Positions 1 to 64,000 of a stretch of DNA of 64,000 nt are shown here, piece by piece (the first letter of the stretch is position 1; the number at the start of each line of letters is the position of its first letter). The position numbers and the translations under genes are program-made. The notes below the pieces were generated by a model that saw nothing but the letters and a program-made list of their open reading frames with translations, had not been told where the DNA came from and did no database searches. This stretch comes from a virus. The stretch covers positions 1-64,000 of IMG/VR virus record IMGVR_UViG_3300025141_013870; one strand, 5' to 3'.

Positions 1-31
1 GATCGAAGCACCACGCGCTTGGAGATATTCC

Positions 32-2449
32 ATGGAGAATCCAGCTTCATTTTTTCAAAGAACTTGGGAGAGTATCTGTGATGGACTACACACATACAAG
101 TTGGGCTATATAGGACCAAACAGCCAGTATTATGATAATAGGGTATATATGGGTGTGCAGTATTCTGCACTGATGGCTTCAGCGACAAACGAAACGGCTG
201 CGTGGAGAGGCTTGCAGTGGATATGGGCATACAAAAAATATAAATATAGCAAATCACCCTCTACCAAAGAGCGCCTAAATAACGCTTCACAACTTTACTA
301 TGAATCTATTAGAACTGCATTTGGTATGGATGTGGGTATCTGGAGTGATGGTAAACATGGAGGTGAGCTTCAGTTCTATGGAAATGGCTGGGATGGAGAC
401 GAGGCACCGATGGATTTCGCTGCAACAGGAACAGCGCATGATGATGGAAGCGCGGCCCTAGCATTTAATGATATACTATGGGCAGGCAGCGGTGTATTCA
501 TGGATGCTCCCCACCAAGCAAATACAGGAATAGCGAGACTATCATGCGACTATAATGGCGACTGGCTTCAGACCCAGCTTAGGGAGGGAGATTCTGACTC
601 CGACACCTACACCGATGCTTTATCAGCAGACCCTATGGATCATGTAGGCATCGTTTACCCGTTACACATAATAGAGCTTATAGACGAGGCTGTTAAAGAC
701 TGGGATGAGGCAATAATAGCAGAATATGAGGTGTCAGACAGTGTAAACCCTGGCGAAAAGACGACAGATCTAAAGATAGATAGATATGGAAGGCTGATGA
801 TGGCGTGGATAACCACGCTAATAGTGTTCAGAGAAACCCTTACACTGGCACTCCCTAGGACCCTGCCCGGGGAGTGGCTCCGCATGGGCTATTCTCGACG
901 TGCTGTTAGATCTCTTCTTATGGCTGATGTTATTAAGGGAAAAACTCCGTCGGAAAGAACAAGCTCGATATCTGGCGAAGCATACGGTGAGATCAATCAC
1001 GGAGAGTGGGATCCAAATGATGAAGGAAGAGGATATAGAGATGCAGTATTAGATTGTCTTGATCTCTTTTACACATATCACATTCCGCTTCTAGAGTACG
1101 ACATTTTGATGTGGAATAGTTTATTTTATCTTACTTCAGCAACAAAAAATGTCATTTCGACATCAAATCAAATAGTGTCAACATTTGGAGATTCAAAAAC
1201 AGGAAATGCTCTTATCACACAGATGAAGACCCTTCAAAAAGATCCGAAGATAGGTGACATAGTTTTTTCCACGATATCAACTGAGCAGGTGAGGCTTTCA
1301 AGGTATCTAGCTAGCTCGCTCGGAGGAGAAAATAGAAAGTATCCTTACCTTCCAGCATCTTCTGCTGTTGTTCCTAATACACCAAAAAATCTTGCAACAA
1401 TATCAAAACTACCAAATCTTTTAGACACAGAAGATTCCGGGGCAAAGAGAATATTTGTTGTAGGAATTCCTGCTGGCATGATAGAGTTTTTAAGAAGATC
1501 TGCATCTAGGGAGCTTGTAAGTTCTGATTTTGATGCATCATCAATCATAAAAATATCTGTGTGGAGAAGAAATCTATTAACTGAAACAACTGCAGAGATT
1601 CCAGTAGACTATCTTTTTGCGATGGACAAATTTATGCTTGATGGGAGAAGAACGTGGGGATCAACGGCATCACAAGGCCTATCAGAAGGAAATCCCAAGG
1701 AGATAGACTCTGCATGGCAATGGAAAAAAGGTCAGACTATAAGGAGAATGCTTAAAGAGTCAGTCATACTAAAATACAAGAGACAAGGTCTATCCGCTAT
1801 ATATCAAGGAAGAGCATTTTCAAGGAAGGTTATTAAAAAAGTCCAGCCTGGCGGAGATGCAGAATCTCTTAGCAAAAAACTAATGACGACATGTGTCAAT
1901 ATCACTGGAAAATCTGATAATATATTAGATGAAGTGTTTCATAATCATGTTGTTGATTACTACTTGAAGCAATATTTAAAGATGACAATGGGAGTAGACG
2001 TTAGAGAAGAGGTCTTTTGCTTTCAAGATGAGTCAACAGAGATAAAAGGGCCAGACACTGATATGCAAAGTAAAAGAGAGGAGTGGGCGACACTTCTCAA
2101 GAGTATGTATGGAACTAGAGACATGGCTAGCAGTCTGACGTATCAAAGAGTGCTTGGTGAGCTTGATAGATCTATATTTTTGAGTCCTGAAAAATACAAA
2201 AATAGAATAATCTATCCAAAGATATTCGATAGGGTTTTTTGCATTCTCATAGATGAGTCGTGGTGGAAGGATGAGAAATCTGAAGCTTACGACACGCTAG
2301 ATATCGTCACAGGAGAAGGTACTTCTGAAAATGTCGCAAGCATGAGCGAAGCAACGCTGCAAGGTCTAAAGTCGTCAGAGGACCCAACATATTATCAGTA
2401 TTATGTCACAGTTTCTATACTTTCAGAGATAGCCAGTGTATCATACTAG
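32..2449 (+). CDS. Large hypothetical virion protein
   Basis: 805 residues, no family that I recognise. It is rich in aromatic residues near the N-terminus and has no signal peptide or clear membrane segment. The ATG at 32 is preceded by GGAGA at 21-25, six bases away, which supports this start. The frame is, however, open to the window edge, so a longer upstream start cannot be excluded. It is followed after 14 bases by another large protein and stands at the head of a run of fibre or baseplate-like genes, so a virion (baseplate or tail) role is inferred from position only. Confidence 0.55.
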   Translation: MENPASFFQRTWESICDGLHTYKLGYIGPNSQYYDNRVYMGVQYSALMASATNETAAWRGLQWIWAYKKYKYSKSPSTKERLNNASQLYYESIRTAFGMDVGIWSDGKHGGELQFYGNGWDGDEAPMDFAATGTAHDDGSAALAFNDILWAGSGVFMDAPHQANTGIARLSCDYNGDWLQTQLREGDSDSDTYTDALSADPMDHVGIVYPLHIIELIDEAVKDWDEAIIAEYEVSDSVNPGEKTTDLKIDRYGRLMMAWITTLIVFRETLTLALPRTLPGEWLRMGYSRRAVRSLLMADVIKGKTPSERTSSISGEAYGEINHGEWDPNDEGRGYRDAVLDCLDLFYTYHIPLLEYDILMWNSLFYLTSATKNVISTSNQIVSTFGDSKTGNALITQMKTLQKDPKIGDIVFSTISTEQVRLSRYLASSLGGENRKYPYLPASSAVVPNTPKNLATISKLPNLLDTEDSGAKRIFVVGIPAGMIEFLRRSASRELVSSDFDASSIIKISVWRRNLLTETTAEIPVDYLFAMDKFMLDGRRTWGSTASQGLSEGNPKEIDSAWQWKKGQTIRRMLKESVILKYKRQGLSAIYQGRAFSRKVIKKVQPGGDAESLSKKLMTTCVNITGKSDNILDEVFHNHVVDYYLKQYLKMTMGVDVREEVFCFQDESTEIKGPDTDMQSKREEWATLLKSMYGTRDMASSLTYQRVLGELDRSIFLSPEKYKNRIIYPKIFDRVFCILIDESWWKDEKSEAYDTLDIVTGEGTSENVASMSEATLQGLKSSEDPTYYQYYVTVSILSEIASVSY

Positions 2450-2463
2450 TCAGGAGATTACGA

Positions 2464-4488
2464 ATGGGTAACAAAAGATTTTTTGGTTCATCATTTTCAT
2501 CAGATAAAGATTATTCTGATTACGCTACAGTGGTCGAAAGGGCTACAGCTGGTCTAGATGAGCTTTCAGATGACTGGGGATTCATAAGCTATCCAAGCAC
2601 TCCTGTAACACAGATAGATATACCAGAGGTTTTAACTGTTGAGGCAAATTTTACATACAACTATTACACAAAAAATGAAAGAACAAGCGGCGCAGGAGTG
2701 TTTGCAGTTTTAGACATAAACAACCTAACGCAGGAAGATGAATTTATTAAAAAGGCTGATAGATTTCCAAGATACAATAGGGTCTACATTCAGCCTACAA
2801 CTTTTAAACATGAAGACAGATATCTAAAAGGTCTTGCTAGCACACTAGGTAGAAGAGCAATACAAGATAATCTGTCCAATCTACAATACGAGGAAGCAAT
2901 ATCTACAGCTAATTTTTCAGCAATAAGGCTAAAAGACGATTTCATAGATGATGAATTTTATAATAGTTTGTCAGCATCAATATCATTTTTTGGCCTGAGT
3001 CAAGAAACTAGCGGAAATCAACAGTCAACTGAGCTTGAAAATGAACTATCAGGATCTACATTTACAACTGCAGGTTCAAAAATAAGATCTTCACTTTCAA
3101 ATGTACAGTCACAAGGTGTAGCATACGCTCCGACTGATACAAGAAAAGAAACATCAGACAATGCTTTTACAAGCGTGAGAGATCTAGATTATTCTGCAAT
3201 GATAAACAATAAAGTTGTTAAAAATATCATCCAGGCATCTATAGAAGACAAGTCAAATATATATGAAAATGAACTTAGATCTGTTTTAGAGGCTGCAGAG
3301 TCTATTCAAGATTCTGCTGTAGCAGATTCAGTTCCCGGAGAGATTAGCTCTGATGAATTTGAATTGAGCATCGGTGGCGCAATAGACATGATAGTTTTAG
3401 ATGCAGAGACAACCAAGGACATGCAAGGAGATATTGATAATGCTGTTGAGATGAATGAAAGTTCATATCCAATAGGCTTCATTATAGAAAAGATAGAACT
3501 TGCTCGAGATGGTGATAATGTTGAAAGAATCGAGCATGAGCCGATGATAATTGAAGGATATAGGCCTATTAACTTACTAGACAAAGATGTAAGGTACGGG
3601 GGAACGTATATCTACAGAGTGAGAACAATAGCTCTCACGAGAATTGAGATGCTACGACGAGATGACTCTGATGAGGTCGAAGATCAGATCGTTATGGCAG
3701 TAGTAATGGTAGCCTCCTCTGGAAGGTCTACTAAGGTCGATTGTGTTGAGACAATTCCTCCAAATCCCCCGCAAAATCTTAGATTTCACTGGGATTATCA
3801 GGAGAGAAGCCTAATTCTTTTCTGGGAAGAAGAGCTAAACCCACAACGAGATGTAATAAGATATCAGATACTTAAGAGAAAATCAATTCATGTTCCATTT
3901 ACGCTTATCAAAGAATTTGATTTTGATCAATCGACATCTAAGGTTGCTCCTCTTGAGAAGGTTCCAAAAAGAAAAATAAGAAAAATGCCCAGTCCTAGAA
4001 AGTTTTTTAGAGATAAGTCATTTAAAAAAACTGAATCATGGATATACACGCTCGCTGCAGTCGACGCTAGAGGATTTTCATCTAACTACTCATCTCAGTT
4101 TAAAGTTAGATTTGATGTATCTAGAAATAAGCTTGAAGTTGATGTGATTTCTAGATCAGGTGCACCAAAACCATATCCCAATCTCTATCTTAATCAAGAT
4201 CTCTTTGCAGACACTATGAAAGATTCAGGACATAGCAGAATGAGAATATTTTTTGATCCTGAATATTATGAGGTTTTTAAGACAAATGTCATTAAGACAC
4301 GTAGAAAAAAGAAACCAGCTGTTATAAAAAATACAGTATTTCTAGATCTTATAGCAGATTCGTATAAGTTACAGATAATTAATGTTGATAGTCAACTTAG
4401 TGAGGTTATAGAGATTTCGATATCTGATGATTCTGGTGATATGCTTGAAATTCCTATAACAGATTCAACTTTATTAACCATTTCTTGA
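2464..4488 (+). CDS. Structural protein with fibronectin III-like domain
   Basis: 674 residues. A region at about residues 430-545 has the look of a fibronectin type III fold: a proline-rich entry (PPNPPQNLRFHW), a central strand LILFWEEE, and a late YTLAAVDARGFSSNYS strand, a pattern typical of Ig-like or FnIII modules on phage virions. The rest is not recognisable. Such modules usually decorate baseplate, fibre or tail proteins and bind carbohydrate weakly or act as spacers. It lies between two other presumed structural genes in a tight cluster. A structural assignment is likely; the precise part of the virion is unknown. Confidence 0.5.
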   Translation: MGNKRFFGSSFSSDKDYSDYATVVERATAGLDELSDDWGFISYPSTPVTQIDIPEVLTVEANFTYNYYTKNERTSGAGVFAVLDINNLTQEDEFIKKADRFPRYNRVYIQPTTFKHEDRYLKGLASTLGRRAIQDNLSNLQYEEAISTANFSAIRLKDDFIDDEFYNSLSASISFFGLSQETSGNQQSTELENELSGSTFTTAGSKIRSSLSNVQSQGVAYAPTDTRKETSDNAFTSVRDLDYSAMINNKVVKNIIQASIEDKSNIYENELRSVLEAAESIQDSAVADSVPGEISSDEFELSIGGAIDMIVLDAETTKDMQGDIDNAVEMNESSYPIGFIIEKIELARDGDNVERIEHEPMIIEGYRPINLLDKDVRYGGTYIYRVRTIALTRIEMLRRDDSDEVEDQIVMAVVMVASSGRSTKVDCVETIPPNPPQNLRFHWDYQERSLILFWEEELNPQRDVIRYQILKRKSIHVPFTLIKEFDFDQSTSKVAPLEKVPKRKIRKMPSPRKFFRDKSFKKTESWIYTLAAVDARGFSSNYSSQFKVRFDVSRNKLEVDVISRSGAPKPYPNLYLNQDLFADTMKDSGHSRMRIFFDPEYYEVFKTNVIKTRRKKKPAVIKNTVFLDLIADSYKLQIINVDSQLSEVIEISISDDSGDMLEIPITDSTLLTIS

Positions 4489-4494
4489 TAACGA

Positions 4495-4524
4495 TTTACT
4501 TCGAATACATTTTATCTGTATATT
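4495..4524 (+). promoter_or_regulatory. Candidate sigma70-type promoter
   Basis: TTTACT at 4495-4500 and TATATT at 4519-4524 are separated by 18 bases in the 55-base gap before the gene at 4544. Both boxes are imperfect and A+T-rich gaps give chance matches, so this is only a candidate. Confidence 0.3.
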
Positions 4525-4543
4525 TAAAGACAGGAGCGTAAAA

Positions 4544-5242
4544 ATGGGATTTCTTGATCAAAGCACTAATAATATTATTCTAGACGCAGTATTGACTGAT
4601 TTAGGCCGCGAAGCCTTGGCCAGGAATGACGGTAGTTTTGAAATTTTTAAATTTGCATTTTCCGACGAAGAGGTCGATTATGGTCACATAGTTCATTTTG
4701 GAAGAACAGTCGGAAAAGAAAAAATTGAAAAGAACACGCCGGTTTTAGAAGCTGTTACTCAAGGAAATCTTGCACAAAAATTTAGATGCAGATCCATTAA
4801 TAATGACGCACTCACTAGGCTGCCTGGCATAACAATCACAGAAGGATTAACAGACGATATTCTTTCTCTGTCTAGGACTAGTACAACTGGTGCAACATCA
4901 ACATTTGTTAACTTTAAGCAGGCGCTTGAAGCTGGAACTTTAGATCCAGATTTAACAGATTTTAGTTATAGGGTAACAGTAGATTATCTTTTTCTTGGCC
5001 TCACAAATAGGGTGCCTGACAGCGTCGACGCAAATAATCTTGCTGTGTATACCATACCGTCTGCAGCAGCAATTGATGCTCAGAATCTTTCTTCCGTAGG
5101 CATGACATTTTATGCTAAATCAGTCTCTTCAGATCTATTCTCTTCTTATCAGCAGACTGGTACGAGTGTAGTTGAGAAGGTAGCAACGATTTCTGGGATC
5201 AACTCGGGCGCTACGCTGAGTTTTAGAATTCAGATATCATAA
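4544..5242 (+). CDS. Putative structural protein
   Basis: 232 residues. The N-terminus (MGFLDQSTNNIILDAVLTD) followed by LGREALARNDGSFEIFKFA resembles a conserved virion protein of T4-related marine myophages, in which a short LTDLGR-type segment precedes a beta-rich body; I recall this type only loosely. An AGGAG-like ribosome site (caggagcg) lies just upstream of the ATG. The gene follows a 55-base gap holding a candidate promoter and precedes two genes that share a C-terminal module. Probably a tail or baseplate component. Confidence 0.5.
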   Translation: MGFLDQSTNNIILDAVLTDLGREALARNDGSFEIFKFAFSDEEVDYGHIVHFGRTVGKEKIEKNTPVLEAVTQGNLAQKFRCRSINNDALTRLPGITITEGLTDDILSLSRTSTTGATSTFVNFKQALEAGTLDPDLTDFSYRVTVDYLFLGLTNRVPDSVDANNLAVYTIPSAAAIDAQNLSSVGMTFYAKSVSSDLFSSYQQTGTSVVEKVATISGINSGATLSFRIQIS

Positions 5243-5264
5243 TTTTTTTTGAGGTATAGTTAAA

Positions 5265-6518
5265 GTGGCAACATTTAAAGAACTCACAACGTCTGATAAA
5301 AAGACAACAAAGTCTTTTCTTAATCAGCTTGTGGATATTATTCAAGAGGACATCTCAGGATCCCTCACGAGAAAAACCTATCAGGTATTTGTTACAGGGG
5401 GCGTCGGCCCTGGTGTGACATCATCTCTTTTTCAAACAGTTTATGATCAAGACTTTTCCTTGCAAACGGCGAACCCAGTTTTTGATTTAGCTGTTGGAAT
5501 ATTTTCAGGAAGCGCTAACGTTTATTCTGCATCTTCAGGGGTTGATTCAACTGGAAAGGTTTTGTTTCCTTCAAATTCGCTAATGATGAGAGAGAAGATA
5601 GCAAATTACAGGCAGTTCTCACAGCTTCTTCTTGGCAATGCTGACTCACAATTTGCAGCGCCGTTCTCTGGGTATGAGTCGACAGATCTAATTGATGACG
5701 CAATGTTCGTGTGCTTCAAGCGATTATTTGCACGTGATCTCATCAAGCGTGAATCATTTGCTATGAGATTCTACACGTCTGCATCACATGATGCAAGAGA
5801 TGGCGGCTGGTCCCTTCATGGACAACCTCCTCCCAACTTAATTCAAACATCTGAGTCAGGATCAACTATATTTACAGACGTAGGATCATCGAATAACCAG
5901 GAATCATCTTTTGGAGGAGCTGTAGGAAATATCGTAAATTCTGGTGACACATCTCAGTCAGTTGGTCTGATGTTTTATGAGCAGGGGATAGCACTCTTCG
6001 ATTTAAAGAAAGTAATTTCAGGATCACAACATGTTTCTGGAGTTATCGCAGCTATGAATGATAATAATCCTGCTAGCGTCGGCGTAGGATATACTCTTTT
6101 AGGATCTGACCAGTTTGGTGAATCTTGTAACCCTGGCGCTAAATTTATTCCTGATTTAATGATATCTGCGTCTATGGATGATATTATTAATCACTTTGCT
6201 AGCTGCAGGTTCAGCTCTGGTTCAAATACAGCGATAACATTTCAAAATCTAACTAATATCAACTCTACGCTTTTATTCTGTAGGGCAACAGCAGATGAAT
6301 TTAACTATTCATCAAACCCGACTTACACAGACACTGCTACAAATAAAATACGTGTAATTGAGACAGGGCAGGAGAACACACAAAAGGCATTCTGTTTTAT
6401 AACAACTGTAGGACTATATGACGCAGCTGATAATCTTCTTGCAGTAGCGAAGTTATCTAGACCCATAGAGAAGAATAACGAGAAGGATATAACGATTAGA
6501 GTTAGGCTTGACTTCTAA
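5265..6518 (+). CDS. Structural protein with shared C-terminal module
   Basis: 417 residues, starting at GTG 5265 with a GAGGT ribosome site about ten bases upstream. The body is Ser/Gly/Asn-rich, as in phage fibre or baseplate proteins. The last roughly 70 residues (motif EFNYSSNPTY, then an ITTVGLYD strand and the terminal IRVRLDF) match the C-terminus of the next gene (EFNSSSNPQY, ITGLNLHD, IRFKMDF), so the two proteins share an end module. I infer that they interact with the same partner or assemble side by side. Specific function unknown. Confidence 0.5.
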   Translation: MATFKELTTSDKKTTKSFLNQLVDIIQEDISGSLTRKTYQVFVTGGVGPGVTSSLFQTVYDQDFSLQTANPVFDLAVGIFSGSANVYSASSGVDSTGKVLFPSNSLMMREKIANYRQFSQLLLGNADSQFAAPFSGYESTDLIDDAMFVCFKRLFARDLIKRESFAMRFYTSASHDARDGGWSLHGQPPPNLIQTSESGSTIFTDVGSSNNQESSFGGAVGNIVNSGDTSQSVGLMFYEQGIALFDLKKVISGSQHVSGVIAAMNDNNPASVGVGYTLLGSDQFGESCNPGAKFIPDLMISASMDDIINHFASCRFSSGSNTAITFQNLTNINSTLLFCRATADEFNYSSNPTYTDTATNKIRVIETGQENTQKAFCFITTVGLYDAADNLLAVAKLSRPIEKNNEKDITIRVRLDF

Positions 6519-6530
6519 TGGAGATGGTGA

Positions 6531-9014
6531 ATGTCTCTTATAAAGATTCTGCCAGAGTATATTGAAAAATTCACCTTAACTCTTCATCCTGAAGTTAGAT
6601 ATACAAGTTCATCTTTTATAGGTGCACAGGCATATCCTACTGGCGCAATGCCTGTCGCTTCTCGCCCAAGCAAGTGTCTGAAGAACTTAACTGATCCTTC
6701 ACAGATGGGTCAAAATTCATTCGCTATCAATAGTCCTGGCGTATCCGGATTTAATGAAGCAGATTTCTCTATGGTAACAAACCTGAAAGAGATTAGAAAG
6801 ACAGTTAAGAAGGCGATGTCTGAAGGGGTTGCAGCAGATGTATCAGGATCGATATCAACCTATATGGATCTTGTCAATTCATCATCTATTATAGCTAGAA
6901 ACTCAAAGAGATTGCAGCTGGTGAGATTTGATCCGCCTTTCTCATTTACAATGAACTCATCTGTAAAAAATTGCATAAGAAGTGTTTTGATGCCATATTA
7001 CGCCTCTTATTATGATGTGTGTGAGTTTGCGTATACGAACTATCACACTCTCAACTTTTTTACAGGCTCACTTGTACCGTCGTCTTCAGCAATAATATAT
7101 CCTAATTTTCAATTTGGTGACAAGCCAAGACCGTATTCTCCATCAGGATCGTTTAGTATAGATTTTTACATCAACCCAAGGTATGCTAACGACCAGGATG
7201 AAAATTTCCATGCTGGAACTATCATGCATCTTTCATCGACGTTTGCATTATCTCTAGTGTCAGGTAGTCTAAAAGATGGAAATGGTCTTGTGGATGGCTA
7301 TAGGATGCTGCTACAACTTAGTCATAGTGCAGATATCACACCGTCTACCATTGACATGTCAATAAAAAATAACAAGAGGTCCTATCCCCAGGATCTAATA
7401 TTCACGTCTGATGATAACTCTCTTAGAAAAAATCACTGGCACCACGTGTGCATCAGATGGGGAGGGAACTTAGTCAATGATGGTACTGGCAGTATAAGAG
7501 TTGATAGTAGTGAATATCTCTTTACAATACCATCTTCTTCAATCTTGCCACCCTCACACGTCAGCACAAATGCACTAGTCATAGGAAATTACTATGAGGC
7601 ATCTGCTGATTCTGACGAAGGTGACTTTTTTAATAGAAATGCAGGAACCAATGAGGGAGTCTATCCTTATGAATGGGGCCGTGTTTCTGGAGATCCTGAC
7701 AACTTTCTTTTTGATCATCCGTTAAACGCAGAGGTTCATGATCTTAAGATATTCAATGATTACATCAAGGGATCAAAAGTAGAGTACAATAAAAAGTATG
7801 GCCAAAGATCGTTTGGAACAAAAATGGGACAAGATAGATTGATGTTTTATGTTCCCCCTCTTTTTGTACAGTCAAGTAAAACTAGAGAGTCATTGATAAC
7901 CCCGTTCCAAACAGAGACGAAGTGGACAAAGCATCCGTTTAATACGACCTTTTCTTTTGGTGTAGGAGGATATCTTATCAATTTACCCAACTTTACAAGA
8001 GAGTTTGTTCAAGGATCATATCCGCGCCTTTATAACCTAACAGCATCAACAATAGATACAACTGTCTTAGACATAACTGCAAATGGATATGTGTTTGGTA
8101 CAGGATCAATAAGAAAGAGAAATCTAACAATACTTCCAAACGATAATGGAATGTTTGTTCCAGATTATGATTTGTTAAGAAGTGGGACAGTGAATACAGA
8201 TATGTCTCAATTTACAAGTGTATATGGTGGGCTAGACCTAAGCCGAATCAATATAAATGAAATGGTAGCAACGTCTTCAGCATTTTCTGGATTATCTACG
8301 GTATCATCAAAAGGTGTAGATGCTGCTGTCCAGGGAGACTCATTAACATTGCCAGATGATACGTCTAGTGATTCAATGGCATCTCAAATAGCAGGAGTGA
8401 CACCTGACAGCATGGGAAATTCTGATTCTACATCAGGCCCAATTTTAACGATATATCAGAGAACTAGAGACCCTAGCTCAAATGAAATTTCTATTTTTGA
8501 CATCTCTAATTTATATTATGGAAATAGAATTCTTCCTGGATCTTTTTACCTAACAGATCCGAATGTAACTGGTTCCGGAGGTAAGGTTAAGATTAGGATT
8601 AGAGATAATGAAAAGGGTGGTCTCTATAGGGCAGATTGTCTGACTAGTCATGCGAAGTGGGCCAATGTTGGAACAATCTTGTATCATGAAGGAATAGCCG
8701 TTGTCAAATCACCACACATAGCGTATTTTGGTAAAAATGAATTTGAAGCATCTTTCAAGGGTGAGCAAAATATTCACATGTTGACTGTTAATATTCCAGC
8801 AGGTGTCGGTGAGTTTAACTCATCTTCAAATCCGCAGTATAAAGTATTATCTGCGTCGCTAGACGCTAATGACAAGGATTCAAGATTTGTTTATATAACT
8901 GGACTAAATCTTCACGATGATAATCTTAATGTTATCATGAGAGGTAATTTAGCCCAGCCGGTTCTTAAGCGGCAAGAAGATGAATTCATGATAAGATTTA
9001 AAATGGATTTTTAA
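6531..9014 (+). CDS. Large structural protein with LamG-like domain
   Basis: 827 residues. Residues about 200-355 look like a concanavalin A / laminin G-like jelly-roll: SGSFSIDFYINP, a long beta-rich stretch, and the hallmark NHWHHVCIRWGG strand. Such domains bind glycans, so a role in host surface attachment (tail fibre or baseplate appendage) is plausible. The C-terminal 70 residues match those of the upstream gene. The start at 6531 has GGAGATGG upstream. No collagen repeats or chaperone domain are visible. Confidence 0.55.
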   Translation: MSLIKILPEYIEKFTLTLHPEVRYTSSSFIGAQAYPTGAMPVASRPSKCLKNLTDPSQMGQNSFAINSPGVSGFNEADFSMVTNLKEIRKTVKKAMSEGVAADVSGSISTYMDLVNSSSIIARNSKRLQLVRFDPPFSFTMNSSVKNCIRSVLMPYYASYYDVCEFAYTNYHTLNFFTGSLVPSSSAIIYPNFQFGDKPRPYSPSGSFSIDFYINPRYANDQDENFHAGTIMHLSSTFALSLVSGSLKDGNGLVDGYRMLLQLSHSADITPSTIDMSIKNNKRSYPQDLIFTSDDNSLRKNHWHHVCIRWGGNLVNDGTGSIRVDSSEYLFTIPSSSILPPSHVSTNALVIGNYYEASADSDEGDFFNRNAGTNEGVYPYEWGRVSGDPDNFLFDHPLNAEVHDLKIFNDYIKGSKVEYNKKYGQRSFGTKMGQDRLMFYVPPLFVQSSKTRESLITPFQTETKWTKHPFNTTFSFGVGGYLINLPNFTREFVQGSYPRLYNLTASTIDTTVLDITANGYVFGTGSIRKRNLTILPNDNGMFVPDYDLLRSGTVNTDMSQFTSVYGGLDLSRININEMVATSSAFSGLSTVSSKGVDAAVQGDSLTLPDDTSSDSMASQIAGVTPDSMGNSDSTSGPILTIYQRTRDPSSNEISIFDISNLYYGNRILPGSFYLTDPNVTGSGGKVKIRIRDNEKGGLYRADCLTSHAKWANVGTILYHEGIAVVKSPHIAYFGKNEFEASFKGEQNIHMLTVNIPAGVGEFNSSSNPQYKVLSASLDANDKDSRFVYITGLNLHDDNLNVIMRGNLAQPVLKRQEDEFMIRFKMDF

Positions 9015-9025
9015 TAAGAGAATAG

Positions 9026-9286
9026 ATGCCCAGTTTAAAAGAAATAGCAGAAGGCTGGATAAACTACGTAAAAGACAAGCAGCCAAATGGACTATCTGAT
9101 GAGATGAAAGAGATGTCAATTGAGAGGGCAAAGATTTGTAAGCAATGTCCAAGTCTTACTCTTTCCGAAACTAAGTTCATGAGAAAGGTGCTATATAAAT
9201 TTAAGTGTGCTGAGTGCGGATGTGGATTTCCGATGATGACATACTCAAAGAGTAAAAAATGTCCAAAAGGAAAGTGGCCCCAGTGA
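9026..9286 (+). CDS. Small Cys-rich (zinc ribbon-like) protein
   Basis: 86 residues. Six cysteines occur in a zinc-binding style layout: CKQC near residue 38, CAECGC near residue 60 and a final CPKG. A short basic segment separates the pairs. This kind of small Zn-ribbon protein is common in T4-related phages but I cannot name its function. The gene opens the DNA-metabolism cluster and its 3' end overlaps the resolvase-like gene by 28 bases, so the two are probably translated together. Confidence 0.5.
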   Translation: MPSLKEIAEGWINYVKDKQPNGLSDEMKEMSIERAKICKQCPSLTLSETKFMRKVLYKFKCAECGCGFPMMTYSKSKKCPKGKWPQ

Positions 9287-9837
9287 TATTGGGTCTTGAT
9301 ATTTCAACAAGCTGCACAGGGTGGTGTGTCTTGGATAGTGACGGCAGTCTCGTAGACATGGGATTCATACAACTTTCTAAAAATAAAGGGCTATTTGAAA
9401 AGGCAAAGATAGTAAAATCCGAACTTTCAGAAATTCACTTAAACTATGACGTCGATGATATACGGGTAGAAGAAGATTTTCAATCTTATAGGCCAGGATT
9501 TTCTTCTGCAAAAACTCTTTCTACTCTGTCTAAGTTTAATGGAATAGTTTCCTATATGTGTTTTGAAGAGTTTGAAAGAGAACCTATTTTTGTGAATGTG
9601 AATCGCGCAAGAAAATCAGTAGGAATAAAAATAAAAAGAGAGAAGGACTGCGGAAAGACTACAAAGCAGCAGGTTTTAGACTGGGTATCAGCTCATATAC
9701 ACTCTACGGATCATTCGTGGCCCGTCAAAATCTTAAAAAGTGGCCCAAGAAAAGGCAAGACAATTCTTCATCCCGGATGCTATGATATGGCAGATGCATA
9801 TGTGATAGCTGTATCAACTAATCACATGAACACTTAG
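9259..9837 (+). CDS. RuvC-like Holliday junction resolvase/nuclease
   Basis: 192 residues with the RNase H-like fold motifs of RuvC: strand 1 GLDISTSCTGW with the first catalytic Asp, an internal acidic VEEDF segment near residue 72, and a C-terminal DMADAYVIA helix carrying the last Asp. These acids coordinate two metal ions to cut branched DNA. T4 itself resolves recombination intermediates with endonuclease VII (gp49), so a RuvC-type enzyme is an alternative solution used by many other phages. It clusters with primase and Mre11-Rad50. A GTG at 9274 is an alternative start. Confidence 0.75.
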   Translation: MSKRKVAPVILGLDISTSCTGWCVLDSDGSLVDMGFIQLSKNKGLFEKAKIVKSELSEIHLNYDVDDIRVEEDFQSYRPGFSSAKTLSTLSKFNGIVSYMCFEEFEREPIFVNVNRARKSVGIKIKREKDCGKTTKQQVLDWVSAHIHSTDHSWPVKILKSGPRKGKTILHPGCYDMADAYVIAVSTNHMNT

Positions 9838-9860
9838 TTATTTTTTAGTATATTTTTAAC

Positions 9861-10829
9861 ATGGAGACTTTTACATCAAAGATAGACTTTATCAAGAGTA
9901 TTCTTGGCGATGTTGAAATTGCTAGAGATGGTGTTAATATAGCAGCATCTTGTCCAAACTGTGGATCTAAAGGTAGAAATAAAAAGAAATTTTCAATAAA
10001 CATTGAGAGCTGGAATTGTCACTGTTGGGTGTGCGGAATCAAGGGAAGAAATCCTGGTAATATTCTTTTTAAGCATGTTAGTTCCTCGTCATCAAAGGAG
10101 TTCAAAAGGAGATTTCTTAAACAGGGAGAAATTGATCAAGTATCAATAGTTGATGATATAGAGGCTGTAAGTCTACCAGATAGATTTTCGCCACTCTGCC
10201 TCAGATTAGAATCAAGAGATCCAGATGTGCGAGACTGTCTAAGATATCTAAAAAATAGAGGAATAACTCATAGAGATTTATGGTATTTTAAAATTGGATC
10301 AGTTACCAATGGAAGGCTGAGAAGAAGAGTGATTATTCCATCATTTGACTTAAGCGGAAATTTAAATTTCTTTTCTGCAAGATCAATAGATGATAAATCA
10401 TATAGAAAATATATCAACTCAGATGTTAAAAAAAGCGATATCATATTCAATGAGGTAAACATAGACTGGTCAAAGGAGCTAACTATCGTAGAGGGGCCAT
10501 TTGATCTTTTAAAATGTGATCAAAACGCCACATGCCTATTAGGATCAACGCTAAATAAGAGCTCATATCTATTCAAGAGAATAGTATCAAACCGTACTCC
10601 TATTTTGTTATCACTAGATTCAGATGCAAGAGATAAATCTTTAAAGATAGCTGATATTCTAATAAAATATTCATGCACAGTTCGGATAATGGATTTAGAA
10701 AATTTTCAAGATGTAGGCGAGATGTCAAGGTCTGATTTTGAAAAATTAAAAAACAAAGCAGTCACGTGGTCAAGATATGGATCACTAATGGAAAAAATTT
10801 CAACAATTCGAACAGGATCGTTGTTCTAG
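9861..10829 (+). CDS. DNA primase (DnaG/gp61-like)
   Basis: 322 residues. An N-terminal zinc finger at about residues 30-55 (CPNCGSK, then CHCWVCG) is followed by a primase core (YLKNRGITHRDLWYFKIG) and a TOPRIM fold: VEGPFDLLK near residue 210 supplies the Glu and LLSLDSDARDK near residue 250 supplies the acidic pair. The enzyme makes RNA primers for the lagging strand, working with the gp41-like helicase at 54597. It is the size of T4 gp61 (342 residues). A TATATTT element lies just before the ATG, but no clear ribosome site is present. Confidence 0.85.
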   Translation: METFTSKIDFIKSILGDVEIARDGVNIAASCPNCGSKGRNKKKFSINIESWNCHCWVCGIKGRNPGNILFKHVSSSSSKEFKRRFLKQGEIDQVSIVDDIEAVSLPDRFSPLCLRLESRDPDVRDCLRYLKNRGITHRDLWYFKIGSVTNGRLRRRVIIPSFDLSGNLNFFSARSIDDKSYRKYINSDVKKSDIIFNEVNIDWSKELTIVEGPFDLLKCDQNATCLLGSTLNKSSYLFKRIVSNRTPILLSLDSDARDKSLKIADILIKYSCTVRIMDLENFQDVGEMSRSDFEKLKNKAVTWSRYGSLMEKISTIRTGSLF

Positions 10830-10858
10830 ATCACCATAGTTATGTACGTGAGGATAGA

Positions 10859-11089
10859 ATGATAGATCTTCTGAGAGAACTTATCAGAGAAGAGATTAAA
10901 AAATTAATCCAAGATGATGCACTATTTAGAAGGGGTGAGAATCCTGGAATCTTAAGTCGTAAAGATGATCCGGGAATTGAATCTGACTTTGATGTGCATG
11001 GAGATGAGTGTCCTAGCTGCGGGGAGGTTATATGTGTTTGCCCACCGCCCAGAAATATTTCAGCCGCACAAAGAGCTGATGAAATATAG
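10859..11089 (+). CDS. Small protein with helix motif and Cys cluster
   Basis: 76 residues from the ATG at 10859, which has GAGG at 10850-10853. An earlier in-frame start at 10766 would overlap the primase gene and lacks a ribosome site, so I prefer the shorter form. The N-terminus is an amphipathic helix (MIDLLRELIREEIKKLIQ) of a type that recurs in several other proteins of this phage. The C-terminus holds CPSCGEVICVC, a likely metal site. Function unknown. Confidence 0.5.
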   Translation: MIDLLRELIREEIKKLIQDDALFRRGENPGILSRKDDPGIESDFDVHGDECPSCGEVICVCPPPRNISAAQRADEI

Positions 11090-11142
11090 TCTTGTACACA
11101 TGCTAATATTGTGAAACAATTATATTAATAGAAGAAGGTTTA

Positions 11143-14100
11143 ATGAGAATTATTCACTTGGCAGATATTCACTGGCGAGGACTGTCACGTCACGATGAAT
11201 ATCGAGAGTCTTTTTCACAGTTTTTTAACCAGGCTAAAGATCTTAATCCTGATGTTATCTACATTGGGGGAGACATTGTTCATAATAAGACCCAGGGTAT
11301 ATCCCCAGAGCTTATAGATTGTCTCTGTTGGTGGTTTACTGGACTATCTAATATTGCACCCACGCATATAATTCTAGGCAACCATGATGGTCTGGTGCTT
11401 AATAATGATAGGCAGGATGCAATCTCCCCAATAATAACAGCATTAGAAAATCCCGATATACACCTGTATAAGGAGTCAGGAGTGTATCCTGTTAAAGATT
11501 ATGAGGATTTTAACTGGTGTGTCTTTTCATGCTTTGACGAGAAAGGATGGGGTAAAGTAAAACCAGAGAAAGATAAGATAAACATAGCACTATTTCACGG
11601 AGCAGTGTGGGGGTCAAAAACTGATATAGACTTTAGCATAGAAGGCGACGTCACAGATGACTTTTTTGATCAATTTGACTTCGCATTGCTTGGAGACATA
11701 CACAAGAAACAGTTTTTAAATGAAAAAAGAACCATGGCATATCCTGGTTCATCAATTCAACAAAACTATGGTGAAGACTTAGGCAAAGGATTTTTAATAT
11801 GGGACATTGAAAGTAAAGATAAGTTTACTAGTGAGTTTCATCCTATTCTTCACACAAAACCATTTGTGACAATAGAATGGATGGGAAATGTCCAGGACAC
11901 AGTTGATGAGTCATTTAACTATCCCGATGGTTCAAGATTTAGAATACGATCTAAGAATAAAATAACGCAGTTAGATAGTACTCAGCTACAGCACACGTTA
12001 AAAAGAGAGAAAGAGGCAACAGAGGTAGTTTTTAAGGCAGATAGCTCCTTAGATGTGTCAAAGATAACCACGTCAGCAGGCATATTAAATAAAGAAAATC
12101 TTAGAGATTCAAATACACATAAAAATCTCATAAGAGAATTTTATTCTGATATTAGTTTAAGTGATAGTGATTTTAATAGGCTGGATGGATTAATTGACAA
12201 ATATGTGTCACAGATAACTGATAATCAGGACATACTAAGAAATACTCGATGGCAAATAAATTCTATAAAGTTTAATAATTTATTTGCCTATGGTGATGGA
12301 AACTTTATTAATTTTGAAAACTTGCCAGGGATAACTGGAATTTTTGGAAAAAATAGAAAAGGAAAGTCTTCTATTATTGGATCTTTAATGTATGGACTTT
12401 TCAATACAACTGATAGAGGATCCATCAAAAATCTTCACCTTATTAATAGTAGAAAAAATAGATGCGATGCTGAAATTGATGTAACTGTGAACGGAGATCC
12501 GTTTAAAATCATTAGAGAGACTGTATCACATCAGACTAGAAAGGGAGAAGTTTACGCGTCAACTTCATTAAATTTAATAAAAACTGGTGAAAATAAAGAA
12601 AATATAACTGAAGAGCAAAGAAGAGAAACAGAAAAGATATTAAGAAAGATGATAGGGACTTCTGATGATTTTTTAATGACGTCCTTAGCATCTCAAGGTG
12701 AGATGAACACGTTTATAAGAGAAAAAGCGACAATGAGAAAAATGATTCTCACAAAGTTTTTAGATCTAGTTGTGTTTGAAAAGATGCATGAAATATCAAA
12801 ATCTGAATCATCAAACATAAGAGCCAAGGCAAAATCTTACCCTGACATAGACTGGGATGAGGAAATAGATAATTTTCAATTAGATGTGATAGATTCGATG
12901 TCAGAATTAAAGGAGATAGAACAAGAGATTTCTCAAAAAAGAAAGATATTAAGAGATCTCAATATAGATCTTGCGACATCAGACAACCCTGATGTTGTCA
13001 CAGAGAGTGAATATTCTAAACAAGAGCGTATTGTTGAAAATATTAAAAATAAAATTTATAATTTTGAAAGCTCTATAGAAGACGTTTCTGAAAAGATAAA
13101 TCTTACAATATTAAAAAAGGAAAAAATTGAACTTGTAAAAGCAGATTTTTCTATAGACGAGCTTAAGTCAAAACTTGAGATACAAAAAAATTTAGAAAAA
13201 GTGTGTGTAGAATTAAATTATGAATATGAAAATCACAAGCGCGAGCTTAAAAGACAAAAAAAATCAATAAAAAAACTTAGCGACGTGCCGTGCGGAGACA
13301 GCTTTCCATTATGCAAGTTTATAAGAGATTCTCATAAAGATAAGGGAAAAATAGAATCACAGCACGAAATTGTTAAAAAATCTCTCGATACACTGACAGA
13401 TATTAAAAGTTTGCTCGATGAAATAATCTGTGAGGAAATAAATGAAAAGATTGACAAGTATGATGCTTTCGTTAAAAGACAATCAGAGCTATCCATAGAA
13501 ACTTCTACACTGCAAATAGAGCTGAACAATATTGTAAATGATAAAAATCACAAAGTGTCACAATTAAAAAGTGAAAGTGAAAAATTACATGAAATGGGCT
13601 CCAAGCTGATTCAAGGTGATGAAAGTCCATCTGCAGTTATCAGATCTAGAATTATGTCTCTTGAGAATGAAATTAAAAATCTTGACAAGAAAAGAGTGCG
13701 TCGATTTGAAAAGATGGCTAGATTAAAGGTTGAAATAGCTAGAATAAAGAGTGACAGAAGTGAGCTTGAAAAAATAAAAGATGATTTAAGAATATATGAT
13801 CTCTTTATTCAGGCGGTGTCAAAGACAGGAATACCTCTCCAGATAATGATGTCACAGCTTCCAGTTATTAATGACGAGATATCTAAGATCTTACAGGGAG
13901 TTGTAGGATTTACAGTTGAGCTTGAGGCAGATTCAGACTCAAATTCTATGGATGTCTATATAGACTACGGAGACTCTAGAAGGATAATTGAATTAGCGTC
14001 TGGAATGGAGAAGATGATGTCATCTCTAGCGATTAGAGTTGCACTGATTAATGTATCTTCTCTGACAAAGACTAATATGCTTATAATAGATGAGGGATTT

Positions 14101-14271
14101 GGAGCTCTTGATGAAACTAATATCGAAGCATGCAGTAGACTATTAGAGTCACTTAAGAAATGGTTTAAAAACATTCTAGTCATCTCTCATGTTGATGCAA
14201 TTAAAGATGCAGTAGATAATTCATTAGAGATAACTAAAAATGGAAAAGATGCAAAAGTCTATCACAGATGA
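11143..14271 (+). CDS. Fused Mre11-Rad50 (SbcD-SbcC, gp47-gp46) nuclease
   Basis: One 1042-residue reading frame joins two proteins that are separate in T4. The N-terminus is an SbcD/gp47 phosphoesterase with motifs LADIHW, GGDIVHNK, LGNHDG, LFHGAV and LLGDIHKK. From about residue 366 it becomes SbcC/gp46: Walker A GKNRKGKSS near residues 401-409, long coiled coils, a CGDSFPLC apex near residue 715 in place of the usual CxxC zinc hook, signature LASGMEKMM near residue 951 and Walker B MLIIDEGFGALDE near residue 980. The complex resects DNA ends for recombination-dependent replication with UvsX. Ribosome site AGAAGG precedes the ATG. Confidence 0.9.
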   Translation: MRIIHLADIHWRGLSRHDEYRESFSQFFNQAKDLNPDVIYIGGDIVHNKTQGISPELIDCLCWWFTGLSNIAPTHIILGNHDGLVLNNDRQDAISPIITALENPDIHLYKESGVYPVKDYEDFNWCVFSCFDEKGWGKVKPEKDKINIALFHGAVWGSKTDIDFSIEGDVTDDFFDQFDFALLGDIHKKQFLNEKRTMAYPGSSIQQNYGEDLGKGFLIWDIESKDKFTSEFHPILHTKPFVTIEWMGNVQDTVDESFNYPDGSRFRIRSKNKITQLDSTQLQHTLKREKEATEVVFKADSSLDVSKITTSAGILNKENLRDSNTHKNLIREFYSDISLSDSDFNRLDGLIDKYVSQITDNQDILRNTRWQINSIKFNNLFAYGDGNFINFENLPGITGIFGKNRKGKSSIIGSLMYGLFNTTDRGSIKNLHLINSRKNRCDAEIDVTVNGDPFKIIRETVSHQTRKGEVYASTSLNLIKTGENKENITEEQRRETEKILRKMIGTSDDFLMTSLASQGEMNTFIREKATMRKMILTKFLDLVVFEKMHEISKSESSNIRAKAKSYPDIDWDEEIDNFQLDVIDSMSELKEIEQEISQKRKILRDLNIDLATSDNPDVVTESEYSKQERIVENIKNKIYNFESSIEDVSEKINLTILKKEKIELVKADFSIDELKSKLEIQKNLEKVCVELNYEYENHKRELKRQKKSIKKLSDVPCGDSFPLCKFIRDSHKDKGKIESQHEIVKKSLDTLTDIKSLLDEIICEEINEKIDKYDAFVKRQSELSIETSTLQIELNNIVNDKNHKVSQLKSESEKLHEMGSKLIQGDESPSAVIRSRIMSLENEIKNLDKKRVRRFEKMARLKVEIARIKSDRSELEKIKDDLRIYDLFIQAVSKTGIPLQIMMSQLPVINDEISKILQGVVGFTVELEADSDSNSMDVYIDYGDSRRIIELASGMEKMMSSLAIRVALINVSSLTKTNMLIIDEGFGALDETNIEACSRLLESLKKWFKNILVISHVDAIKDAVDNSLEITKNGKDAKVYHR

Positions 14272-14545
14272 AGAAACAGGAGATAGATATTTTCTAATAA
14301 TAGATGATGACTTTATTAGAGGCGAATTCTTTTGCCCGATATGCGAATTTATTATGAATCAAATGTCAGATCCTGATTTTTATCAGGAGTTTGGATGTTG
14401 CTCATCGTGCGGAATGAAATTTGCACAATCACGAAGAGATGAGTGGAAGAATGGCTGGAGACCTTCAAAAAAACAAATTGATGAACATAAGATGTTCATT
14501 GAAAGCCAACCACTTGGTTTATTTTTAGGCGATGAACATAATTAG
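14240..14545 (+). CDS. Small zinc-ribbon-like protein
   Basis: 101 residues overlapping the end of the Mre11-Rad50 gene by 32 bases. It has CPIC near residue 33 and CCSSCG near residue 52, a CxxC pair arrangement expected to bind zinc, followed by a Trp-rich basic segment (DEWKNGWRPSKKQ). A second Met three codons in is an alternative start. It is the third Cys-rich small protein in 6 kb. No function recognised; a nucleic acid-binding role is only a guess. Confidence 0.5.
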   Translation: MEKMQKSITDEETGDRYFLIIDDDFIRGEFFCPICEFIMNQMSDPDFYQEFGCCSSCGMKFAQSRRDEWKNGWRPSKKQIDEHKMFIESQPLGLFLGDEHN

Positions 14546-14564
14546 TATGTGGGAGTAATTTATT

Positions 14565-14951
14565 ATGCTAAACACAAGTGAAATTAATGCTTTAGGACAG
14601 ATTCTTAATGACACCTGGGGTCAATCAACAAGAGGTGATTTTAGAACGCCTACGATGGCAATGAGATCAACTCTTGAAGGAGATCATCTTTCATGCAATT
14701 ATACAACTGTAGTCCATCTCGCATCTGAAAGAAATGTAAGAGATCAGGTAAAAACATTCGCAGACGAGTCTATCAAATTGACTAGTGATTTTATGAAAAG
14801 TCTTAGAAAGGAATTTAAAGAATCTACAGGACGTGCACTGAAGGTAAAAGAGGTAGGAACTTCTGATAGCGTGGAGCTAATAACTGCTTCACCATTTACA
14901 CCTAGAAAAACTGCATATTATAGACGGTTTACAAGGTTTCAGGTCGAATAA
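14565..14951 (+). CDS. Hypothetical protein upstream of TerL
   Basis: 128 residues, well preceded by GGGAG. No family recognised. It starts MLNTSEINALGQILNDTWG and ends in a basic aromatic tail (YYRRFTRFQ). Its stop overlaps the terminase start in a TAATG, which implies translational coupling. The position just before TerL is where small terminase (gp16) sits in T4, but the size and sequence give no real support for that, so it stays hypothetical. It could equally be a minor head protein. Confidence 0.45.
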   Translation: MLNTSEINALGQILNDTWGQSTRGDFRTPTMAMRSTLEGDHLSCNYTTVVHLASERNVRDQVKTFADESIKLTSDFMKSLRKEFKESTGRALKVKEVGTSDSVELITASPFTPRKTAYYRRFTRFQVE

Positions 14952-16576
14952 TGTCCACAACTAACAAGTCAAGGCAGATAGCTGAGATTGTTAAGTGTGG
15001 AAAAGATCCTTCTTACTTTTTCAACTCTTACATGAAGATCCAGCATCCTGTAAGAGGATTGATAAAGTTTAATACATATTCGTTTCAAGATGAATGTGTT
15101 GAGACTTTTAATAGTGAAAGATTCTCAATAATATTAAAATCAAGACAGCTTGGAATGTCAACTTTATCAGCTGCGTATGCAGTGTGGCTTGCTCTTTTTC
15201 AAAGAGATAAAAATATTCTTATCATCGCTACTAAGCTGAGTGTTGCTCAAAACTTTATCACAAAAGTAAAGACGATGATAAGAAGTCTTCCAAAGTGGCT
15301 AGTCTTAGCAGAAATTGTCACAAATAATAAGCAGCTAATAGAATTTAGTCATGGATCATCTATAAAGGCAATACCCACATCTGATGATGCTGGTAGATCT
15401 GAAGCTCTTTCTCTTTTGATTATAGATGAAGCTGCATTTGTTAGAAACTTTGATGAATTATGGATGGGACTTTACCCAACAATTTCAACAGGGGGAAGAG
15501 TTATAATTTTATCTACTCCAAATGGTGTCGGTGGTCAATATTATAAGCTATATACTGATGCCGAGGCAGGACTAAATGAGTTTAAAGCGATAAAGATTCC
15601 TTGGGATGATCATCCAGAAAGAGATCAGGCGTGGTTTGATGAAACGACTAAGAATCTATCGGACAGACAAATATCGCAAGAGTATCTATGTGATTTTGCT
15701 TCATCTGGAGAGACATTTTTATCAGCTTCAGATATTGAATGGATAAGAGAGATATGTGTCCCGCCAAAGGAGAGAGCTGGAATAGATAGAAATGTGTGGA
15801 TATGGAAGTATCCTCTCTCAGAGCATAGCTATATTGTTTCCGCAGATGTCGCGAGAGGTGATTCAAAAGATTTTTCTACATTTCATATAATTGATTTAAA
15901 TGAAGGAGAGTGTGTTGTAGAATATAAGGGGAAAATACCTCCTGATAGATTTGGAGAGCTTTTAAATGAATTTGGCTTAAAATATAATAAAGCGCTAATG
16001 TGTCCTGAGAATAACAGCTACGGATACGCGACACTAGTGAAGCTCAAGGAGTTGCAATATCCCAATCTATACTATAGAAAAAGAAAATCAGTCTTTATAG
16101 GTGACTACATTCCTTCAGCCGAAACAGATATCGCAGGTTTTACAACAAGCGGAAAAACTCGTAATTTAATACTAACAAAGCTAGAAGAGATTATAAGAAA
16201 CAAACAGATTAACATCTATTCAACAAGATTCTATGAGGAACTAAAGACATTTGTATGGAAAGGAAATAAAGCACAGGCTATGAAAGGATATAATGATGAT
16301 CTTGTGATCAGCTTTGCTATTTCTACATGGCTCTATGATTCATCTTCTGAATATGGTAAAAATTCCAAAGAGCTTAATTCTGCTATGCTAAAAGCTATGA
16401 AAATGACAAGAAATACATATGATGACATGCCGGGCGCAATAACAGAGGGTAGACCTCATAGTTCTACGTCAAGAAATCCAAACGAGCATCCAGACAGCAT
16501 TAAAAAAAATTCGCTATCATCAGGCTGGAATAAAAAATTGCAAATCATGGCAGATCACGACTGGCTTATTAAGTGA
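14951..16576 (+). CDS. terL: Terminase large subunit (gp17-like)
   Basis: 541 residues. ATPase domain: adenine-side motif near FQDECVE, Walker A-like SRQLGMST at about residues 65-72 and Walker B LLIIDEAAF near residues 155-163, then a coupling motif ILSTPNG. The C-terminal RNase H-like nuclease shows SADVARGDSKDFST near residue 298, CPENNSYG, and a late NDDLVISFA with the final acids. It pumps and cuts phage DNA at the portal. Length is close to that of T4 gp17 (610 residues). It is coupled by a one-base overlap to the preceding gene. Confidence 0.92.
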   Translation: MSTTNKSRQIAEIVKCGKDPSYFFNSYMKIQHPVRGLIKFNTYSFQDECVETFNSERFSIILKSRQLGMSTLSAAYAVWLALFQRDKNILIIATKLSVAQNFITKVKTMIRSLPKWLVLAEIVTNNKQLIEFSHGSSIKAIPTSDDAGRSEALSLLIIDEAAFVRNFDELWMGLYPTISTGGRVIILSTPNGVGGQYYKLYTDAEAGLNEFKAIKIPWDDHPERDQAWFDETTKNLSDRQISQEYLCDFASSGETFLSASDIEWIREICVPPKERAGIDRNVWIWKYPLSEHSYIVSADVARGDSKDFSTFHIIDLNEGECVVEYKGKIPPDRFGELLNEFGLKYNKALMCPENNSYGYATLVKLKELQYPNLYYRKRKSVFIGDYIPSAETDIAGFTTSGKTRNLILTKLEEIIRNKQINIYSTRFYEELKTFVWKGNKAQAMKGYNDDLVISFAISTWLYDSSSEYGKNSKELNSAMLKAMKMTRNTYDDMPGAITEGRPHSSTSRNPNEHPDSIKKNSLSSGWNKKLQIMADHDWLIK

Positions 16577-16582
16577 GATTAA

Positions 16583-18631
16583 ATGGCAAATAATAATTCA
16601 CAAAGTCTCTTTAGACGTCTGACTCAGCTTTTTAGAAGCGGCCCTGTTATTAAAAGAAAGGTGAGGGACTTCGAGTCTTCTTCTAAGACATCATCTGCTT
16701 TTGAGATGTTTAGAAAGACACAAAGCCATGTCTATAGCACAGCAATGAGTGCATATGGAACGTACGATAGAATGGCGAGATACTCAGATTTCTCAGAGAT
16801 GGAATATACTCCTGAGATCAGCTCGGCATTGGACATATACTCCGAAGAGACAGTTGCAGCAGATGAACATGGGAAAGTTCTTCACATTCACTCTGAAAAC
16901 CCCACCATACAAAAATTACTTGATGAGCTTTTTTATGATACTTTAAATGTTGAATTTAACTTAACATCGTGGGTAAGAAATCTTTGTAAATATGGAGATT
17001 TCTTTCTATTCAACGACGTGAGTCCTGAATATGGAATAATTAGCGGCTACCCAATGCCAGTCAATGAGGTGGAAAGAGAAGAGGGGTTTGATCCCCAGGA
17101 TCCGATGGCTGTTAGATTTAGGTGGGTCACACAAGGAAACCAGGTTCTTGAGAACTGGCAGGTCTGTCACATGAGAGTTCTGGGAAACGATGCATTTCTT
17201 CCGTATGGATCATCTGTCCTTGAGGCAGCAAGAAGAATATGGAGACAATTGATATTAGTTGAAGATGCGATGCTAGTCTACAGGGTTGTAAGGTCCCCGG
17301 AGAGAAGAGTTTTTTATGTTGATGTAGGAAATGTTCCGCCAGAGGAGATACCCAATTATATGGAACAGGTCCAAGCTACTCTAAAAAAGGCTCAGGTCGT
17401 TGATAGAAATACAGGTCGGGTTGATTTGAGATACAACCCGCTTAGTGTAGACGAAGATTATTATCTACCTGTTAGAGGCTCAGAATCTGGAACAAAGATA
17501 GACACACTCGCTGGCGGCGCAAATGCCACAGCAATAGAGGACGTTGAGTATATTCAGAAAAAATTATTTGCTGCCCTTAAAATTCCAAAAGCGTATCTTG
17601 GATATGACGAAGGATTAGGAGCAAAGGCTACTCTTTCTCAAGAGGATATCAGATTTTCAAGAACAATAAACAGAATTCAGAGAACTGTGGTGGCAGAGCT
17701 TAATAAGCTTTCAATTATTCATCTCTTTTGTAACGGTTTTGAGGGTGAAGATTTATTAGATTTTACATTACAGTTATCTAATCCCTCAACAATAGCGCAA
17801 CAGCAAAAGTTAGAGCTATATAGAAGTAGATTTGAAATAGCAACAAGTGCAGCAGGAGTTGAGGGTCTAGTTAGTAGAGACTGGGTAAGAAAACAGCTCT
17901 TTAGTATGACAAATGATGACATAGAGAATATTAGAGAGCAAAGAATAGATGATAAGATGGAAGATCTTGAGATTGAGGCTGTAAAGATTCCCGCCGCAGA
18001 AGGTGAAGAAGCAGATGATATGGGAACAGAAGACATGGGAATGGAAGAAGAGATGCCAGCTGAAGAGATGGAGCTTGCTTCCGACGACATGAATACGCGA
18101 GGATTACCGTTGTTATCAGACGGTGATAACGAATTCAATTTCAAGGATCTTTCAATAAGTGATGATTCAGCGCCAATAAAAGCACAAAATACTGTAAACA
18201 GACTATCAGAAAAGCTAGCTAAATCAGAAGATGATGCTGATGAATCTGATGAAACTCCTGCAGAAAAATCTAATGCAAATAGCAAAAGAAGAAACAAAAA
18301 AGGATATACTGATACAGATCATCTAAAGCTTGTGTCATCTGACCCTAAAGACGTATCAGATTCAATATCACATCCTCACGCAGAAAAACTTAGAAAGCAA
18401 AAAGATAAAAGTGAACGAAAGAGAGATATAAATCCATTAAAAGATTTTCACAAATCGTCGAAAATGACAGAATATGATGATTTTATGATAGATTTTATAG
18501 ACGATAAAATGGAAACACAGGCCAGGATGACTTCCCAGATAAGATCTACGTTAAAATCCCTTGAGAATAAAATAGGTAGTAATAGAACTGTACTTTTTGA
18601 ATCAGACAAATCTCCAGAGGAGGAACTATAG
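16583..18631 (+). CDS. Portal protein (gp20-like)
   Basis: 682 residues. The central region has the T4 portal signature: a DIYSEETVAAD segment, CHMRVLGNDAFLPYGSS, the helix RVVRSPERRVFYVDVG, and the KIPKAYLGYDEGLGAKATLS stem/clip region. The dodecameric portal initiates the prohead and conducts DNA. The C-terminal 170 residues form a long acidic, low-complexity extension (EEMPAEEMELASDDM type) and a charged tail, longer than in T4 gp20 (524 residues), which may interact with scaffold. It follows TerL by six bases. Confidence 0.9.
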   Translation: MANNNSQSLFRRLTQLFRSGPVIKRKVRDFESSSKTSSAFEMFRKTQSHVYSTAMSAYGTYDRMARYSDFSEMEYTPEISSALDIYSEETVAADEHGKVLHIHSENPTIQKLLDELFYDTLNVEFNLTSWVRNLCKYGDFFLFNDVSPEYGIISGYPMPVNEVEREEGFDPQDPMAVRFRWVTQGNQVLENWQVCHMRVLGNDAFLPYGSSVLEAARRIWRQLILVEDAMLVYRVVRSPERRVFYVDVGNVPPEEIPNYMEQVQATLKKAQVVDRNTGRVDLRYNPLSVDEDYYLPVRGSESGTKIDTLAGGANATAIEDVEYIQKKLFAALKIPKAYLGYDEGLGAKATLSQEDIRFSRTINRIQRTVVAELNKLSIIHLFCNGFEGEDLLDFTLQLSNPSTIAQQQKLELYRSRFEIATSAAGVEGLVSRDWVRKQLFSMTNDDIENIREQRIDDKMEDLEIEAVKIPAAEGEEADDMGTEDMGMEEEMPAEEMELASDDMNTRGLPLLSDGDNEFNFKDLSISDDSAPIKAQNTVNRLSEKLAKSEDDADESDETPAEKSNANSKRRNKKGYTDTDHLKLVSSDPKDVSDSISHPHAEKLRKQKDKSERKRDINPLKDFHKSSKMTEYDDFMIDFIDDKMETQARMTSQIRSTLKSLENKIGSNRTVLFESDKSPEEEL

Positions 18632-18634
18632 TTC

Positions 18635-19489
18635 ATGTCAAAATCTCACAATAAAAAAAGAAATGTAGGGATTATCTATGAGCTTTTACTTAGAAGCATT
18701 TCTAGCTCACTAATAAACGATGATAAAAAGATTGCTCAAAAAGCTTTAGATATCATTGGTAAAAGATTTGATAAATCAACAGAAATATACAAGGAGTTTA
18801 GGCTGTTTAATGCACTTGCAAAGTCAACTGTAAGTAGCTCAGCTGTGACTGCTGCTATTTTAACGGAAGCAAAACAAGCAGCAAGAAGATGTGATACTTC
18901 AACATTAAATATTGAAAAATCTAATTTGATTAGAGATATAAATCACAATCTTAATGACTCAAATTTTTATTATAGAAGAATACCTGAATATACGGTGTAT
19001 GCTACAATACAAACGCTTCTAAATGACTGGAGACAAAAAGATCAGGCAAGCCTATCAAGAGTTGTTCAATACGAATCAAAAGTGGCTGAGCATCTTTTAT
19101 CTGAGAAGCCTGTTATAGATCTTGAGAAAGATATTGATTCTGACGTGAACTCCTTGGTCGTAGATATCATGACAGAAAAAATTAATAAACGGTATAAAGG
19201 AAAATTAAGTAGCACACAGCGAGACGTTATTAAAGAATACATTTTTTCATTATCAGAAAACAAGAATGATAAAATTTTAAATAAACTAAACGAGATAAAA
19301 AATAGAACGATTTCAAACTTAGAGTCATTTAAAACAGTAACAAAAAACAGCGTCCTTCTTGAAAAGATAGAAGAAGTTAAAGATAAAATAGTTAGTGAGT
19401 CTTTTGATAAAATAGATGATGATTCTATTTCAAGATTTTTGGTTTTAATCCAGCTTCAACAAGAATTAAAGGAGGCTATAGATGGGTGA
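18635..19489 (+). CDS. Conserved hypothetical, portal-protease interval
   Basis: 284 residues, mostly helical and Lys/Ser-rich. The N-terminus (KRNVGIIYELLLRSISS) and the segments YKEFRLFNALAKSTVSSSAV and YATIQTLLNDWR look like a conserved protein found at this spot in marine T4-like phages. In T4 this interval holds the prohead core genes 67 and 68, so an internal prohead role is plausible but not shown. A GGAGG ribosome site lies upstream, inside the end of the portal gene. The 3' end overlaps the protease gene by eight bases. Confidence 0.55.
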   Translation: MSKSHNKKRNVGIIYELLLRSISSSLINDDKKIAQKALDIIGKRFDKSTEIYKEFRLFNALAKSTVSSSAVTAAILTEAKQAARRCDTSTLNIEKSNLIRDINHNLNDSNFYYRRIPEYTVYATIQTLLNDWRQKDQASLSRVVQYESKVAEHLLSEKPVIDLEKDIDSDVNSLVVDIMTEKINKRYKGKLSSTQRDVIKEYIFSLSENKNDKILNKLNEIKNRTISNLESFKTVTKNSVLLEKIEEVKDKIVSESFDKIDDDSISRFLVLIQLQQELKEAIDG

Positions 19490-20087
19490 TAATTTAACGC
19501 TGTTAACAGAATGGACACCGCTCTCTTACACAGCAGAGATGATAAAAGAGTCAAAGGACTCTAATAATGGAAAAATAATGCTACGAGGAGTCTTGCAGAA
19601 ATGTAATACACTTAATCAGAATGGCAGAATATATCCTCGTTCAATTTTACAAAGAGAGGTTACAAATTATCAAAAATTTATATCTGAAAATCGTGCTCTC
19701 GGCGAGTGTGATCATCCAGATTCTTCTGTTGTTGAACTTAAAAATGTTTCTCACATTGTTCGTGAGGCAAATCTAGACGGAGACAATTTAGTAGGTGTTA
19801 TTGAGATATTAGATACACCAAGTGGAAATATACTAAAGAGTCTTATTGAAGCTGGAATAACATTGGGAATATCTTCTCGAGGTGTCGGGTCAACAAGAAA
19901 GGAAGGCGATACACAGATAGTTCAGGATGATTTCCAGTTAATCTGTTTTGATATGGTTAGTGAGCCTTCAACCCCAGGAGCATTTATGCTCCGAGAGGGC
20001 GCTAAAATATCAAAGGGAGACTTAAAGAAACATTTTACCACAACAGATAGAATTGATAGGATATTTAACGATATTTTATCTTGGTGA
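19482..20087 (+). CDS. Prohead maturation protease (gp21-like)
   Basis: 201 residues of the T4 gp21/S77-type serine protease fold: RIYPRSIL near residue 50, catalytic His in ECDHPDS near residue 77 and the nucleophile region GISSRGVGS near residues 129-137, then FDMVSEPSTPGAFM. It cleaves scaffold and head proteins during maturation. An AAGGAGG ribosome site and an eight-base overlap with the upstream gene support the start. Its presence as a separate gene shows that the ClpP-like protein at 59489 is not the head protease. Confidence 0.87.
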   Translation: MGDNLTLLTEWTPLSYTAEMIKESKDSNNGKIMLRGVLQKCNTLNQNGRIYPRSILQREVTNYQKFISENRALGECDHPDSSVVELKNVSHIVREANLDGDNLVGVIEILDTPSGNILKSLIEAGITLGISSRGVGSTRKEGDTQIVQDDFQLICFDMVSEPSTPGAFMLREGAKISKGDLKKHFTTTDRIDRIFNDILSW

Positions 20088-20092
20088 TAAGA

Positions 20093-20587
20093 ATGGCAAA
20101 GTTGACAAAGTCAGTTATAAAATCAATTGTAAAAGAATGCTTGGTTGAAATCTTACAAGAAGGATTGATGTCGGAAACTCCGAACATAAATGAATCTAAA
20201 AGAGCTCGCGCTAGATCAAACAATGCCCCTGGACAAAGAAAACGCCAAGAGTCAGCTAGAAGAATAGGACTTGACAAGATTGAATTTTCTAATCAGAGAA
20301 CGTTACATAATAAAAATCTTGATAAAAACATCAAGGAAGCTGCCAGCAGCATGACATCTGATCCTGTCTTATCATCTATATTAGAAGATACTGCAAAAAC
20401 AACTCTCCAGGAGCAGATTGTAGCAGAGCAAAAAGGTCCCACTGGAATATCAGTTCCTACATCTATGGCAGGAGACACGATGGCAAGAGCAGCTGCCATG
20501 TCGACTCCAGAAGATCTTTTTGGAGAGTCAGCTAATAAATGGGCAGATCTAGCATTTTCAGATCCCATAAGCAGAATACAAAATTAG
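20093..20587 (+). CDS. Hypothetical protein with N-terminal helix motif
   Basis: 164 residues from ATG 20093; a TTG at 20081 in frame overlaps the protease gene and is less likely. It begins with an amphipathic helix (KSVIKSIVKECLVEILQEGL), followed by a basic Arg/Asn/Gln-rich stretch and an acid-poor C-terminus. The helix resembles those of the genes at 10859, 20653 and the C-terminus of 50474. It lies among head genes, so it may be an internal head or core protein. No function recognised. Confidence 0.5.
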   Translation: MAKLTKSVIKSIVKECLVEILQEGLMSETPNINESKRARARSNNAPGQRKRQESARRIGLDKIEFSNQRTLHNKNLDKNIKEAASSMTSDPVLSSILEDTAKTTLQEQIVAEQKGPTGISVPTSMAGDTMARAAAMSTPEDLFGESANKWADLAFSDPISRIQN

Positions 20588-20597
20588 ACTAAATTCA

Positions 20598-20626
20598 TTG
20601 ACTATTTTATTAAATGTCTATATATG
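20598..20626 (+). promoter_or_regulatory. Candidate sigma70-type promoter
   Basis: TTGACT at 20598-20603 and TATATG at 20621-20626 are separated by exactly 17 bases in the gap before the gene at 20653. This is the best-looking -35/-10 pair seen in the window. It would start a transcript near 20633 covering the small head genes, scaffold and major capsid. Confidence 0.45.
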
Positions 20627-20652
20627 TATAGATGTTCTCTAGGAGGTTTAGA

Positions 20653-20907
20653 ATGTCTAGAAGGCTCACTTTTAAAAATCTAAAAAAGATTGTTTTAGAA
20701 GAAAAGAAAAAGATGCAAAAAGCTGGAATCATTCCTGTTGATGATGTCAAGACAGTGGAAAAGGCATGGGCAGGTGGCGATAATCTTGTTAATCAAATAG
20801 ATTTTGTTAAAAAACTAGGTATCAAGGAGTCACGGCTTAGAAGGAAAGCGCAAAAGATATCAAGAATAAGAGCTGAGATTAAGAGAAGATTAGTCAAGGA
20901 GCTTTGA
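20653..20907 (+). CDS. Small basic hypothetical protein
   Basis: 84 residues from ATG 20653, chosen because a consensus AGGAGG lies at 20641-20646; an in-frame ATG at 20632 has no ribosome site. Highly basic and helical: LTFKNLKKIVLEEKKKMQ at the N-terminus, then VKTVEKAWAGGDNLVNQIDF and a terminal helix rich in Arg and Lys (SRIRAEIKRRLVKEL). It could bind DNA or a core protein in the head, but this is only inferred from charge and position. Confidence 0.55.
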   Translation: MSRRLTFKNLKKIVLEEKKKMQKAGIIPVDDVKTVEKAWAGGDNLVNQIDFVKKLGIKESRLRRKAQKISRIRAEIKRRLVKEL

Positions 20908-20914
20908 TTAGAAA

Positions 20915-21562
20915 ATGTCTGATCTCGAGCCACTACCCGACGGATATCACTCTAAAAATCAAACGATGGTTGAACCTGACCCTCCTCGTGAGGGGTACGC
21001 TTCTGGAGGAGCTCTTGTAGGATATAGAAGTAACGTGATTCTTAAGGGGTCATTTCCTAACTCACCAGTGATGTGGAGTGACAATGCAGACGTTATCTTG
21101 ACTGATAAGAAACAGACAGAGATGTATAGAGATGATCTCTTGGAGGGTGGCATTTCTGGAGCTGGCTACCTATTTCCTGAGGGTGTTAGCTTTAACTACA
21201 GTGATTCTCCTGATATGGCTGATGTTGCAGGAGGAAACTTGGGCGGTGATGGAAAACCTGTTGGAGGAAAAACAGATTCAGATGTTCCATGGCCAGTTCC
21301 GACACCGGTTAACTCTTTAGGTACACCAACCGCTGCTGGATCTTATGGAATAGGCGCAACACCAGCATACCAGCTTGAATATGGCGGCCCAGCAATAAAG
21401 CAAAAGTCTATTAATTTTGGCGCGGGGCCATCATCGCCAGTAAATCCGTCTGCATCATCGGAAGATACAGCTTCACAAGACTTTACTAGTCTAGCGTTAG
21501 GTAAATCAAATTCTTTAAGGGTTGGATCGTACACGCCGTCAGATGATACAGGAGCCTCCTGA
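20915..21562 (+). CDS. Tandem paralogue 1, Gly/Pro-rich head-region protein
   Basis: 215 residues, rich in Gly, Ser, Pro and Asp. It shares a pattern with the next two genes: N-terminal NQTMVEPDPP, a GALVGYRSN segment, a KGSF..SPV segment, a middle Gly-rich region, and near the end INFGAGPSSPVNPSASSED. It is the longest of the three, with an extra Pro/Gly-rich insertion around residues 105-150. The stop overlaps the next start in TGATG. No family recognised; a virion surface or decoration role is possible given the place between protease and scaffold. Confidence 0.5.
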   Translation: MSDLEPLPDGYHSKNQTMVEPDPPREGYASGGALVGYRSNVILKGSFPNSPVMWSDNADVILTDKKQTEMYRDDLLEGGISGAGYLFPEGVSFNYSDSPDMADVAGGNLGGDGKPVGGKTDSDVPWPVPTPVNSLGTPTAAGSYGIGATPAYQLEYGGPAIKQKSINFGAGPSSPVNPSASSEDTASQDFTSLALGKSNSLRVGSYTPSDDTGAS

Positions 21563-22098
21563 TGTCAAGTGAGAATCAGACTATAGTTGAGCTTGAGCCA
21601 TCTTCTACAGGAGGGGCATTGGGTGAGAGAGATGAGTCAAAAATTAAAGCATCTTTTGTCGGATGCCCAACATTTGAGGGAAGCTATAGTATTGACAATG
21701 ATGTTAGACGACTATACATGGCTGAAGCCCTAGAGGCATCAGACGTTGACGGCTACGGCTTCGCAGATTTTAATACAAATTATTTAGAAAACGGAGCACC
21801 AGATCTAAGCACATGCGTAGAAGCAGGAGCAGATAATTCTGGAGGTCCCCAGCTAGGATATGCTTTGACAGCAGAGTCTGATGGTACAAAATCGTGGCCA
21901 ATACCAAACTCAGTATCTGCAAAAGGTGCAACATGGACTGCACAGCCAGCTCCAGTTTATCCAGCAGGCGTCAACCCGCCAACCCAGACAAATATAAACT
22001 ACGGAAGCGGCCCAGATGGACCGACAAGCCCAAGCAAAACATCAGACGATATTGCCACGCAAAACCCTTGGGATCTAGTTCTAGGATCTTCAACATAA
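21562..22098 (+). CDS. Tandem paralogue 2
   Basis: 178 residues. It matches its neighbours: NQTIVELEPSS, GALGERDESKIKASF, FADFNTNYLENGAPDLS, and INYGSGPDGPTSPSKTSDDI near the end. It contains two Cys residues, unlike paralogue 3. Start coupled to the upstream gene by TGATG with an AGGAG site just before. No function recognised. The conservation of both ends with a variable middle suggests that the ends fold together or bind a common partner. Confidence 0.5.
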   Translation: MSSENQTIVELEPSSTGGALGERDESKIKASFVGCPTFEGSYSIDNDVRRLYMAEALEASDVDGYGFADFNTNYLENGAPDLSTCVEAGADNSGGPQLGYALTAESDGTKSWPIPNSVSAKGATWTAQPAPVYPAGVNPPTQTNINYGSGPDGPTSPSKTSDDIATQNPWDLVLGSST

Positions 22099-22157
22099 TC
22101 GTGTTATTTTTTCTAGTTCCTTATATTTATATTATGAACACATGAGGAGAGTTAAAA

Positions 22158-22652
22158 ATGGCAGAACAACCACAGACAATCGTACAGCCTGCAGCGCCAG
22201 TAGATAAGCCGTATGGCGCAAGAAATGAGAGCAACTTACAATCGATTTTTGGAAGTTCTCCTCTCTATACTGACTACAATAGCGACGAAGAGGTGAAAGC
22301 ACTGTATCAAGATACAGTTCTAGATTCAACTGTTGAAGCCGGTCTAGGATTTGCTAATTTTAATACTGAATATACTGCAAACGGTGCACCCAATTTAGAT
22401 GAGGTCGAGACAGGAGGGGCTGGGAAGCCTGCAACTCCATATACGCCAAATCCATCATCTCCTGGACCGGGAAGTACCTCTGCTGCTGATCAACCTGAAT
22501 TTGCCGGAACAATCCCCGATAGCGCTCCAGAGTTTGGCTCTGGCCTTGGCGGGCTTGTATCTCCTAGCACGACAAGCGCTGAGATTGAAAAACAGACGCT
22601 TGGAGGATATATCAGTAAAAAGTCATACGCAGGCTCCGACGGCCAGACATAG
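22158..22652 (+). CDS. Tandem paralogue 3
   Basis: 164 residues. It shares PQTIVQPAAP, YGARNESNLQSIF, FANFNTEYTANGAPNLDE and the ending FGSGLGGLVSPSTTSAEIE with the two upstream genes. Clear GAGGAG ribosome site. The 59-base gap before it contains TATATTTATATTAT, which could hold a promoter but has no convincing -35 box. Function unknown; same inference as for the other copies. Confidence 0.5.
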   Translation: MAEQPQTIVQPAAPVDKPYGARNESNLQSIFGSSPLYTDYNSDEEVKALYQDTVLDSTVEAGLGFANFNTEYTANGAPNLDEVETGGAGKPATPYTPNPSSPGPGSTSAADQPEFAGTIPDSAPEFGSGLGGLVSPSTTSAEIEKQTLGGYISKKSYAGSDGQT

Positions 22653-22658
22653 GACAAC

Positions 22659-23378
22659 ATGGCAACACGGCTTTACTATAATCCTGCCTCTGCGACAGGT
22701 GATCAGAGGACAGGACACGGTTACGGTAAGGCGCAGAAGATACCTAGCATGGGAACCGGATCAGGTTCAGAAACAATTATGGGATCTTCAGAGACTGGAA
22801 TATATTCTGAACCAGTTGAAGATGACGATGAAGAAGAAGATGCCTTTGATGACAAGGATGAGACAGATAGATTTGTCAAGATGATAAATAAAAATGTTAT
22901 GGATCCTGATCCTGCATTCTGGCCTCGTGCTGATAGAGGTTCTCTGGGACAGACAAGCATAGGCTGGGGTCTTGGTCTCGGAGCAGTTGGAATAGGTGAG
23001 GCAAACTATAGAAGAGCAACTGGACAAAAGCTTCCAGTACAAAAAGGGCAACCTCTTCCGGGTGCATCCAAAGGTATAGCTCCGTTTCCAGGCTCAGTTC
23101 TTTATCCTAGCGGATTTGACGGACCGCCGCTGGGAACTGGAAATGCAAATCAGGCATTTAATACAACAGGGCCATACAAGAGAACAGGCACACAATATGG
23201 CTCATCTAGAGCGCCAATAGATGTCCCGCAGGAAGAAGAGCTTCCCGCAATGAATTATTTGGATATTCTTGATCTAGATGATGACGAGAGATCAATAGTT
23301 AGACAGAGAATTAAAATAATGAAACTATTAAATCGAATTGATGAGCTTGATTTAAATGTAAATTTGGATTCAGCATAA
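22659..23378 (+). CDS. Hypothetical protein, head region
   Basis: 239 residues. A Gly/Ser-rich N-terminus leads to a strongly acidic patch (EPVEDDDEEEDAFDDKDE) near residue 50, then a Gly/Pro-rich middle with several short GxxLPxG repeats, and an acidic C-terminal helix (NYLDILDLDDDERSIVRQRI). It is not a fourth copy of the three preceding paralogues. Position directly before the scaffold gene suggests a head or core protein. No family recognised. Confidence 0.45.
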   Translation: MATRLYYNPASATGDQRTGHGYGKAQKIPSMGTGSGSETIMGSSETGIYSEPVEDDDEEEDAFDDKDETDRFVKMINKNVMDPDPAFWPRADRGSLGQTSIGWGLGLGAVGIGEANYRRATGQKLPVQKGQPLPGASKGIAPFPGSVLYPSGFDGPPLGTGNANQAFNTTGPYKRTGTQYGSSRAPIDVPQEEELPAMNYLDILDLDDDERSIVRQRIKIMKLLNRIDELDLNVNLDSA

Positions 23379-23403
23379 TAATTAAGAATTAAGAGGGCGC
23401 ACT

Positions 23404-24909
23404 ATGTCACAAACACTTTATACTGAGGCGATAGCCGAAGCGAAACTTTTAAGAGACACAGCTGAACAAAATGCTAAAAATGCTATAATAGAAGCTGTTA
23501 CTCCTAGAATTAGAAATTTTATAGAGGAACAGCTTATAGGGAAAGAGTCTTCATCACAACATGGTGATGACGATATACTCGGAGATGTTGCTTCATCTAT
23601 AGTTTCTGAAAGTAGAGAGGGAGACGTAATGCTGGATGAAGATGCTCTAATGTCTCTTTTAGAGGTTTTCGGAGGAAAGGATATATCGAATACAAGATCT
23701 AATAATGCAGTCAAGAATGCTCTCAAGGAGTCATTTGATTCCTTAAAGCTGTCAGATAAGGAAAAATTGATGCAGGCAGCAAACAAACTTAACGAAAGCC
23801 TAGATCTTTTTGAAGACAGCGTAATACATAATGATGTACGTATTCAACAGGAGAATTCCAGAATGTCCAGATTTAAAGATGTTCTTTATGAGGTAGACCT
23901 CGACGAACTAGCAGATATGGCAGCAGCTATGATGGAACAAGATGACGACGACACCAGAGAAGGTGAAGACAAGCTTGAGCTGGAACAGGATGCTGACGAC
24001 AGCGATGAAGACAGGAAACTTGATGAGATTATGAGTATCTTGGGCTTGAGTCATCTTAATGAAGATGTTATTGAGATCGATTTGGGTGACGCAGAGCTGC
24101 CTGATGATGTCCAACTTGCTGCTCGTCTAGTTGTAGATGAAGAAGAGGGCGAAGAGGTCGAAATAGATGTGGAAGCCGAGGAAGAGATGCCTCTACCCGG
24201 TGAAGAAGAAATAGAAGTAGGTGAGGAAGAGGTCGAGGATCTTGATGAGGTTTTTGATATCGATCCTAACATGCTAAGATCAGAGATCAGACGATTGCGT
24301 CGTGGAATCTCTGAAGCGAAAGATTTAGCCCAGTTAAAGGGTATTAAAAATGACATGGCACATAGCTGGGGCGGAAAAGGCAACAGTAAGGCTGGTCTTA
24401 AAGGCGCTTATGGCGGACCTGGAAAAGGAAAGGCAGGCGTCATTGGTTCGTATGGTGGAGGAAAGGCATCTGGTGATCCTTTAAAGGTGACGCTTAATAA
24501 GCTGTCTGAAGCTATAAAGAAAGAGAGACGCACAAATCGATCTCTCAGTAGAAGGCTCAGTGAATACAGAAGTGCAGTTGAAACACTTCGTGAGCAGTTA
24601 ACAGATCTTAATCTGTTTAACGCAAAACTTCTCTACGTTAACAAGCTTTTGCAAAACAAGGACGTTTCATCCTCTCAGAGGAGAACTGTCGTTGAGTCAA
24701 TTGACAACGCTAAGAGCTTGAGAGAGGTTAAGTTAGTTTATAGGACTTTAACAGAATCCTTTACGAAGGGTAATGGGGGAGTCTTAAGAGAATCTGCGAC
24801 ACGTCGCACACTCGGTTCATCTTCAAGGGTTGCAGGCAGATCTTCATCTGACAATGCTTCAACTGAGGTTAATCGTTGGGCGGTGCTAGCAGGAATTAAT
24901 AATGAATAA
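23404..24909 (+). CDS. Prohead core scaffold protein (gp22-like)
   Basis: 501 residues, almost entirely charged and helical, as expected of a scaffold. Residues about 176-282 are extremely acidic (runs such as DEEEGEEVEIDVEAEEEMP), followed by a Gly/Lys-rich stretch with repeats GKGNSKAGLKGAYGG and GPGKGKAGVIGSYGG, and a coiled coil near residue 370-400. In T4 the gp22 scaffold gene lies between the protease and gp23, the same place as here. It would be cleaved by the gp21-like protease. Assignment rests on position and composition more than on sequence motifs. Confidence 0.65.
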   Translation: MSQTLYTEAIAEAKLLRDTAEQNAKNAIIEAVTPRIRNFIEEQLIGKESSSQHGDDDILGDVASSIVSESREGDVMLDEDALMSLLEVFGGKDISNTRSNNAVKNALKESFDSLKLSDKEKLMQAANKLNESLDLFEDSVIHNDVRIQQENSRMSRFKDVLYEVDLDELADMAAAMMEQDDDDTREGEDKLELEQDADDSDEDRKLDEIMSILGLSHLNEDVIEIDLGDAELPDDVQLAARLVVDEEEGEEVEIDVEAEEEMPLPGEEEIEVGEEEVEDLDEVFDIDPNMLRSEIRRLRRGISEAKDLAQLKGIKNDMAHSWGGKGNSKAGLKGAYGGPGKGKAGVIGSYGGGKASGDPLKVTLNKLSEAIKKERRTNRSLSRRLSEYRSAVETLREQLTDLNLFNAKLLYVNKLLQNKDVSSSQRRTVVESIDNAKSLREVKLVYRTLTESFTKGNGGVLRESATRRTLGSSSRVAGRSSSDNASTEVNRWAVLAGINNE

Positions 24910-24948
24910 CACGAACAACTGCACAATCAATCATATAAAGGAGATAAA

Positions 24949-26913
24949 ATGTCTAAGTCGTTCACACTTAATCAGCTAACCGAAGGCATTCGCGAAAGAA
25001 ACGTGGGTGCTGAGGGTATGCGACTTGTAGAAAAGTGGACCAGAACAGGTCTTCTCCGTGGTCTTCACGATCATGGACGCGAGACCATGTCACGTCTTCT
25101 AGAGAATCAGGCTGCACAGCTATTGAGAGAGCAAAACTCTCTCTCAACAGGCGGTGGTAACCTTACTTCTTCTGGAGACATCCGCGGTTTTACAAACATC
25201 GCTTTCCCAATCGTTCGTCGAGTCTTCGGCGGACTTGTTTCAAATGAACTTGTTTCAATTCAGCCTATGAGCCTTCCATCTGGTCTGCTCTTCTATCTGG
25301 ACTACACATATGGATCCAGTGTTGGTGGCGACGCCAGCACAACCACAGGTGCTCCGGGAACCTTGGCTGCATCACAGTTCACTAGAGGCCAATCAATCTA
25401 CAACCTTCCGACAGGTAAGGGTGTCCGCTCAGGATCTCTCGCTGTTGGTGGCCAGTATGACCTGGTTGGATCAACCTATTCTAAGGTCCACGCAAAGGCA
25501 ACAGGCACAAACCTGACGCTTATCGCATCTGGTGCTTATAATGGTAATTCAACTTTGACTGCAAATACTCACCTATGGGCAACAGGATCTGATGGAAAGC
25601 TTCTTCAGTTTGACCCACAGATGACAAATGTTATTGAGGATAACCTCTCTAGCACTGTTCCTGCTGCACTTGGTAAGTTCCAGGCGCTCATATTTGACCT
25701 TACTGCGTGGCCCGCTAACTCTGATCTCTCGCAGATCAAGGGTGTTGGACTCTATTCTAACTCTGGTACCGGCGGTGCAGCTGTTGTTGCAGCGGCTGGT
25801 CTTCACGAGCTTACCATAAATGAGACAAACGTTCTTCAGGGAGGCTCTGGCCTCGTTAACGTTCGTCGTCTTACGCAGCTTGGAACCTACACGGGCGGAG
25901 TATTCACTCCACAGCCTTTGGCTACAACAAACACTGCGAATGGCGCGATCCTAATGGTTGTCACAGGAACACTGCTAGGAAATGCTGCGATGCAGCCAAG
26001 CACTACGGATCATAACCTCACAGCGTCATACGTTCTTGGTGCAAGCCTTAACGTTGACTCAAGTGCGGGTGATACGTTGACAATTCCAGCATTTGAGTCT
26101 AACTTTGGAACAACTCCAGACCCAGTCATTCCTGAAATTGACATAAAGATTGAGTCAATCGCTGTAACAGCTCAGACACGCAAGCTCCGTGCTCGTTGGT
26201 CACCAGAACTCGCTCAGGATTTGAACGCCTACCACAGCCTTGACGCTGAGGTCGAGCTTACTCAGATCCTATCCGAGCAGATCGCTCTTGAAATCGATCG
26301 TGAGATTCTTAATGACCTTCTTACTGAAGCTCGTGGTGCTAACTACTACTGGTCAAGAATGCCAGGTAACTTTGTTAACAAGACTTCTGGCGCTGTTCAG
26401 CAGAAGGCGTCTACGTTAGCAACAGGACCTCAGTTCACCGGTACAGTTCGCGAGTGGTATGAGACTCTGGTAGAGACCATCATAGATGTCGCAAACCAGA
26501 TTCATCGTAAGACTCTACGTGGCTCTGCTAACTTCGTTGTGACGTCACCTGAGGTTTCTACAATCTTTGAAGCTTCGGTGCTTTACAAGCCAAACATCAG
26601 CATGGATGGGCAGGGACAGATGGGTAATCCATTCACTCTCGGTGCAACCCCTGTTGGAACAATTAGCAACCGTTTTACGGTCTACAAGGATCCTTACTTC
26701 CCGCGGAACAAGATCCTCGTCGGTTATAAGGGCGGAAGTTATCTTGAGACTGGGTACGTATACGCACCCTATGTCCCGTTGATTGTTACGCCAACCATCT
26801 TCGCTCCCGAAGACTTCACACCCCGTAAGGGCGTGATGACCCGCTACGGGAAGAGAATGGTTCGCGCTGACTTCTACGGAACAGTTACAGTCATGGATAT
26901 GAATGTAATCTAG
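24949..26913 (+). CDS. Major capsid protein (gp23-like)
   Basis: 654 residues. The N-terminal region has gp23-type motifs: SSGDIRGFTNIAFPIVRRVF and LPSGLLFYLDYTYGS, and the C-terminal half has KLRARWSPELAQDLNAYH, EIDREILNDLL and the end VMTRYGKRMVRADFYGT. It forms the hexamers of the head. Codon use differs from its neighbours, with many CGT/CGC arginines and AAG, as expected of the most expressed phage protein. Ribosome site AAGGAG. It is followed by a strong terminator at 26935. Longer than T4 gp23 (521 residues), with an insertion around residues 120-370. Confidence 0.93.
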   Translation: MSKSFTLNQLTEGIRERNVGAEGMRLVEKWTRTGLLRGLHDHGRETMSRLLENQAAQLLREQNSLSTGGGNLTSSGDIRGFTNIAFPIVRRVFGGLVSNELVSIQPMSLPSGLLFYLDYTYGSSVGGDASTTTGAPGTLAASQFTRGQSIYNLPTGKGVRSGSLAVGGQYDLVGSTYSKVHAKATGTNLTLIASGAYNGNSTLTANTHLWATGSDGKLLQFDPQMTNVIEDNLSSTVPAALGKFQALIFDLTAWPANSDLSQIKGVGLYSNSGTGGAAVVAAAGLHELTINETNVLQGGSGLVNVRRLTQLGTYTGGVFTPQPLATTNTANGAILMVVTGTLLGNAAMQPSTTDHNLTASYVLGASLNVDSSAGDTLTIPAFESNFGTTPDPVIPEIDIKIESIAVTAQTRKLRARWSPELAQDLNAYHSLDAEVELTQILSEQIALEIDREILNDLLTEARGANYYWSRMPGNFVNKTSGAVQQKASTLATGPQFTGTVREWYETLVETIIDVANQIHRKTLRGSANFVVTSPEVSTIFEASVLYKPNISMDGQGQMGNPFTLGATPVGTISNRFTVYKDPYFPRNKILVGYKGGSYLETGYVYAPYVPLIVTPTIFAPEDFTPRKGVMTRYGKRMVRADFYGTVTVMDMNVI

Positions 26914-26934
26914 TCCAAAGGTTAGTGGATAACT

Positions 26935-26965
26935 GAGGCGCCCTTCATCGGGCGCCTCTTTTTTT
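26935..26965 (+). terminator. Rho-independent terminator after capsid gene
   Basis: Perfect 9-bp GC-rich stem GAGGCGCCC / GGGCGCCTC (26935-26943 with 26950-26958), six-base loop, then seven T residues. It closes the head transcription unit. Confidence 0.93.
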
Positions 26966-26994
26966 GCATATTTTTTATGATAATTTGTTATAGT
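26964..26994 (+). promoter_or_regulatory. Weak candidate promoter after the terminator
   Basis: TTGCAT at 26964-26969 and TATAGT at 26989-26994, spaced by 19 bases, follow the terminator directly. A transcript from here would have a leader of about 145 bases before the gene at 27148. The spacing is long, so confidence is low. Confidence 0.28.
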
Positions 26995-27038
26995 AAAAAA
27001 AAATCTTAATTTAATATCAACCCTGCGATGCGTGATAA

Positions 27039-27078
27039 CACATAATGCTATTATGTGAAACTTGTCTATTTTTTCACA
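27039..27078 (+). promoter_or_regulatory. Two mutually exclusive hairpins in a leader
   Basis: CACATAAT (27039-27046) pairs perfectly with ATTATGTG (27050-27057) around a three-base loop. TGTGAAA (27054-27060) pairs with TTTCACA (27072-27078) around an 11-base loop. The two share bases 27054-27057, so only one can form at a time. The first is also a DNA palindrome that could be a repressor site. Whether either acts is unknown. Confidence 0.4.
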
Positions 27079-27147
27079 CAATAGAGAGTGAGAAAGTGAT
27101 GAATTAACGAATATTTATGATTAAGAGTGTGATCTTAGGAGATACAG

Positions 27148-28329
27148 GTGGCGACATTTTCCAATACAACAAGCCCAACACCGTTTGGATTTTTTGATAA
27201 TGATGCTGATTTTAAACTTGAGGCCAATCATGTTGTCACATTTATCAAGAGAAAACTGGGAGACGATGTCCTTAGTGTTGAGCTAACAAATAAGCAAATT
27301 TGGGCCAGCTTAGAGGAGTCTGCACTAGAGTTTGGATCAATATTAAACCAGTATCAAGCAAAGTCGCAGATGGTCCAGTTTCTTGGAATGCCAACGACTG
27401 GGTCAGATGGAGCAATTTCGGGATCAGAGGGAAAATATCCTAGGGAAAATCTTGACTTTTTAACAAGAGTGGCTGAGCCATATGCTTCAGAGGCTGGCAT
27501 TGGTGGATCATATAACATGATATCAGGATCAATTAATCTCACACAAAGTAAACAAGATTATGATATTTATAAGGATCTTAGAGATGGTAGTGGAAATCTT
27601 GTATTTTCATCAAGTTTAAATCCGCTCAGAACAAAACTACAGATTAGTGAGGTCTTTCACTTCTCTCCTCAGGCTGCATATAGGTTTTTTGATACAACTT
27701 CAGCTATAAACTATCTTAACAATGAGTTTAGCTTTGAATCATTTACGCCTGAAACTATTTTTTACGTTCTTCCAGTTTTTGAAGATATACTAAGAGCAGG
27801 ACAGCTTGATATTTCAAATAGAGTAAGAAGATCAAACTACTCTTACAAGATAGTAGGAACACATATAAGAATCTTTCCTGCACCTACAGATGTCACTCCC
27901 CAGAAGCTATTTTTAAGAGTCAAGTTTTTCTCTAATCCCCTAGATCCGGCATACCAAGATGACACTATAAAAGGAGTGTCTAATCTATCTGACATTCCTT
28001 TTGGAAATCTTGAATATAAAAATATTAATAGCATTGGAAGACAGTGGATAAGACAGTATTCCCTAGCTGTGAGCATGGAGATGCTTGGATTAATTAGATC
28101 AAAATTTGGATCTGTTCCTATTCCGGGTTCTGACTTAACATTAAACGGATCTGATCTTGTTACAAAGGGCAGGGAAGATAAAACTAACCTAAAGACTCAG
28201 CTAAAAGAAATGCTTGAGACAATGACATATGATAAGCTTTTAGAAAATGCGGCTGCACGAGCTGAATCTGTTAATAAACAATTAAAATATGTTCCCATGC
28301 CTAACGGCTGGTCGATCTTCATGGGATAA
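27148..28329 (+). CDS. Neck protein (gp13-like)
   Basis: 393 residues, starting at GTG 27148 with TAGGAG upstream. The N-terminus carries FFDNDADFKLEANHVVTFIK and the middle VFHFSPQAAYRFFDTTSAIN; the C-terminal part has SIGRQWIRQYSLAVSMEMLG. By order (capsid, this gene, a second small gene, tail completion, sheath) it fills the gp13 neck slot of T4, where the protein joins the portal to the tail. Length is similar to T4 gp13 (309 residues) plus insertions. Assignment is mainly by position. Confidence 0.65.
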   Translation: MATFSNTTSPTPFGFFDNDADFKLEANHVVTFIKRKLGDDVLSVELTNKQIWASLEESALEFGSILNQYQAKSQMVQFLGMPTTGSDGAISGSEGKYPRENLDFLTRVAEPYASEAGIGGSYNMISGSINLTQSKQDYDIYKDLRDGSGNLVFSSSLNPLRTKLQISEVFHFSPQAAYRFFDTTSAINYLNNEFSFESFTPETIFYVLPVFEDILRAGQLDISNRVRRSNYSYKIVGTHIRIFPAPTDVTPQKLFLRVKFFSNPLDPAYQDDTIKGVSNLSDIPFGNLEYKNINSIGRQWIRQYSLAVSMEMLGLIRSKFGSVPIPGSDLTLNGSDLVTKGREDKTNLKTQLKEMLETMTYDKLLENAAARAESVNKQLKYVPMPNGWSIFMG

Positions 28330-28332
28330 TAA

Positions 28333-28995
28333 ATGTCAAGACTTTTTATAACGCCTAGGGAAATAAATTTTATAAACGATATAGCAAAAGAGCTTGTAAA
28401 AGATGTCGTAGGCCAAAAAATCTATTATTTCCCAATATCAGAAGTGAAATCAAAAGTGCATGATGTATATGAGGAAGCAATAGACAAGGTTTTTGAAAAC
28501 CCAATAGAGATAAATGCTCTAGTGAAATATGAGCCACAAGAGCTTAGAGCAAATATATTTGGAAGTGAAGAGTTCTATACAATCGAGGTATATGCACAGG
28601 AGAGAGATCTTTTAGACAAGGGCATCACAATATTAGAGGGTGATTTCTTTAGTTACGGGTCAGTATTTTTTGAGGTGATAACAGCTCCAGATTCAAATAC
28701 CATTTACGGCCAAGTTGAACACAAAGGGTTCACTACTATAACCGGTAAGCAGGCACGTCGTGGTCAATTCTCATCCATCACGTTCGGCCCAACTGATGAA
28801 AGCTACTCAGATCCTGATGCTGTTCAGGAAGTATTCGTCCAGCAAAGAGGATTCAGAGAGAATCAGGAAGGGGTAACAGGAGACGTAAGAGCACTACAGC
28901 AAAATGGTGTTCTCACTAAGCCTATAAGTGGGCCAGCAGAAGTTACCCCAAAAGATGCCGGCCCAGCAGGTTCAACATTCTATGGAGATGAGTAA
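28333..28995 (+). CDS. Neck protein (gp14-like)
   Basis: 220 residues. The N-terminal domain (MSRLFITPREINFINDIAKE) and the stretch KYEPQELRANIFGSEEFYTI resemble neck or head-closure proteins of T4-like phages, where gp14 binds gp13 to finish the head. The last 70 residues are Gly/Pro/Gln-rich and probably flexible. It begins four bases after the gp13-like gene and precedes the gp15-like gene by two bases, matching the 13-14-15 order in T4. Good positional case, moderate sequence case. Confidence 0.65.
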   Translation: MSRLFITPREINFINDIAKELVKDVVGQKIYYFPISEVKSKVHDVYEEAIDKVFENPIEINALVKYEPQELRANIFGSEEFYTIEVYAQERDLLDKGITILEGDFFSYGSVFFEVITAPDSNTIYGQVEHKGFTTITGKQARRGQFSSITFGPTDESYSDPDAVQEVFVQQRGFRENQEGVTGDVRALQQNGVLTKPISGPAEVTPKDAGPAGSTFYGDE

Positions 28996-28997
28996 TA

Positions 28998-30209
28998 ATG
29001 CCTACTAGAAAGATTGACACGGGATACGAAGGCGCTGTTCCTGAAGACTTCAATATTCCTACATCTGGAATAGAGGAGACTGACAGAGCTTTATTTGAAC
29101 TATTTGATAAACGACTAGCATTTCAAGTAAAGATAAAGGATCAATCTACCAAGGTGCCTGTAGTATTTTCAACTGGAGAAAGGTTTGCGCTAACTAGAAG
29201 GAAAAAAGCCATTAGAGACAGAAATAACGCACTTATACTTCCGTTAATCTCAGTTCACAGAACAAATATCGATACATCACCTACGCAGGGTGGGTATGGA
29301 ACTCCAATTTCATTTAGAGATCAGCAAAGCTATGTTGTTAGAAAACGTCTAGATCCAAAAGATAGAAACTATCAAAAAATTATCAACAAATTGGCACTTA
29401 AAAATCAGCCAAGCGTGGCATCTAGAAGAAACTTTGCAAGATCTGATATCTTTCCTGGAAATATAGCAAAATCAGGATTCTTAGCGTCTAGGAGAAATCT
29501 TAATAATTTATCTCTATTAGATGATCCCAAGGGAAATCTTCTAAGAAATGACATAGGAAACAACATATTTCAGATCATTACAATCCCATATCCCACATTC
29601 ATGATGATCACGTATGAGATAGTATTCTGGACACAATATATGCAGCAGATGAATCAGATGATAGAGATACTCTTTTCTCAATTTGATGGTCAAGATCATG
29701 CATTTCAAATAGAGTCTAGAAATGGACACAAATATACCGCATATATTAAAAGTCCATTTACAAGTCAGGATAATTTTTCTGAATTTGCTAATGAAGAGCG
29801 GGTTATAAAGTATTCGTTTAATGTAAACATACCAACATACCTGCTAGCATCCCAGCACCAGGGCCAGCCAGTTCCATTTAGAAAATTTTATTCAGCTCCT
29901 CAAATAGAGTTTGGGTATAAACAGGTAAGCACACAAGTTATAACCAAGGATGATTCTCCAGAGCAAGTTATAGATACAAATAGATTTATATTGAGCGATG
30001 TTGAAAATATTGCTGTAGATGGAGAGACTCCTTCAATGAGGGGACAGGGTAGCGAGAGGCTGCAAGAGACAATTCAAGATCCGTTTTCTGACAAGGAGGA
30101 AACAAGGTACGTAAAGGTACTGACTAGGAACCAAAGGTCAGGAGAAACAGTGGCTAGTTCAAGAATAGTTATAGATTTACAAACTACTCTAGATACTGCA
30201 TCTGATTAG
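28998..30209 (+). CDS. Tail sheath stabiliser/completion protein (gp15-like)
   Basis: 403 residues. The diagnostic stretch is near residues 193-225: IPYPTFMMITYEIVFWTQY followed by MQQMNQMIEIL and a segment about nested residues (HAFQIESRNGHKYTAYIKS), then VIKYSFNVNIPTYLLA, all features I associate with gp15, which caps the tail tube and sheath at the neck. The C-terminal 100 residues are a polar extension. GGAG ribosome site overlaps the previous stop. Confidence 0.7.
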   Translation: MPTRKIDTGYEGAVPEDFNIPTSGIEETDRALFELFDKRLAFQVKIKDQSTKVPVVFSTGERFALTRRKKAIRDRNNALILPLISVHRTNIDTSPTQGGYGTPISFRDQQSYVVRKRLDPKDRNYQKIINKLALKNQPSVASRRNFARSDIFPGNIAKSGFLASRRNLNNLSLLDDPKGNLLRNDIGNNIFQIITIPYPTFMMITYEIVFWTQYMQQMNQMIEILFSQFDGQDHAFQIESRNGHKYTAYIKSPFTSQDNFSEFANEERVIKYSFNVNIPTYLLASQHQGQPVPFRKFYSAPQIEFGYKQVSTQVITKDDSPEQVIDTNRFILSDVENIAVDGETPSMRGQGSERLQETIQDPFSDKEETRYVKVLTRNQRSGETVASSRIVIDLQTTLDTASD

Positions 30210-30215
30210 AGACTT

Positions 30216-30243
30216 TTGACAACTTAAGCGATAGTTATAACAG
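30216..30243 (+). promoter_or_regulatory. Possible promoter before tail sheath
   Basis: A perfect TTGACA at 30216-30221 is followed after 16 bases by TAACAG (30238-30243), a poor -10 box. TATAGA at 30244-30249 is a better -10 but 22 bases away. A phage-modified polymerase might use it; unproven. Confidence 0.3.
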
Positions 30244-30270
30244 TATAGAGTTATATCAGGAGATTTATTA

Positions 30271-33200
30271 ATGGCCGAACAGACATTCAGATCACCTGGG
30301 TTTTTTGAACGCGAGATAGATCTTTCTCAGAGAGAGAGTGAAATCGTTGGTGTACCAGCCGGCGTCGTAGGAACCGCAGAGATGGGCCCTGCATTTGTTC
30401 CAGTTACAGTTGGATCATTCGCAGATTTTGAGAGAAGATTTGGTTCACTGGATCCTCACAAGTTTGGTCCTTACGCAGTTAGGGAGTTTTTTAAGTATAA
30501 GACTGCTCTCACCTACGTTCGCGTCCTTGGCGCAGGGTCCAATGATACCACGACAGATATATCAAACACCAGAACAGCTGGCATCGTTAAGAATGCAGGA
30601 TTTAGAATAATAGGGACTTTACCAGATAGAGATCAGAGAGACGGTGCTGATCAGCGTCGACAGGGATGTGTTCAGTTTATCGCTGCTCGTCACCATGTAT
30701 CTTCAAGTCAGGAGGGTATTGGGTATCCTATATTCTCTGACAATGATAGTTATCCGGACATAGATGCTAACTCATCAGTGAACCTTGTCAGAGCGATGCT
30801 TTTCTCAACAACTGGGTCGAGGTTCGAGATACTGTCATACGCAACGGCGTCATGGGGAATATCTTCTTCAACACAGAGTGATGTTGCCAATGTAAATACT
30901 GATGGAGAGTTTAAGCTTGTTATATCTTCATCTTCTGGTGCAGCATTCGCTAATGACGAAGGAAATCCTGGAATAAGGATATATACAGCTTCACTAAACC
31001 CAGTGTCTGACAACTATATTGGAAAGCTTCTTAACACTGATCCCGAGAGGTTTGAAAAGGAAGAGCACGTGCTTTACGCTCACTTCCCAGTTGAAGATGA
31101 GGTAGCGTCTGTAATCTATAGTTCAGAGATTGGGTCTGTTGCACTAATGTCAGGATCAACAAATTCATCTTCCAAGTCAGGAATATCTGGCCTTGAATTC
31201 ATAGATGGATATGGAAGATTTGACACTAGATATGCTGCAACACGGACTACAAACTTCATATCACAGCCTTACGGTGATACTGAATTCGATCTATTTTATA
31301 TCGAATCAATCTCTGACGGGTCTGTTGCAAATGAGAAATATAAGGTATCAATTAAGAAACTTAGAAAGTCAAGTGATCCAAAGGATCCATACGGATCATT
31401 CACTGTTGAGATTAGAGATTTCGATGACACGGATACCAGCGCAAAGGTTCTAGAATCATATCCGCTTTGTACTCTAAACCCGCTAGACGACGATTACGTT
31501 GCAAAGAAGATTGGAGATTTCAAGGCATTCTATAACTTTGATGCAGAGAATGCTGATGAGAGAAAGGTGGTGGTATCAGGAAAATATCCAAACATATCAT
31601 CTCGTGTAAGAATTGTTATGAACAATGCTGTGGAATCTGGAGAGGTTCCCAAGGATGCACTTCCATTTGGATACAGAGGGTTTGGTGCCCTTAAGACAAA
31701 CAATACACTGACTGATTCAACTACCACAGCTATTCGTGGAGGAATTGGGTCAGCAGCAGCAGACTCTGTTAGAGTTGGATTCTGGAACTCAGGTGGGGTT
31801 GGAGCGACAGTCGGCTCAGCAAGTCTCAATACAGTAGCAAGTATATCTGGATCGATTCTGCCTCCTGTTCCGCTTAGGTTCAAGGTTACTCGAGGCGCTG
31901 TTTTGAAGTCATCTATACCGTACGTAGGAGCACCTGGCGAGGATGAGAGAGTTGACTCTAGATTCTATTGGGGATCTAAGTTTGACAGGCTTCCAAGAAC
32001 GGGATCTCTTTCAAATTCTATCTTCGATACAAACGTTTCAAGTGAGATTAATGACATCTTTAGAAACTATGCCAAGCTCATTGGAATACTAAAGCTTGAC
32101 AACCTTGTCACTGGATCTGGTGCGGATGCGTTTAATAATAACAAATTTACGCTAGCAAGAGTTGCTCTTTCAAATGGAATTGCAAACGATAGTAGTGGAA
32201 ATCCAAGCATATCAGCTACAGCAAACTCTGTAATAACAGGTTCTGCAAAGGAGCATATGCTTGAGACTTCGTATATTAGAAATGCTACGCCAGATGCAAG
32301 TAACTACACTGTATCTGATGGCGTCGCATCTAGAAGTAGAATGACAATGGCATCTCTATCTGCTTTAACGTCATCTGTCTACTTCAATAGATTTACAGAT
32401 TATAACAAGTTTACCAACTTCATGTATGGCGGATTTGACGGTCTGAATATTCTTGATACGAATATGGGGCGGATGGACGATAAGTCAACATCATCTGACA
32501 CTGGAGGATTAGCTGTCGGAGGAGACCTCGACATAGGCTTGAGTGATACAAATGAGTTTGGAGCGGGAAGCAGGAATAATATAGTCGCTTCTTATAGGGT
32601 TGGTGCGGAGATCCTAACAGATCCAATGGCATCAAGGGTGAACATACTATTGGTTCCAGGAATAAGAGATGGTGCGTTAACCGACTTTATTCAGTCTCGT
32701 CTATCTAGCTATAGCAAGGCATTCTTTGTCATGGATCTTCCTGCATATGATGCTGACCAGAAGAGATTATTTGCTGATAGCGCAAAGGCGCCAAATGTTG
32801 CTAAGACATCAGAACAATTTGACGGAAGGGCACTGAATAATAACTACTCAGCGACGTATTTCCCAGATGTTACAATAGAGGATCCCATTAATAATCAACC
32901 TGTTAAGGTTCCTGCATCCGTTGCAGTATTGGGAGCGCTAGCATATAATGATAATGTTGCATACCCCTGGTTCGCACCAGCGGGATTCAACAGGGCAGCT
33001 CTGGACTTTGTTTCAAATGTAAAGGTGAGGTTGAATCAATCAGATAGAGATACTCTCTATGATGCAAGGATTAATCCCATAGCAACCTTCCCATCAGCAG
33101 GGTATGTGATATTTGGGCAGAAGACCCTACAGCTTGCAAAGAGCGCGCTAGATAGGGTTAATGTTAGAAGGATGCTCCTCGAGGTTAAGAGGCTTGTTGT

Positions 33201-33465
33201 AGATGTTGCAAACAAGATCGTCTTCGAGCAAAACACACCTGAGACACGGGCTAGATTCGTCTCACAGGTGACACCTCTTCTTGCAACCATCCAGAGTCAG
33301 CAAGGAATAGATCAGTTCAAGGTAGTGATGGATGCAAGTAATAACTCACAGGATGATGTTGAGAACAACATATTAAACGGAAGAATCGTTCTTGTTCCCA
33401 CAAGAGCTGTTGAGTTCATAGCAATGGACTTCATCATAACCAACGCTGGCGTAAGCTTCGAGTAG
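30271..33465 (+). CDS. Tail sheath protein 1 (gp18-like)
   Basis: 1064 residues. N-terminal sheath signature SPGFFEREIDLSQRE, VGVPAGVVGTAEMGPAFVP and FGPYAVREFFKYKTALTYVR; the C-terminus has YPWFAPAGFNRAALD, INPIATFPSAGYVIFGQKTL, RVNVRRMLLEVKR and VPTRAVEFIAMDF, all typical of contractile sheath subunits. Much longer than T4 gp18 (659 residues), with a large central insertion around residues 120-700 that would be exposed on the tail surface. A closely related second copy follows directly. AGGAG ribosome site. Confidence 0.92.
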   Translation: MAEQTFRSPGFFEREIDLSQRESEIVGVPAGVVGTAEMGPAFVPVTVGSFADFERRFGSLDPHKFGPYAVREFFKYKTALTYVRVLGAGSNDTTTDISNTRTAGIVKNAGFRIIGTLPDRDQRDGADQRRQGCVQFIAARHHVSSSQEGIGYPIFSDNDSYPDIDANSSVNLVRAMLFSTTGSRFEILSYATASWGISSSTQSDVANVNTDGEFKLVISSSSGAAFANDEGNPGIRIYTASLNPVSDNYIGKLLNTDPERFEKEEHVLYAHFPVEDEVASVIYSSEIGSVALMSGSTNSSSKSGISGLEFIDGYGRFDTRYAATRTTNFISQPYGDTEFDLFYIESISDGSVANEKYKVSIKKLRKSSDPKDPYGSFTVEIRDFDDTDTSAKVLESYPLCTLNPLDDDYVAKKIGDFKAFYNFDAENADERKVVVSGKYPNISSRVRIVMNNAVESGEVPKDALPFGYRGFGALKTNNTLTDSTTTAIRGGIGSAAADSVRVGFWNSGGVGATVGSASLNTVASISGSILPPVPLRFKVTRGAVLKSSIPYVGAPGEDERVDSRFYWGSKFDRLPRTGSLSNSIFDTNVSSEINDIFRNYAKLIGILKLDNLVTGSGADAFNNNKFTLARVALSNGIANDSSGNPSISATANSVITGSAKEHMLETSYIRNATPDASNYTVSDGVASRSRMTMASLSALTSSVYFNRFTDYNKFTNFMYGGFDGLNILDTNMGRMDDKSTSSDTGGLAVGGDLDIGLSDTNEFGAGSRNNIVASYRVGAEILTDPMASRVNILLVPGIRDGALTDFIQSRLSSYSKAFFVMDLPAYDADQKRLFADSAKAPNVAKTSEQFDGRALNNNYSATYFPDVTIEDPINNQPVKVPASVAVLGALAYNDNVAYPWFAPAGFNRAALDFVSNVKVRLNQSDRDTLYDARINPIATFPSAGYVIFGQKTLQLAKSALDRVNVRRMLLEVKRLVVDVANKIVFEQNTPETRARFVSQVTPLLATIQSQQGIDQFKVVMDASNNSQDDVENNILNGRIVLVPTRAVEFIAMDFIITNAGVSFE

Positions 33466-33504
33466 GGAATAGATATTCATGACTATGCATTTTGGAGATA
33501 ATAA

Positions 33505-36500
33505 ATGGCTGAGGTAACTTATAGTAGCGCTGGGGTCTACACCACAGAGATAGATCAAACCGGCCCAACAACATCTGTTCCTTCCGGTGTGCCCGGCGGA
33601 ATCATAGGAACTGCAGACGAAGGTCCTGCATATGTACCGATAACAATTGGAAGCTATAGTGATTTTGCTCGTATTTTTGGAGCGACAGATGGAGAGAAGT
33701 TTGGACCGCTTGCAGTTCATCAGTTTCTAAAGAATGCTCAGTCTCTAACGTATACTAGGGTCCTTGGGATAGGAGATGGCAAGAAGAGAGATACCGGAAC
33801 TGGAAAGGTTACAAACGCTGGATTTGTGGTAGGCGCAAAGACAGTTCAGGATAATGGAAATGTTGGTAGGAATCCCTACGCAATAGATGATGGTGTTCCA
33901 GGAAAGACATACTTCCTCGGCTGTTTCATGTCAGCATCAGCGGGATCAACACTATTCACTGACGCTGGAATTCAGAAGTCGAATGAAAATCAGGCACGAC
34001 CAATCGTTAGAGGCGTGCTAATGGCTCCATCCGGAGTTCTTCTCAGGCTGTCTGGAGCAGGCGCCGTAGGAAACTCACAGGGTGCTCCTTCTGCAATACT
34101 TTCTGCAGTTAATCCAACAGCTGCAGGTGACGAAGGCACTGGCATGGTAGGAGGAATAACTGGGTCTGTAAACATAGCAACGAAACGATTTGTCATGCTC
34201 TTAAACGGTCACCTAAAGACAGGCGACGCTCCCAATGTTATAACAGCGTCATTCGACCTAGAAGACGCCAGCTATTTTGCAAACGTCTTAAATACAGATC
34301 CCGCAAAGATCGAAGAGAAGGGACACCTCCTATATTCTCACTATGACATCCACCCAGCCCTTGCTGCTGTGACAGGAACTGGCGTGTTTGTGGCAACTCA
34401 CGCTTTTCCAAGCGCAAGCGCAGGCGGCCCTGCCTTAGAGCCTCTAGCATTCCTAACAACGGGATCAGCTGGTAGAAATACAGGCACATCCACTGCTCCA
34501 GATTATGAGTCATTTGAGGAGAGATTTACTCACGCAAAATCTCCATTTGTGATATCACAGACGTTCGGTGGAACAAAGTATAGCATAGTGAGAATTCACG
34601 CTCTTGGAGATGGAAGATATACAAATACAAACATAAAGATCTCTATAGAGAACATAAAGCCATCCACATCTGACGCATACAAGTATGGAACATTTGATCT
34701 TCTCGTTAGGAAGTTTGAAGACACAGATCTTGAAAAGAAGGTCTTAGAAGCGTATAGAGGAGCAAATCTTGATCCAAGTAGTGACAAGTTTATAGCAAGA
34801 ATTATCGGAGATATGTATTCATACTTTGACTTCGATCAAGCATCCTCGTCACAAAAGCTTGTGCTTGCAGGAGATCACCCTGTTCGATCAAACTACATCA
34901 GAGTTGAGCAAAGTACTCATCTCAAAAACGGACAGGTTCCAAAGGATGCACTTCCATTTGGATTTAGAGGACCTGATCACCTAGTCACGTCAGGAAGCGC
35001 GCCGCTAGAGGGTGGATTCTATTCAGGTGCTCTCCTCCAGGCTGGCTTTAACGACCGGTCCCTGCTTAACATGGCAGTTGAGCCTCCAGTCCCCCTAAGA
35101 AAGAATATTGTGATGGGATCTTTGCCAAACCTGATCCAGGATGCCACGTGGTATTGGGGAGTCAAGTTTATGCAGACTGTGGCTATTGCAGACGGCGTTA
35201 ATAACACTATAACCCTGAAGAATCTAACAGTTGATAATTTTACAAAGTTCTTCCCGTCTTACGGAGGGTCTAATAGAGACGTTTCAGTTGGAAATAACCC
35301 AGGAGTAGCAGACTCTGGTGGGACAGTATTAGATTGTGATAGGTTTAATAACAATATATTCACACTTGAGAGACTGACTATTAGAACAGGATCTGATGGA
35401 AAAGCAGATCCTAATGAGTGGGTTAGTGCATCATACACGAGAACTGGGAATATAACTGCAAATGAGACAAACAAGACTAGGGCACTAAAGTCATCAGATC
35501 TGTCTGTGCAGGGAAATAGAACCTTCTGCAAGTACTCATTCTTCCTCCAGAGAGGATTTAACGGTAGCAATATTTTCGATAAGGATAAGGAGAAGATGCT
35601 TAATGCAGCAGTTCGTCGAGAGATGGATGACTCAACTGCTCAAGGCGGAACATCAGGACCAACAGTATCAGCCTATAGAAAGGCACTGGATATAATGGGA
35701 ACCAAGTCTGATGTTGACATCAAGCTGCTAGCGATTCCCGGAATAAGACACTCATCTGTGTCAGATTACGCTATTGACACTGTTGAAAGTAGATTTGACG
35801 CCATGTATGTGATGGACATCGAGGAGAGAGACGAGATGAACTCTGTCATAACATCCTCAGTGGGATCATTTGCAAATGTCTCAAACACTGTCACGGAGTT
35901 TAAGGGAAGAGCGCTAGATACATCTTTTGCAGCAGCATATTTCCCTGACGTCATTATGACAGATCCCACGACGCACACAAACGTTCAGTGTCCGCCATCA
36001 GTTGCTGTTATGGGTGCAATGTCGCTGAATGACGCTGTGGGATATCCGTGGTTCGCACCGGCAGGATTCACACGAGGAGCGCTGGGAGACGTTCTCTTTG
36101 CAGACGTTAGTCTAAACAAGACCAATATGGATGATCTTTACGATGCAGATATCAACCCTCTCACAGCATTCCCGAATACAGGTGTGATGGTATTTGGACA
36201 GAAGACACTTCTAGCAGCTGCATCAGCTCTTGACAGGGTTAACGTTAGAAGGCTGTTAATAGACATAAGGAGAAAGGTTAGAAATATCGCTAATCTCATG
36301 CTATTTGAACCTAACAGGCAGGAGACGCTTGACAAGTTCAGTGCTCTAGTTCAGCCGGTCCTTCAAAGCATACAGGAAAAGAGCGGCGTGGATAGATTCA
36401 AGGTTGTTATAGATGCAACAACTACCACACAAACAGACATTGAGAATAACACTCTTCGTGGAAAGATCTTCTTACAACCCACGAGAACTGCAGAGTTTGT

Positions 36501-36552
36501 TGCACTGGACTTCGTCCTAACAAATGCTGGAGATGCATTTGAGAATGCATAA
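33505..36552 (+). CDS. Tail sheath protein 2 (gp18-like paralogue)
   Basis: 1015 residues. Same N- and C-terminal sheath domains as the upstream gene: SAGVYTTEIDQTG, VPGGIIGTADEGPAYVP, FGPLAVHQFLKNAQSLTYTR; YPWFAPAGFTRGALG, INPLTAFPNTGVMVFGQKTL, RVNVRRLLIDIRR and QPTRTAEFVALDF. The central part differs strongly from copy 1. Either both are built into one mixed sheath or each is used in a different tail segment. Spacing of 39 bases between copies with a TTTTGGAG ribosome site. Confidence 0.9.
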   Translation: MAEVTYSSAGVYTTEIDQTGPTTSVPSGVPGGIIGTADEGPAYVPITIGSYSDFARIFGATDGEKFGPLAVHQFLKNAQSLTYTRVLGIGDGKKRDTGTGKVTNAGFVVGAKTVQDNGNVGRNPYAIDDGVPGKTYFLGCFMSASAGSTLFTDAGIQKSNENQARPIVRGVLMAPSGVLLRLSGAGAVGNSQGAPSAILSAVNPTAAGDEGTGMVGGITGSVNIATKRFVMLLNGHLKTGDAPNVITASFDLEDASYFANVLNTDPAKIEEKGHLLYSHYDIHPALAAVTGTGVFVATHAFPSASAGGPALEPLAFLTTGSAGRNTGTSTAPDYESFEERFTHAKSPFVISQTFGGTKYSIVRIHALGDGRYTNTNIKISIENIKPSTSDAYKYGTFDLLVRKFEDTDLEKKVLEAYRGANLDPSSDKFIARIIGDMYSYFDFDQASSSQKLVLAGDHPVRSNYIRVEQSTHLKNGQVPKDALPFGFRGPDHLVTSGSAPLEGGFYSGALLQAGFNDRSLLNMAVEPPVPLRKNIVMGSLPNLIQDATWYWGVKFMQTVAIADGVNNTITLKNLTVDNFTKFFPSYGGSNRDVSVGNNPGVADSGGTVLDCDRFNNNIFTLERLTIRTGSDGKADPNEWVSASYTRTGNITANETNKTRALKSSDLSVQGNRTFCKYSFFLQRGFNGSNIFDKDKEKMLNAAVRREMDDSTAQGGTSGPTVSAYRKALDIMGTKSDVDIKLLAIPGIRHSSVSDYAIDTVESRFDAMYVMDIEERDEMNSVITSSVGSFANVSNTVTEFKGRALDTSFAAAYFPDVIMTDPTTHTNVQCPPSVAVMGAMSLNDAVGYPWFAPAGFTRGALGDVLFADVSLNKTNMDDLYDADINPLTAFPNTGVMVFGQKTLLAAASALDRVNVRRLLIDIRRKVRNIANLMLFEPNRQETLDKFSALVQPVLQSIQEKSGVDRFKVVIDATTTTQTDIENNTLRGKIFLQPTRTAEFVALDFVLTNAGDAFENA

Positions 36553-36606
36553 AAAATATGGAACACAATACTTATAGCTGAATAGTTATCTTTAGGAGAA
36601 ATATAA

Positions 36607-37098
36607 ATGGCTGAAACACTTTCCGTCACCGACATGCTTCCCAATAAGTTCGAACCGAAAAGACAATTTCGGTGGATCTTTGCCATAGAGGGAATAGACG
36701 CATTCTTGATGAAGACAACAAATAGACCCCAGGTAACTTTCCAGGTGTCAACACTTAACTTTATCAACGCTAAGAGATACCTAGCAGGAAGAATGGAATT
36801 TTCCACAATGGGACTCACGCTCTACGACCCAATAGCACCATCTGGTGCGCAACAGGTTATGGAGTGGATTAGAACCGCATATGAATCAGTATCTGGTAGA
36901 GCAGGATATGCAGATTTCTATAAGAGAGACATTCAGTGTAAACTTCTTGATCCAATTGGAACGGTTGTTGAGCTTTGGGATATAAAGGGAGCGTTTATCA
37001 CAGATGCCAACTTCAACGCACTTGATTATGGTAATGAGGAAGCACCCATAGAGATATCACTAACACTTCGGTATGACAACGCTGTTCTTCAATTCTAA
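36607..37098 (+). CDS. Tail tube protein (gp19-like)
   Basis: 163 residues, the same length as T4 gp19. Motifs FRWIFAIEGIDAF, KTTNRPQ, the tube strand RMEFSTMGLTLYDP, WIRTAYESVSGRAGYADFYK and the end ISLTLRYDNAVLQF are characteristic of the T4 tail tube family. Hexameric rings stack to make the inner tube pushed through the host envelope. It follows the two sheaths, as in T4, and is closed by a terminator. AGGAG site present. Confidence 0.93.
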   Translation: MAETLSVTDMLPNKFEPKRQFRWIFAIEGIDAFLMKTTNRPQVTFQVSTLNFINAKRYLAGRMEFSTMGLTLYDPIAPSGAQQVMEWIRTAYESVSGRAGYADFYKRDIQCKLLDPIGTVVELWDIKGAFITDANFNALDYGNEEAPIEISLTLRYDNAVLQF

Positions 37099-37120
37099 TA
37101 AATTTTTACATTCATTGATT

Positions 37121-37147
37121 AAAAGACCCGTTTATCGGGTCTTTTTT
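37121..37147 (+). terminator. Rho-independent terminator after tail tube
   Basis: Perfect 10-bp stem AAAAGACCCG / CGGGTCTTTT (37121-37130 with 37136-37145) with a five-base loop, the T run overlapping the stem end. It ends the neck-sheath-tube unit. The A/T flanks of the stem double as the U tract, so it could act on the opposite strand too. Confidence 0.9.
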
Positions 37148-37169
37148 ATTTTACTTATTTACTTTTTTG

Positions 37170-37175
37170 TATAAT
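37170..37175 (+). promoter_or_regulatory. Candidate -10 box
   Basis: A perfect TATAAT at 37170-37175 lies between the terminator and the GTG start at 37204. No good -35 element is seen at 16-18 bases, so a phage activator or an extended element would be needed. Confidence 0.3.
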
Positions 37176-37203
37176 GATTATATGAATAAAAATCGGAGAT
37201 AAA

Positions 37204-38010
37204 GTGTCTAGTAATATTCCAATGCAAAACGTCATGAAGGAAACATTTAACTGGGATGTGCCAGTTGAGGCAATCCCCATCCCATCAGAGGGCAGGGTGT
37301 ATCATCCTGATACGTCTCTATACGGAAAGCAAATGCTTGAAATAAAGGCAATGACAGCACAGGAGGAAGACATACTTGCATCACGTGCGCTTATAATGCA
37401 AGGAACTGTCATAACACATCTAATCCAGTCATGTCTTGTGGATAAAACTGTAAATGTTAGAGACATGTTGATCGGGGATAGAAATGCTCTAATGATAGCA
37501 GTTAGGATCACTGGGTATGGAAGTAACTATAGCGCAGAGTCTGTTTGCCCAGAGTGCGATGAGAAAAGTGTTCAGGATTATAACCTTGGAGAGCTTGAGA
37601 TTAAAAGGCTAGACTTGTCACCTGCAAGAGATGGAGAGAATCTATTTTCATTTAAGTTACCAATAACAAAAAAGACAGTTGAGTTTAAGTTTCTTACCGG
37701 CGCAGATGAGGAAGAGAGATCTCTCGTCATGGAGAGAAAGAAGAAGATGATGCCCAACATGAAGGTTGACTCCACTGTGACGTCCAAGCTGGGTCAGACA
37801 ATCGTATCTGTTGACGGAGTGATTGAAAAGAATAAGGTTAATAGCTTTGTTAAGAACATGCCGGCTAGGGATTCTAGATCGCTTAGGACTTATGTTCAAA
37901 AACACGAACCTGGCATAGATATGAATGTGTGGATGAAATGTCCACACTGTTCTGAGTCATCTAAGGTATCACTCCCGATCGGAGGCAATTTTTTTTGGCC
38001 TGATGAGTAA
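37204..38010 (+). CDS. Tail assembly protein (gp26-like, G-type chaperone)
   Basis: 268 residues from GTG 37204 with CGGAG upstream. Motifs: IPIPSEGRVYHPDTSLYGKQ, LEIKAMTAQEEDILASR, the LIGDRNALMIAVRITGYG core, and two zinc-ribbon pairs, CPEC at residues 115-118 and CPHC at 246-249. This resembles the T4-like gp26 baseplate-hub assembly family. It lies between tail tube and tape measure, the classic place of the two tail assembly chaperones. The final codons run over eight T residues at 37989-37996, a possible frameshift site into the next gene. Confidence 0.7.
   Translation: MSSNIPMQNVMKETFNWDVPVEAIPIPSEGRVYHPDTSLYGKQMLEIKAMTAQEEDILASRALIMQGTVITHLIQSCLVDKTVNVRDMLIGDRNALMIAVRITGYGSNYSAESVCPECDEKSVQDYNLGELEIKRLDLSPARDGENLFSFKLPITKKTVEFKFLTGADEEERSLVMERKKKMMPNMKVDSTVTSKLGQTIVSVDGVIEKNKVNSFVKNMPARDSRSLRTYVQKHEPGIDMNVWMKCPHCSESSKVSLPIGGNFFWPDE
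37981..37996 (+). promoter_or_regulatory. Candidate programmed frameshift site
   Basis: GGAGG at 37981-37985 is followed by four bases and a run of eight T (37989-37996). Read in frame this is AAT TTT TTT TGG. A +1 slip of tRNA-Phe on TTT keeps perfect pairing and leads directly into the frame of the 85-residue gene at 38003. The GGAGG sits about 4 bases from the first TTT, comparable to the internal Shine-Dalgarno that stimulates +1 shifting in prfB. A -1 slip would meet TGA at 38001. Confidence 0.45.
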
Positions 38011-38260
38011 TTGGAGAGAGTCTTTTTTAGAAGAGGCATTTCTATTACAATATCACCTAAAAATGAGTTACTCTGATGTGAGAAGTCTACCTGTACCTTA
38101 TCGTAGGTGGTTTTTAGATAGGCTAGCGACAGAGTTCAACAATCAAGCAGAGGCTGCTAAAAAGTCTCGCAACAGTGATCCAGGAAGAACGTCAGTCACA
38201 CAGGACATCCCAATGGGTGAGGTGATGGAAAGATTAGCCTCTAGAGAAAAGAAGTTTTAG
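38003..38260 (+). CDS. Small tail assembly protein (gp51-like/T-type)
   Basis: 85 residues, overlapping the preceding gene by eight bases and lying in its +1 frame, which is open upstream to at least 37982. It begins MSNWRESFLEEAFLLQYHLK and has the segment VPYRRWFLDRLATEF. The nearest ribosome-like GGAGG is 17 bases from the ATG, too far for normal initiation, so it is made by reinitiation or by the frameshift described above, giving a fusion of about 350 residues. By position it corresponds to T4 gp51 or lambda gpT. Confidence 0.6.
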   Translation: MSNWRESFLEEAFLLQYHLKMSYSDVRSLPVPYRRWFLDRLATEFNNQAEAAKKSRNSDPGRTSVTQDIPMGEVMERLASREKKF

Positions 38261-38305
38261 GGGACTTTCACCTGCCTAATATGTATAAGAGAAGGGTAGT
38301 GTCGC

Positions 38306-41300
38306 ATGGGCAAAGACGATCTTAAATCTCAGTTAGAATTTACAAAACAGATTAAGGCGAACATAGGAGCCATAAATCTTAAGCTAGCTGATCAGATAAA
38401 GATGCAAAATCTTGTTAATCTATCCCTAAAGGGCCAGCTTGACAAGGCAGCTGAAGCAGGAAACATAACCGACGAGGCTATGAAAAAGGCGGGCATAAGT
38501 GCAACAACTGCCTCGGGAGCAGTGGGATCAGTAGCGGGATCTCTTGATGCAACAGGTGTAGCTGCTGATGAGGCTGGCGCAAAGACAGAGGGACTGGCTG
38601 CAAAGGCTATTAACGCTGCAGACGCCACCATGCAGGCGTGGGATGCCACAGGAGATTTTTTTAATGGTCTCATCTCAAAACCTGTTGCGAATGAGCTAGA
38701 CACCATACAGACCCTGTATGGCGGACTTACTGGTCCAGGTGGTCCGTTTGCATCAAGAAATCAACTCTCAAAAAAGCTTGTAGATACAACTATGGGTCTG
38801 AATCGTGAGATGACGGACATGGATGGGAAGTGGGCCAAGCTTTTCGGAAGAGATCCGAGAGATTCAATTGGTGAACTTTCCGATGTAATGGGTGAATTCA
38901 ATACGCTAGTAACAGGAGATCAGGGAGTCGTTGATGGCCTTCGCATAGTCAATGACCTTTCAGCTGATAATGTAATAGCGATGAAGGCATACTCAAAGGC
39001 AGCCATGCTTGACATAACTGATGTACAAAACATCATGTCACGTGAGATAAGCCGGACAGGAAAAGCAGGAACTTCGATGATTGAAGAGGTAGCTGTCTTC
39101 TCTAAGAAGCTAGCTGCAGCAACAGGCGATTCAGCCAAGCAGATATCACAAAACATGGTCAAGATAATTGACGATACAGATAATTTTGCCAATGTCACTG
39201 TCGCCCAGGCTGCAAGAATTAGCGTCACGCTCCGACAATTGAGCCTAAGCTATGAAGATCTCGCTGGAGCAACTGGTCAATTCATGGACTTTGAGGGAGC
39301 TGCTGATAGTGTGTCAAAGCTAACGTCAGTGTTCGGCATACAGATGGATGCAATGGATATGATGATGGCTGCGCAGGAGGATGAGGATACGCTTCTAATT
39401 AAGATGAGAGACTCATTCCTCAATGCAGGAATCTCAGCTAGAGATCTCACAAAGTCGCAGAAGGCAGTCATAAAGGAGGCACTGAACCTGACAGACATCC
39501 AATCTGTCGAAAGATTGCTTGATCCAACAAAGGCCATATCAGGAATGGCAGACCTCGCAGCTGTCACAGATGAAGGTGTAGGCTCCATGGAGGAGAATAT
39601 GGAGCTCCTTCGAGAGGACATCAACGACCTTGACTCGGCTATGCGTCACACGTCGAAGAAGATGGCTGCTCACATAAAGGAAAGCTTCCTAGCTCCTACA
39701 CAGCAGAGTCTAATTGAGTTTGATGTCGCGATGGGAGGTGTAGGACGAACAATAAAGTCAGCTATTCCAAAGTCTGCTGCAATGTCGATGAAGTTCTTTG
39801 GAAAGAGTCTATCAGAGGTTGCTGGGATAGATGAGGCCAAGCTCAAGATGCTCAAGGAGAACCTCGGCGGAATAGCTAATCTACTTAAGGAGGCTGGAAT
39901 AGCCCTTAAGGATAGTGATCTAGGAAAGGAGCTTGGAGGGCTGTTAGAGAAGACAGGCATGAAGAAGGACATGGAGTCCATAACTGGCGGAATCCAGAGC
40001 TCTCTTGGTGAGATGACAACGGCATTCTCAAAGTCAGTTGATAACATGATCAAAGCTCTCGATAAGGCGGGTCTTCTAGGGGAATCTCCGTCTCCTATCG
40101 GTAGAAACATAGCCGGAGGAATTGAGACTCCGTTTACGATGGCTTTTGAGTCGATGAAGGTAACACAGCTCAAACACGCAAAGTGGACAGAGAAGCAGAT
40201 AGCAGTAGGAATGCTTGACGCAAATAAGGACAAGGACTACAGAGAAAAGCTTGTTAAAAAATATTATAAGAAAATACAGAAGGAGCAGACAAAGTCTGAA
40301 AATGTACACAAAAAGGCTAAAGAGAAGCTGCAAAAGGCAGATGCAAAGCTTGCTGGTGATGCGGATAATAAGAGGCTCCAGGAGGCAGCCAAGGTAGCCA
40401 AGAAAAAGGCAGATATAACTGGCAATGCCATGCACGATGCTCAAAAGGCAGTGCAACTTTTCGAGAACAGGAAGGCAACCACAGACTGGAAGGATGCATC
40501 AAGATCATATGAGGTAGCAAAGGCTAAGATCGACGCAGAGCAGGAGCTCACGAGGGGGATCATTGACCAGAGCAAGGAACAGCTCAAGGTCAAGAAGAAG
40601 ACTGATTTGCAGATTATTGAGTCAGCAAAGGCTAAGGCTGCTGCGGAGAAAAAGGATGCCCAGGTAGCTGTGAAGAGACGGTCTGCTATGCTTGGTCGAG
40701 AACTTAAGGATAGAGAGAGCTTCTACGGAGCTGAGGCTAGAAAGCTCGGAGCTTCTGGCAAGACATATGATCAGCTATCAGAGAAGGATAGGGAGTTCTA
40801 TAGAGACAAGCTCAACCTTGGAAAGAACTATCAGGCTGAGCTCCAGAAGATAATGTCTGGAGAGACATTCCAGGAGGGACAGGCTGAGTTCAAGCAGAAG
40901 CAAAAGTCAGTGAAAATTCTTGAAGGTATGAAGGCTCGCGCTCTGAAAGGAGATTTCGATGCCGACAAGCTTAGTGAAAAACAGCTAAAAGATCTGAAAG
41001 AGAAACACGGACTAACAAAGGAGATGATTAAGGAGGCGACGGCGAAAGGAAGCAACATCACAGATATCGCCACCACGGGAGCATCAGCGAAACACGCATC
41101 TCTAATATCGAAGGAGAAGGAGAAGACAGAGGAGAAGGGAGAGAGTAAGTCATCAAAGGCTGCTGCCCGTGCGAGTCGTGCCCAGGCAAAACAGTTACAG
41201 GCGCTTACTGAGGTAACCGAGCATAACGGGAAGCTGATAGAGATCGTGGCTACAGAGATCGATAAGCTTTACACCATGCTTGATAAGAAACAGTTCACTC

Positions 41301-41395
41301 AGGATGTTGAGGTTCAGCTAGGAGGAAAAGATATCGTAGACTATATAGTAGATAATTCACGGGGAAACAAGGGCCAGATCGCTCTAGTCACATAA
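38306..41395 (+). CDS. Tape measure protein (gp29-like)
   Basis: 1029 residues, helical along nearly the whole length, Ala/Lys-rich, and without a clear membrane segment. Blocks such as TTMGLNREMTDMDGKWAKLF and TVAQAARISVTLRQLSLSYE and the Lys/Ala-rich coiled coil at residues 640-800 suit a tape measure that sets tail length. It follows the chaperone pair directly. T4 gp29 has 590 residues, so this predicts a longer tail, in proportion to the enlarged head-tail set. GAAGGG ribosome site. Confidence 0.75.
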   Translation: MGKDDLKSQLEFTKQIKANIGAINLKLADQIKMQNLVNLSLKGQLDKAAEAGNITDEAMKKAGISATTASGAVGSVAGSLDATGVAADEAGAKTEGLAAKAINAADATMQAWDATGDFFNGLISKPVANELDTIQTLYGGLTGPGGPFASRNQLSKKLVDTTMGLNREMTDMDGKWAKLFGRDPRDSIGELSDVMGEFNTLVTGDQGVVDGLRIVNDLSADNVIAMKAYSKAAMLDITDVQNIMSREISRTGKAGTSMIEEVAVFSKKLAAATGDSAKQISQNMVKIIDDTDNFANVTVAQAARISVTLRQLSLSYEDLAGATGQFMDFEGAADSVSKLTSVFGIQMDAMDMMMAAQEDEDTLLIKMRDSFLNAGISARDLTKSQKAVIKEALNLTDIQSVERLLDPTKAISGMADLAAVTDEGVGSMEENMELLREDINDLDSAMRHTSKKMAAHIKESFLAPTQQSLIEFDVAMGGVGRTIKSAIPKSAAMSMKFFGKSLSEVAGIDEAKLKMLKENLGGIANLLKEAGIALKDSDLGKELGGLLEKTGMKKDMESITGGIQSSLGEMTTAFSKSVDNMIKALDKAGLLGESPSPIGRNIAGGIETPFTMAFESMKVTQLKHAKWTEKQIAVGMLDANKDKDYREKLVKKYYKKIQKEQTKSENVHKKAKEKLQKADAKLAGDADNKRLQEAAKVAKKKADITGNAMHDAQKAVQLFENRKATTDWKDASRSYEVAKAKIDAEQELTRGIIDQSKEQLKVKKKTDLQIIESAKAKAAAEKKDAQVAVKRRSAMLGRELKDRESFYGAEARKLGASGKTYDQLSEKDREFYRDKLNLGKNYQAELQKIMSGETFQEGQAEFKQKQKSVKILEGMKARALKGDFDADKLSEKQLKDLKEKHGLTKEMIKEATAKGSNITDIATTGASAKHASLISKEKEKTEEKGESKSSKAAARASRAQAKQLQALTEVTEHNGKLIEIVATEIDKLYTMLDKKQFTQDVEVQLGGKDIVDYIVDNSRGNKGQIALVT

Positions 41396-41408
41396 GAGGT
41401 ATATAAAA

Positions 41409-41651
41409 GTGGGATTGATTGACGATGTATTACAAGGTGAGCTATTTACTCACTACGCAGACCAGCTCACCGAGGAGGAAAGGGCTCTCGTGGAGGATAA
41501 TGTGAGAAAGATGTTGTCAACCGCTGAAGGTGTCTATTCTAATCTAAGGTCAGTCATGGCAGATGAGCAAGGAAGAAATGCCATATCTGACGCATTGGAA
41601 TATTTAATCTCTGAAGAGGGACAGAAGACGTGGCAACAAGACAAAAGCTAA
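41409..41651 (+). CDS. Small hypothetical tail-region protein
   Basis: 80 residues from GTG 41409, with AGAGGT upstream. Acidic and helical: IDDVLQGELFTHYADQLTEE, then DNVRKMLSTAEGVYSNLR and SDALEYLISEEGQKTW. No family recognised. It overlaps the following large gene by 22 bases, so it is probably co-translated with it, and it may be a small baseplate assembly factor. Real coding is supported by good ribosome spacing and by the tight packing. Confidence 0.5.
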   Translation: MGLIDDVLQGELFTHYADQLTEEERALVEDNVRKMLSTAEGVYSNLRSVMADEQGRNAISDALEYLISEEGQKTWQQDKS

Positions 41652-44600
41652 AGGACTTCCTTAGCGACCAGGGATATGTCACAACAGTTGATCGAATCGG
41701 TATAACAATCGACGCTGAGGATATGGGTCCAGCCGACCAATTCAACGAGGGAGACGATCTTGGTGTTGATCCCGCTACAGGGCAGGAGCTCTTAGGCCTA
41801 AATCCAGAGACGACTGGCGGTCTAATAGGAGACTTCCTTAAGTACATCGTAGACCTAACTGACAATGCATATAAGCTAAAAGGAGGAAACACGCTCGCAA
41901 TAAAGCTTGGAAAGGAACTTGAGGGAGCTGATCAACAAGGTGCAGAGGACGTATTCGTCAAGACGTCGGAGTCAGAGAGAAACACTCTCGGATCCGTGAT
42001 GGCCTCGTACTCAAATGGGTATTTCCCTCCCCAGGATCTTCAAAATATAATCAGCAAAGATAGCTCAAATCCCGAAGCAAGCGGAAAGCACACACAGGAG
42101 CTTCTGTCGAATATTGAGGGATCTACCAGTCTCCCAGGGACTGGTCGTACATATGGAGGAAATGCTGGGACAGATGGTCAGGGAGCACCGTTCGCTAAGC
42201 TTTCTGCACAAACAATGCTTATCAATAATAGCAGATTTTCTCCAGGACTATCTGACGGCGAGCAGGGAGCTGCATATGTTCCAGCATATGATTCAAATGT
42301 ATCTCAGTTTGAGTCTGGTGAAGATAAAAGGGGAACCACGACAGAGCAGAGCGGATATGGCGGATACGACAAAGATGCGCAGGCTGTAATTCTTGATGAT
42401 CTTAAGGATGTGGGAAAGTCTCTTCTCTTGAGATCTGCAAACTGGGACAAGGGAGAGGTCGCACAAGATCCTAGCACATTTACATATGATGATACATCAA
42501 ACATATACGAGGCTGGCGATTTCTCTGTGGGCAACAACCAGGCAAAAATCCGTCGCGGGCAGCTTAGAGCAAAAGAAGCGTATGGCGCACCCGATACAAC
42601 TCTTACTGGTGAGAACTACGTCACACTAGATCCAAGCGAGTCATCCAGGTCATTTGGATCCATGACGACAGATGGAGTAATGTTCAATAGCGAGACCAAT
42701 AAGACTATATTGATCGCCCAGGCTGCAGCAGCAATAGCGGCTATGATAACCATATGCAAGGAAACCTGGGATCTAATTGATACGGGTGTCAACTCAATGG
42801 TCAATCTTGAGAGAGGTCCGTATTTTAAAGGCCAGCCAACAGCAATTCCAAAGAAAGCAAAATTCGCTCTTCTTAGAAATATGGCTCTTGTGCCAACTAA
42901 AAATCCATACACAGACTGTGTTGATGTGGGATTTAAGGTGTTGTTTGACACAGGGATATCAAGCCCAGACGCAGATAAGTCTGCAAAATATCAGCAGGTG
43001 GTAGAAGCTCCGGGATTTTGGTTTGGCGTAGCTAGAAAGATTCTTAGAGGGTTTGTCGGGCTGAGCTCTGGGGGTGATGAGCTGGCACAGACTTTTGTCT
43101 CAACAAGCACAGCATCGGGCGGAATGTCAACAATTCTTCACCAGCTTCAAAATAATGACATTATAAGGATCATGAATGTTGCAGCGATGATAGGGGATGT
43201 ATCAATAACGATTGGTGGAAAGATCGGTGTTCCATCTGGAGGTGATGAGATCGGACCCTGGAATATTGATAGGCTTCCTGACGGACCGGCAACAATCATA
43301 TCAAAGAGTAGAACACAAAAGGGAATGACATCCAGTGCTCTGGCGTGGAGAGGAAACTCAGTTCCAGCTCTATATATGATACCTCGAAATGTTATGATAG
43401 CGGCTATACAGATGGGAACGCTAGCTAACGGTTCGAATCCTCTAAAAGGAATGCTGGGGTCTACACTTGCTAAAAATACGTATATAGACGTTTCCGGTGA
43501 GGGTCCTGCAGCTAGAATTCCAGGAGACGTTGTTGAGAGATTCGAGAATCTATTGGATTCTGAGTACGTTCCATTTTACTTTCACGACTTGAGAACAAAT
43601 GAGATAGTGACATTCCACGCGTTCTTAGATAGTCTGTCTGATAGCTTTAACGCGGAATATACCGAGGCTTCAGGTTATGGAAGAATTGATTCTGTTAAGA
43701 TATACAGGGCGACGACTAGAAAGATAAGATTCACCTTTAACGTAGCTGCCACGTCAAAGGAAGATTTCAATGAGATGTGGTGGAAGATAAACAAGCTGAC
43801 AACTCTTGTCTATCCATCGTGGACAGAGGGAACAAAGCTATCAACAAATGAGGGGAAGTCCACATTCATTCAGCCCTTTAGTCAGGTACTTGGCGCGTCA
43901 CCTGTTATTCGACTGAGAATAGGTGACGTCATCAAGTCCAACTTTTCAAATTTCAATTTAGCGAGGATATTTGGAATAGGAAACTCCGGAATATGGCCGA
44001 CTATAGACGAGTATGGATTTACGGATATGCTCTCTCAGACGATGACAATGTTACAGTTTGAGTCTATATTTGCTCTCTTATACGGGTCTCCTATGGCGAC
44101 GCTTTTAGGAGGTGCTGATAGGGCTATACGTGCGGTTGGAGCTCAGCTTTTAAAGAATGGTTTCGCCAATCCTCTTGGCCTTTTAATTCTTATGCGTGAG
44201 CTCTCCGACCCTGACTCTGATATCAATCCCACACCCATGAGCATAACTGCAGCTGGTGCTCTAGGGGGAGTCTTCGGAGGAGAGGGGACAAATAACATTA
44301 GGGGATACACAGTTCTATCATTCCCATACCTTAAAGCAAGCATAAATGATGGCTACGTAATGGAGAAGGATGGAATAACAAAGTGGAGAATAACTAGACC
44401 AATTAGAGTTATGGTTCTTAAGAGGGATCAAGTCATACTTGTAGATGGTCCTGGAAGAGAGTCCTGGAAAAACTGGTCTTCACTACGTTCAGCCGGATCA
44501 TCAGTTCAAAAGACTCAGTACACTGTGATGATCATGGATTTCAATGCTCCGGCTAGCATATTCGGAAGAAAGTTTATTGTCGGTCACTCTGATCTCATGC

Positions 44601-45115
44601 CAAATCCAGATACACTATTCAACACATATGTTCTACCTGCTATATCACTAGCTGGTCTTTTAGATGCGCTAGTCCAGGGATTGGCTAACGAGGTTGCAAC
44701 AGTTACAGGTATCCCTGCAGACACACTTGATGTCTTTGTCTCAAAGCAGGCTGAGTTCATGCACCCTGACAATAACCCGTTAGCTAAGTCGTTTGAATCA
44801 ACAGCAGGTAGAGGGCTTGCCGGAGTGATAAGAGCCATAAACTATGAGTGGCTAGATGGCTCTAATGTCTGGGAAATAGATTGGAATTCTAGAGCTCCTA
44901 AATTTTTCAAGGTAAGCATTGATTTTGATCCAATTCACGACATTCCGCCAGGGCTCGACTACTCTGGATACAACAGAGCCCCGCTCTACAATGTTGGAGA
45001 TACTATGCAGAAGATAGCTGGAGATCCCTACCGCGATGAGGGTCGGGCATCTCACGATAGCTATAAGAATCAAGGCAGGCTGGCAGCACAGTCTAACAAC
45101 CCAGATGAGGATTAA
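41630..45115 (+). CDS. Large tail/baseplate protein, hypothetical
   Basis: 1161 residues from GTG 41630 (GAGGG nine bases upstream). The first 350 residues are Asp/Gly/Ser-rich and poorly structured in appearance. Near residues 640-730 there is a compact region (VPFYFHDLRTNEIVTFHAF and ATTRKIRFTFNVAATSKEDF) that looks like a conserved fold, and a hydrophobic Ala/Ile helix occurs near residue 360 (LIAQAAAAIAAMITI). It lies between tape measure and LysM-like genes, in the place of the T4 hub genes 27/28/48/54. I cannot assign it more precisely. Confidence 0.5.
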   Translation: MATRQKLKDFLSDQGYVTTVDRIGITIDAEDMGPADQFNEGDDLGVDPATGQELLGLNPETTGGLIGDFLKYIVDLTDNAYKLKGGNTLAIKLGKELEGADQQGAEDVFVKTSESERNTLGSVMASYSNGYFPPQDLQNIISKDSSNPEASGKHTQELLSNIEGSTSLPGTGRTYGGNAGTDGQGAPFAKLSAQTMLINNSRFSPGLSDGEQGAAYVPAYDSNVSQFESGEDKRGTTTEQSGYGGYDKDAQAVILDDLKDVGKSLLLRSANWDKGEVAQDPSTFTYDDTSNIYEAGDFSVGNNQAKIRRGQLRAKEAYGAPDTTLTGENYVTLDPSESSRSFGSMTTDGVMFNSETNKTILIAQAAAAIAAMITICKETWDLIDTGVNSMVNLERGPYFKGQPTAIPKKAKFALLRNMALVPTKNPYTDCVDVGFKVLFDTGISSPDADKSAKYQQVVEAPGFWFGVARKILRGFVGLSSGGDELAQTFVSTSTASGGMSTILHQLQNNDIIRIMNVAAMIGDVSITIGGKIGVPSGGDEIGPWNIDRLPDGPATIISKSRTQKGMTSSALAWRGNSVPALYMIPRNVMIAAIQMGTLANGSNPLKGMLGSTLAKNTYIDVSGEGPAARIPGDVVERFENLLDSEYVPFYFHDLRTNEIVTFHAFLDSLSDSFNAEYTEASGYGRIDSVKIYRATTRKIRFTFNVAATSKEDFNEMWWKINKLTTLVYPSWTEGTKLSTNEGKSTFIQPFSQVLGASPVIRLRIGDVIKSNFSNFNLARIFGIGNSGIWPTIDEYGFTDMLSQTMTMLQFESIFALLYGSPMATLLGGADRAIRAVGAQLLKNGFANPLGLLILMRELSDPDSDINPTPMSITAAGALGGVFGGEGTNNIRGYTVLSFPYLKASINDGYVMEKDGITKWRITRPIRVMVLKRDQVILVDGPGRESWKNWSSLRSAGSSVQKTQYTVMIMDFNAPASIFGRKFIVGHSDLMPNPDTLFNTYVLPAISLAGLLDALVQGLANEVATVTGIPADTLDVFVSKQAEFMHPDNNPLAKSFESTAGRGLAGVIRAINYEWLDGSNVWEIDWNSRAPKFFKVSIDFDPIHDIPPGLDYSGYNRAPLYNVGDTMQKIAGDPYRDEGRASHDSYKNQGRLAAQSNNPDED

Positions 45116-45130
45116 TGATAGGAGGTTTAT

Positions 45131-45427
45131 ATGGCACTAAGTAGATATGCATTTACGCCGAGGGTGAGCGGAAGAACGAGAATCGCTACATCTGCTGTGG
45201 GTGCTAGAATATATAACGCAGTCGCAAATGGAAATGTTTCATTCTCTTCGCACATCCTTAAGGGTGGAGAGAGAATTGAGCACATAGCTGGACAGGCATA
45301 TGGTTCTGCAAGCTATTGGTGGGTCATAGCAGCTGCATCTGGGATAGGATGGTCTCTACAGGCTCCTCCTGGCACAATTCTAAGAGTTCCAAAAAGACTT
45401 GGTGAAGTCTTGGCACTTATACGATAA
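45131..45427 (+). CDS. LysM-like baseplate protein (gp53/gpX-like)
   Basis: 98 residues. The C-terminal half has a LysM-type pattern: GGERIEHIAGQAYGSASYWW, an alpha helix WVIAAASGIG, then a strand ending PPGTILRVPK. LysM domains occur in the T4 baseplate wedge protein gp53 and the tail protein gpX of P2, where they help bind the hub or peptidoglycan. A consensus AGGAGG lies just before the ATG. It separates two very large baseplate proteins. Confidence 0.65.
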   Translation: MALSRYAFTPRVSGRTRIATSAVGARIYNAVANGNVSFSSHILKGGERIEHIAGQAYGSASYWWVIAAASGIGWSLQAPPGTILRVPKRLGEVLALIR

Positions 45428-45449
45428 AACGTGATAATATAGGATAGAC

Positions 45450-48400
45450 ATGGCAGACGTACCAGTAAGCACCGTAGATCTAGAGATAGCAGCATCTAAC
45501 AATCTTGCTGCAGCGATGCGCTTGCTCAGACAATATTACACCATGACGGGAAGACGCGACCTAACAGAGACACCCGCAAATCTAGAGCTGTCAATTAGAC
45601 AGGGGCAGAGAGAGCCCGACCCTGCAGATGAGCCAGCAGGAGAGACAATAACTCCAGTTGTTCCAGCCGGGGTTGTCGAGGATTTAATGTTTCTTCTTAT
45701 GGACAATACTGAAGGTGCTTATTTCACTAGAGATCTCATACTCACACAGGAGATGCGTTCAAAATTTACGTCAGAACCGGGAAAGGAGAATTATGCGGGA
45801 GTTGAGAACTATGTCCAGATATTTTACGAGCCCGTTGTTGGTGACGCTCCAGTGGGAGACATGGATTTTTATAGAGATACGACAAATTCTACGACACCGG
45901 CACCACCCGTTGTAGATCCTGATAATCCTCCTCCTGCTCCATCAGGAGCGCCTCTAAGCATAAAGGAGATGGTTGCTCACGGAGAGACTGCAACAAAATT
46001 CAATGTCAATGAAGACCCTCTAGTGTCTGATCGGTATGTCCAACCAACACTCTCAGCGTTTGTGTTTCCTAATCACAGGCTATCCCCCTCCACCCGAGCT
46101 GCTGGTGCAGTGTCACTATTTGTTAATGCAATACCAAGCGTTGAGATGTCTAGATGTGTTCCTCACATAAAGGTCACATTTATCTCTGCTGTTCCGTATG
46201 GTGTGGGACAAAAACAGAGACAGATGGGAATCTTAAGATTTCTTGGAATGCATGGATCAGACGGAGAATACGATAAGATCAACATGAGAAATTCCAGACC
46301 AGAGAGAGCTGGAAAGACTGGAACCACACTAGAGGAATATGTGGATAGGGTGATGGATGCAATAATGCCAGGAGATGATATCATCACGCTGTCTGATCAG
46401 ATCACAGCTGCTGGAATGGAGCTCTTTGCATCTCCGCAGACTATGGTCAATGCCAATATAAACAATGAGGAAGGCGCATTCAGCGGAGCATCTGGAACCG
46501 TTCTTGATCCATTTCTACCGTTAATGACGCTAGAGAAACTAAGCATTAGAGTGGCAGGTCTTGGATCTGCATTGCACTCTAACAAGACAGGGAATCTTAG
46601 TTTTGTTCTTCACGATAGATCGAGAATGGCAGACATAGCACCCCTTCTAGCTGTTGATGCCTTCTCACAGACACACCTTGTTATCGAGTGGGGGTGGAAT
46701 CATCCAGACGGAATGGTTGCCACAGGCAATGCGTATGGATCACTGCTTAACTCAATGAAATCAGTAGGGGCATTTAACATAGTTGCATCTAATTTCACAA
46801 TAGGCAATGATGGACAGGTGAGAGTTGACATGCAGCTTGCATCAAGAGGGTCTAGTGAGATACAGGTGTTCCCAATAGCCACGGGTGCTCTCATGCCAAT
46901 CACTCCGTTTAAAAGCATGCTAACGTCTTACCTTGCAAAGAAGCTAGAGAAGATAAATGCTGAGGCGGCTGGAACGGGATCTTCTGAAGCTGAAAAGACA
47001 AAGCTAGCTGAGATAAGATCAAGCCTGACTCTCACAATGAACAATGCATCCTCACCATCAACAGTTATAGGAAGAGATAAATTTTTAAAATTTCTTAATA
47101 TTTTAAACCCTCCTCCTGATACAGAGATAGTTCCCACAGAGCTGACAGAGCTTCTCGCAGAGCTTGTGGGAGATCCCGGAAAGTCTGCGGGTTTGATATC
47201 CACTAGCAACCAGAGCCTAACTGCAGAGGTCAGCAAGAAGACGAGTGATATGATGCTCACTCTTGATCCATTCTACCCAGCTGTGATTAATAAGCACATA
47301 GGTGAATCTATGAAGAAGGGGACTGAGAAGGATTACATATCTCTTGGAAAAATCCTCATGACATTTGTTGGTGCACCTTTAGCTGGATCTTCTAGATTCG
47401 ATGAGGTTCAGATGATGTTTTATAGGTTTAATCTCAATTCTGGATCAGCTAGCAAGCTAGATTCAGTAGCTAGCTTTCTAGTAAGTAAGACTGACTTTGA
47501 TATTACCATGCAGGATCTAGCTGTTGAGAATCCATCTCTATCAATTCAGGGATTCATAAACACAATAAATCAGCTTATCATAAGTGTCCCGTCAGACGTA
47601 AATTATGGACTAACATCACTTTCAAATGAGCTATCTGCTTTAGATAAGAAATCTGCAGAAGAGAATAAAAATCCAACGGAGGTTGTAAAGACAGACCTTC
47701 AGCAGCAGACCCAAGAGCTGAACGATAAGGTTGAGGCACGGCTCAAGGCCATCTACATGGATGGCCCACCTGTAGAGCCAACGTTTAGATTGCCAAAGCT
47801 ATCAATGCTATTTGAGGCAGTTCCAGCATTTGTCCCTTCTGATCCGCCTGATGAAAAACCACAGTTTGAGATAGACAATAGCAAGGTAATACTAAGGGTT
47901 CACCTATTTGATCAGAATGCGTCTCCTCACACAAATGAGATGTTTCTCATAAATTGCATGAATGATAGCGACCTTGCTATTCACTTTAAGACAGCAAGTG
48001 ATACAACAACAGCTGAGGCTGTGACGGGAGAGGGAAATACAAAGGGCGGCGGCGAGTCAGGTGAGGTTGATACCCAAACAGAGGCTGGAAATCTCAATGC
48101 TCTTGAAGGTGACGACTATCTGGTATACACGTCAAATATTCCAAATACTGAGATAAAGAGGGTGATAAAAAATACTGTGCCAAGTCTGACATATGGAATG
48201 GGATGGTCAGCGTTAACAAATTTTAGCATGAGATCAACAACAGGAGGAGCAGTTGGTACAGCTATGCTTGTTAGCGCTGTGAAAAACAAACCTTCAAAAC
48301 CCGGAGAGTCAAAAGGAGCTACGAATAGTCTTGAAGATATTACAGTTATTCCTGCAAATGCTACCATGTCTCTTTTAGGCTGCCCTCTATTTGAGTACGG

Positions 48401-48614
48401 ACAGCAATTCTTTATAGACCTTGGAACTGGGACAACAGCTGATAATATGTATCGCGTTATAGGTATCGAGCACAGTCTATCTCAAGGTGAGTTCACCACA
48501 AATATAACGCTAGGGTTTAATGGAACGGGAACCATGAAGGTGTTTAGAAGCATAATAGCAGCAGCCATGCCCGCACTTGAGGCAGATGTCACTGAGGAAG
48601 AGTCAGAAACTTGA
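45450..48614 (+). CDS. Large putative baseplate hub protein
   Basis: 1054 residues. The region around residues 390-500 (AVDAFSQTHLVIEWGWNHPD, GAFNIVASNFTIGNDGQVRV) and the extreme C-terminus (LLGCPLFEYGQQFFIDLGTG and EHSLSQGEFTTNITLGFNG) resemble hub proteins of contractile tails, in which a beta-barrel domain ends in a strand of the type HSLSxGxFTTxLxLGF as in late-control D/gp27 families. No lysozyme motif is visible. It follows the LysM-like gene by 22 bases and is the last tail gene before replication genes. Confidence 0.55.
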   Translation: MADVPVSTVDLEIAASNNLAAAMRLLRQYYTMTGRRDLTETPANLELSIRQGQREPDPADEPAGETITPVVPAGVVEDLMFLLMDNTEGAYFTRDLILTQEMRSKFTSEPGKENYAGVENYVQIFYEPVVGDAPVGDMDFYRDTTNSTTPAPPVVDPDNPPPAPSGAPLSIKEMVAHGETATKFNVNEDPLVSDRYVQPTLSAFVFPNHRLSPSTRAAGAVSLFVNAIPSVEMSRCVPHIKVTFISAVPYGVGQKQRQMGILRFLGMHGSDGEYDKINMRNSRPERAGKTGTTLEEYVDRVMDAIMPGDDIITLSDQITAAGMELFASPQTMVNANINNEEGAFSGASGTVLDPFLPLMTLEKLSIRVAGLGSALHSNKTGNLSFVLHDRSRMADIAPLLAVDAFSQTHLVIEWGWNHPDGMVATGNAYGSLLNSMKSVGAFNIVASNFTIGNDGQVRVDMQLASRGSSEIQVFPIATGALMPITPFKSMLTSYLAKKLEKINAEAAGTGSSEAEKTKLAEIRSSLTLTMNNASSPSTVIGRDKFLKFLNILNPPPDTEIVPTELTELLAELVGDPGKSAGLISTSNQSLTAEVSKKTSDMMLTLDPFYPAVINKHIGESMKKGTEKDYISLGKILMTFVGAPLAGSSRFDEVQMMFYRFNLNSGSASKLDSVASFLVSKTDFDITMQDLAVENPSLSIQGFINTINQLIISVPSDVNYGLTSLSNELSALDKKSAEENKNPTEVVKTDLQQQTQELNDKVEARLKAIYMDGPPVEPTFRLPKLSMLFEAVPAFVPSDPPDEKPQFEIDNSKVILRVHLFDQNASPHTNEMFLINCMNDSDLAIHFKTASDTTTAEAVTGEGNTKGGGESGEVDTQTEAGNLNALEGDDYLVYTSNIPNTEIKRVIKNTVPSLTYGMGWSALTNFSMRSTTGGAVGTAMLVSAVKNKPSKPGESKGATNSLEDITVIPANATMSLLGCPLFEYGQQFFIDLGTGTTADNMYRVIGIEHSLSQGEFTTNITLGFNGTGTMKVFRSIIAAAMPALEADVTEEESET

Positions 48615-48653
48615 AAAGTGATACAATTGTCATTATGGCAATATACTTTCATT

Positions 48654-49844
48654 ATGCACATTGTAGTATCTAAAAATACACTTGGAACTGATGATAATCT
48701 TGTATATGATGGAAAAAACTTTCACTGGAGCAAGTCAGCTCCACTAGATTCATGGAAACTAGGGTTTGACGATGAGATTAAAGATATTTCAATTATTGCA
48801 TCTGCAATTGGTGAGTCACTTTTAACATTTGACTCGACACCCGGCGGCAAAGCTGCTCGGTTTGTGTATGGAGACGCAACAATACCGTGGGCGTATGTAT
48901 TGCCTCGAGATGTATTTCAAAAGCAGCTGATACGGCTTCTAGATCAGCTCTGGTTGATTCTTAATGATGAATCCAACGGTTACTATATGGATCAGTTTTT
49001 GATTAACAGAGAGGTTCTTATGTCACTTTCTCCTCCAAGGGTAGATCTAAGAAAAGCAAACAATATAATCAATCGTGATGATAGCCCAAAGGCCCTAGAG
49101 ATAGAAAGGTTTTTACCAATATCAGGAGAAATAGCGCCAAAGACGACGTATAGCCAGACTGGATCAGTGACAGGCAGATTAACTGTTAAATCTGGCCCAA
49201 ATATCCTTACACTTAAGAAGGAATATAGAAAAATATTAAAATCTAGATTCAAAGGCGGAAAGATAATTCAGATAGATATTTCATCTCTTGAGCCAAGGAT
49301 AGCGCTTGCTATCGCAGAAAAAGCAGCCCCTCTCGATATATACGACCATATAGGAAATACAGTTCTTGAGAAAAACCTTTCTAGAGATGAGGTAAAGATA
49401 GCTGTCTTTAACTGCATATATGGAGGATCTGAGTGGTCTCTTTCACAACGTCTCCCTAAATGTCTTGATGCCAAGTCAATCATGTCATCAATTATAAAAT
49501 ATTTTAAAATAGACAGCTTAAAGACAAAGCTAGAAAAAGAAGCAAACAGCAGCGGATTTATTGAAAACTTATACGGTAGACGAATTGATTCAAATAGTGC
49601 AGTTGTAAATCACTATCTACAATCCTCTGGAGTTGATGTATCTTTTAACGTTTTCTCACAATTAATTAAAAAAATTGCAGATAAAGATGTGGGATTTTAT
49701 CCCATTTATATCATTCATGATGCCATAGTTGCAGACATATCAAAAGACTCATACAGAGAAATCAAAGAGATCTGCTCAGAAGGCTTTAACATTGACAAAC
49801 TGGATTGTAAATTTCCAGTCAAAATTGAAATCATTAAGGAGTAA
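48654..49844 (+). CDS. polA: Short family A DNA polymerase (no exonuclease domain)
   Basis: 396 residues from ATG 48654; an in-frame GTG at 48618 would add 12 residues. Polymerase motifs: TGRLTVKSGPNI; motif A IDISSLEPRIA (Asp 208); O-helix motif B RDEVKIAVFNCIYG (Arg 244, Lys 248, Phe 252, Tyr 256); NLYGRRI; and motif C IHDAIV (His 355, Asp 356). There is no 3'-5' exonuclease domain, unlike most phage PolA proteins of 600-800 residues, and motif C has Ala where Glu is usual (HDE). Phe at the position equal to E. coli 762 is compatible with a lytic lifestyle. It may work with an exonuclease encoded elsewhere. Confidence 0.88.
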   Translation: MHIVVSKNTLGTDDNLVYDGKNFHWSKSAPLDSWKLGFDDEIKDISIIASAIGESLLTFDSTPGGKAARFVYGDATIPWAYVLPRDVFQKQLIRLLDQLWLILNDESNGYYMDQFLINREVLMSLSPPRVDLRKANNIINRDDSPKALEIERFLPISGEIAPKTTYSQTGSVTGRLTVKSGPNILTLKKEYRKILKSRFKGGKIIQIDISSLEPRIALAIAEKAAPLDIYDHIGNTVLEKNLSRDEVKIAVFNCIYGGSEWSLSQRLPKCLDAKSIMSSIIKYFKIDSLKTKLEKEANSSGFIENLYGRRIDSNSAVVNHYLQSSGVDVSFNVFSQLIKKIADKDVGFYPIYIIHDAIVADISKDSYREIKEICSEGFNIDKLDCKFPVKIEIIKE

Positions 49845-49846
49845 AA

Positions 49847-50428
49847 ATGTCAATATCTTTAGAAAAATTAGAAAAAAACTGGGAGACCTTTCAAAGTCTC
49901 ATAATAAAATCTTGTGGTGATTCGGGAGAGAAGCTTCTTAGTGAGCTTGGTGAAAGAATGATAATGTGTCCTTCATCTATGAAATTAGATCAGCACGGAG
50001 CATATCCCGGAGGAATGATCAAGCATGTTCTTGACGTGACAATGCAAATGAGAAATTTAAATGAGTCTGTTGGTCTATGCAAAGATCCTATGTCTATTCT
50101 TAAGGTAGGCCTTTTACATGATCTAGGGAAGGTAGGAGATGAAAGTTCTGACCTGTTTCTAGAGCAAGATTCAGAGTGGCATCGCGATAAACTGGGTCAG
50201 ATGTATAAGTACAACGAAAACCTTAGAAAGATGTCAATTTCTCATAGAACGCTATGTCTTCTTCAAAAATATGGCATACCTCTTTCACAAGACGAGTGGA
50301 TATCAATTCAGCTTTCGCAAGGGTCTCATTTTGAAGAAAATAGATTCTATGTAGGACATGAACCTTCACTTGGAATACTTTTACAGCAGTCTAAATCTCT
50401 AGTCATACACAAAGAAAAAAATCTATAA
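49847..50428 (+). CDS. HD-domain phosphohydrolase
   Basis: 193 residues. HD superfamily metal site: GGMIKHVLDVT with His 60, then GLLHDLGKVGD with His 91-Asp 92. HD proteins hydrolyse phosphate esters, often of nucleotides, so a dNTP/dNMP phosphatase or a nucleotide-signal hydrolase is plausible; the substrate cannot be read from sequence. It starts two bases after the DNA polymerase gene, with an AAGGAG site that overlaps the polymerase stop, so translation of the two is coupled. Confidence 0.75.
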   Translation: MSISLEKLEKNWETFQSLIIKSCGDSGEKLLSELGERMIMCPSSMKLDQHGAYPGGMIKHVLDVTMQMRNLNESVGLCKDPMSILKVGLLHDLGKVGDESSDLFLEQDSEWHRDKLGQMYKYNENLRKMSISHRTLCLLQKYGIPLSQDEWISIQLSQGSHFEENRFYVGHEPSLGILLQQSKSLVIHKEKNL

Positions 50429-50473
50429 TAAGCACCGGTATGTAATTACTTTGTTCACATAGTTATTACTAAC

Positions 50474-51199
50474 ATGGCACGTTTAAAATCTAAACAATTT
50501 AAGAAAAAATATGCTACCACGATGGATAACATACCTGAAAAGGGTGTTTGGTCAGGTAGGGGAATTGGAATTCCTGCGGCTGGAGCCATCGGCGGCGGAG
50601 ATGACTATAAGCAAAAGATAGGAAGAGGAAAGCTACCTGACTTTAGAACTGGAAGACCCACGCAGGGTGCAGATTCTACATTTTCATCATATCTTGCAAG
50701 GGTGAATACTGGATATGATGACTATGATAAGTCTATTGAATATATGCCAATGTTTCCTGAGCAAGAACCTGAGTTAGAAGATACTTATTATGGAGATGAT
50801 GATGATATTTCTAGAAATAGAAAGCTTCCAAAAGATTTTAAGGTTTCAAGACCCAGGATAAAAGGACTTAAAGAGATGAGTTTTGATGATGAAAGTCTAG
50901 ATGAAATTATGGCATTCATTCAGGAATCTATATATCCTGACTATGAATCATACCACCCTCCTCTTCCAGCGGGATATGAATACAGAGGAGTTCCAACTGT
51001 AGTTTCTAAAGATTCTGAAAAAGATGATTTTGATGTGCTAGAGGATTATGGTGATACAGCTGTTTCTTATAAGGCAGACGGCGGAGTTACAACGTATCAA
51101 GATAGAAACAAGCTTGTCAAAGAGATGGCACTTAGAAGAATTATCAGAGAGGATATTGCAGCTATATTTGAATCGAGCACAAAAAAAAACAGGTACTAG
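50474..51199 (+). CDS. Hypothetical protein with candidate -1 frameshift extension
   Basis: 241 residues as an ordinary reading frame. Gly/Arg-rich N-terminus (SGRGIGIPAAGAIGGGDD), an acidic middle (EDTYYGDDDDIS), and a C-terminal amphipathic helix (MALRRIIREDIAAIFE) related to those of several other genes here. The last codons enter A9C at 51181-51190. A -1 shift at AAAAAAC (51184-51190) reads on into the downstream frame for 93 more codons to 51468 and gives a 331-residue protein with an acidic linker and basic tail. No ribosome site is seen before the ATG. Function unknown. Confidence 0.55.
   Translation: MARLKSKQFKKKYATTMDNIPEKGVWSGRGIGIPAAGAIGGGDDYKQKIGRGKLPDFRTGRPTQGADSTFSSYLARVNTGYDDYDKSIEYMPMFPEQEPELEDTYYGDDDDISRNRKLPKDFKVSRPRIKGLKEMSFDDESLDEIMAFIQESIYPDYESYHPPLPAGYEYRGVPTVVSKDSEKDDFDVLEDYGDTAVSYKADGGVTTYQDRNKLVKEMALRRIIREDIAAIFESSTKKNRY
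51181..51190 (+). promoter_or_regulatory. A9C slippery sequence, candidate -1 frameshift site
   Basis: Nine A then C. In the zero frame it reads ACA AAA AAA AAC, so the heptamer A AAA AAC at 51184-51190 fits the X XXY YYZ rule for -1 frameshifting. The zero frame stops only three codons later (TAG 51197). Homopolymer sequencing or assembly error is the main alternative. Confidence 0.5.
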
Positions 51200-51285
51200 A
51201 TAGTATAGATGATAACGATGAAGACGAAAGAGAAGATGAGCAATCAACCCTCGCAGGAGGAAGCATCACAGGCTGGACAGGTCCG

Positions 51286-51468
51286 ATGGGATCTGGTCCA
51301 AATTATACAAAGCTCGCTCAGCAAAATGCTAAATTTTTTGGCGGCGGGAGTCTCGTTAATCCAGGAGAACCTGCACGGATTGTTAAACGTGCAAAGGAAT
51401 TTGCAACCGGTGCGGCTGGATTCAAATCGAAAAAGAAAAGAATTAAAAAAAAGAAATCTAAGAAATAA
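51286..51468 (+). CDS. Downstream part of the frameshifted protein, or small basic gene
   Basis: If read alone this is a 60-residue Gly/Lys-rich protein (GSGPNYTKLAQQNAKFFGGG, then a poly-Lys tail KSKKKRIKKKKSKK). The same frame is open upstream to the A9C site and encodes a plausible acidic linker (DSIDDNDEDEREDEQSTLAG), which favours its being the C-terminal part of the gene at 50474 rather than an independent gene. The ATG has only a weak CAGG before it. The basic tail could bind DNA or RNA. Function unknown. Confidence 0.45.
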   Translation: MGSGPNYTKLAQQNAKFFGGGSLVNPGEPARIVKRAKEFATGAAGFKSKKKRIKKKKSKK

Positions 51469-51484
51469 TTTTTGAACATTAGAA

Positions 51485-51520
51485 TATAATAAGTTAAACT
51501 TACCTGTGCTTGGTGCACAG
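51485..51520 (+). promoter_or_regulatory. Candidate -10 box and leader hairpin of ssb gene
   Basis: A perfect TATAAT at 51485-51490 is followed by a hairpin CTGTGC / GCACAG (51504-51509 with 51515-51520) whose loop TTGGT can pair with ATCAA at 51531-51535 to form a pseudoknot. T4 gene 32 is known to be autoregulated through a leader pseudoknot, so this may be an SSB operator. No good -35 box. Confidence 0.35.
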
Positions 51521-51570
51521 AATAAAACAAATCAAATTGAACATTACAAACTAAAAAATTGGAGGTTAAG

Positions 51571-52347
51571 ATGGCAGTTGATTTTGATGCAATTCGCAAG
51601 AAGCTAGATCGATTAAGTGGGAATAACAGGAATCGATCGGTGATGTGGCGACCAACGGAGGGAGAGGAACATACAGTTCGACTTCTTTCCTTTCCGGATA
51701 ATGATGGTCAGCCATTTAAGGAACTTTGGTTCTACTATAACATTGGAAAGGAGAGAGGACTTCTAGCTCCAAATCAGTTTGGAGATCCTGATCCTATTCA
51801 AGAGCTCATTACAAAACTTCGCGAGGAAGGTTCTAAGGAGTCTTATGAGCTTGCGAAGAAGCTATATCCGAAGATGCGGACATACGCTCCTGTGATCGTA
51901 CGAGGCGAGGAAGATAAAGGTGTCCAGGTCTGGGGATTTGGAAAGATGGTGTATCAAGCACTATTGGGACTTATGCTTGATGAAGACTACGGAGATATCA
52001 CTGATCCTCTCAGCGGTCGTGACGTGAAGGTGGTTTGCTCAAAGCAGCCAGGAAAGATGTGGGCAATGACAGAAGTTAGGCCGAGAGGAAAACAGTCAAA
52101 GTTGACTGATAATGCCAAGGAGGCAACTGAGTGGCGAGATTCCATACCTAATCTTGATGATATTTTCCAATGCAAGAGCTATGATGAACTCTCAAAGATC
52201 ATAAATGACTGGCTCGGAGGGGAAGACAATGCCTCAGATACAGCTCCTAGCTCATCTGGAGTATCTTCAACTGAATCTGATCAATCTGGAACAGCGTCTG
52301 GGTACAAGAGCATCGATGATGCCTTTGCAGATCTTATGTCTGATTGA
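51571..52347 (+). CDS. Single-stranded DNA-binding protein (gp32-like)
   Basis: 258 residues from ATG 51571, chosen over an upstream TTG because GGAGG lies at 51561-51565. N-terminal motif FDAIRKKLDRLSGNN (the basic LAST-like region), then an OB fold with PDNDGQPFKELWFYYN and VQVWGFGKMVYQAL, and a Ser-rich linker ending in the acidic tip SIDDAFADLMSD that recruits partner proteins in the T4 gp32 family. It coats ssDNA for UvsX, helicase and primase. T4 gp32's Cys/His zinc ligands are not conserved here. A terminator follows. Confidence 0.85.
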   Translation: MAVDFDAIRKKLDRLSGNNRNRSVMWRPTEGEEHTVRLLSFPDNDGQPFKELWFYYNIGKERGLLAPNQFGDPDPIQELITKLREEGSKESYELAKKLYPKMRTYAPVIVRGEEDKGVQVWGFGKMVYQALLGLMLDEDYGDITDPLSGRDVKVVCSKQPGKMWAMTEVRPRGKQSKLTDNAKEATEWRDSIPNLDDIFQCKSYDELSKIINDWLGGEDNASDTAPSSSGVSSTESDQSGTASGYKSIDDAFADLMSD

Positions 52348-52374
52348 TAGAAGCGATCTATCTTTATAAATTTA

Positions 52375-52402
52375 TCAAGGGACGATTCGTCCCTTGATTT
52401 TT
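52375..52402 (+). terminator. Rho-independent terminator after ssb
   Basis: Perfect 10-bp stem TCAAGGGACG / CGTCCCTTGA (52375-52384 with 52388-52397), three-base loop ATT, then five T. It separates the ssb unit from uvsX. Confidence 0.93.
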
Positions 52403-52459
52403 ATAAAATGTAATTGAACATCACAGCAAAGTTTTAGTACCTTATATTAAAGGTAAATT

Positions 52460-53623
52460 ATGTCAAAAAAAAATAATGAAATAGAGGACTTTACATCTGA
52501 ACTGATATCTTCACTAAACAAGGAGCACGGATCAAGAGTTGCATATAATCTTAGTCAAGATGAATCGCCCACGCACGTAAAGCGATGGATATCAACTGGA
52601 TCAAAATTATTAGATTATATTTGCTCTAATAGAAGAAATGGTGGACTTCCTGAAGGAAGAATAGTAGAGATATTTGGTCCACCATCTATTGGAAAGTCGC
52701 ACATAGCAACACAAATAGCGAGATCTACCCAGAAAATGGGAGGAATAGCTGTCTACATAGATACAGAAAACGCAACATCAGTGGAAAATCTACAAATGCT
52801 GGGAGTTGATGTATCTAATAGATTCGTGTACGTAGACACACATTGTACAGAAGAGGTTTTTAAGGTAGCAGAATCTGTGATTCTTAAGTCAAAAGGAATG
52901 CACAAGGATGTTCCTGTTACTATCATTTGGGATTCTGTGGCAGCATCGTCACCTAAGGCAGAACTTCTTGGGGATTATGATAAGGAATCTATTGGCCTTC
53001 AAGCAAGATCAATATCTAAAGGCATGAGAAAGATAACAGGTGTTATTGGCGATCAATGTGTTTTATTTGTGATATTAAATCAAACAAGAATGAAGATAGG
53101 TGTGATGTTTGGTGATCCAACAACTACACCTGGCGGCAAGGCGATTCCATTTCATGCATCTACAAGAATAAAGCTAGGAGCTGGACAGCAGATAAAGGAT
53201 GGTGATGATGTGATTGGAATTCACGTTTCAGCAAAGACTATCAAGAACAAGGTAGCTGCACCTTTTAGAACTGCTAATTTCGAGATTCACTTTGGAGTCG
53301 GAATAAAAGAGCACGAGCAGATCTTTGATCTTTTGAGAAAGCACGGTCCAGAAACTTTGAACAATAAGGAGATATCTCTTTCAGGAACCGGAGCGTGGAA
53401 AACACTTAATGTTGTAGATACAAATACTGGCGAGATTATAATAGAAAAGAAATTTAGAAAAAATGAATTTTATCAGATATTAGAGAGCGATGAATACGGA
53501 AAATATATAGATGACTTTTTAGAGATGGCTATGGTGAAGAAATTTGCATCTGAACCTCCTGACATAGATAACGAATCATATATAGAGATCGAAGCCCTAT
53601 CTGATAGTTTGAGAGGAGACTAG
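52460..53623 (+). CDS. uvsX: UvsX/RecA-like recombinase
   Basis: 387 residues. UvsX features: KRWISTGSKLLDYICSNR, Walker A GPPSIGKSH near residue 75, Walker B VTIIWDSVAASSP near residue 155, and the loop region LNQTRMKIGVMFGDPTTTPG followed by KAIPFHASTRIKL. It forms filaments on ssDNA coated by the gp32-like protein and drives recombination-dependent replication with the Mre11-Rad50 fusion. T4 UvsX has 391 residues, so this is full length. AAAGGT ribosome site. It opens the transcript after the terminator. Confidence 0.93.
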   Translation: MSKKNNEIEDFTSELISSLNKEHGSRVAYNLSQDESPTHVKRWISTGSKLLDYICSNRRNGGLPEGRIVEIFGPPSIGKSHIATQIARSTQKMGGIAVYIDTENATSVENLQMLGVDVSNRFVYVDTHCTEEVFKVAESVILKSKGMHKDVPVTIIWDSVAASSPKAELLGDYDKESIGLQARSISKGMRKITGVIGDQCVLFVILNQTRMKIGVMFGDPTTTPGGKAIPFHASTRIKLGAGQQIKDGDDVIGIHVSAKTIKNKVAAPFRTANFEIHFGVGIKEHEQIFDLLRKHGPETLNNKEISLSGTGAWKTLNVVDTNTGEIIIEKKFRKNEFYQILESDEYGKYIDDFLEMAMVKKFASEPPDIDNESYIEIEALSDSLRGD

Positions 53624-53630
53624 ACTGAAA

Positions 53631-54593
53631 GTGAATAAAACAAATTGCGAGTTTGTCTTATTAGTTGATGGGTTGAATTTGTTTACAAGACACTTTGTAG
53701 CGCATCCCGCAACAGCTTCAACTGGAGAACATGTCGGCGGAATAGTTGGATTCCTATACGCTATTATTGAATTTGCAGAGAGGTTTAAGCCCAATCAGAT
53801 TTTTGTGGTATGGGAAGGCGGCGGCTCATCTCGAAGAAGATCCATCTATAGCGAATATAAACAAAAGAGAAGGCCAGAAAAATTAAATAGATTCTATGAT
53901 GATGACATTCCCGATACAATTGAGAATAGAAATAACCAGATATCAACAATAGTTGATATTCTTAAACAGTCTCCAGTTAACCAGATTTATGTTCCAGATT
54001 GTGAAGCAGATGATGTGATAGGGTATCTCTGCAAGTATAGATTTAAAAACAATAGAAAGCTAGTAGTTTCTTCTGATAAGGATTTTTATCAACTTTTAGA
54101 TAGTAATACGATAATATATTCTCCAACATGGAAGAAGCTTGTTACATCAAAAGATGTCGTAGAGAAGTTTGGAATATCACCTGAAAACTTTTGTTTGGCA
54201 AAATCTATTTGTGGTGATGCATCTGACAATATCAATGGTGTAAAAAATGTTGGATTTAAAACTTTATCAAAAAGATTTCCAGATTTTTCAAAAAGAACGC
54301 CACTCATGATACAGGACATAGTAGATTTGTGCGATGACATGATCAAAGAGGGCGTAAAGCTAAAAGCCATCACTAACATATCAGAGTCAAAAGATCTAAT
54401 TAAGAGAAATTGGAAATTGATCTATCTAGATACAATAAGCTTATCATCAGATCAAATTTCTAAAATAAACTATTTGATTGATAATTTATGTGTCTCTAGA
54501 GATAAAGTTACTATGATGAGAATTTTCATAAGAGAAGGAATTCAAACATTCAATGTGGATAGATTTTTTCTATCTTTAAATCATATTAGGTAG
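53631..54593 (+). CDS. FEN-type 5'-3' exonuclease (T4 RNase H-like)
   Basis: 320 residues from GTG 53631. Metal-binding motifs of the 5' nuclease family: LLVDGLNLF (Asp 13), VVWEGGGSSRRR, YVPDCEADDVIGYL, VVSSDKDFYQLL, and CGDASDNINGVKNVG, the helix-hairpin-helix region. It removes RNA primers and flaps. Such a domain is usually fused to PolA in bacteria, but in this phage it is a separate gene. It clusters with UvsX and helicase. The AGGAG upstream is 12 bases away, so the start is uncertain by a few codons. Confidence 0.85.
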   Translation: MNKTNCEFVLLVDGLNLFTRHFVAHPATASTGEHVGGIVGFLYAIIEFAERFKPNQIFVVWEGGGSSRRRSIYSEYKQKRRPEKLNRFYDDDIPDTIENRNNQISTIVDILKQSPVNQIYVPDCEADDVIGYLCKYRFKNNRKLVVSSDKDFYQLLDSNTIIYSPTWKKLVTSKDVVEKFGISPENFCLAKSICGDASDNINGVKNVGFKTLSKRFPDFSKRTPLMIQDIVDLCDDMIKEGVKLKAITNISESKDLIKRNWKLIYLDTISLSSDQISKINYLIDNLCVSRDKVTMMRIFIREGIQTFNVDRFFLSLNHIR

Positions 54594-54596
54594 GGT

Positions 54597-55985
54597 ATGA
54601 GCGAGACAACATCACATTTCAGTAGATATGGAAAGTCCTTTCAGGAAAAGATTTTCCAAGCATTTATCACAGATCAAAACTGGGCAGCACAAATGACAGA
54701 GGTGATGGACTCTTCATTTTTTGAACAGAAATATTTACAATATTTATCTAAAAAATATTTTGATTATTACTGTAAATACAAGTCATTTCCAACTCTTCCG
54801 CTATTGATAACAATAATAAGAGATGACCTTAGAGAGGGAAGTGACATTATCTTAAGAGATCAAATTATTGAGTTTCTTCATAGAATTAAGGTAAATCCTG
54901 ATGTGGGAGATCTTGAATTTGTTAAAGAGAAGTCACTTGATTTTTGTAAAAAACAAGCTCTTAAAAATGCCCTTGAGGTATCTGTTGATTTGATAGCAAC
55001 AGAGAAATATGAGTCAGTCATAGAAGTTATGAAAGATGCCATATGCAAAGGGATGCCTTCATCTATTGGTCATAACTTTTTTGAGGATTATGAATCACGA
55101 TTTACGAGATTTAGTCGTGTCACTTGCCCAACTGGGATACCAGAAATAGATAAAAAAGATATATTAAATGGCGGTCTCGGAAGAGGCGAGATAGGTGTCA
55201 TAACTGCTCCCACAGGTGTCGGGAAATCTCATTTTTTGGTTCATGTTGGATCTGAGGCACTAAGAGTTGGTAAAAATGTCATACATTATACGTTTGAACT
55301 ATCAGAGAGAGCTGCAGGATTAAGATATGATAGTAATCTTTGCGACATACCCAGCAATGAAGTGATAGATAGAAAGGATGAGGTCTTAAAAAAGTATGAT
55401 GATTCAGATTTTGGAAGGCTTATTATCAAGGAGTACCCTACTGGATCTGCTACAGTTACAACTATTAGAAATCACATTGAAAAACTTTTACTCAAGTCTT
55501 TTGTTCCCAGCTTGATAATTATTGATTATGCAGATATCATGCGATCATCAAGAAAATATGACTCTCTTCGTCACGAGCTAAAGTTAATTTATGAGGAATT
55601 GAGGAATCTCTCTATGGATATGAATATACCAATCTGGACAGCAAGTCAGGCGAATAGAGATGCAGCAAATGCGTCAGTTGTCGGATTAGAAAATATGGCA
55701 GAGGCGTACGGGAAAGCAATGGTGGCAGATGTAGTTTTATCGTTATCTAGAAAACCTATGGAAAAAGCATCTGGCTGCGGAAGGTTGTTTGTTGCCAAGA
55801 ATAGAGCAGGAAGAGATGGAATACTTTTTCCTATTCACCTAGATACAGCAAGGTCAAAAATCTATGTTGTAGAAAATGGTGATGAGATGTCATTAAGCGA
55901 TGTTGTCAAAACTGACGCTAATGCCATGAAAAATCTTTTAAAGCAGAAGTGGAAAGAAGTTAACGGTGACAGCCGCACGCAGTAA
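54597..55985 (+). CDS. Replicative DNA helicase (gp41/DnaB-like)
   Basis: 462 residues. N-terminal helical domain, then a RecA-like helicase core: Walker A APTGVGKSH near residue 205, FELSERAAGLRYDSNL (DnaB motif H1a region), Walker B SLIIIDYADIMRSS near residue 310, and TASQANRDAANASVVGLENM. It unwinds the fork with the primase at 9861. Size matches T4 gp41 (475 residues). It follows the FEN gene by three bases in a closely packed DNA replication cluster. Confidence 0.9.
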   Translation: MSETTSHFSRYGKSFQEKIFQAFITDQNWAAQMTEVMDSSFFEQKYLQYLSKKYFDYYCKYKSFPTLPLLITIIRDDLREGSDIILRDQIIEFLHRIKVNPDVGDLEFVKEKSLDFCKKQALKNALEVSVDLIATEKYESVIEVMKDAICKGMPSSIGHNFFEDYESRFTRFSRVTCPTGIPEIDKKDILNGGLGRGEIGVITAPTGVGKSHFLVHVGSEALRVGKNVIHYTFELSERAAGLRYDSNLCDIPSNEVIDRKDEVLKKYDDSDFGRLIIKEYPTGSATVTTIRNHIEKLLLKSFVPSLIIIDYADIMRSSRKYDSLRHELKLIYEELRNLSMDMNIPIWTASQANRDAANASVVGLENMAEAYGKAMVADVVLSLSRKPMEKASGCGRLFVAKNRAGRDGILFPIHLDTARSKIYVVENGDEMSLSDVVKTDANAMKNLLKQKWKEVNGDSRTQ

Positions 55986-56006
55986 AAATTATTATCGGAG
56001 AATTTT

Positions 56007-58466
56007 ATGAAAGTGTCTTTTAATAAAGCTCTGTCAGAAAGTATTGAATATTTTGGTGGTGATGAACTTGCTGCTAATATTTTTGTAACAAAATACGCAC
56101 TTTGTGATGAAGCTGGAAATTTTTATGAAAAGACGCCTGATGATATGCATAAAAGACTTGCATCTGAGTTTCATAGAATTGAAAAAAATTATCCCAATCC
56201 GATGACAGAGGATGAAATATATCATCTTTTTAAAGATTTTAAATATGTTATTCCACAAGGAAGCCCGATGGCTGGAATTGGAAATAACTTTAGAATTCAG
56301 TCTTTGTCAAATTGTTTCGTCATAGAGTCTCCACATGACTCATATGGTGGAATTCTTAAGTCAGATCAAGAGCTAGTACAAATAGCAAAAAGAAGAGGAG
56401 GAGTAGGCTTTGACATTTCGACAATACGACCAAAAGGGTGCACGACATCAAATGCTGCCAGAACTACTGACGGCATCGAAGTATTTATGGATAGATTTTC
56501 AAATTCGTGCAGAGAAGTGGCTCAGGGTGGACGCCGCGGAGCCCTTATGCTTACTATCTCTATTCATCATCCTCAAGTTAGAGATTTTATAAGAATTAAA
56601 AGAGATCTTTCTCGAGTGACAGGTGCCAACATATCAGTAAGACTAACAGATGAATTTATGAATGCTGTAGAAAATAAATCTGAAGTTGAGCTAAGATTTC
56701 CAGTTGATAGTGAATTTCCTGAAATGTCAGAGTCTGTAGACGCATCCGAGCTTTGGGATGAGATAATAGAGTCAGCACATGAATCTGCTGAACCAGGAAT
56801 TCTTTTTTGGGACACGGCGAAAAGATTAACACCTTCCGACATCTATGAAAAAGAAGGGTTTGGGTCAACATCTACAAATCCTTGCGGCGAGATAATTTTA
56901 AGCCCTGGAGATTCGTGTCGACTGATGCTAATAAATCTACTTTCATTTGTTGTCAATCCATTTAAAGATGATGCATTTTTTAATTTTAACAAGCTATCAG
57001 ATATCACCACAAAGGCGCAGAGGCTCATGGATGATATGGTCGATCTTGAAATAGAACAGGTTGATAAGATACTTGAAAAAATATTTGCTGATCCCGAACC
57101 TGAAAAAGTAAAAAAGATAGAAAAAGATCTATGGAAAAACATCAAAGAGCAGGCAATTAGAGGCAGAAGAACAGGATTGGGAATAACAGCTGTAGGTGAT
57201 ACACTCGCAGCGCTTAATGTAAGATATGGTTCAGATGAGTCAATTGATATAATTGAAAACATATACAAGACTCTTTGTGTCAATGCATATAGATCATCAT
57301 GTGTGATGGCAAAAGAGAGAGGGGCATTTCCAGTTCATGATTTTGCAAAAGAGACATATCATCCATTTTTAAGAAGAGTGTGGGAAGAAGATCCAGAACT
57401 CTTACAAATGAATGAAAAGTGGGGAAGAAGAAATATATCTCTTACAACTACCGCACCTGCAGGATCTGTGTCTACATTAACGCAAACAACATCCGGAATA
57501 GAGCCTGCCTATCTTCTTAAGTACACTAGAAGGAAGAAGATAAACCAATCTGATGAATCTGCATCTGTTGATTTTGTCGATGCTGTGGGAGATTCATGGC
57601 AAGAATATGATGTTTATCATCACGGATTCAAAAAGTGGATGGACATAACAGGAAAAACATCAGTTAAAAAATCACCATATTGGAAATCTACATCAAATGA
57701 TATTGACTGGGTCTCTAAAATAAAAGTTCAAGCTGCAGCACAGAAATGGGTATGCCATGCAATATCAAATACAACAAATGTTCCAGCAGACATAGACGTT
57801 GACACTGTTAAAAAAATCTATATTGATGGATGGAAGCTAGGTTGCAAAGGCGTAACAGTATATAGAGAAGGATGTAGATCGGGCGTTCTTGTTCCTACGG
57901 TTAGAGAAGATAAAAGTTTTGAATCTCATGATGCTCCATCTAGACCCGATGAGCTAGATTGTTCTATTCACCACGCGACAATTAAAGACGAGGCATGGAC
58001 AATTCTTGTAGGATTACTAGATGGAAGGCCATATGAGGTAATGGGAGGTCTCCAGAAGTATATTGAAATTCCGCGCAAGTACAAAGATGGAACAATTATC
58101 AAGCATCACTATAAGACAAAAAATTCTAGATATGATCTTCGTATTGGAAAAAACGGAGATGAAATTTTGATAAAGGATATTGTTTCAGTTTTTGATAATC
58201 CTAATCATGCTGGGTATACTAGGACGATATCCCTTGCACTTCGTCATGGAGCAAACATACATTATGTTGTTGAACAGCTGCAAAAAGACAGAGAGATGGA
58301 CATGTTCTCATTCTCAAAGGTTATTGCTAGAGTTCTTAAGAATTACATCAAGGATGGAACAGTACCAGGAAAGACGACATGTCAAAATTGTGGCGCTGAA
58401 GATACGCTGAGATATCAAGAAGGGTGTGTCATGTGCACAGCATGCGGATCATCCAAGTGTGGATAA
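56007..58466 (+). CDS. nrdJ: Class II (B12-dependent) ribonucleotide reductase
   Basis: 819 residues. NrdJ features: SLSNCFVIESP with a catalytic Cys, GGVGFDISTIRPKG, ARTTDGIEVFMDRFSN, STNPCGEIILSPGDSC with the active-site NPCGEI loop, and a C-terminal redox tail CQNCGAEDTLRYQEGCVM followed by CTACGSSKCG. It reduces ribonucleotides using adenosylcobalamin. No NrdB radical subunit gene is seen in the window, which fits class II. It lies at the junction of replication and metabolic genes. CGGAG ribosome site. Confidence 0.9.
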   Translation: MKVSFNKALSESIEYFGGDELAANIFVTKYALCDEAGNFYEKTPDDMHKRLASEFHRIEKNYPNPMTEDEIYHLFKDFKYVIPQGSPMAGIGNNFRIQSLSNCFVIESPHDSYGGILKSDQELVQIAKRRGGVGFDISTIRPKGCTTSNAARTTDGIEVFMDRFSNSCREVAQGGRRGALMLTISIHHPQVRDFIRIKRDLSRVTGANISVRLTDEFMNAVENKSEVELRFPVDSEFPEMSESVDASELWDEIIESAHESAEPGILFWDTAKRLTPSDIYEKEGFGSTSTNPCGEIILSPGDSCRLMLINLLSFVVNPFKDDAFFNFNKLSDITTKAQRLMDDMVDLEIEQVDKILEKIFADPEPEKVKKIEKDLWKNIKEQAIRGRRTGLGITAVGDTLAALNVRYGSDESIDIIENIYKTLCVNAYRSSCVMAKERGAFPVHDFAKETYHPFLRRVWEEDPELLQMNEKWGRRNISLTTTAPAGSVSTLTQTTSGIEPAYLLKYTRRKKINQSDESASVDFVDAVGDSWQEYDVYHHGFKKWMDITGKTSVKKSPYWKSTSNDIDWVSKIKVQAAAQKWVCHAISNTTNVPADIDVDTVKKIYIDGWKLGCKGVTVYREGCRSGVLVPTVREDKSFESHDAPSRPDELDCSIHHATIKDEAWTILVGLLDGRPYEVMGGLQKYIEIPRKYKDGTIIKHHYKTKNSRYDLRIGKNGDEILIKDIVSVFDNPNHAGYTRTISLALRHGANIHYVVEQLQKDREMDMFSFSKVIARVLKNYIKDGTVPGKTTCQNCGAEDTLRYQEGCVMCTACGSSKCG

Positions 58467-58505
58467 ATTTTCAAAAAATAATACATAGTGCTAGGGGGAA
58501 AATTT

Positions 58506-58892
58506 ATGTCGTATTCAGATAAGGTATTAGATCATTTTAGCAACCCCCGTAATGTCGGAGCGATGGATAAAGATGATATCAATGTAGGCACAGGTATGGT
58601 CGGTGCTCCAGCGTGCGGCGATGTGATGAAGCTTCAGCTCAAGATCAATGACAGCGGCATCATCGAGGATGCCAAGTTCAAGACATTCGGCTGCGGTTCT
58701 GCTGTTGCATCAAGCTCTTTAATAACAACATGGGTAAAAGGATTGAATATAGCAGAGGCTGAGAAGATAAAAAATTCATCAATTGCAGAGGAGCTTTGCT
58801 TGCCGCCTGTGAAGATTCACTGTTCAGTTCTTGCTGAAGATGCTATAAAGGCTGCGATTAAAGATTACCGGATCAAGAATGACAAGAAGTGA
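58506..58892 (+). CDS. iscU: IscU-type iron-sulfur cluster scaffold
   Basis: 128 residues from ATG 58506 (AGGGGG at 58493-58498), exactly the length of E. coli IscU; a 58488 start is less likely. All functional residues are in the E. coli positions: Cys 37 and Asp 39 in GAPACGDVMKL, Cys 63 in KTFGCGSAVASSS, the HscA-binding LPPVK at 99-103, and His 105-Cys 106. It assembles [2Fe-2S]/[4Fe-4S] clusters from sulfur given by IscS, which is not in this window, so host IscS must supply it. Codon use is GC-richer between about 58590 and 58715. Confidence 0.92.
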   Translation: MSYSDKVLDHFSNPRNVGAMDKDDINVGTGMVGAPACGDVMKLQLKINDSGIIEDAKFKTFGCGSAVASSSLITTWVKGLNIAEAEKIKNSSIAEELCLPPVKIHCSVLAEDAIKAAIKDYRIKNDKK

Positions 58893-59145
58893 TATACAAA
58901 AGCTCATTGATGAAGAAATCAACTCTGCCTTATCAATGCACGGAGGCCATGTTTCAATTCATGAATTTGACGAAGAGAGCAAATCTTTGAAATTAAAAAT
59001 GGGCGGTGGGTGTCATGGATGCTCATCATCAAGAATGACTATGAAAGTGGGAGTTGAAAATCTTCTCAGGGAGGTGTTTCCTGATATTGGAGAAATTGAG
59101 GATGTCACTGATCATTCAACAGGTGAAAATCCATACTATGACTAA
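58879..59145 (+). CDS. Nfu-type Fe-S carrier (NifU C-terminal domain)
   Basis: 88 residues, overlapping iscU by 14 bases. Nfu domain pattern: MHGGHVSIHEF, GGGCHGCSSSRMTMKVGVEN with the CxxC cluster site at Cys 45 and Cys 48, and LLREVFPDIGEIEDVTDH. Nfu proteins receive [4Fe-4S] clusters from IscU and pass them to apo-enzymes such as aconitase. It lacks the N-terminal A-type domain of E. coli NfuA, so it is a single domain form. Coupled translation with iscU fits a shared pathway. Confidence 0.87.
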   Translation: MTRSDIQKLIDEEINSALSMHGGHVSIHEFDEESKSLKLKMGGGCHGCSSSRMTMKVGVENLLREVFPDIGEIEDVTDHSTGENPYYD

Positions 59146-59154
59146 GGAACAAAT

Positions 59155-59481
59155 ATGGCAATAACAGTTACAGAGAAAGCAAGAATCAAAATAAAATCTC
59201 TGCTTAATCAGCGTCAAACTCCTGATCATTTTCTAAGGATAGGGTTAAGAGGAGGTGGCTGCTCTGGGTTTATGTATAAATATGAATTCATCGACAAGAC
59301 AGATGAGAAAGATAAGATATTTGAATTTGATGACATTAAAATTTGCATCGATATAAAATCCTATTTATTTCTTAATGGAATAGAGATAGATTATCAAGAA
59401 GACTTACTAAAGTCAGGCCTTGTGTTTAATGCTCCGGGAGCATCGCGAACGTGTGGCTGTGGTGAGTCAGTAACATTTTGA
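59155..59481 (+). CDS. iscA: A-type Fe-S carrier (IscA/ErpA-like)
   Basis: 108 residues, close to E. coli IscA (107). The three ligand cysteines are present: Cys 36 in RGGGCSGFMYKYEF and Cys 100/Cys 102 in SRTCGCGESVTF. A-type carriers move clusters from the scaffold to target enzymes. ErpA and IscA cannot be told apart with confidence. AAGGA ribosome site ten bases after the Nfu gene. With IscU and Nfu it makes scaffold plus two carriers. Confidence 0.88.
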   Translation: MAITVTEKARIKIKSLLNQRQTPDHFLRIGLRGGGCSGFMYKYEFIDKTDEKDKIFEFDDIKICIDIKSYLFLNGIEIDYQEDLLKSGLVFNAPGASRTCGCGESVTF

Positions 59482-59488
59482 GGTATTG

Positions 59489-60091
59489 ATGAAGTGGATT
59501 ACAAAAGTATCTCCATTAATTAAGGAAATTGAATTAAGAAAAAATCCAGTAGTCATACGTGTTAATAAGTTTGATGAAAAATCATCAAAAGAATTTGATA
59601 ATCAAGTTGCTTTAGCGCATAATACTGGGCAAAAGGTTATTCCTATTGTCATTGACTCTTACGGCGGACAGGTTTATAGCTTGATGTCAATGATAAGTGC
59701 CATTAATCATTGTGAGATTCCAGTTGCTACAATAGTAGAAGGGAAGGCAATGTCATGTGGAGCTATACTTTTTTCATGCGGTGAGCAAGGCTTAAGGTTT
59801 ATGGATCCTGATGCGACAGTCATGATTCATGATGTTTCATCTATGGAGTATGGAAAAGTTGAAGAGATAAAAGCGTCAGCTGAAGAAACAGAGAGGCTTA
59901 ATCAAAAAGTCTATACAATTATGGCTAGAAACTGTGGAAAAAAAGACGATTATTTTTTAAAGCTCGTTCATAAAAAAGGACACGCAGATTGGTTTTTAGA
60001 TTCAACAGCTTGCAAAAAACACGGACTGGCTAATCAGATTCGTGTACCAAAGTTTAATATCAGCATTTCTGTTGATATAGATTTCGAATAA
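59489..60091 (+). CDS. clpP: ClpP-like serine protease
   Basis: 200 residues from ATG 59489, with GAGGT before it. ClpP/crotonase-fold motifs: IPIVIDSYGGQVYSLMSMIS, catalytic Ser 89 in EGKAMSCGAILFSCG, His 114 in TVMIHDVSSMEYG and Asp 167 in HADWFLDSTACKKHGLAN, the triad of ClpP. No ClpX/ClpA unfoldase is in the window, so host ATPases would be used or the enzyme acts on small peptides. The separate gp21-like protease makes a head maturation role unlikely. It lies between Fe-S genes and aceB. Confidence 0.8.
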   Translation: MKWITKVSPLIKEIELRKNPVVIRVNKFDEKSSKEFDNQVALAHNTGQKVIPIVIDSYGGQVYSLMSMISAINHCEIPVATIVEGKAMSCGAILFSCGEQGLRFMDPDATVMIHDVSSMEYGKVEEIKASAEETERLNQKVYTIMARNCGKKDDYFLKLVHKKGHADWFLDSTACKKHGLANQIRVPKFNISISVDIDFE

Positions 60092-60101
60092 GGTAATATA
60101 A

Positions 60102-61649
60102 ATGTTATTTCAAGATTTGAATATAGAAAAACAAGATACAGATATTTTAAGCGACGACGCTGTAAAATTTTTATCTGATCTAACAAGAATGTTTAGACAA
60201 AGTCTGATATCACTTCTTCAAAGAAGAAACCTGCGTCAGGCATTTTATGATGAGAATCACTTTCCTAATTTTTTATCTGAGACAGTAGCTGTTAGACAGG
60301 GTGACTGGTCTGTTTGTGACATTCCAAATAGCATAAAAGATCGTCGAGTTGAGATAACGGGCCCTCCCGATAGAAAGATGATAATCAACGCTTTAAACTC
60401 TGGAGCAAAAGTGTATATGGCGGACTTTGAAGATTCAATGTCACCAACATGGGAAAATGTCGTCGATGGTCATGTAAACTTAATAGATGCAACAAGAAAG
60501 ACCATAACATACGAACACCCAAAAAAAGGAATGTATGAACTTAATGACGACGTAGCAGTGCTCTTTGTAAGGCCAAGGGGTCTTCACTTAAATGAATCTA
60601 ATTTTATAGTTGACAATAAGCCGATTCCAGCATCATTATTTGATTTTGGATTATTTTTATTTTACAATGGGAAGCTTCTAGCTGATAAAGATGAAGGACC
60701 ATATTTTTACATACCAAAATTAGAACACTATCTTGAAGCTAGATGGTGGAATGAGGTATTCACATGGTCACAAGAGGCTTTGGGCATACCGCATGGATCG
60801 ATAAAGGCAACAGTTCTAATAGAGACTCTACCGGCAGCATTTCAGATGGATGAGATACTATATGAGCTAAGAGACCATTCAGCTGGCTTAAACTGCGGAA
60901 GGTGGGATTATATCTTTAGCTATATAAAGACATTGAGAAATCATGATAACAGAATTCTACCAGATAGAAATACTGTCACGATGAATACACATTTTATGAA
61001 CTCATATGCAAAATTGTTGGTAAAGACATGCCACAAGCGCGGTGCACATGCTATGGGTGGAATGGCTGCACAAATTCCCATAAGAGGAGATCAGGAAAAG
61101 AATATTAAGGCATTGAACAAAGTCCGCGGAGATAAGATAAGAGAGGTTAATCTTGGACACGATGGAACGTGGGTCGCTCATCCAGGACTTGTAAAAATTG
61201 CAAAAGATGTATTTGATGAATATATGCCAGATGAAAACAATATTGAAAAGAAGATAGATTTTGTATGCTCAAGAGAAGACCTTCTTGATACACCCCAGGG
61301 TGAGATAACAGAGGAATGTTTAAGAAGCAATATCAATATCGGTATTCACTATATAGCAGCGTGGCTATCTGGCCAGGGATGCGTTCCTCTTTATAATCTA
61401 ATGGAGGATGCAGCAACTGCAGAGATATCTCGGGCTCAAACTTGGCAGTGGCTAAAACATGACAAGATTAGTATTGATAGATTTGAAGAAATTTTTATTG
61501 AAGAAATTAATAAAATAAGACATGAAGTTGGTGATTTAACATTTAAAAATTCTAATTATGAAAGCGCTTCACAGCTATTCGAACGCTTATCTGTATCTGA
61601 TGAGCTTGATAATTTTTTAACCTTAAAGGCCTATGAGCTAATATCCTAA
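60102..61649 (+). CDS. aceB: Malate synthase A
   Basis: 515 residues, close to E. coli AceB (533). It condenses glyoxylate and acetyl-CoA to malate. Signature segments: [31 protein letters not shown] with the catalytic Arg near 157-159, [35 protein letters not shown] and [19 protein letters not shown] with the catalytic base Asp 436. The Mg ligands (Glu of IETLPAAFQ and Asp of GRWD) are present, so it should be active. AAGGTAA ribosome site. Directly upstream of aceA, the order of bacterial ace operons. Confidence 0.95.
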
Positions 61650-61660
61650 GGATCGTCTAT

Positions 61661-62899
61661 ATGACAACAGTCAAAAGAGATTTACCCCCCATTAAGAGAA
61701 CCTGGAACCAGGAAGATGTCAACAACCTCAGGGGTAATGTTAAAATTGAATATTCACTAGCCAGGTCAGGAGCTAACAAGCTATGGAATCTACTTCTAGA
61801 AGATGATCCCGTTACTGCGCTAGGAGCGTTAACTGGAAACCAGGCAATTCAACAAGTCAGAGGCGGCTTAAAGTCAATATATCTTAGCGGATGGCAGGTA
61901 GCAGCTGATGCAAATCTTTCTGGTAACATGTATCCAGATCAAAGCCTATATCCGGCAAATAGCGTGCCATCAGTCGTGAAGAGAATAAATCAAGCTCTGC
62001 AAAGAACAGATCAGGTTGAGAGCGTTGAAGGGAATATAACTAGAGACTGGATGGTTCCCATAGTTGCAGATGCTGAAGCTGGATTCGGAGGGCCTCTAAA
62101 CGCGCATGAGCTTATGAAAGGAATGATCGAAGCCGGCGCAGCAGGTGTACACTTTGAGGATCAATTATCTTCAGAAAAGAAATGTGGGCACCTGGGCGGA
62201 AAGGTTCTAGTTCCAACATCACAGTTTGTAACAACGTTAAAGGCTGCTCGTCTAGCTGCTGATGTTATGGACGTACCGACCGTTTTAATTGCAAGAACAG
62301 ATGCAAATAGCGCAAGATTAATGACATCTGACATAGATCCATATGATCACCAGTTTATGACAGGAGAAAGAACGCAGGAAGGATTTTATCGAATCACAGG
62401 CGGAATCAATCAGGCAATATCCAGAGGGCTGGCATACGCACCATACGCAGACTTGCTTTGGTGTGAGACATCTACTCCTGATCTTCACGAAGCTAAACTG
62501 TTTGCAGATGCAATTCATGAGAAATTTCCAGGAAAGATTCTAGCATACAATTGTTCACCATCGTTTAATTGGAAGAAAAATCTTGATGATGAGACAATAG
62601 AGATATTTCAAAGAGAGCTAAACGGTATGGGATATAAGTTTCAATTTGTAACTCTTGCTGGATTCCACTCACTTAACTACTCAATGTTTGATTTGGCTGA
62701 TAGATATCGAGATGGCGGAATGACAGCGTACGTTCAGCTTCAGGAGAGAGAATTTTCAGCAGAGGAAAGAGGATACACGGCGACAAAGCACCAGAGAGAG
62801 GTAGGGACTGGATATTTTGATGCAGTTAAGAATGCTCTGTCTGGGGGAGACTCTTCAACTCTTGCTATGACTGAATCTACAGAGTCTGATCAGTTTTAA
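61661..62899 (+). CDS. aceA: Isocitrate lyase
   Basis: 412 residues, compared with 434 in E. coli. It splits isocitrate into succinate and glyoxylate, feeding the malate synthase made by the neighbour. The active-site signature is intact: [20 protein letters not shown] with Cys 175, plus [20 protein letters not shown] and [20 protein letters not shown]. The Asn/Ser/Thr ligands ([16 protein letters not shown]) for the substrate are also present. It starts 11 bases after aceB with an AAGGAT site, and the last 20 residues are polar and variable. Functional by all motifs I can see. Confidence 0.96.
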
Positions 62900-62901
62900 T
62901 T

Positions 62902-63834
62902 ATGGATAAGGACTTTTACAACAAGTCGAGCTCAGACAGCCTTGGGTGGAAACCTGAGTGGTTCGGGTGTAAATATTTCGATGAGGATCTTGTTAAAGCT
63001 GTAAGAAAGTGGCAGCGGGAGAACGGATTAACAGGCGACGGTCTTGTTGGTCCGATGACATATAGAAGAATATGGACAGAGAGAGAATCTCAAATTGATG
63101 AATTTAGACCCTATATCTATAGCCCCAAAGACAGTGCTTTCATAGTTCATAATGGAAAATTTATTCCTATAGACTGGGGAAAGGTGATTCTATGGTCTGA
63201 TACGGGTGGTCTCAAAGCTGCACCAGGAGCCTACTATAGCTATGGGGGATCAGAAGATAGAAATCCAACAATGTTTGTAAACCACTGGGATGTCTGTCTA
63301 TCAGCTGAGAGCTGTGCGAAGGTTCTTGCTAGAAGGGGCGTCTCAGTTCATTTCTGCATAGACAATGATGGAACGATCTATCAACTTCTTGATACACAGC
63401 ATGCAGCGTGGCATGCTGGAAATTCAAAGGTAAACAGAGCTAGTGTAGGTGTGGAAATCTCAAATGCATATTACACAAAATATCAGGACTGGTATGAGAG
63501 ACACGGGTTTGGAGAGCGACCACTATGGACAGACGCAGAGGTCCACGGAAAGACGCAGAAACCATTTTTAGGATTCTATGACGTTCAAATAGAGGCAGCT
63601 AAAGCTCTATGGAGAGCTATTCATGACGGGCTAGGCATTCCGCTAGAGTGCCCAGTAGATTCTTCTGGAGATATGGTTACAACAACAGTGAGCGAAGTGG
63701 CTTCTGGTAAGTTTAAAGGATTTATTCATCACTTTCATGTAACAAGAGGAAAGATCGACTGCGCAGGATTCGATCTAAAGAATCCTCTTGATGAAGTTAG
63801 AACAAGTAGAAAATATTGTATTGATAAGGAATAG
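62902..63834 (+). CDS. Endolysin, N-acetylmuramoyl-L-alanine amidase
   Basis: 310 residues. Residues about 28-58 form a peptidoglycan-binding domain (DEDLVKAVRKWQRENG, TGDGLVGPMTYRRIW), followed by an Amidase_2 domain: FVNHWDVCLSAESC with a zinc His, SVHFCIDNDGTIYQLLDTQH, HAGNSKVNRASVGVEISNAY, and HHFHVTRGKIDCAGFD with the second His and catalytic Lys/Asp-type segment. No signal peptide, so a holin from elsewhere would be needed. It starts two bases after aceA, an odd place for a lysis gene. Confidence 0.85.
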   Translation: MDKDFYNKSSSDSLGWKPEWFGCKYFDEDLVKAVRKWQRENGLTGDGLVGPMTYRRIWTERESQIDEFRPYIYSPKDSAFIVHNGKFIPIDWGKVILWSDTGGLKAAPGAYYSYGGSEDRNPTMFVNHWDVCLSAESCAKVLARRGVSVHFCIDNDGTIYQLLDTQHAAWHAGNSKVNRASVGVEISNAYYTKYQDWYERHGFGERPLWTDAEVHGKTQKPFLGFYDVQIEAAKALWRAIHDGLGIPLECPVDSSGDMVTTTVSEVASGKFKGFIHHFHVTRGKIDCAGFDLKNPLDEVRTSRKYCIDKE

Positions 63835-64000
63835 ATGAAAATGAGACATATGAAGATAGAATATGTGTGGATCGATGGTTGCAACCCATGGGGATTAAGA
63901 TCAAAGGTGAAGGTTTTAAAATTGTCAGATGCCAACTTTAATGACACAATAGAAGGGAGCATTGATAACATTCCTGAGTGGGGGTTTGATGGATCGTCAA
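63835..64000 (+). CDS. glnA: Glutamine synthetase, 5' end (cut by window)
   Basis: Only the first 55 residues are visible and the frame is still open. They match the beta-grasp N-terminus of glutamine synthetase: KIEYVWIDGCNPWGLRSKVK then a variable stretch and IPEWGFDGSS, compare the (E)YIWIDG...LRSK and P.W.FDGSS motifs of the GlnII/type II-like forms in bacteria and eukaryotes. It would make glutamine from glutamate and ammonium. Alternative starts lie at 63841 and 63850; AAGGA at 63826-63830 favours the first two. It starts directly after the amidase stop. Confidence 0.78.
   Translation, partial: MKMRHMKIEYVWIDGCNPWGLRSKVKVLKLSDANFNDTIEGSIDNIPEWGFDGSS

Follow-up and report, generated by a model that had tools for sequence, protein, structure and literature searches.

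In an uncultured T4-like phage, the gene directly upstream of the single-strand DNA-binding protein (SSB) gene is divided between two reading frames that meet at a run of nine adenines. The junction between the frames is genuine and programmed and does not reflect a sequencing slip. Probably, RNA polymerase slips on the run, by which one gene would give rise to two proteins. The window analysed here comprises 64,000 nucleotides (64 kb) of a 118,248-bp phage record; the relatives to which it is compared come from uncultured, mostly marine, T4-like phages.

Two reading frames joined at an A9 run

The zero-frame ORF (50474..51199, plus strand) encodes a short form of 241 amino acids and terminates with a TAG codon (51197..51199, plus strand) 7 nt past a run of exactly nine A followed by C (51181..51189, plus strand). 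The zero-frame codons at this site read ACA AAA AAA AAC AGG TAC TAG, and the stop overlaps CTA GAT, a conserved Leu-Asp codon pair in the second frame. This -1 frame encodes a tail of 92 codons plus TAA (51190..51468, plus strand), and either one added A or one -1 slip at the run creates a fusion of 331 residues. The coordinates of the ORF and the lengths of both forms, as given in the initial annotation, held on rechecking. The -1 frame had also been described as open on both sides of the site; it is open after the run to 51468, whereas before the run it extends only 9 nt upstream (51172 to 51468; QVLDSIDDNDEDERED...KKKRIKKKKSKK). Two overlapping in-frame heptamers lie in the run, A_AAA_AAA (51181-51187) and A_AAA_AAC (51184-51190). 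The predicted junction peptide is TKKKQVLDSIDD for a polymerase slip or a ribosome slip at A_AAA_AAA, and TKKNQVLDSIDD for a ribosome slip at A_AAA_AAC.

The 241-residue protein has a conserved N-terminal part (GVWSGRGIGIP..GGGDDYKQKIGRGK) and a C-terminal part with the motifs FIQES and LRRIIRE. Many relatives carry a helical insert of 250-350 amino acids in the middle, which the window ORF lacks. In the tail, an acidic linker is followed by a GWTGPMG motif, an FFGGGSLVNP motif and a Lys/Arg-rich end, and the last 40 residues of the long form are very basic, with a net charge of +13. The module noticed at the outset, made up of an acidic linker, a Gly-rich motif and a Lys tail, is indeed conserved; no second copy of the tail is found elsewhere within the window.

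Conservation of both frames in relatives

The 241-residue ORF is encoded at 20 IMG/VR loci. In the junction-spanning loci, except L020, the zero frame stops soon after a run of A9-A11 and a homologous tail follows in the -1 frame. Examining the A run and both frames in relatives, as had been suggested, thus reveals an A9-A11 run between two conserved frames. Relatives conserve both parts across the junction, which bears out the view that the two frames belong together, and dN/dS of the tail, mostly about 0.2-0.4, supports the -1 frame as the coding frame downstream. Both parts of the gene are under purifying selection in their own frames.

With the SSB as an anchor, we collected 112 non-redundant loci, and an iterated tail profile located a tail gene upstream of the SSB in 104 of them. 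In 74 of 102 rows, about seven in ten, the gene has a single frame and no run; the fused arrangement is therefore common in the family, and counts on the SSB tree give no order of age for the fused and split states. Distant relatives carry the tail module within a single-frame gene. The smallest relatives (~60-100 amino acids) start with M-xx-LRxxIRE and proceed directly to the acidic linker and a TPLGTGP / Lys-rich tail.

None of the libraries searched (PHROGs, Pfam, PDB, sequenced phages) contains a description of the gene family. Searches of PHROGs, Pfam and 50,697 phage records with the 241-residue ORF gave no match; for ORF, tail and small relatives alike, no homologue came from PHROGs, Pfam, PDB sequences or the sequenced phages, and no relative was detected in the bacterial and archaeal genomes searched. 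The genes upstream of the SSB in Microcystis phage Mel-JY01 and Flavobacterium phage immuto were considered as candidates and rejected, as neither matches the tail profile. An AlphaFold model of L008, a relative with a long insert, has a mean pLDDT of 49, and a fold search with it returned nothing below E 0.001.

Two loci carry a complete additional domain in the shifted frame. In L018 (3328-4473) and L019 (6518-7663) an SGNH (GDSL) hydrolase domain (Pfam PF13472, E 1.2e-15) precedes the conserved tail; no PDB chain was matched by phmmer with the L019 domain. Since the domain lies wholly in the shifted frame, the enzyme is predicted to be present only on the slipped product.

The run is kept, re-phased and relocated

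Throughout the wider group of the window phage a run of A9-A12 marks the junction, and the tail follows it in three registers. It is in the -1 register in 20 of 28 run-bearing rows and in the +1 register in two loci, L051 and L080, each a single contig. In at least six loci (L020, L227/L063, L139/L087, L128, L129 and L131) the tail is already fused and the run is nevertheless retained; the same holds for L117, which was identified separately in the run-enrichment count. One A gained or lost in the fused loci leads to an early stop, so that both forms are possible there, with the long form as the default. Relatives have their default stop 0-28 nt past the run, the base after the run is C, G or T, and no run under nine occurs at split junctions. 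On the SSB tree, arrangements change at least 12 times over all rows and 6 times among run-bearing rows. Fused locus L046 retains A_AAA_AAG at the junction (L046:6595), where a -1 slip leads to a stop within a few codons; by analogy, this is possibly an arrangement like that of Escherichia coli dnaX, with the long form as default.

The clade L073/L075/L082 has lost the junction run but carries an A9 ~30 codons further into the tail. As assembled, the frame terminates just past this relocated run, and one A added there in L073 yields KKKYKKRLEKAAQAQGGSLVDPDLAMSYYDTAAGFARGN, a sequence similar to the usual tail ending. Among 42 runs of A9+/T9+ in 934 kb of non-redundant DNA of the loci, 33 fall into the gene studied here, where about 0.6 would be expected at the density found elsewhere; runs were counted by position, and the significance of this enrichment is inflated by the relatedness of the loci. 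These patterns point to selection on the run, which appears to have been kept, re-phased and moved in evolution.

Near-identical phages assembled from different samples agree in run length (L005-L007, L010/L011/L024, L014-L016, L072/L073, L013/L179 and others). Over longer times single-A changes do occur, as in the close pair of L129 (A10, fused) versus L216/L137 (A9, -1), which are one A apart. At L013:6449-6640 a second frame change disrupts the tail and is not present in the near twin L179; mutation or misassembly is the probable cause.

Transcriptional versus ribosomal slippage

We propose the following course of events. Ordinary reading would produce the 241-residue short form, ending just past the run. 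For a fraction of transcripts, RNA polymerase would stutter on nine or more A and add one A to the mRNA, and this additional A would put the tail in frame and give the 331-residue long form with its acidic-Gly-basic end. From the sequences we infer that slippage in the cell would be mainly transcriptional rather than ribosomal. Indifference to register, the lack of stimulators and the lack of runs under nine at split junctions would all be explained by transcriptional slippage. The direction of the needed shift varies among orthologues (-1, +1 or none), and non-conserved direction is a published criterion for programmed transcriptional realignment (PMC3711429); a length of nine is often the threshold for slippage (PMC1088944). 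As counterpoints, every run of nine also contains an in-frame A_AAA_AAA, the +1 register is known from two single contigs, and in phage ribosomal frameshifts, too, the direction may vary among relatives or a fusion may replace the shift (PMC5009743). The strong -1 bias fits both types of slippage alike, and a run length of nine rather than seven is a weak argument with the peptide fixed, on which we do not rely.

Programmed ribosomal -1 frameshifting, which we regard as somewhat unlikely, would involve a one-base backward slip of tandem Lys tRNAs on in-frame heptamers inside the run (A_AAA_AAA, or A_AAA_AAC / A_AAA_AAG), and reading would continue into the tail. Consistent with such a mechanism, all split relatives checked have A_AAA_AAA in frame at the run, the -1 register prevails, L046 retains A_AAA_AAG with the long form as default, and bacterial recoding often makes use of A-rich heptamers (PMC3711429). 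In E. coli, however, A_AAA_AAC and A_AAA_AAA are far less shifty than A_AAA_AAG (PMC5009743), which has not been conserved here. The initial annotation had placed a ribosomal slip specifically at A AAA AAC; this heptamer is in frame in some relatives only and is not conserved among them, no SD-like element is visible upstream by eye, and no conserved RNA structure lies downstream. The z-scores of downstream folds scatter around zero, the structures differ between relatives, and neither an Rfam element nor a conserved RNA structure was found at the slip site. Ribosomal frameshifting without stimulators is possible. A -1 slip, however, is useless for the +1-register loci L051 and L080, and L020, L227, L129 and others need none; the run is retained in all of these. 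The ribosomal mechanism is one of two live options, and the heptamer originally named is not the shared element.

Changes at the level of DNA can also be considered. If run length changed during DNA replication, individual phages would make the short or the long form only. Such phase variation agrees with the varying registers among relatives and with the single-A difference between L129 and L216/L137, but it is rendered improbable by identical run lengths in near-identical phages of different samples and by registers that are strongly skewed to -1 instead of being spread over all three; mixed assemblies were not encountered either. Homopolymers are error-prone, and the tail of L013 has an additional disruption that is absent from its near twin; if the A9 run were misread, the gene would be one continuous frame. 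This explanation is hardly credible for the window, given that the same junction recurs in many independently assembled lineages with differing flanks and run lengths, that the run is always located just ahead of a stop, and that run enrichment is confined to this one gene. Because run length is constant in near-identical phages and the junction recurs family-wide, homopolymer error is excluded as the cause and is refuted for the family.

Transcriptional slippage thus remains our preferred reading. A broader form of it, which we consider evenly balanced, would make polymerase slippage on A9+ the conserved route of this family to two C-terminal forms, with the SGNH domain inserted into the slipped frame and the run re-phased, re-gained and relocated under strong selection that maintains the output of two products.

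Comparison with known recoding systems

As in Thermus thermophilus dnaX, Shigella spa13 and mxiE, and genes of IS elements, an A run of at least nine within the gene joins two frames. The long form is the default in T. thermophilus dnaX and the short form in mxiE (PMC1088944, PMC5009743); like these genes, the phage gene would have a short and a long product, and both default types are found within the one phage family. Unlike the Thermus, Shigella and IS cases, it is a phage gene, its slippage is deduced from sequence, and three registers and a relocated site occur in a single orthologous family. With E. coli dnaX (A_AAA_AAG) and the phage G/GT chaperones it shares an A-rich zero-frame heptamer, a -1 C-terminal extension and two products, but it differs from them in having no conserved A_AAA_AAG, no detected stimulators and runs of 9-12 A. 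It is also located between an HD-domain gene and the SSB, unlike the G/GT tail assembly chaperone gene, which is found between the tail tube and tape measure genes. As in T7/T3 gp10B, Lactobacillus phage A2 and Listeria phage PSA, a minority of copies would bear an extra C-terminal module, and in such virion-protein extensions the direction of frameshifting differs between phages (PMC5009743). In contrast to those examples, the protein is no coat or tail-tube protein and its tail is acidic-Gly-basic, not Ig-like.

The recoding is of a known kind, but its use in this family is unusually labile. Documented cases of transcriptional slippage come from a small number of bacterial genes and insertion sequences. 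In the literature consulted, the one phage case was put forward by its authors as a suggestion (PMC2853527). The present orthologous family offers many natural replicates, with three registers, run lengths of 9-12 and a relocated site, and these make it testable whether selection acts on the run, on the register or on the product ratio. In practical terms, routine annotation misses the conserved tail in some two dozen phage lineages, and in L018 and L019 a whole enzyme domain.

Possible role of the protein

The FIQE sequence of the window protein (F-I-x-E; 50915..50926, plus strand), whose Ile and Glu are invariant in 13 of 13 relatives, fits the L/I-x-E cleavage motif of T4-type prohead proteases, although a motif this short is weak evidence. 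T4 gp21 cleaves after L/I-x-E, and ten N-terminal residues suffice to direct a protein into the T4 head (PMC9026906). The phage itself encodes a gp21-type head maturation protease (19482..20087, plus strand; phrog_207, E 8.3e-53), which is a candidate processor of the FIxE motif. As in T4 internal head proteins, the I/L-x-E motif is conserved, and small relatives that start with M-xx-LRxxIRE have it near residue 10. Unlike in T4 internal head proteins, the motif is internal in the long forms, and no sequence homology to them was found; LRxxIRE, N-terminal in the small relatives, is likewise internal in the window protein. Variable inserts, in the middle or in the tail, are accommodated between conserved ends of the protein family.

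From F-I-x-E, the basic end, the variable inserts and the literature on T4 gp21, we tentatively suggest a head-packaged, virion or ejected protein, of which only part of the copies would have the basic tail. It is conceivable, with similar reservation, that a long form limited in dose would dock, or bind nucleic acid, via this tail. In L018 and L019 the tail-bearing copies would also have the SGNH hydrolase domain.

Genome context

The phage carries T4-type genes for terminase, portal, gp21-like prohead protease, major head protein and two sheath-like proteins, as well as UvsX, a gp32-like SSB and a DnaB-type helicase. Upstream of the split gene lies an HD-domain gene (49847-50428), and the next gene downstream encodes the gp32-like SSB (51574..52347, plus strand; phrog_1192, E 7.8e-18). 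The order gp45450, short PolA, HD, the gene studied here, SSB, UvsX, exonuclease and helicase is kept in nearly all flank-bearing relatives; in L046 no HD gene is seen. Between the tail and the SSB gene TTGAACATT occurs twice (51472-51480 and 51537-51545); judged by eye, similar words are found at the same place in relatives, and in the window as a whole the copies are not above chance.

The DNA polymerase (48618-49844) has just 408 residues and covers only the C-terminal part of phrog_17, a profile of phage DNA polymerases. The two sheath-like proteins are adjacent and very long (30271-33465, 1064 amino acids; 33505-36552, 1015 amino acids), and both match the sheath C-terminal domain, the second under the Pfam cut-off. 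Three adjacent iron-sulphur cluster genes at 58488-59481, an unusual set for a phage, match NifU_N (PF01592, E 1.6e-52), NifU (PF01106) and Fe-S_biosyn/HesB (PF01521). A further A9 (52465-52473) is located directly past the start codon of uvsX, and the uvsX start of L129 also bears an A9 (L129:4837); this position may represent another recurrent site of slippage or reiteration.
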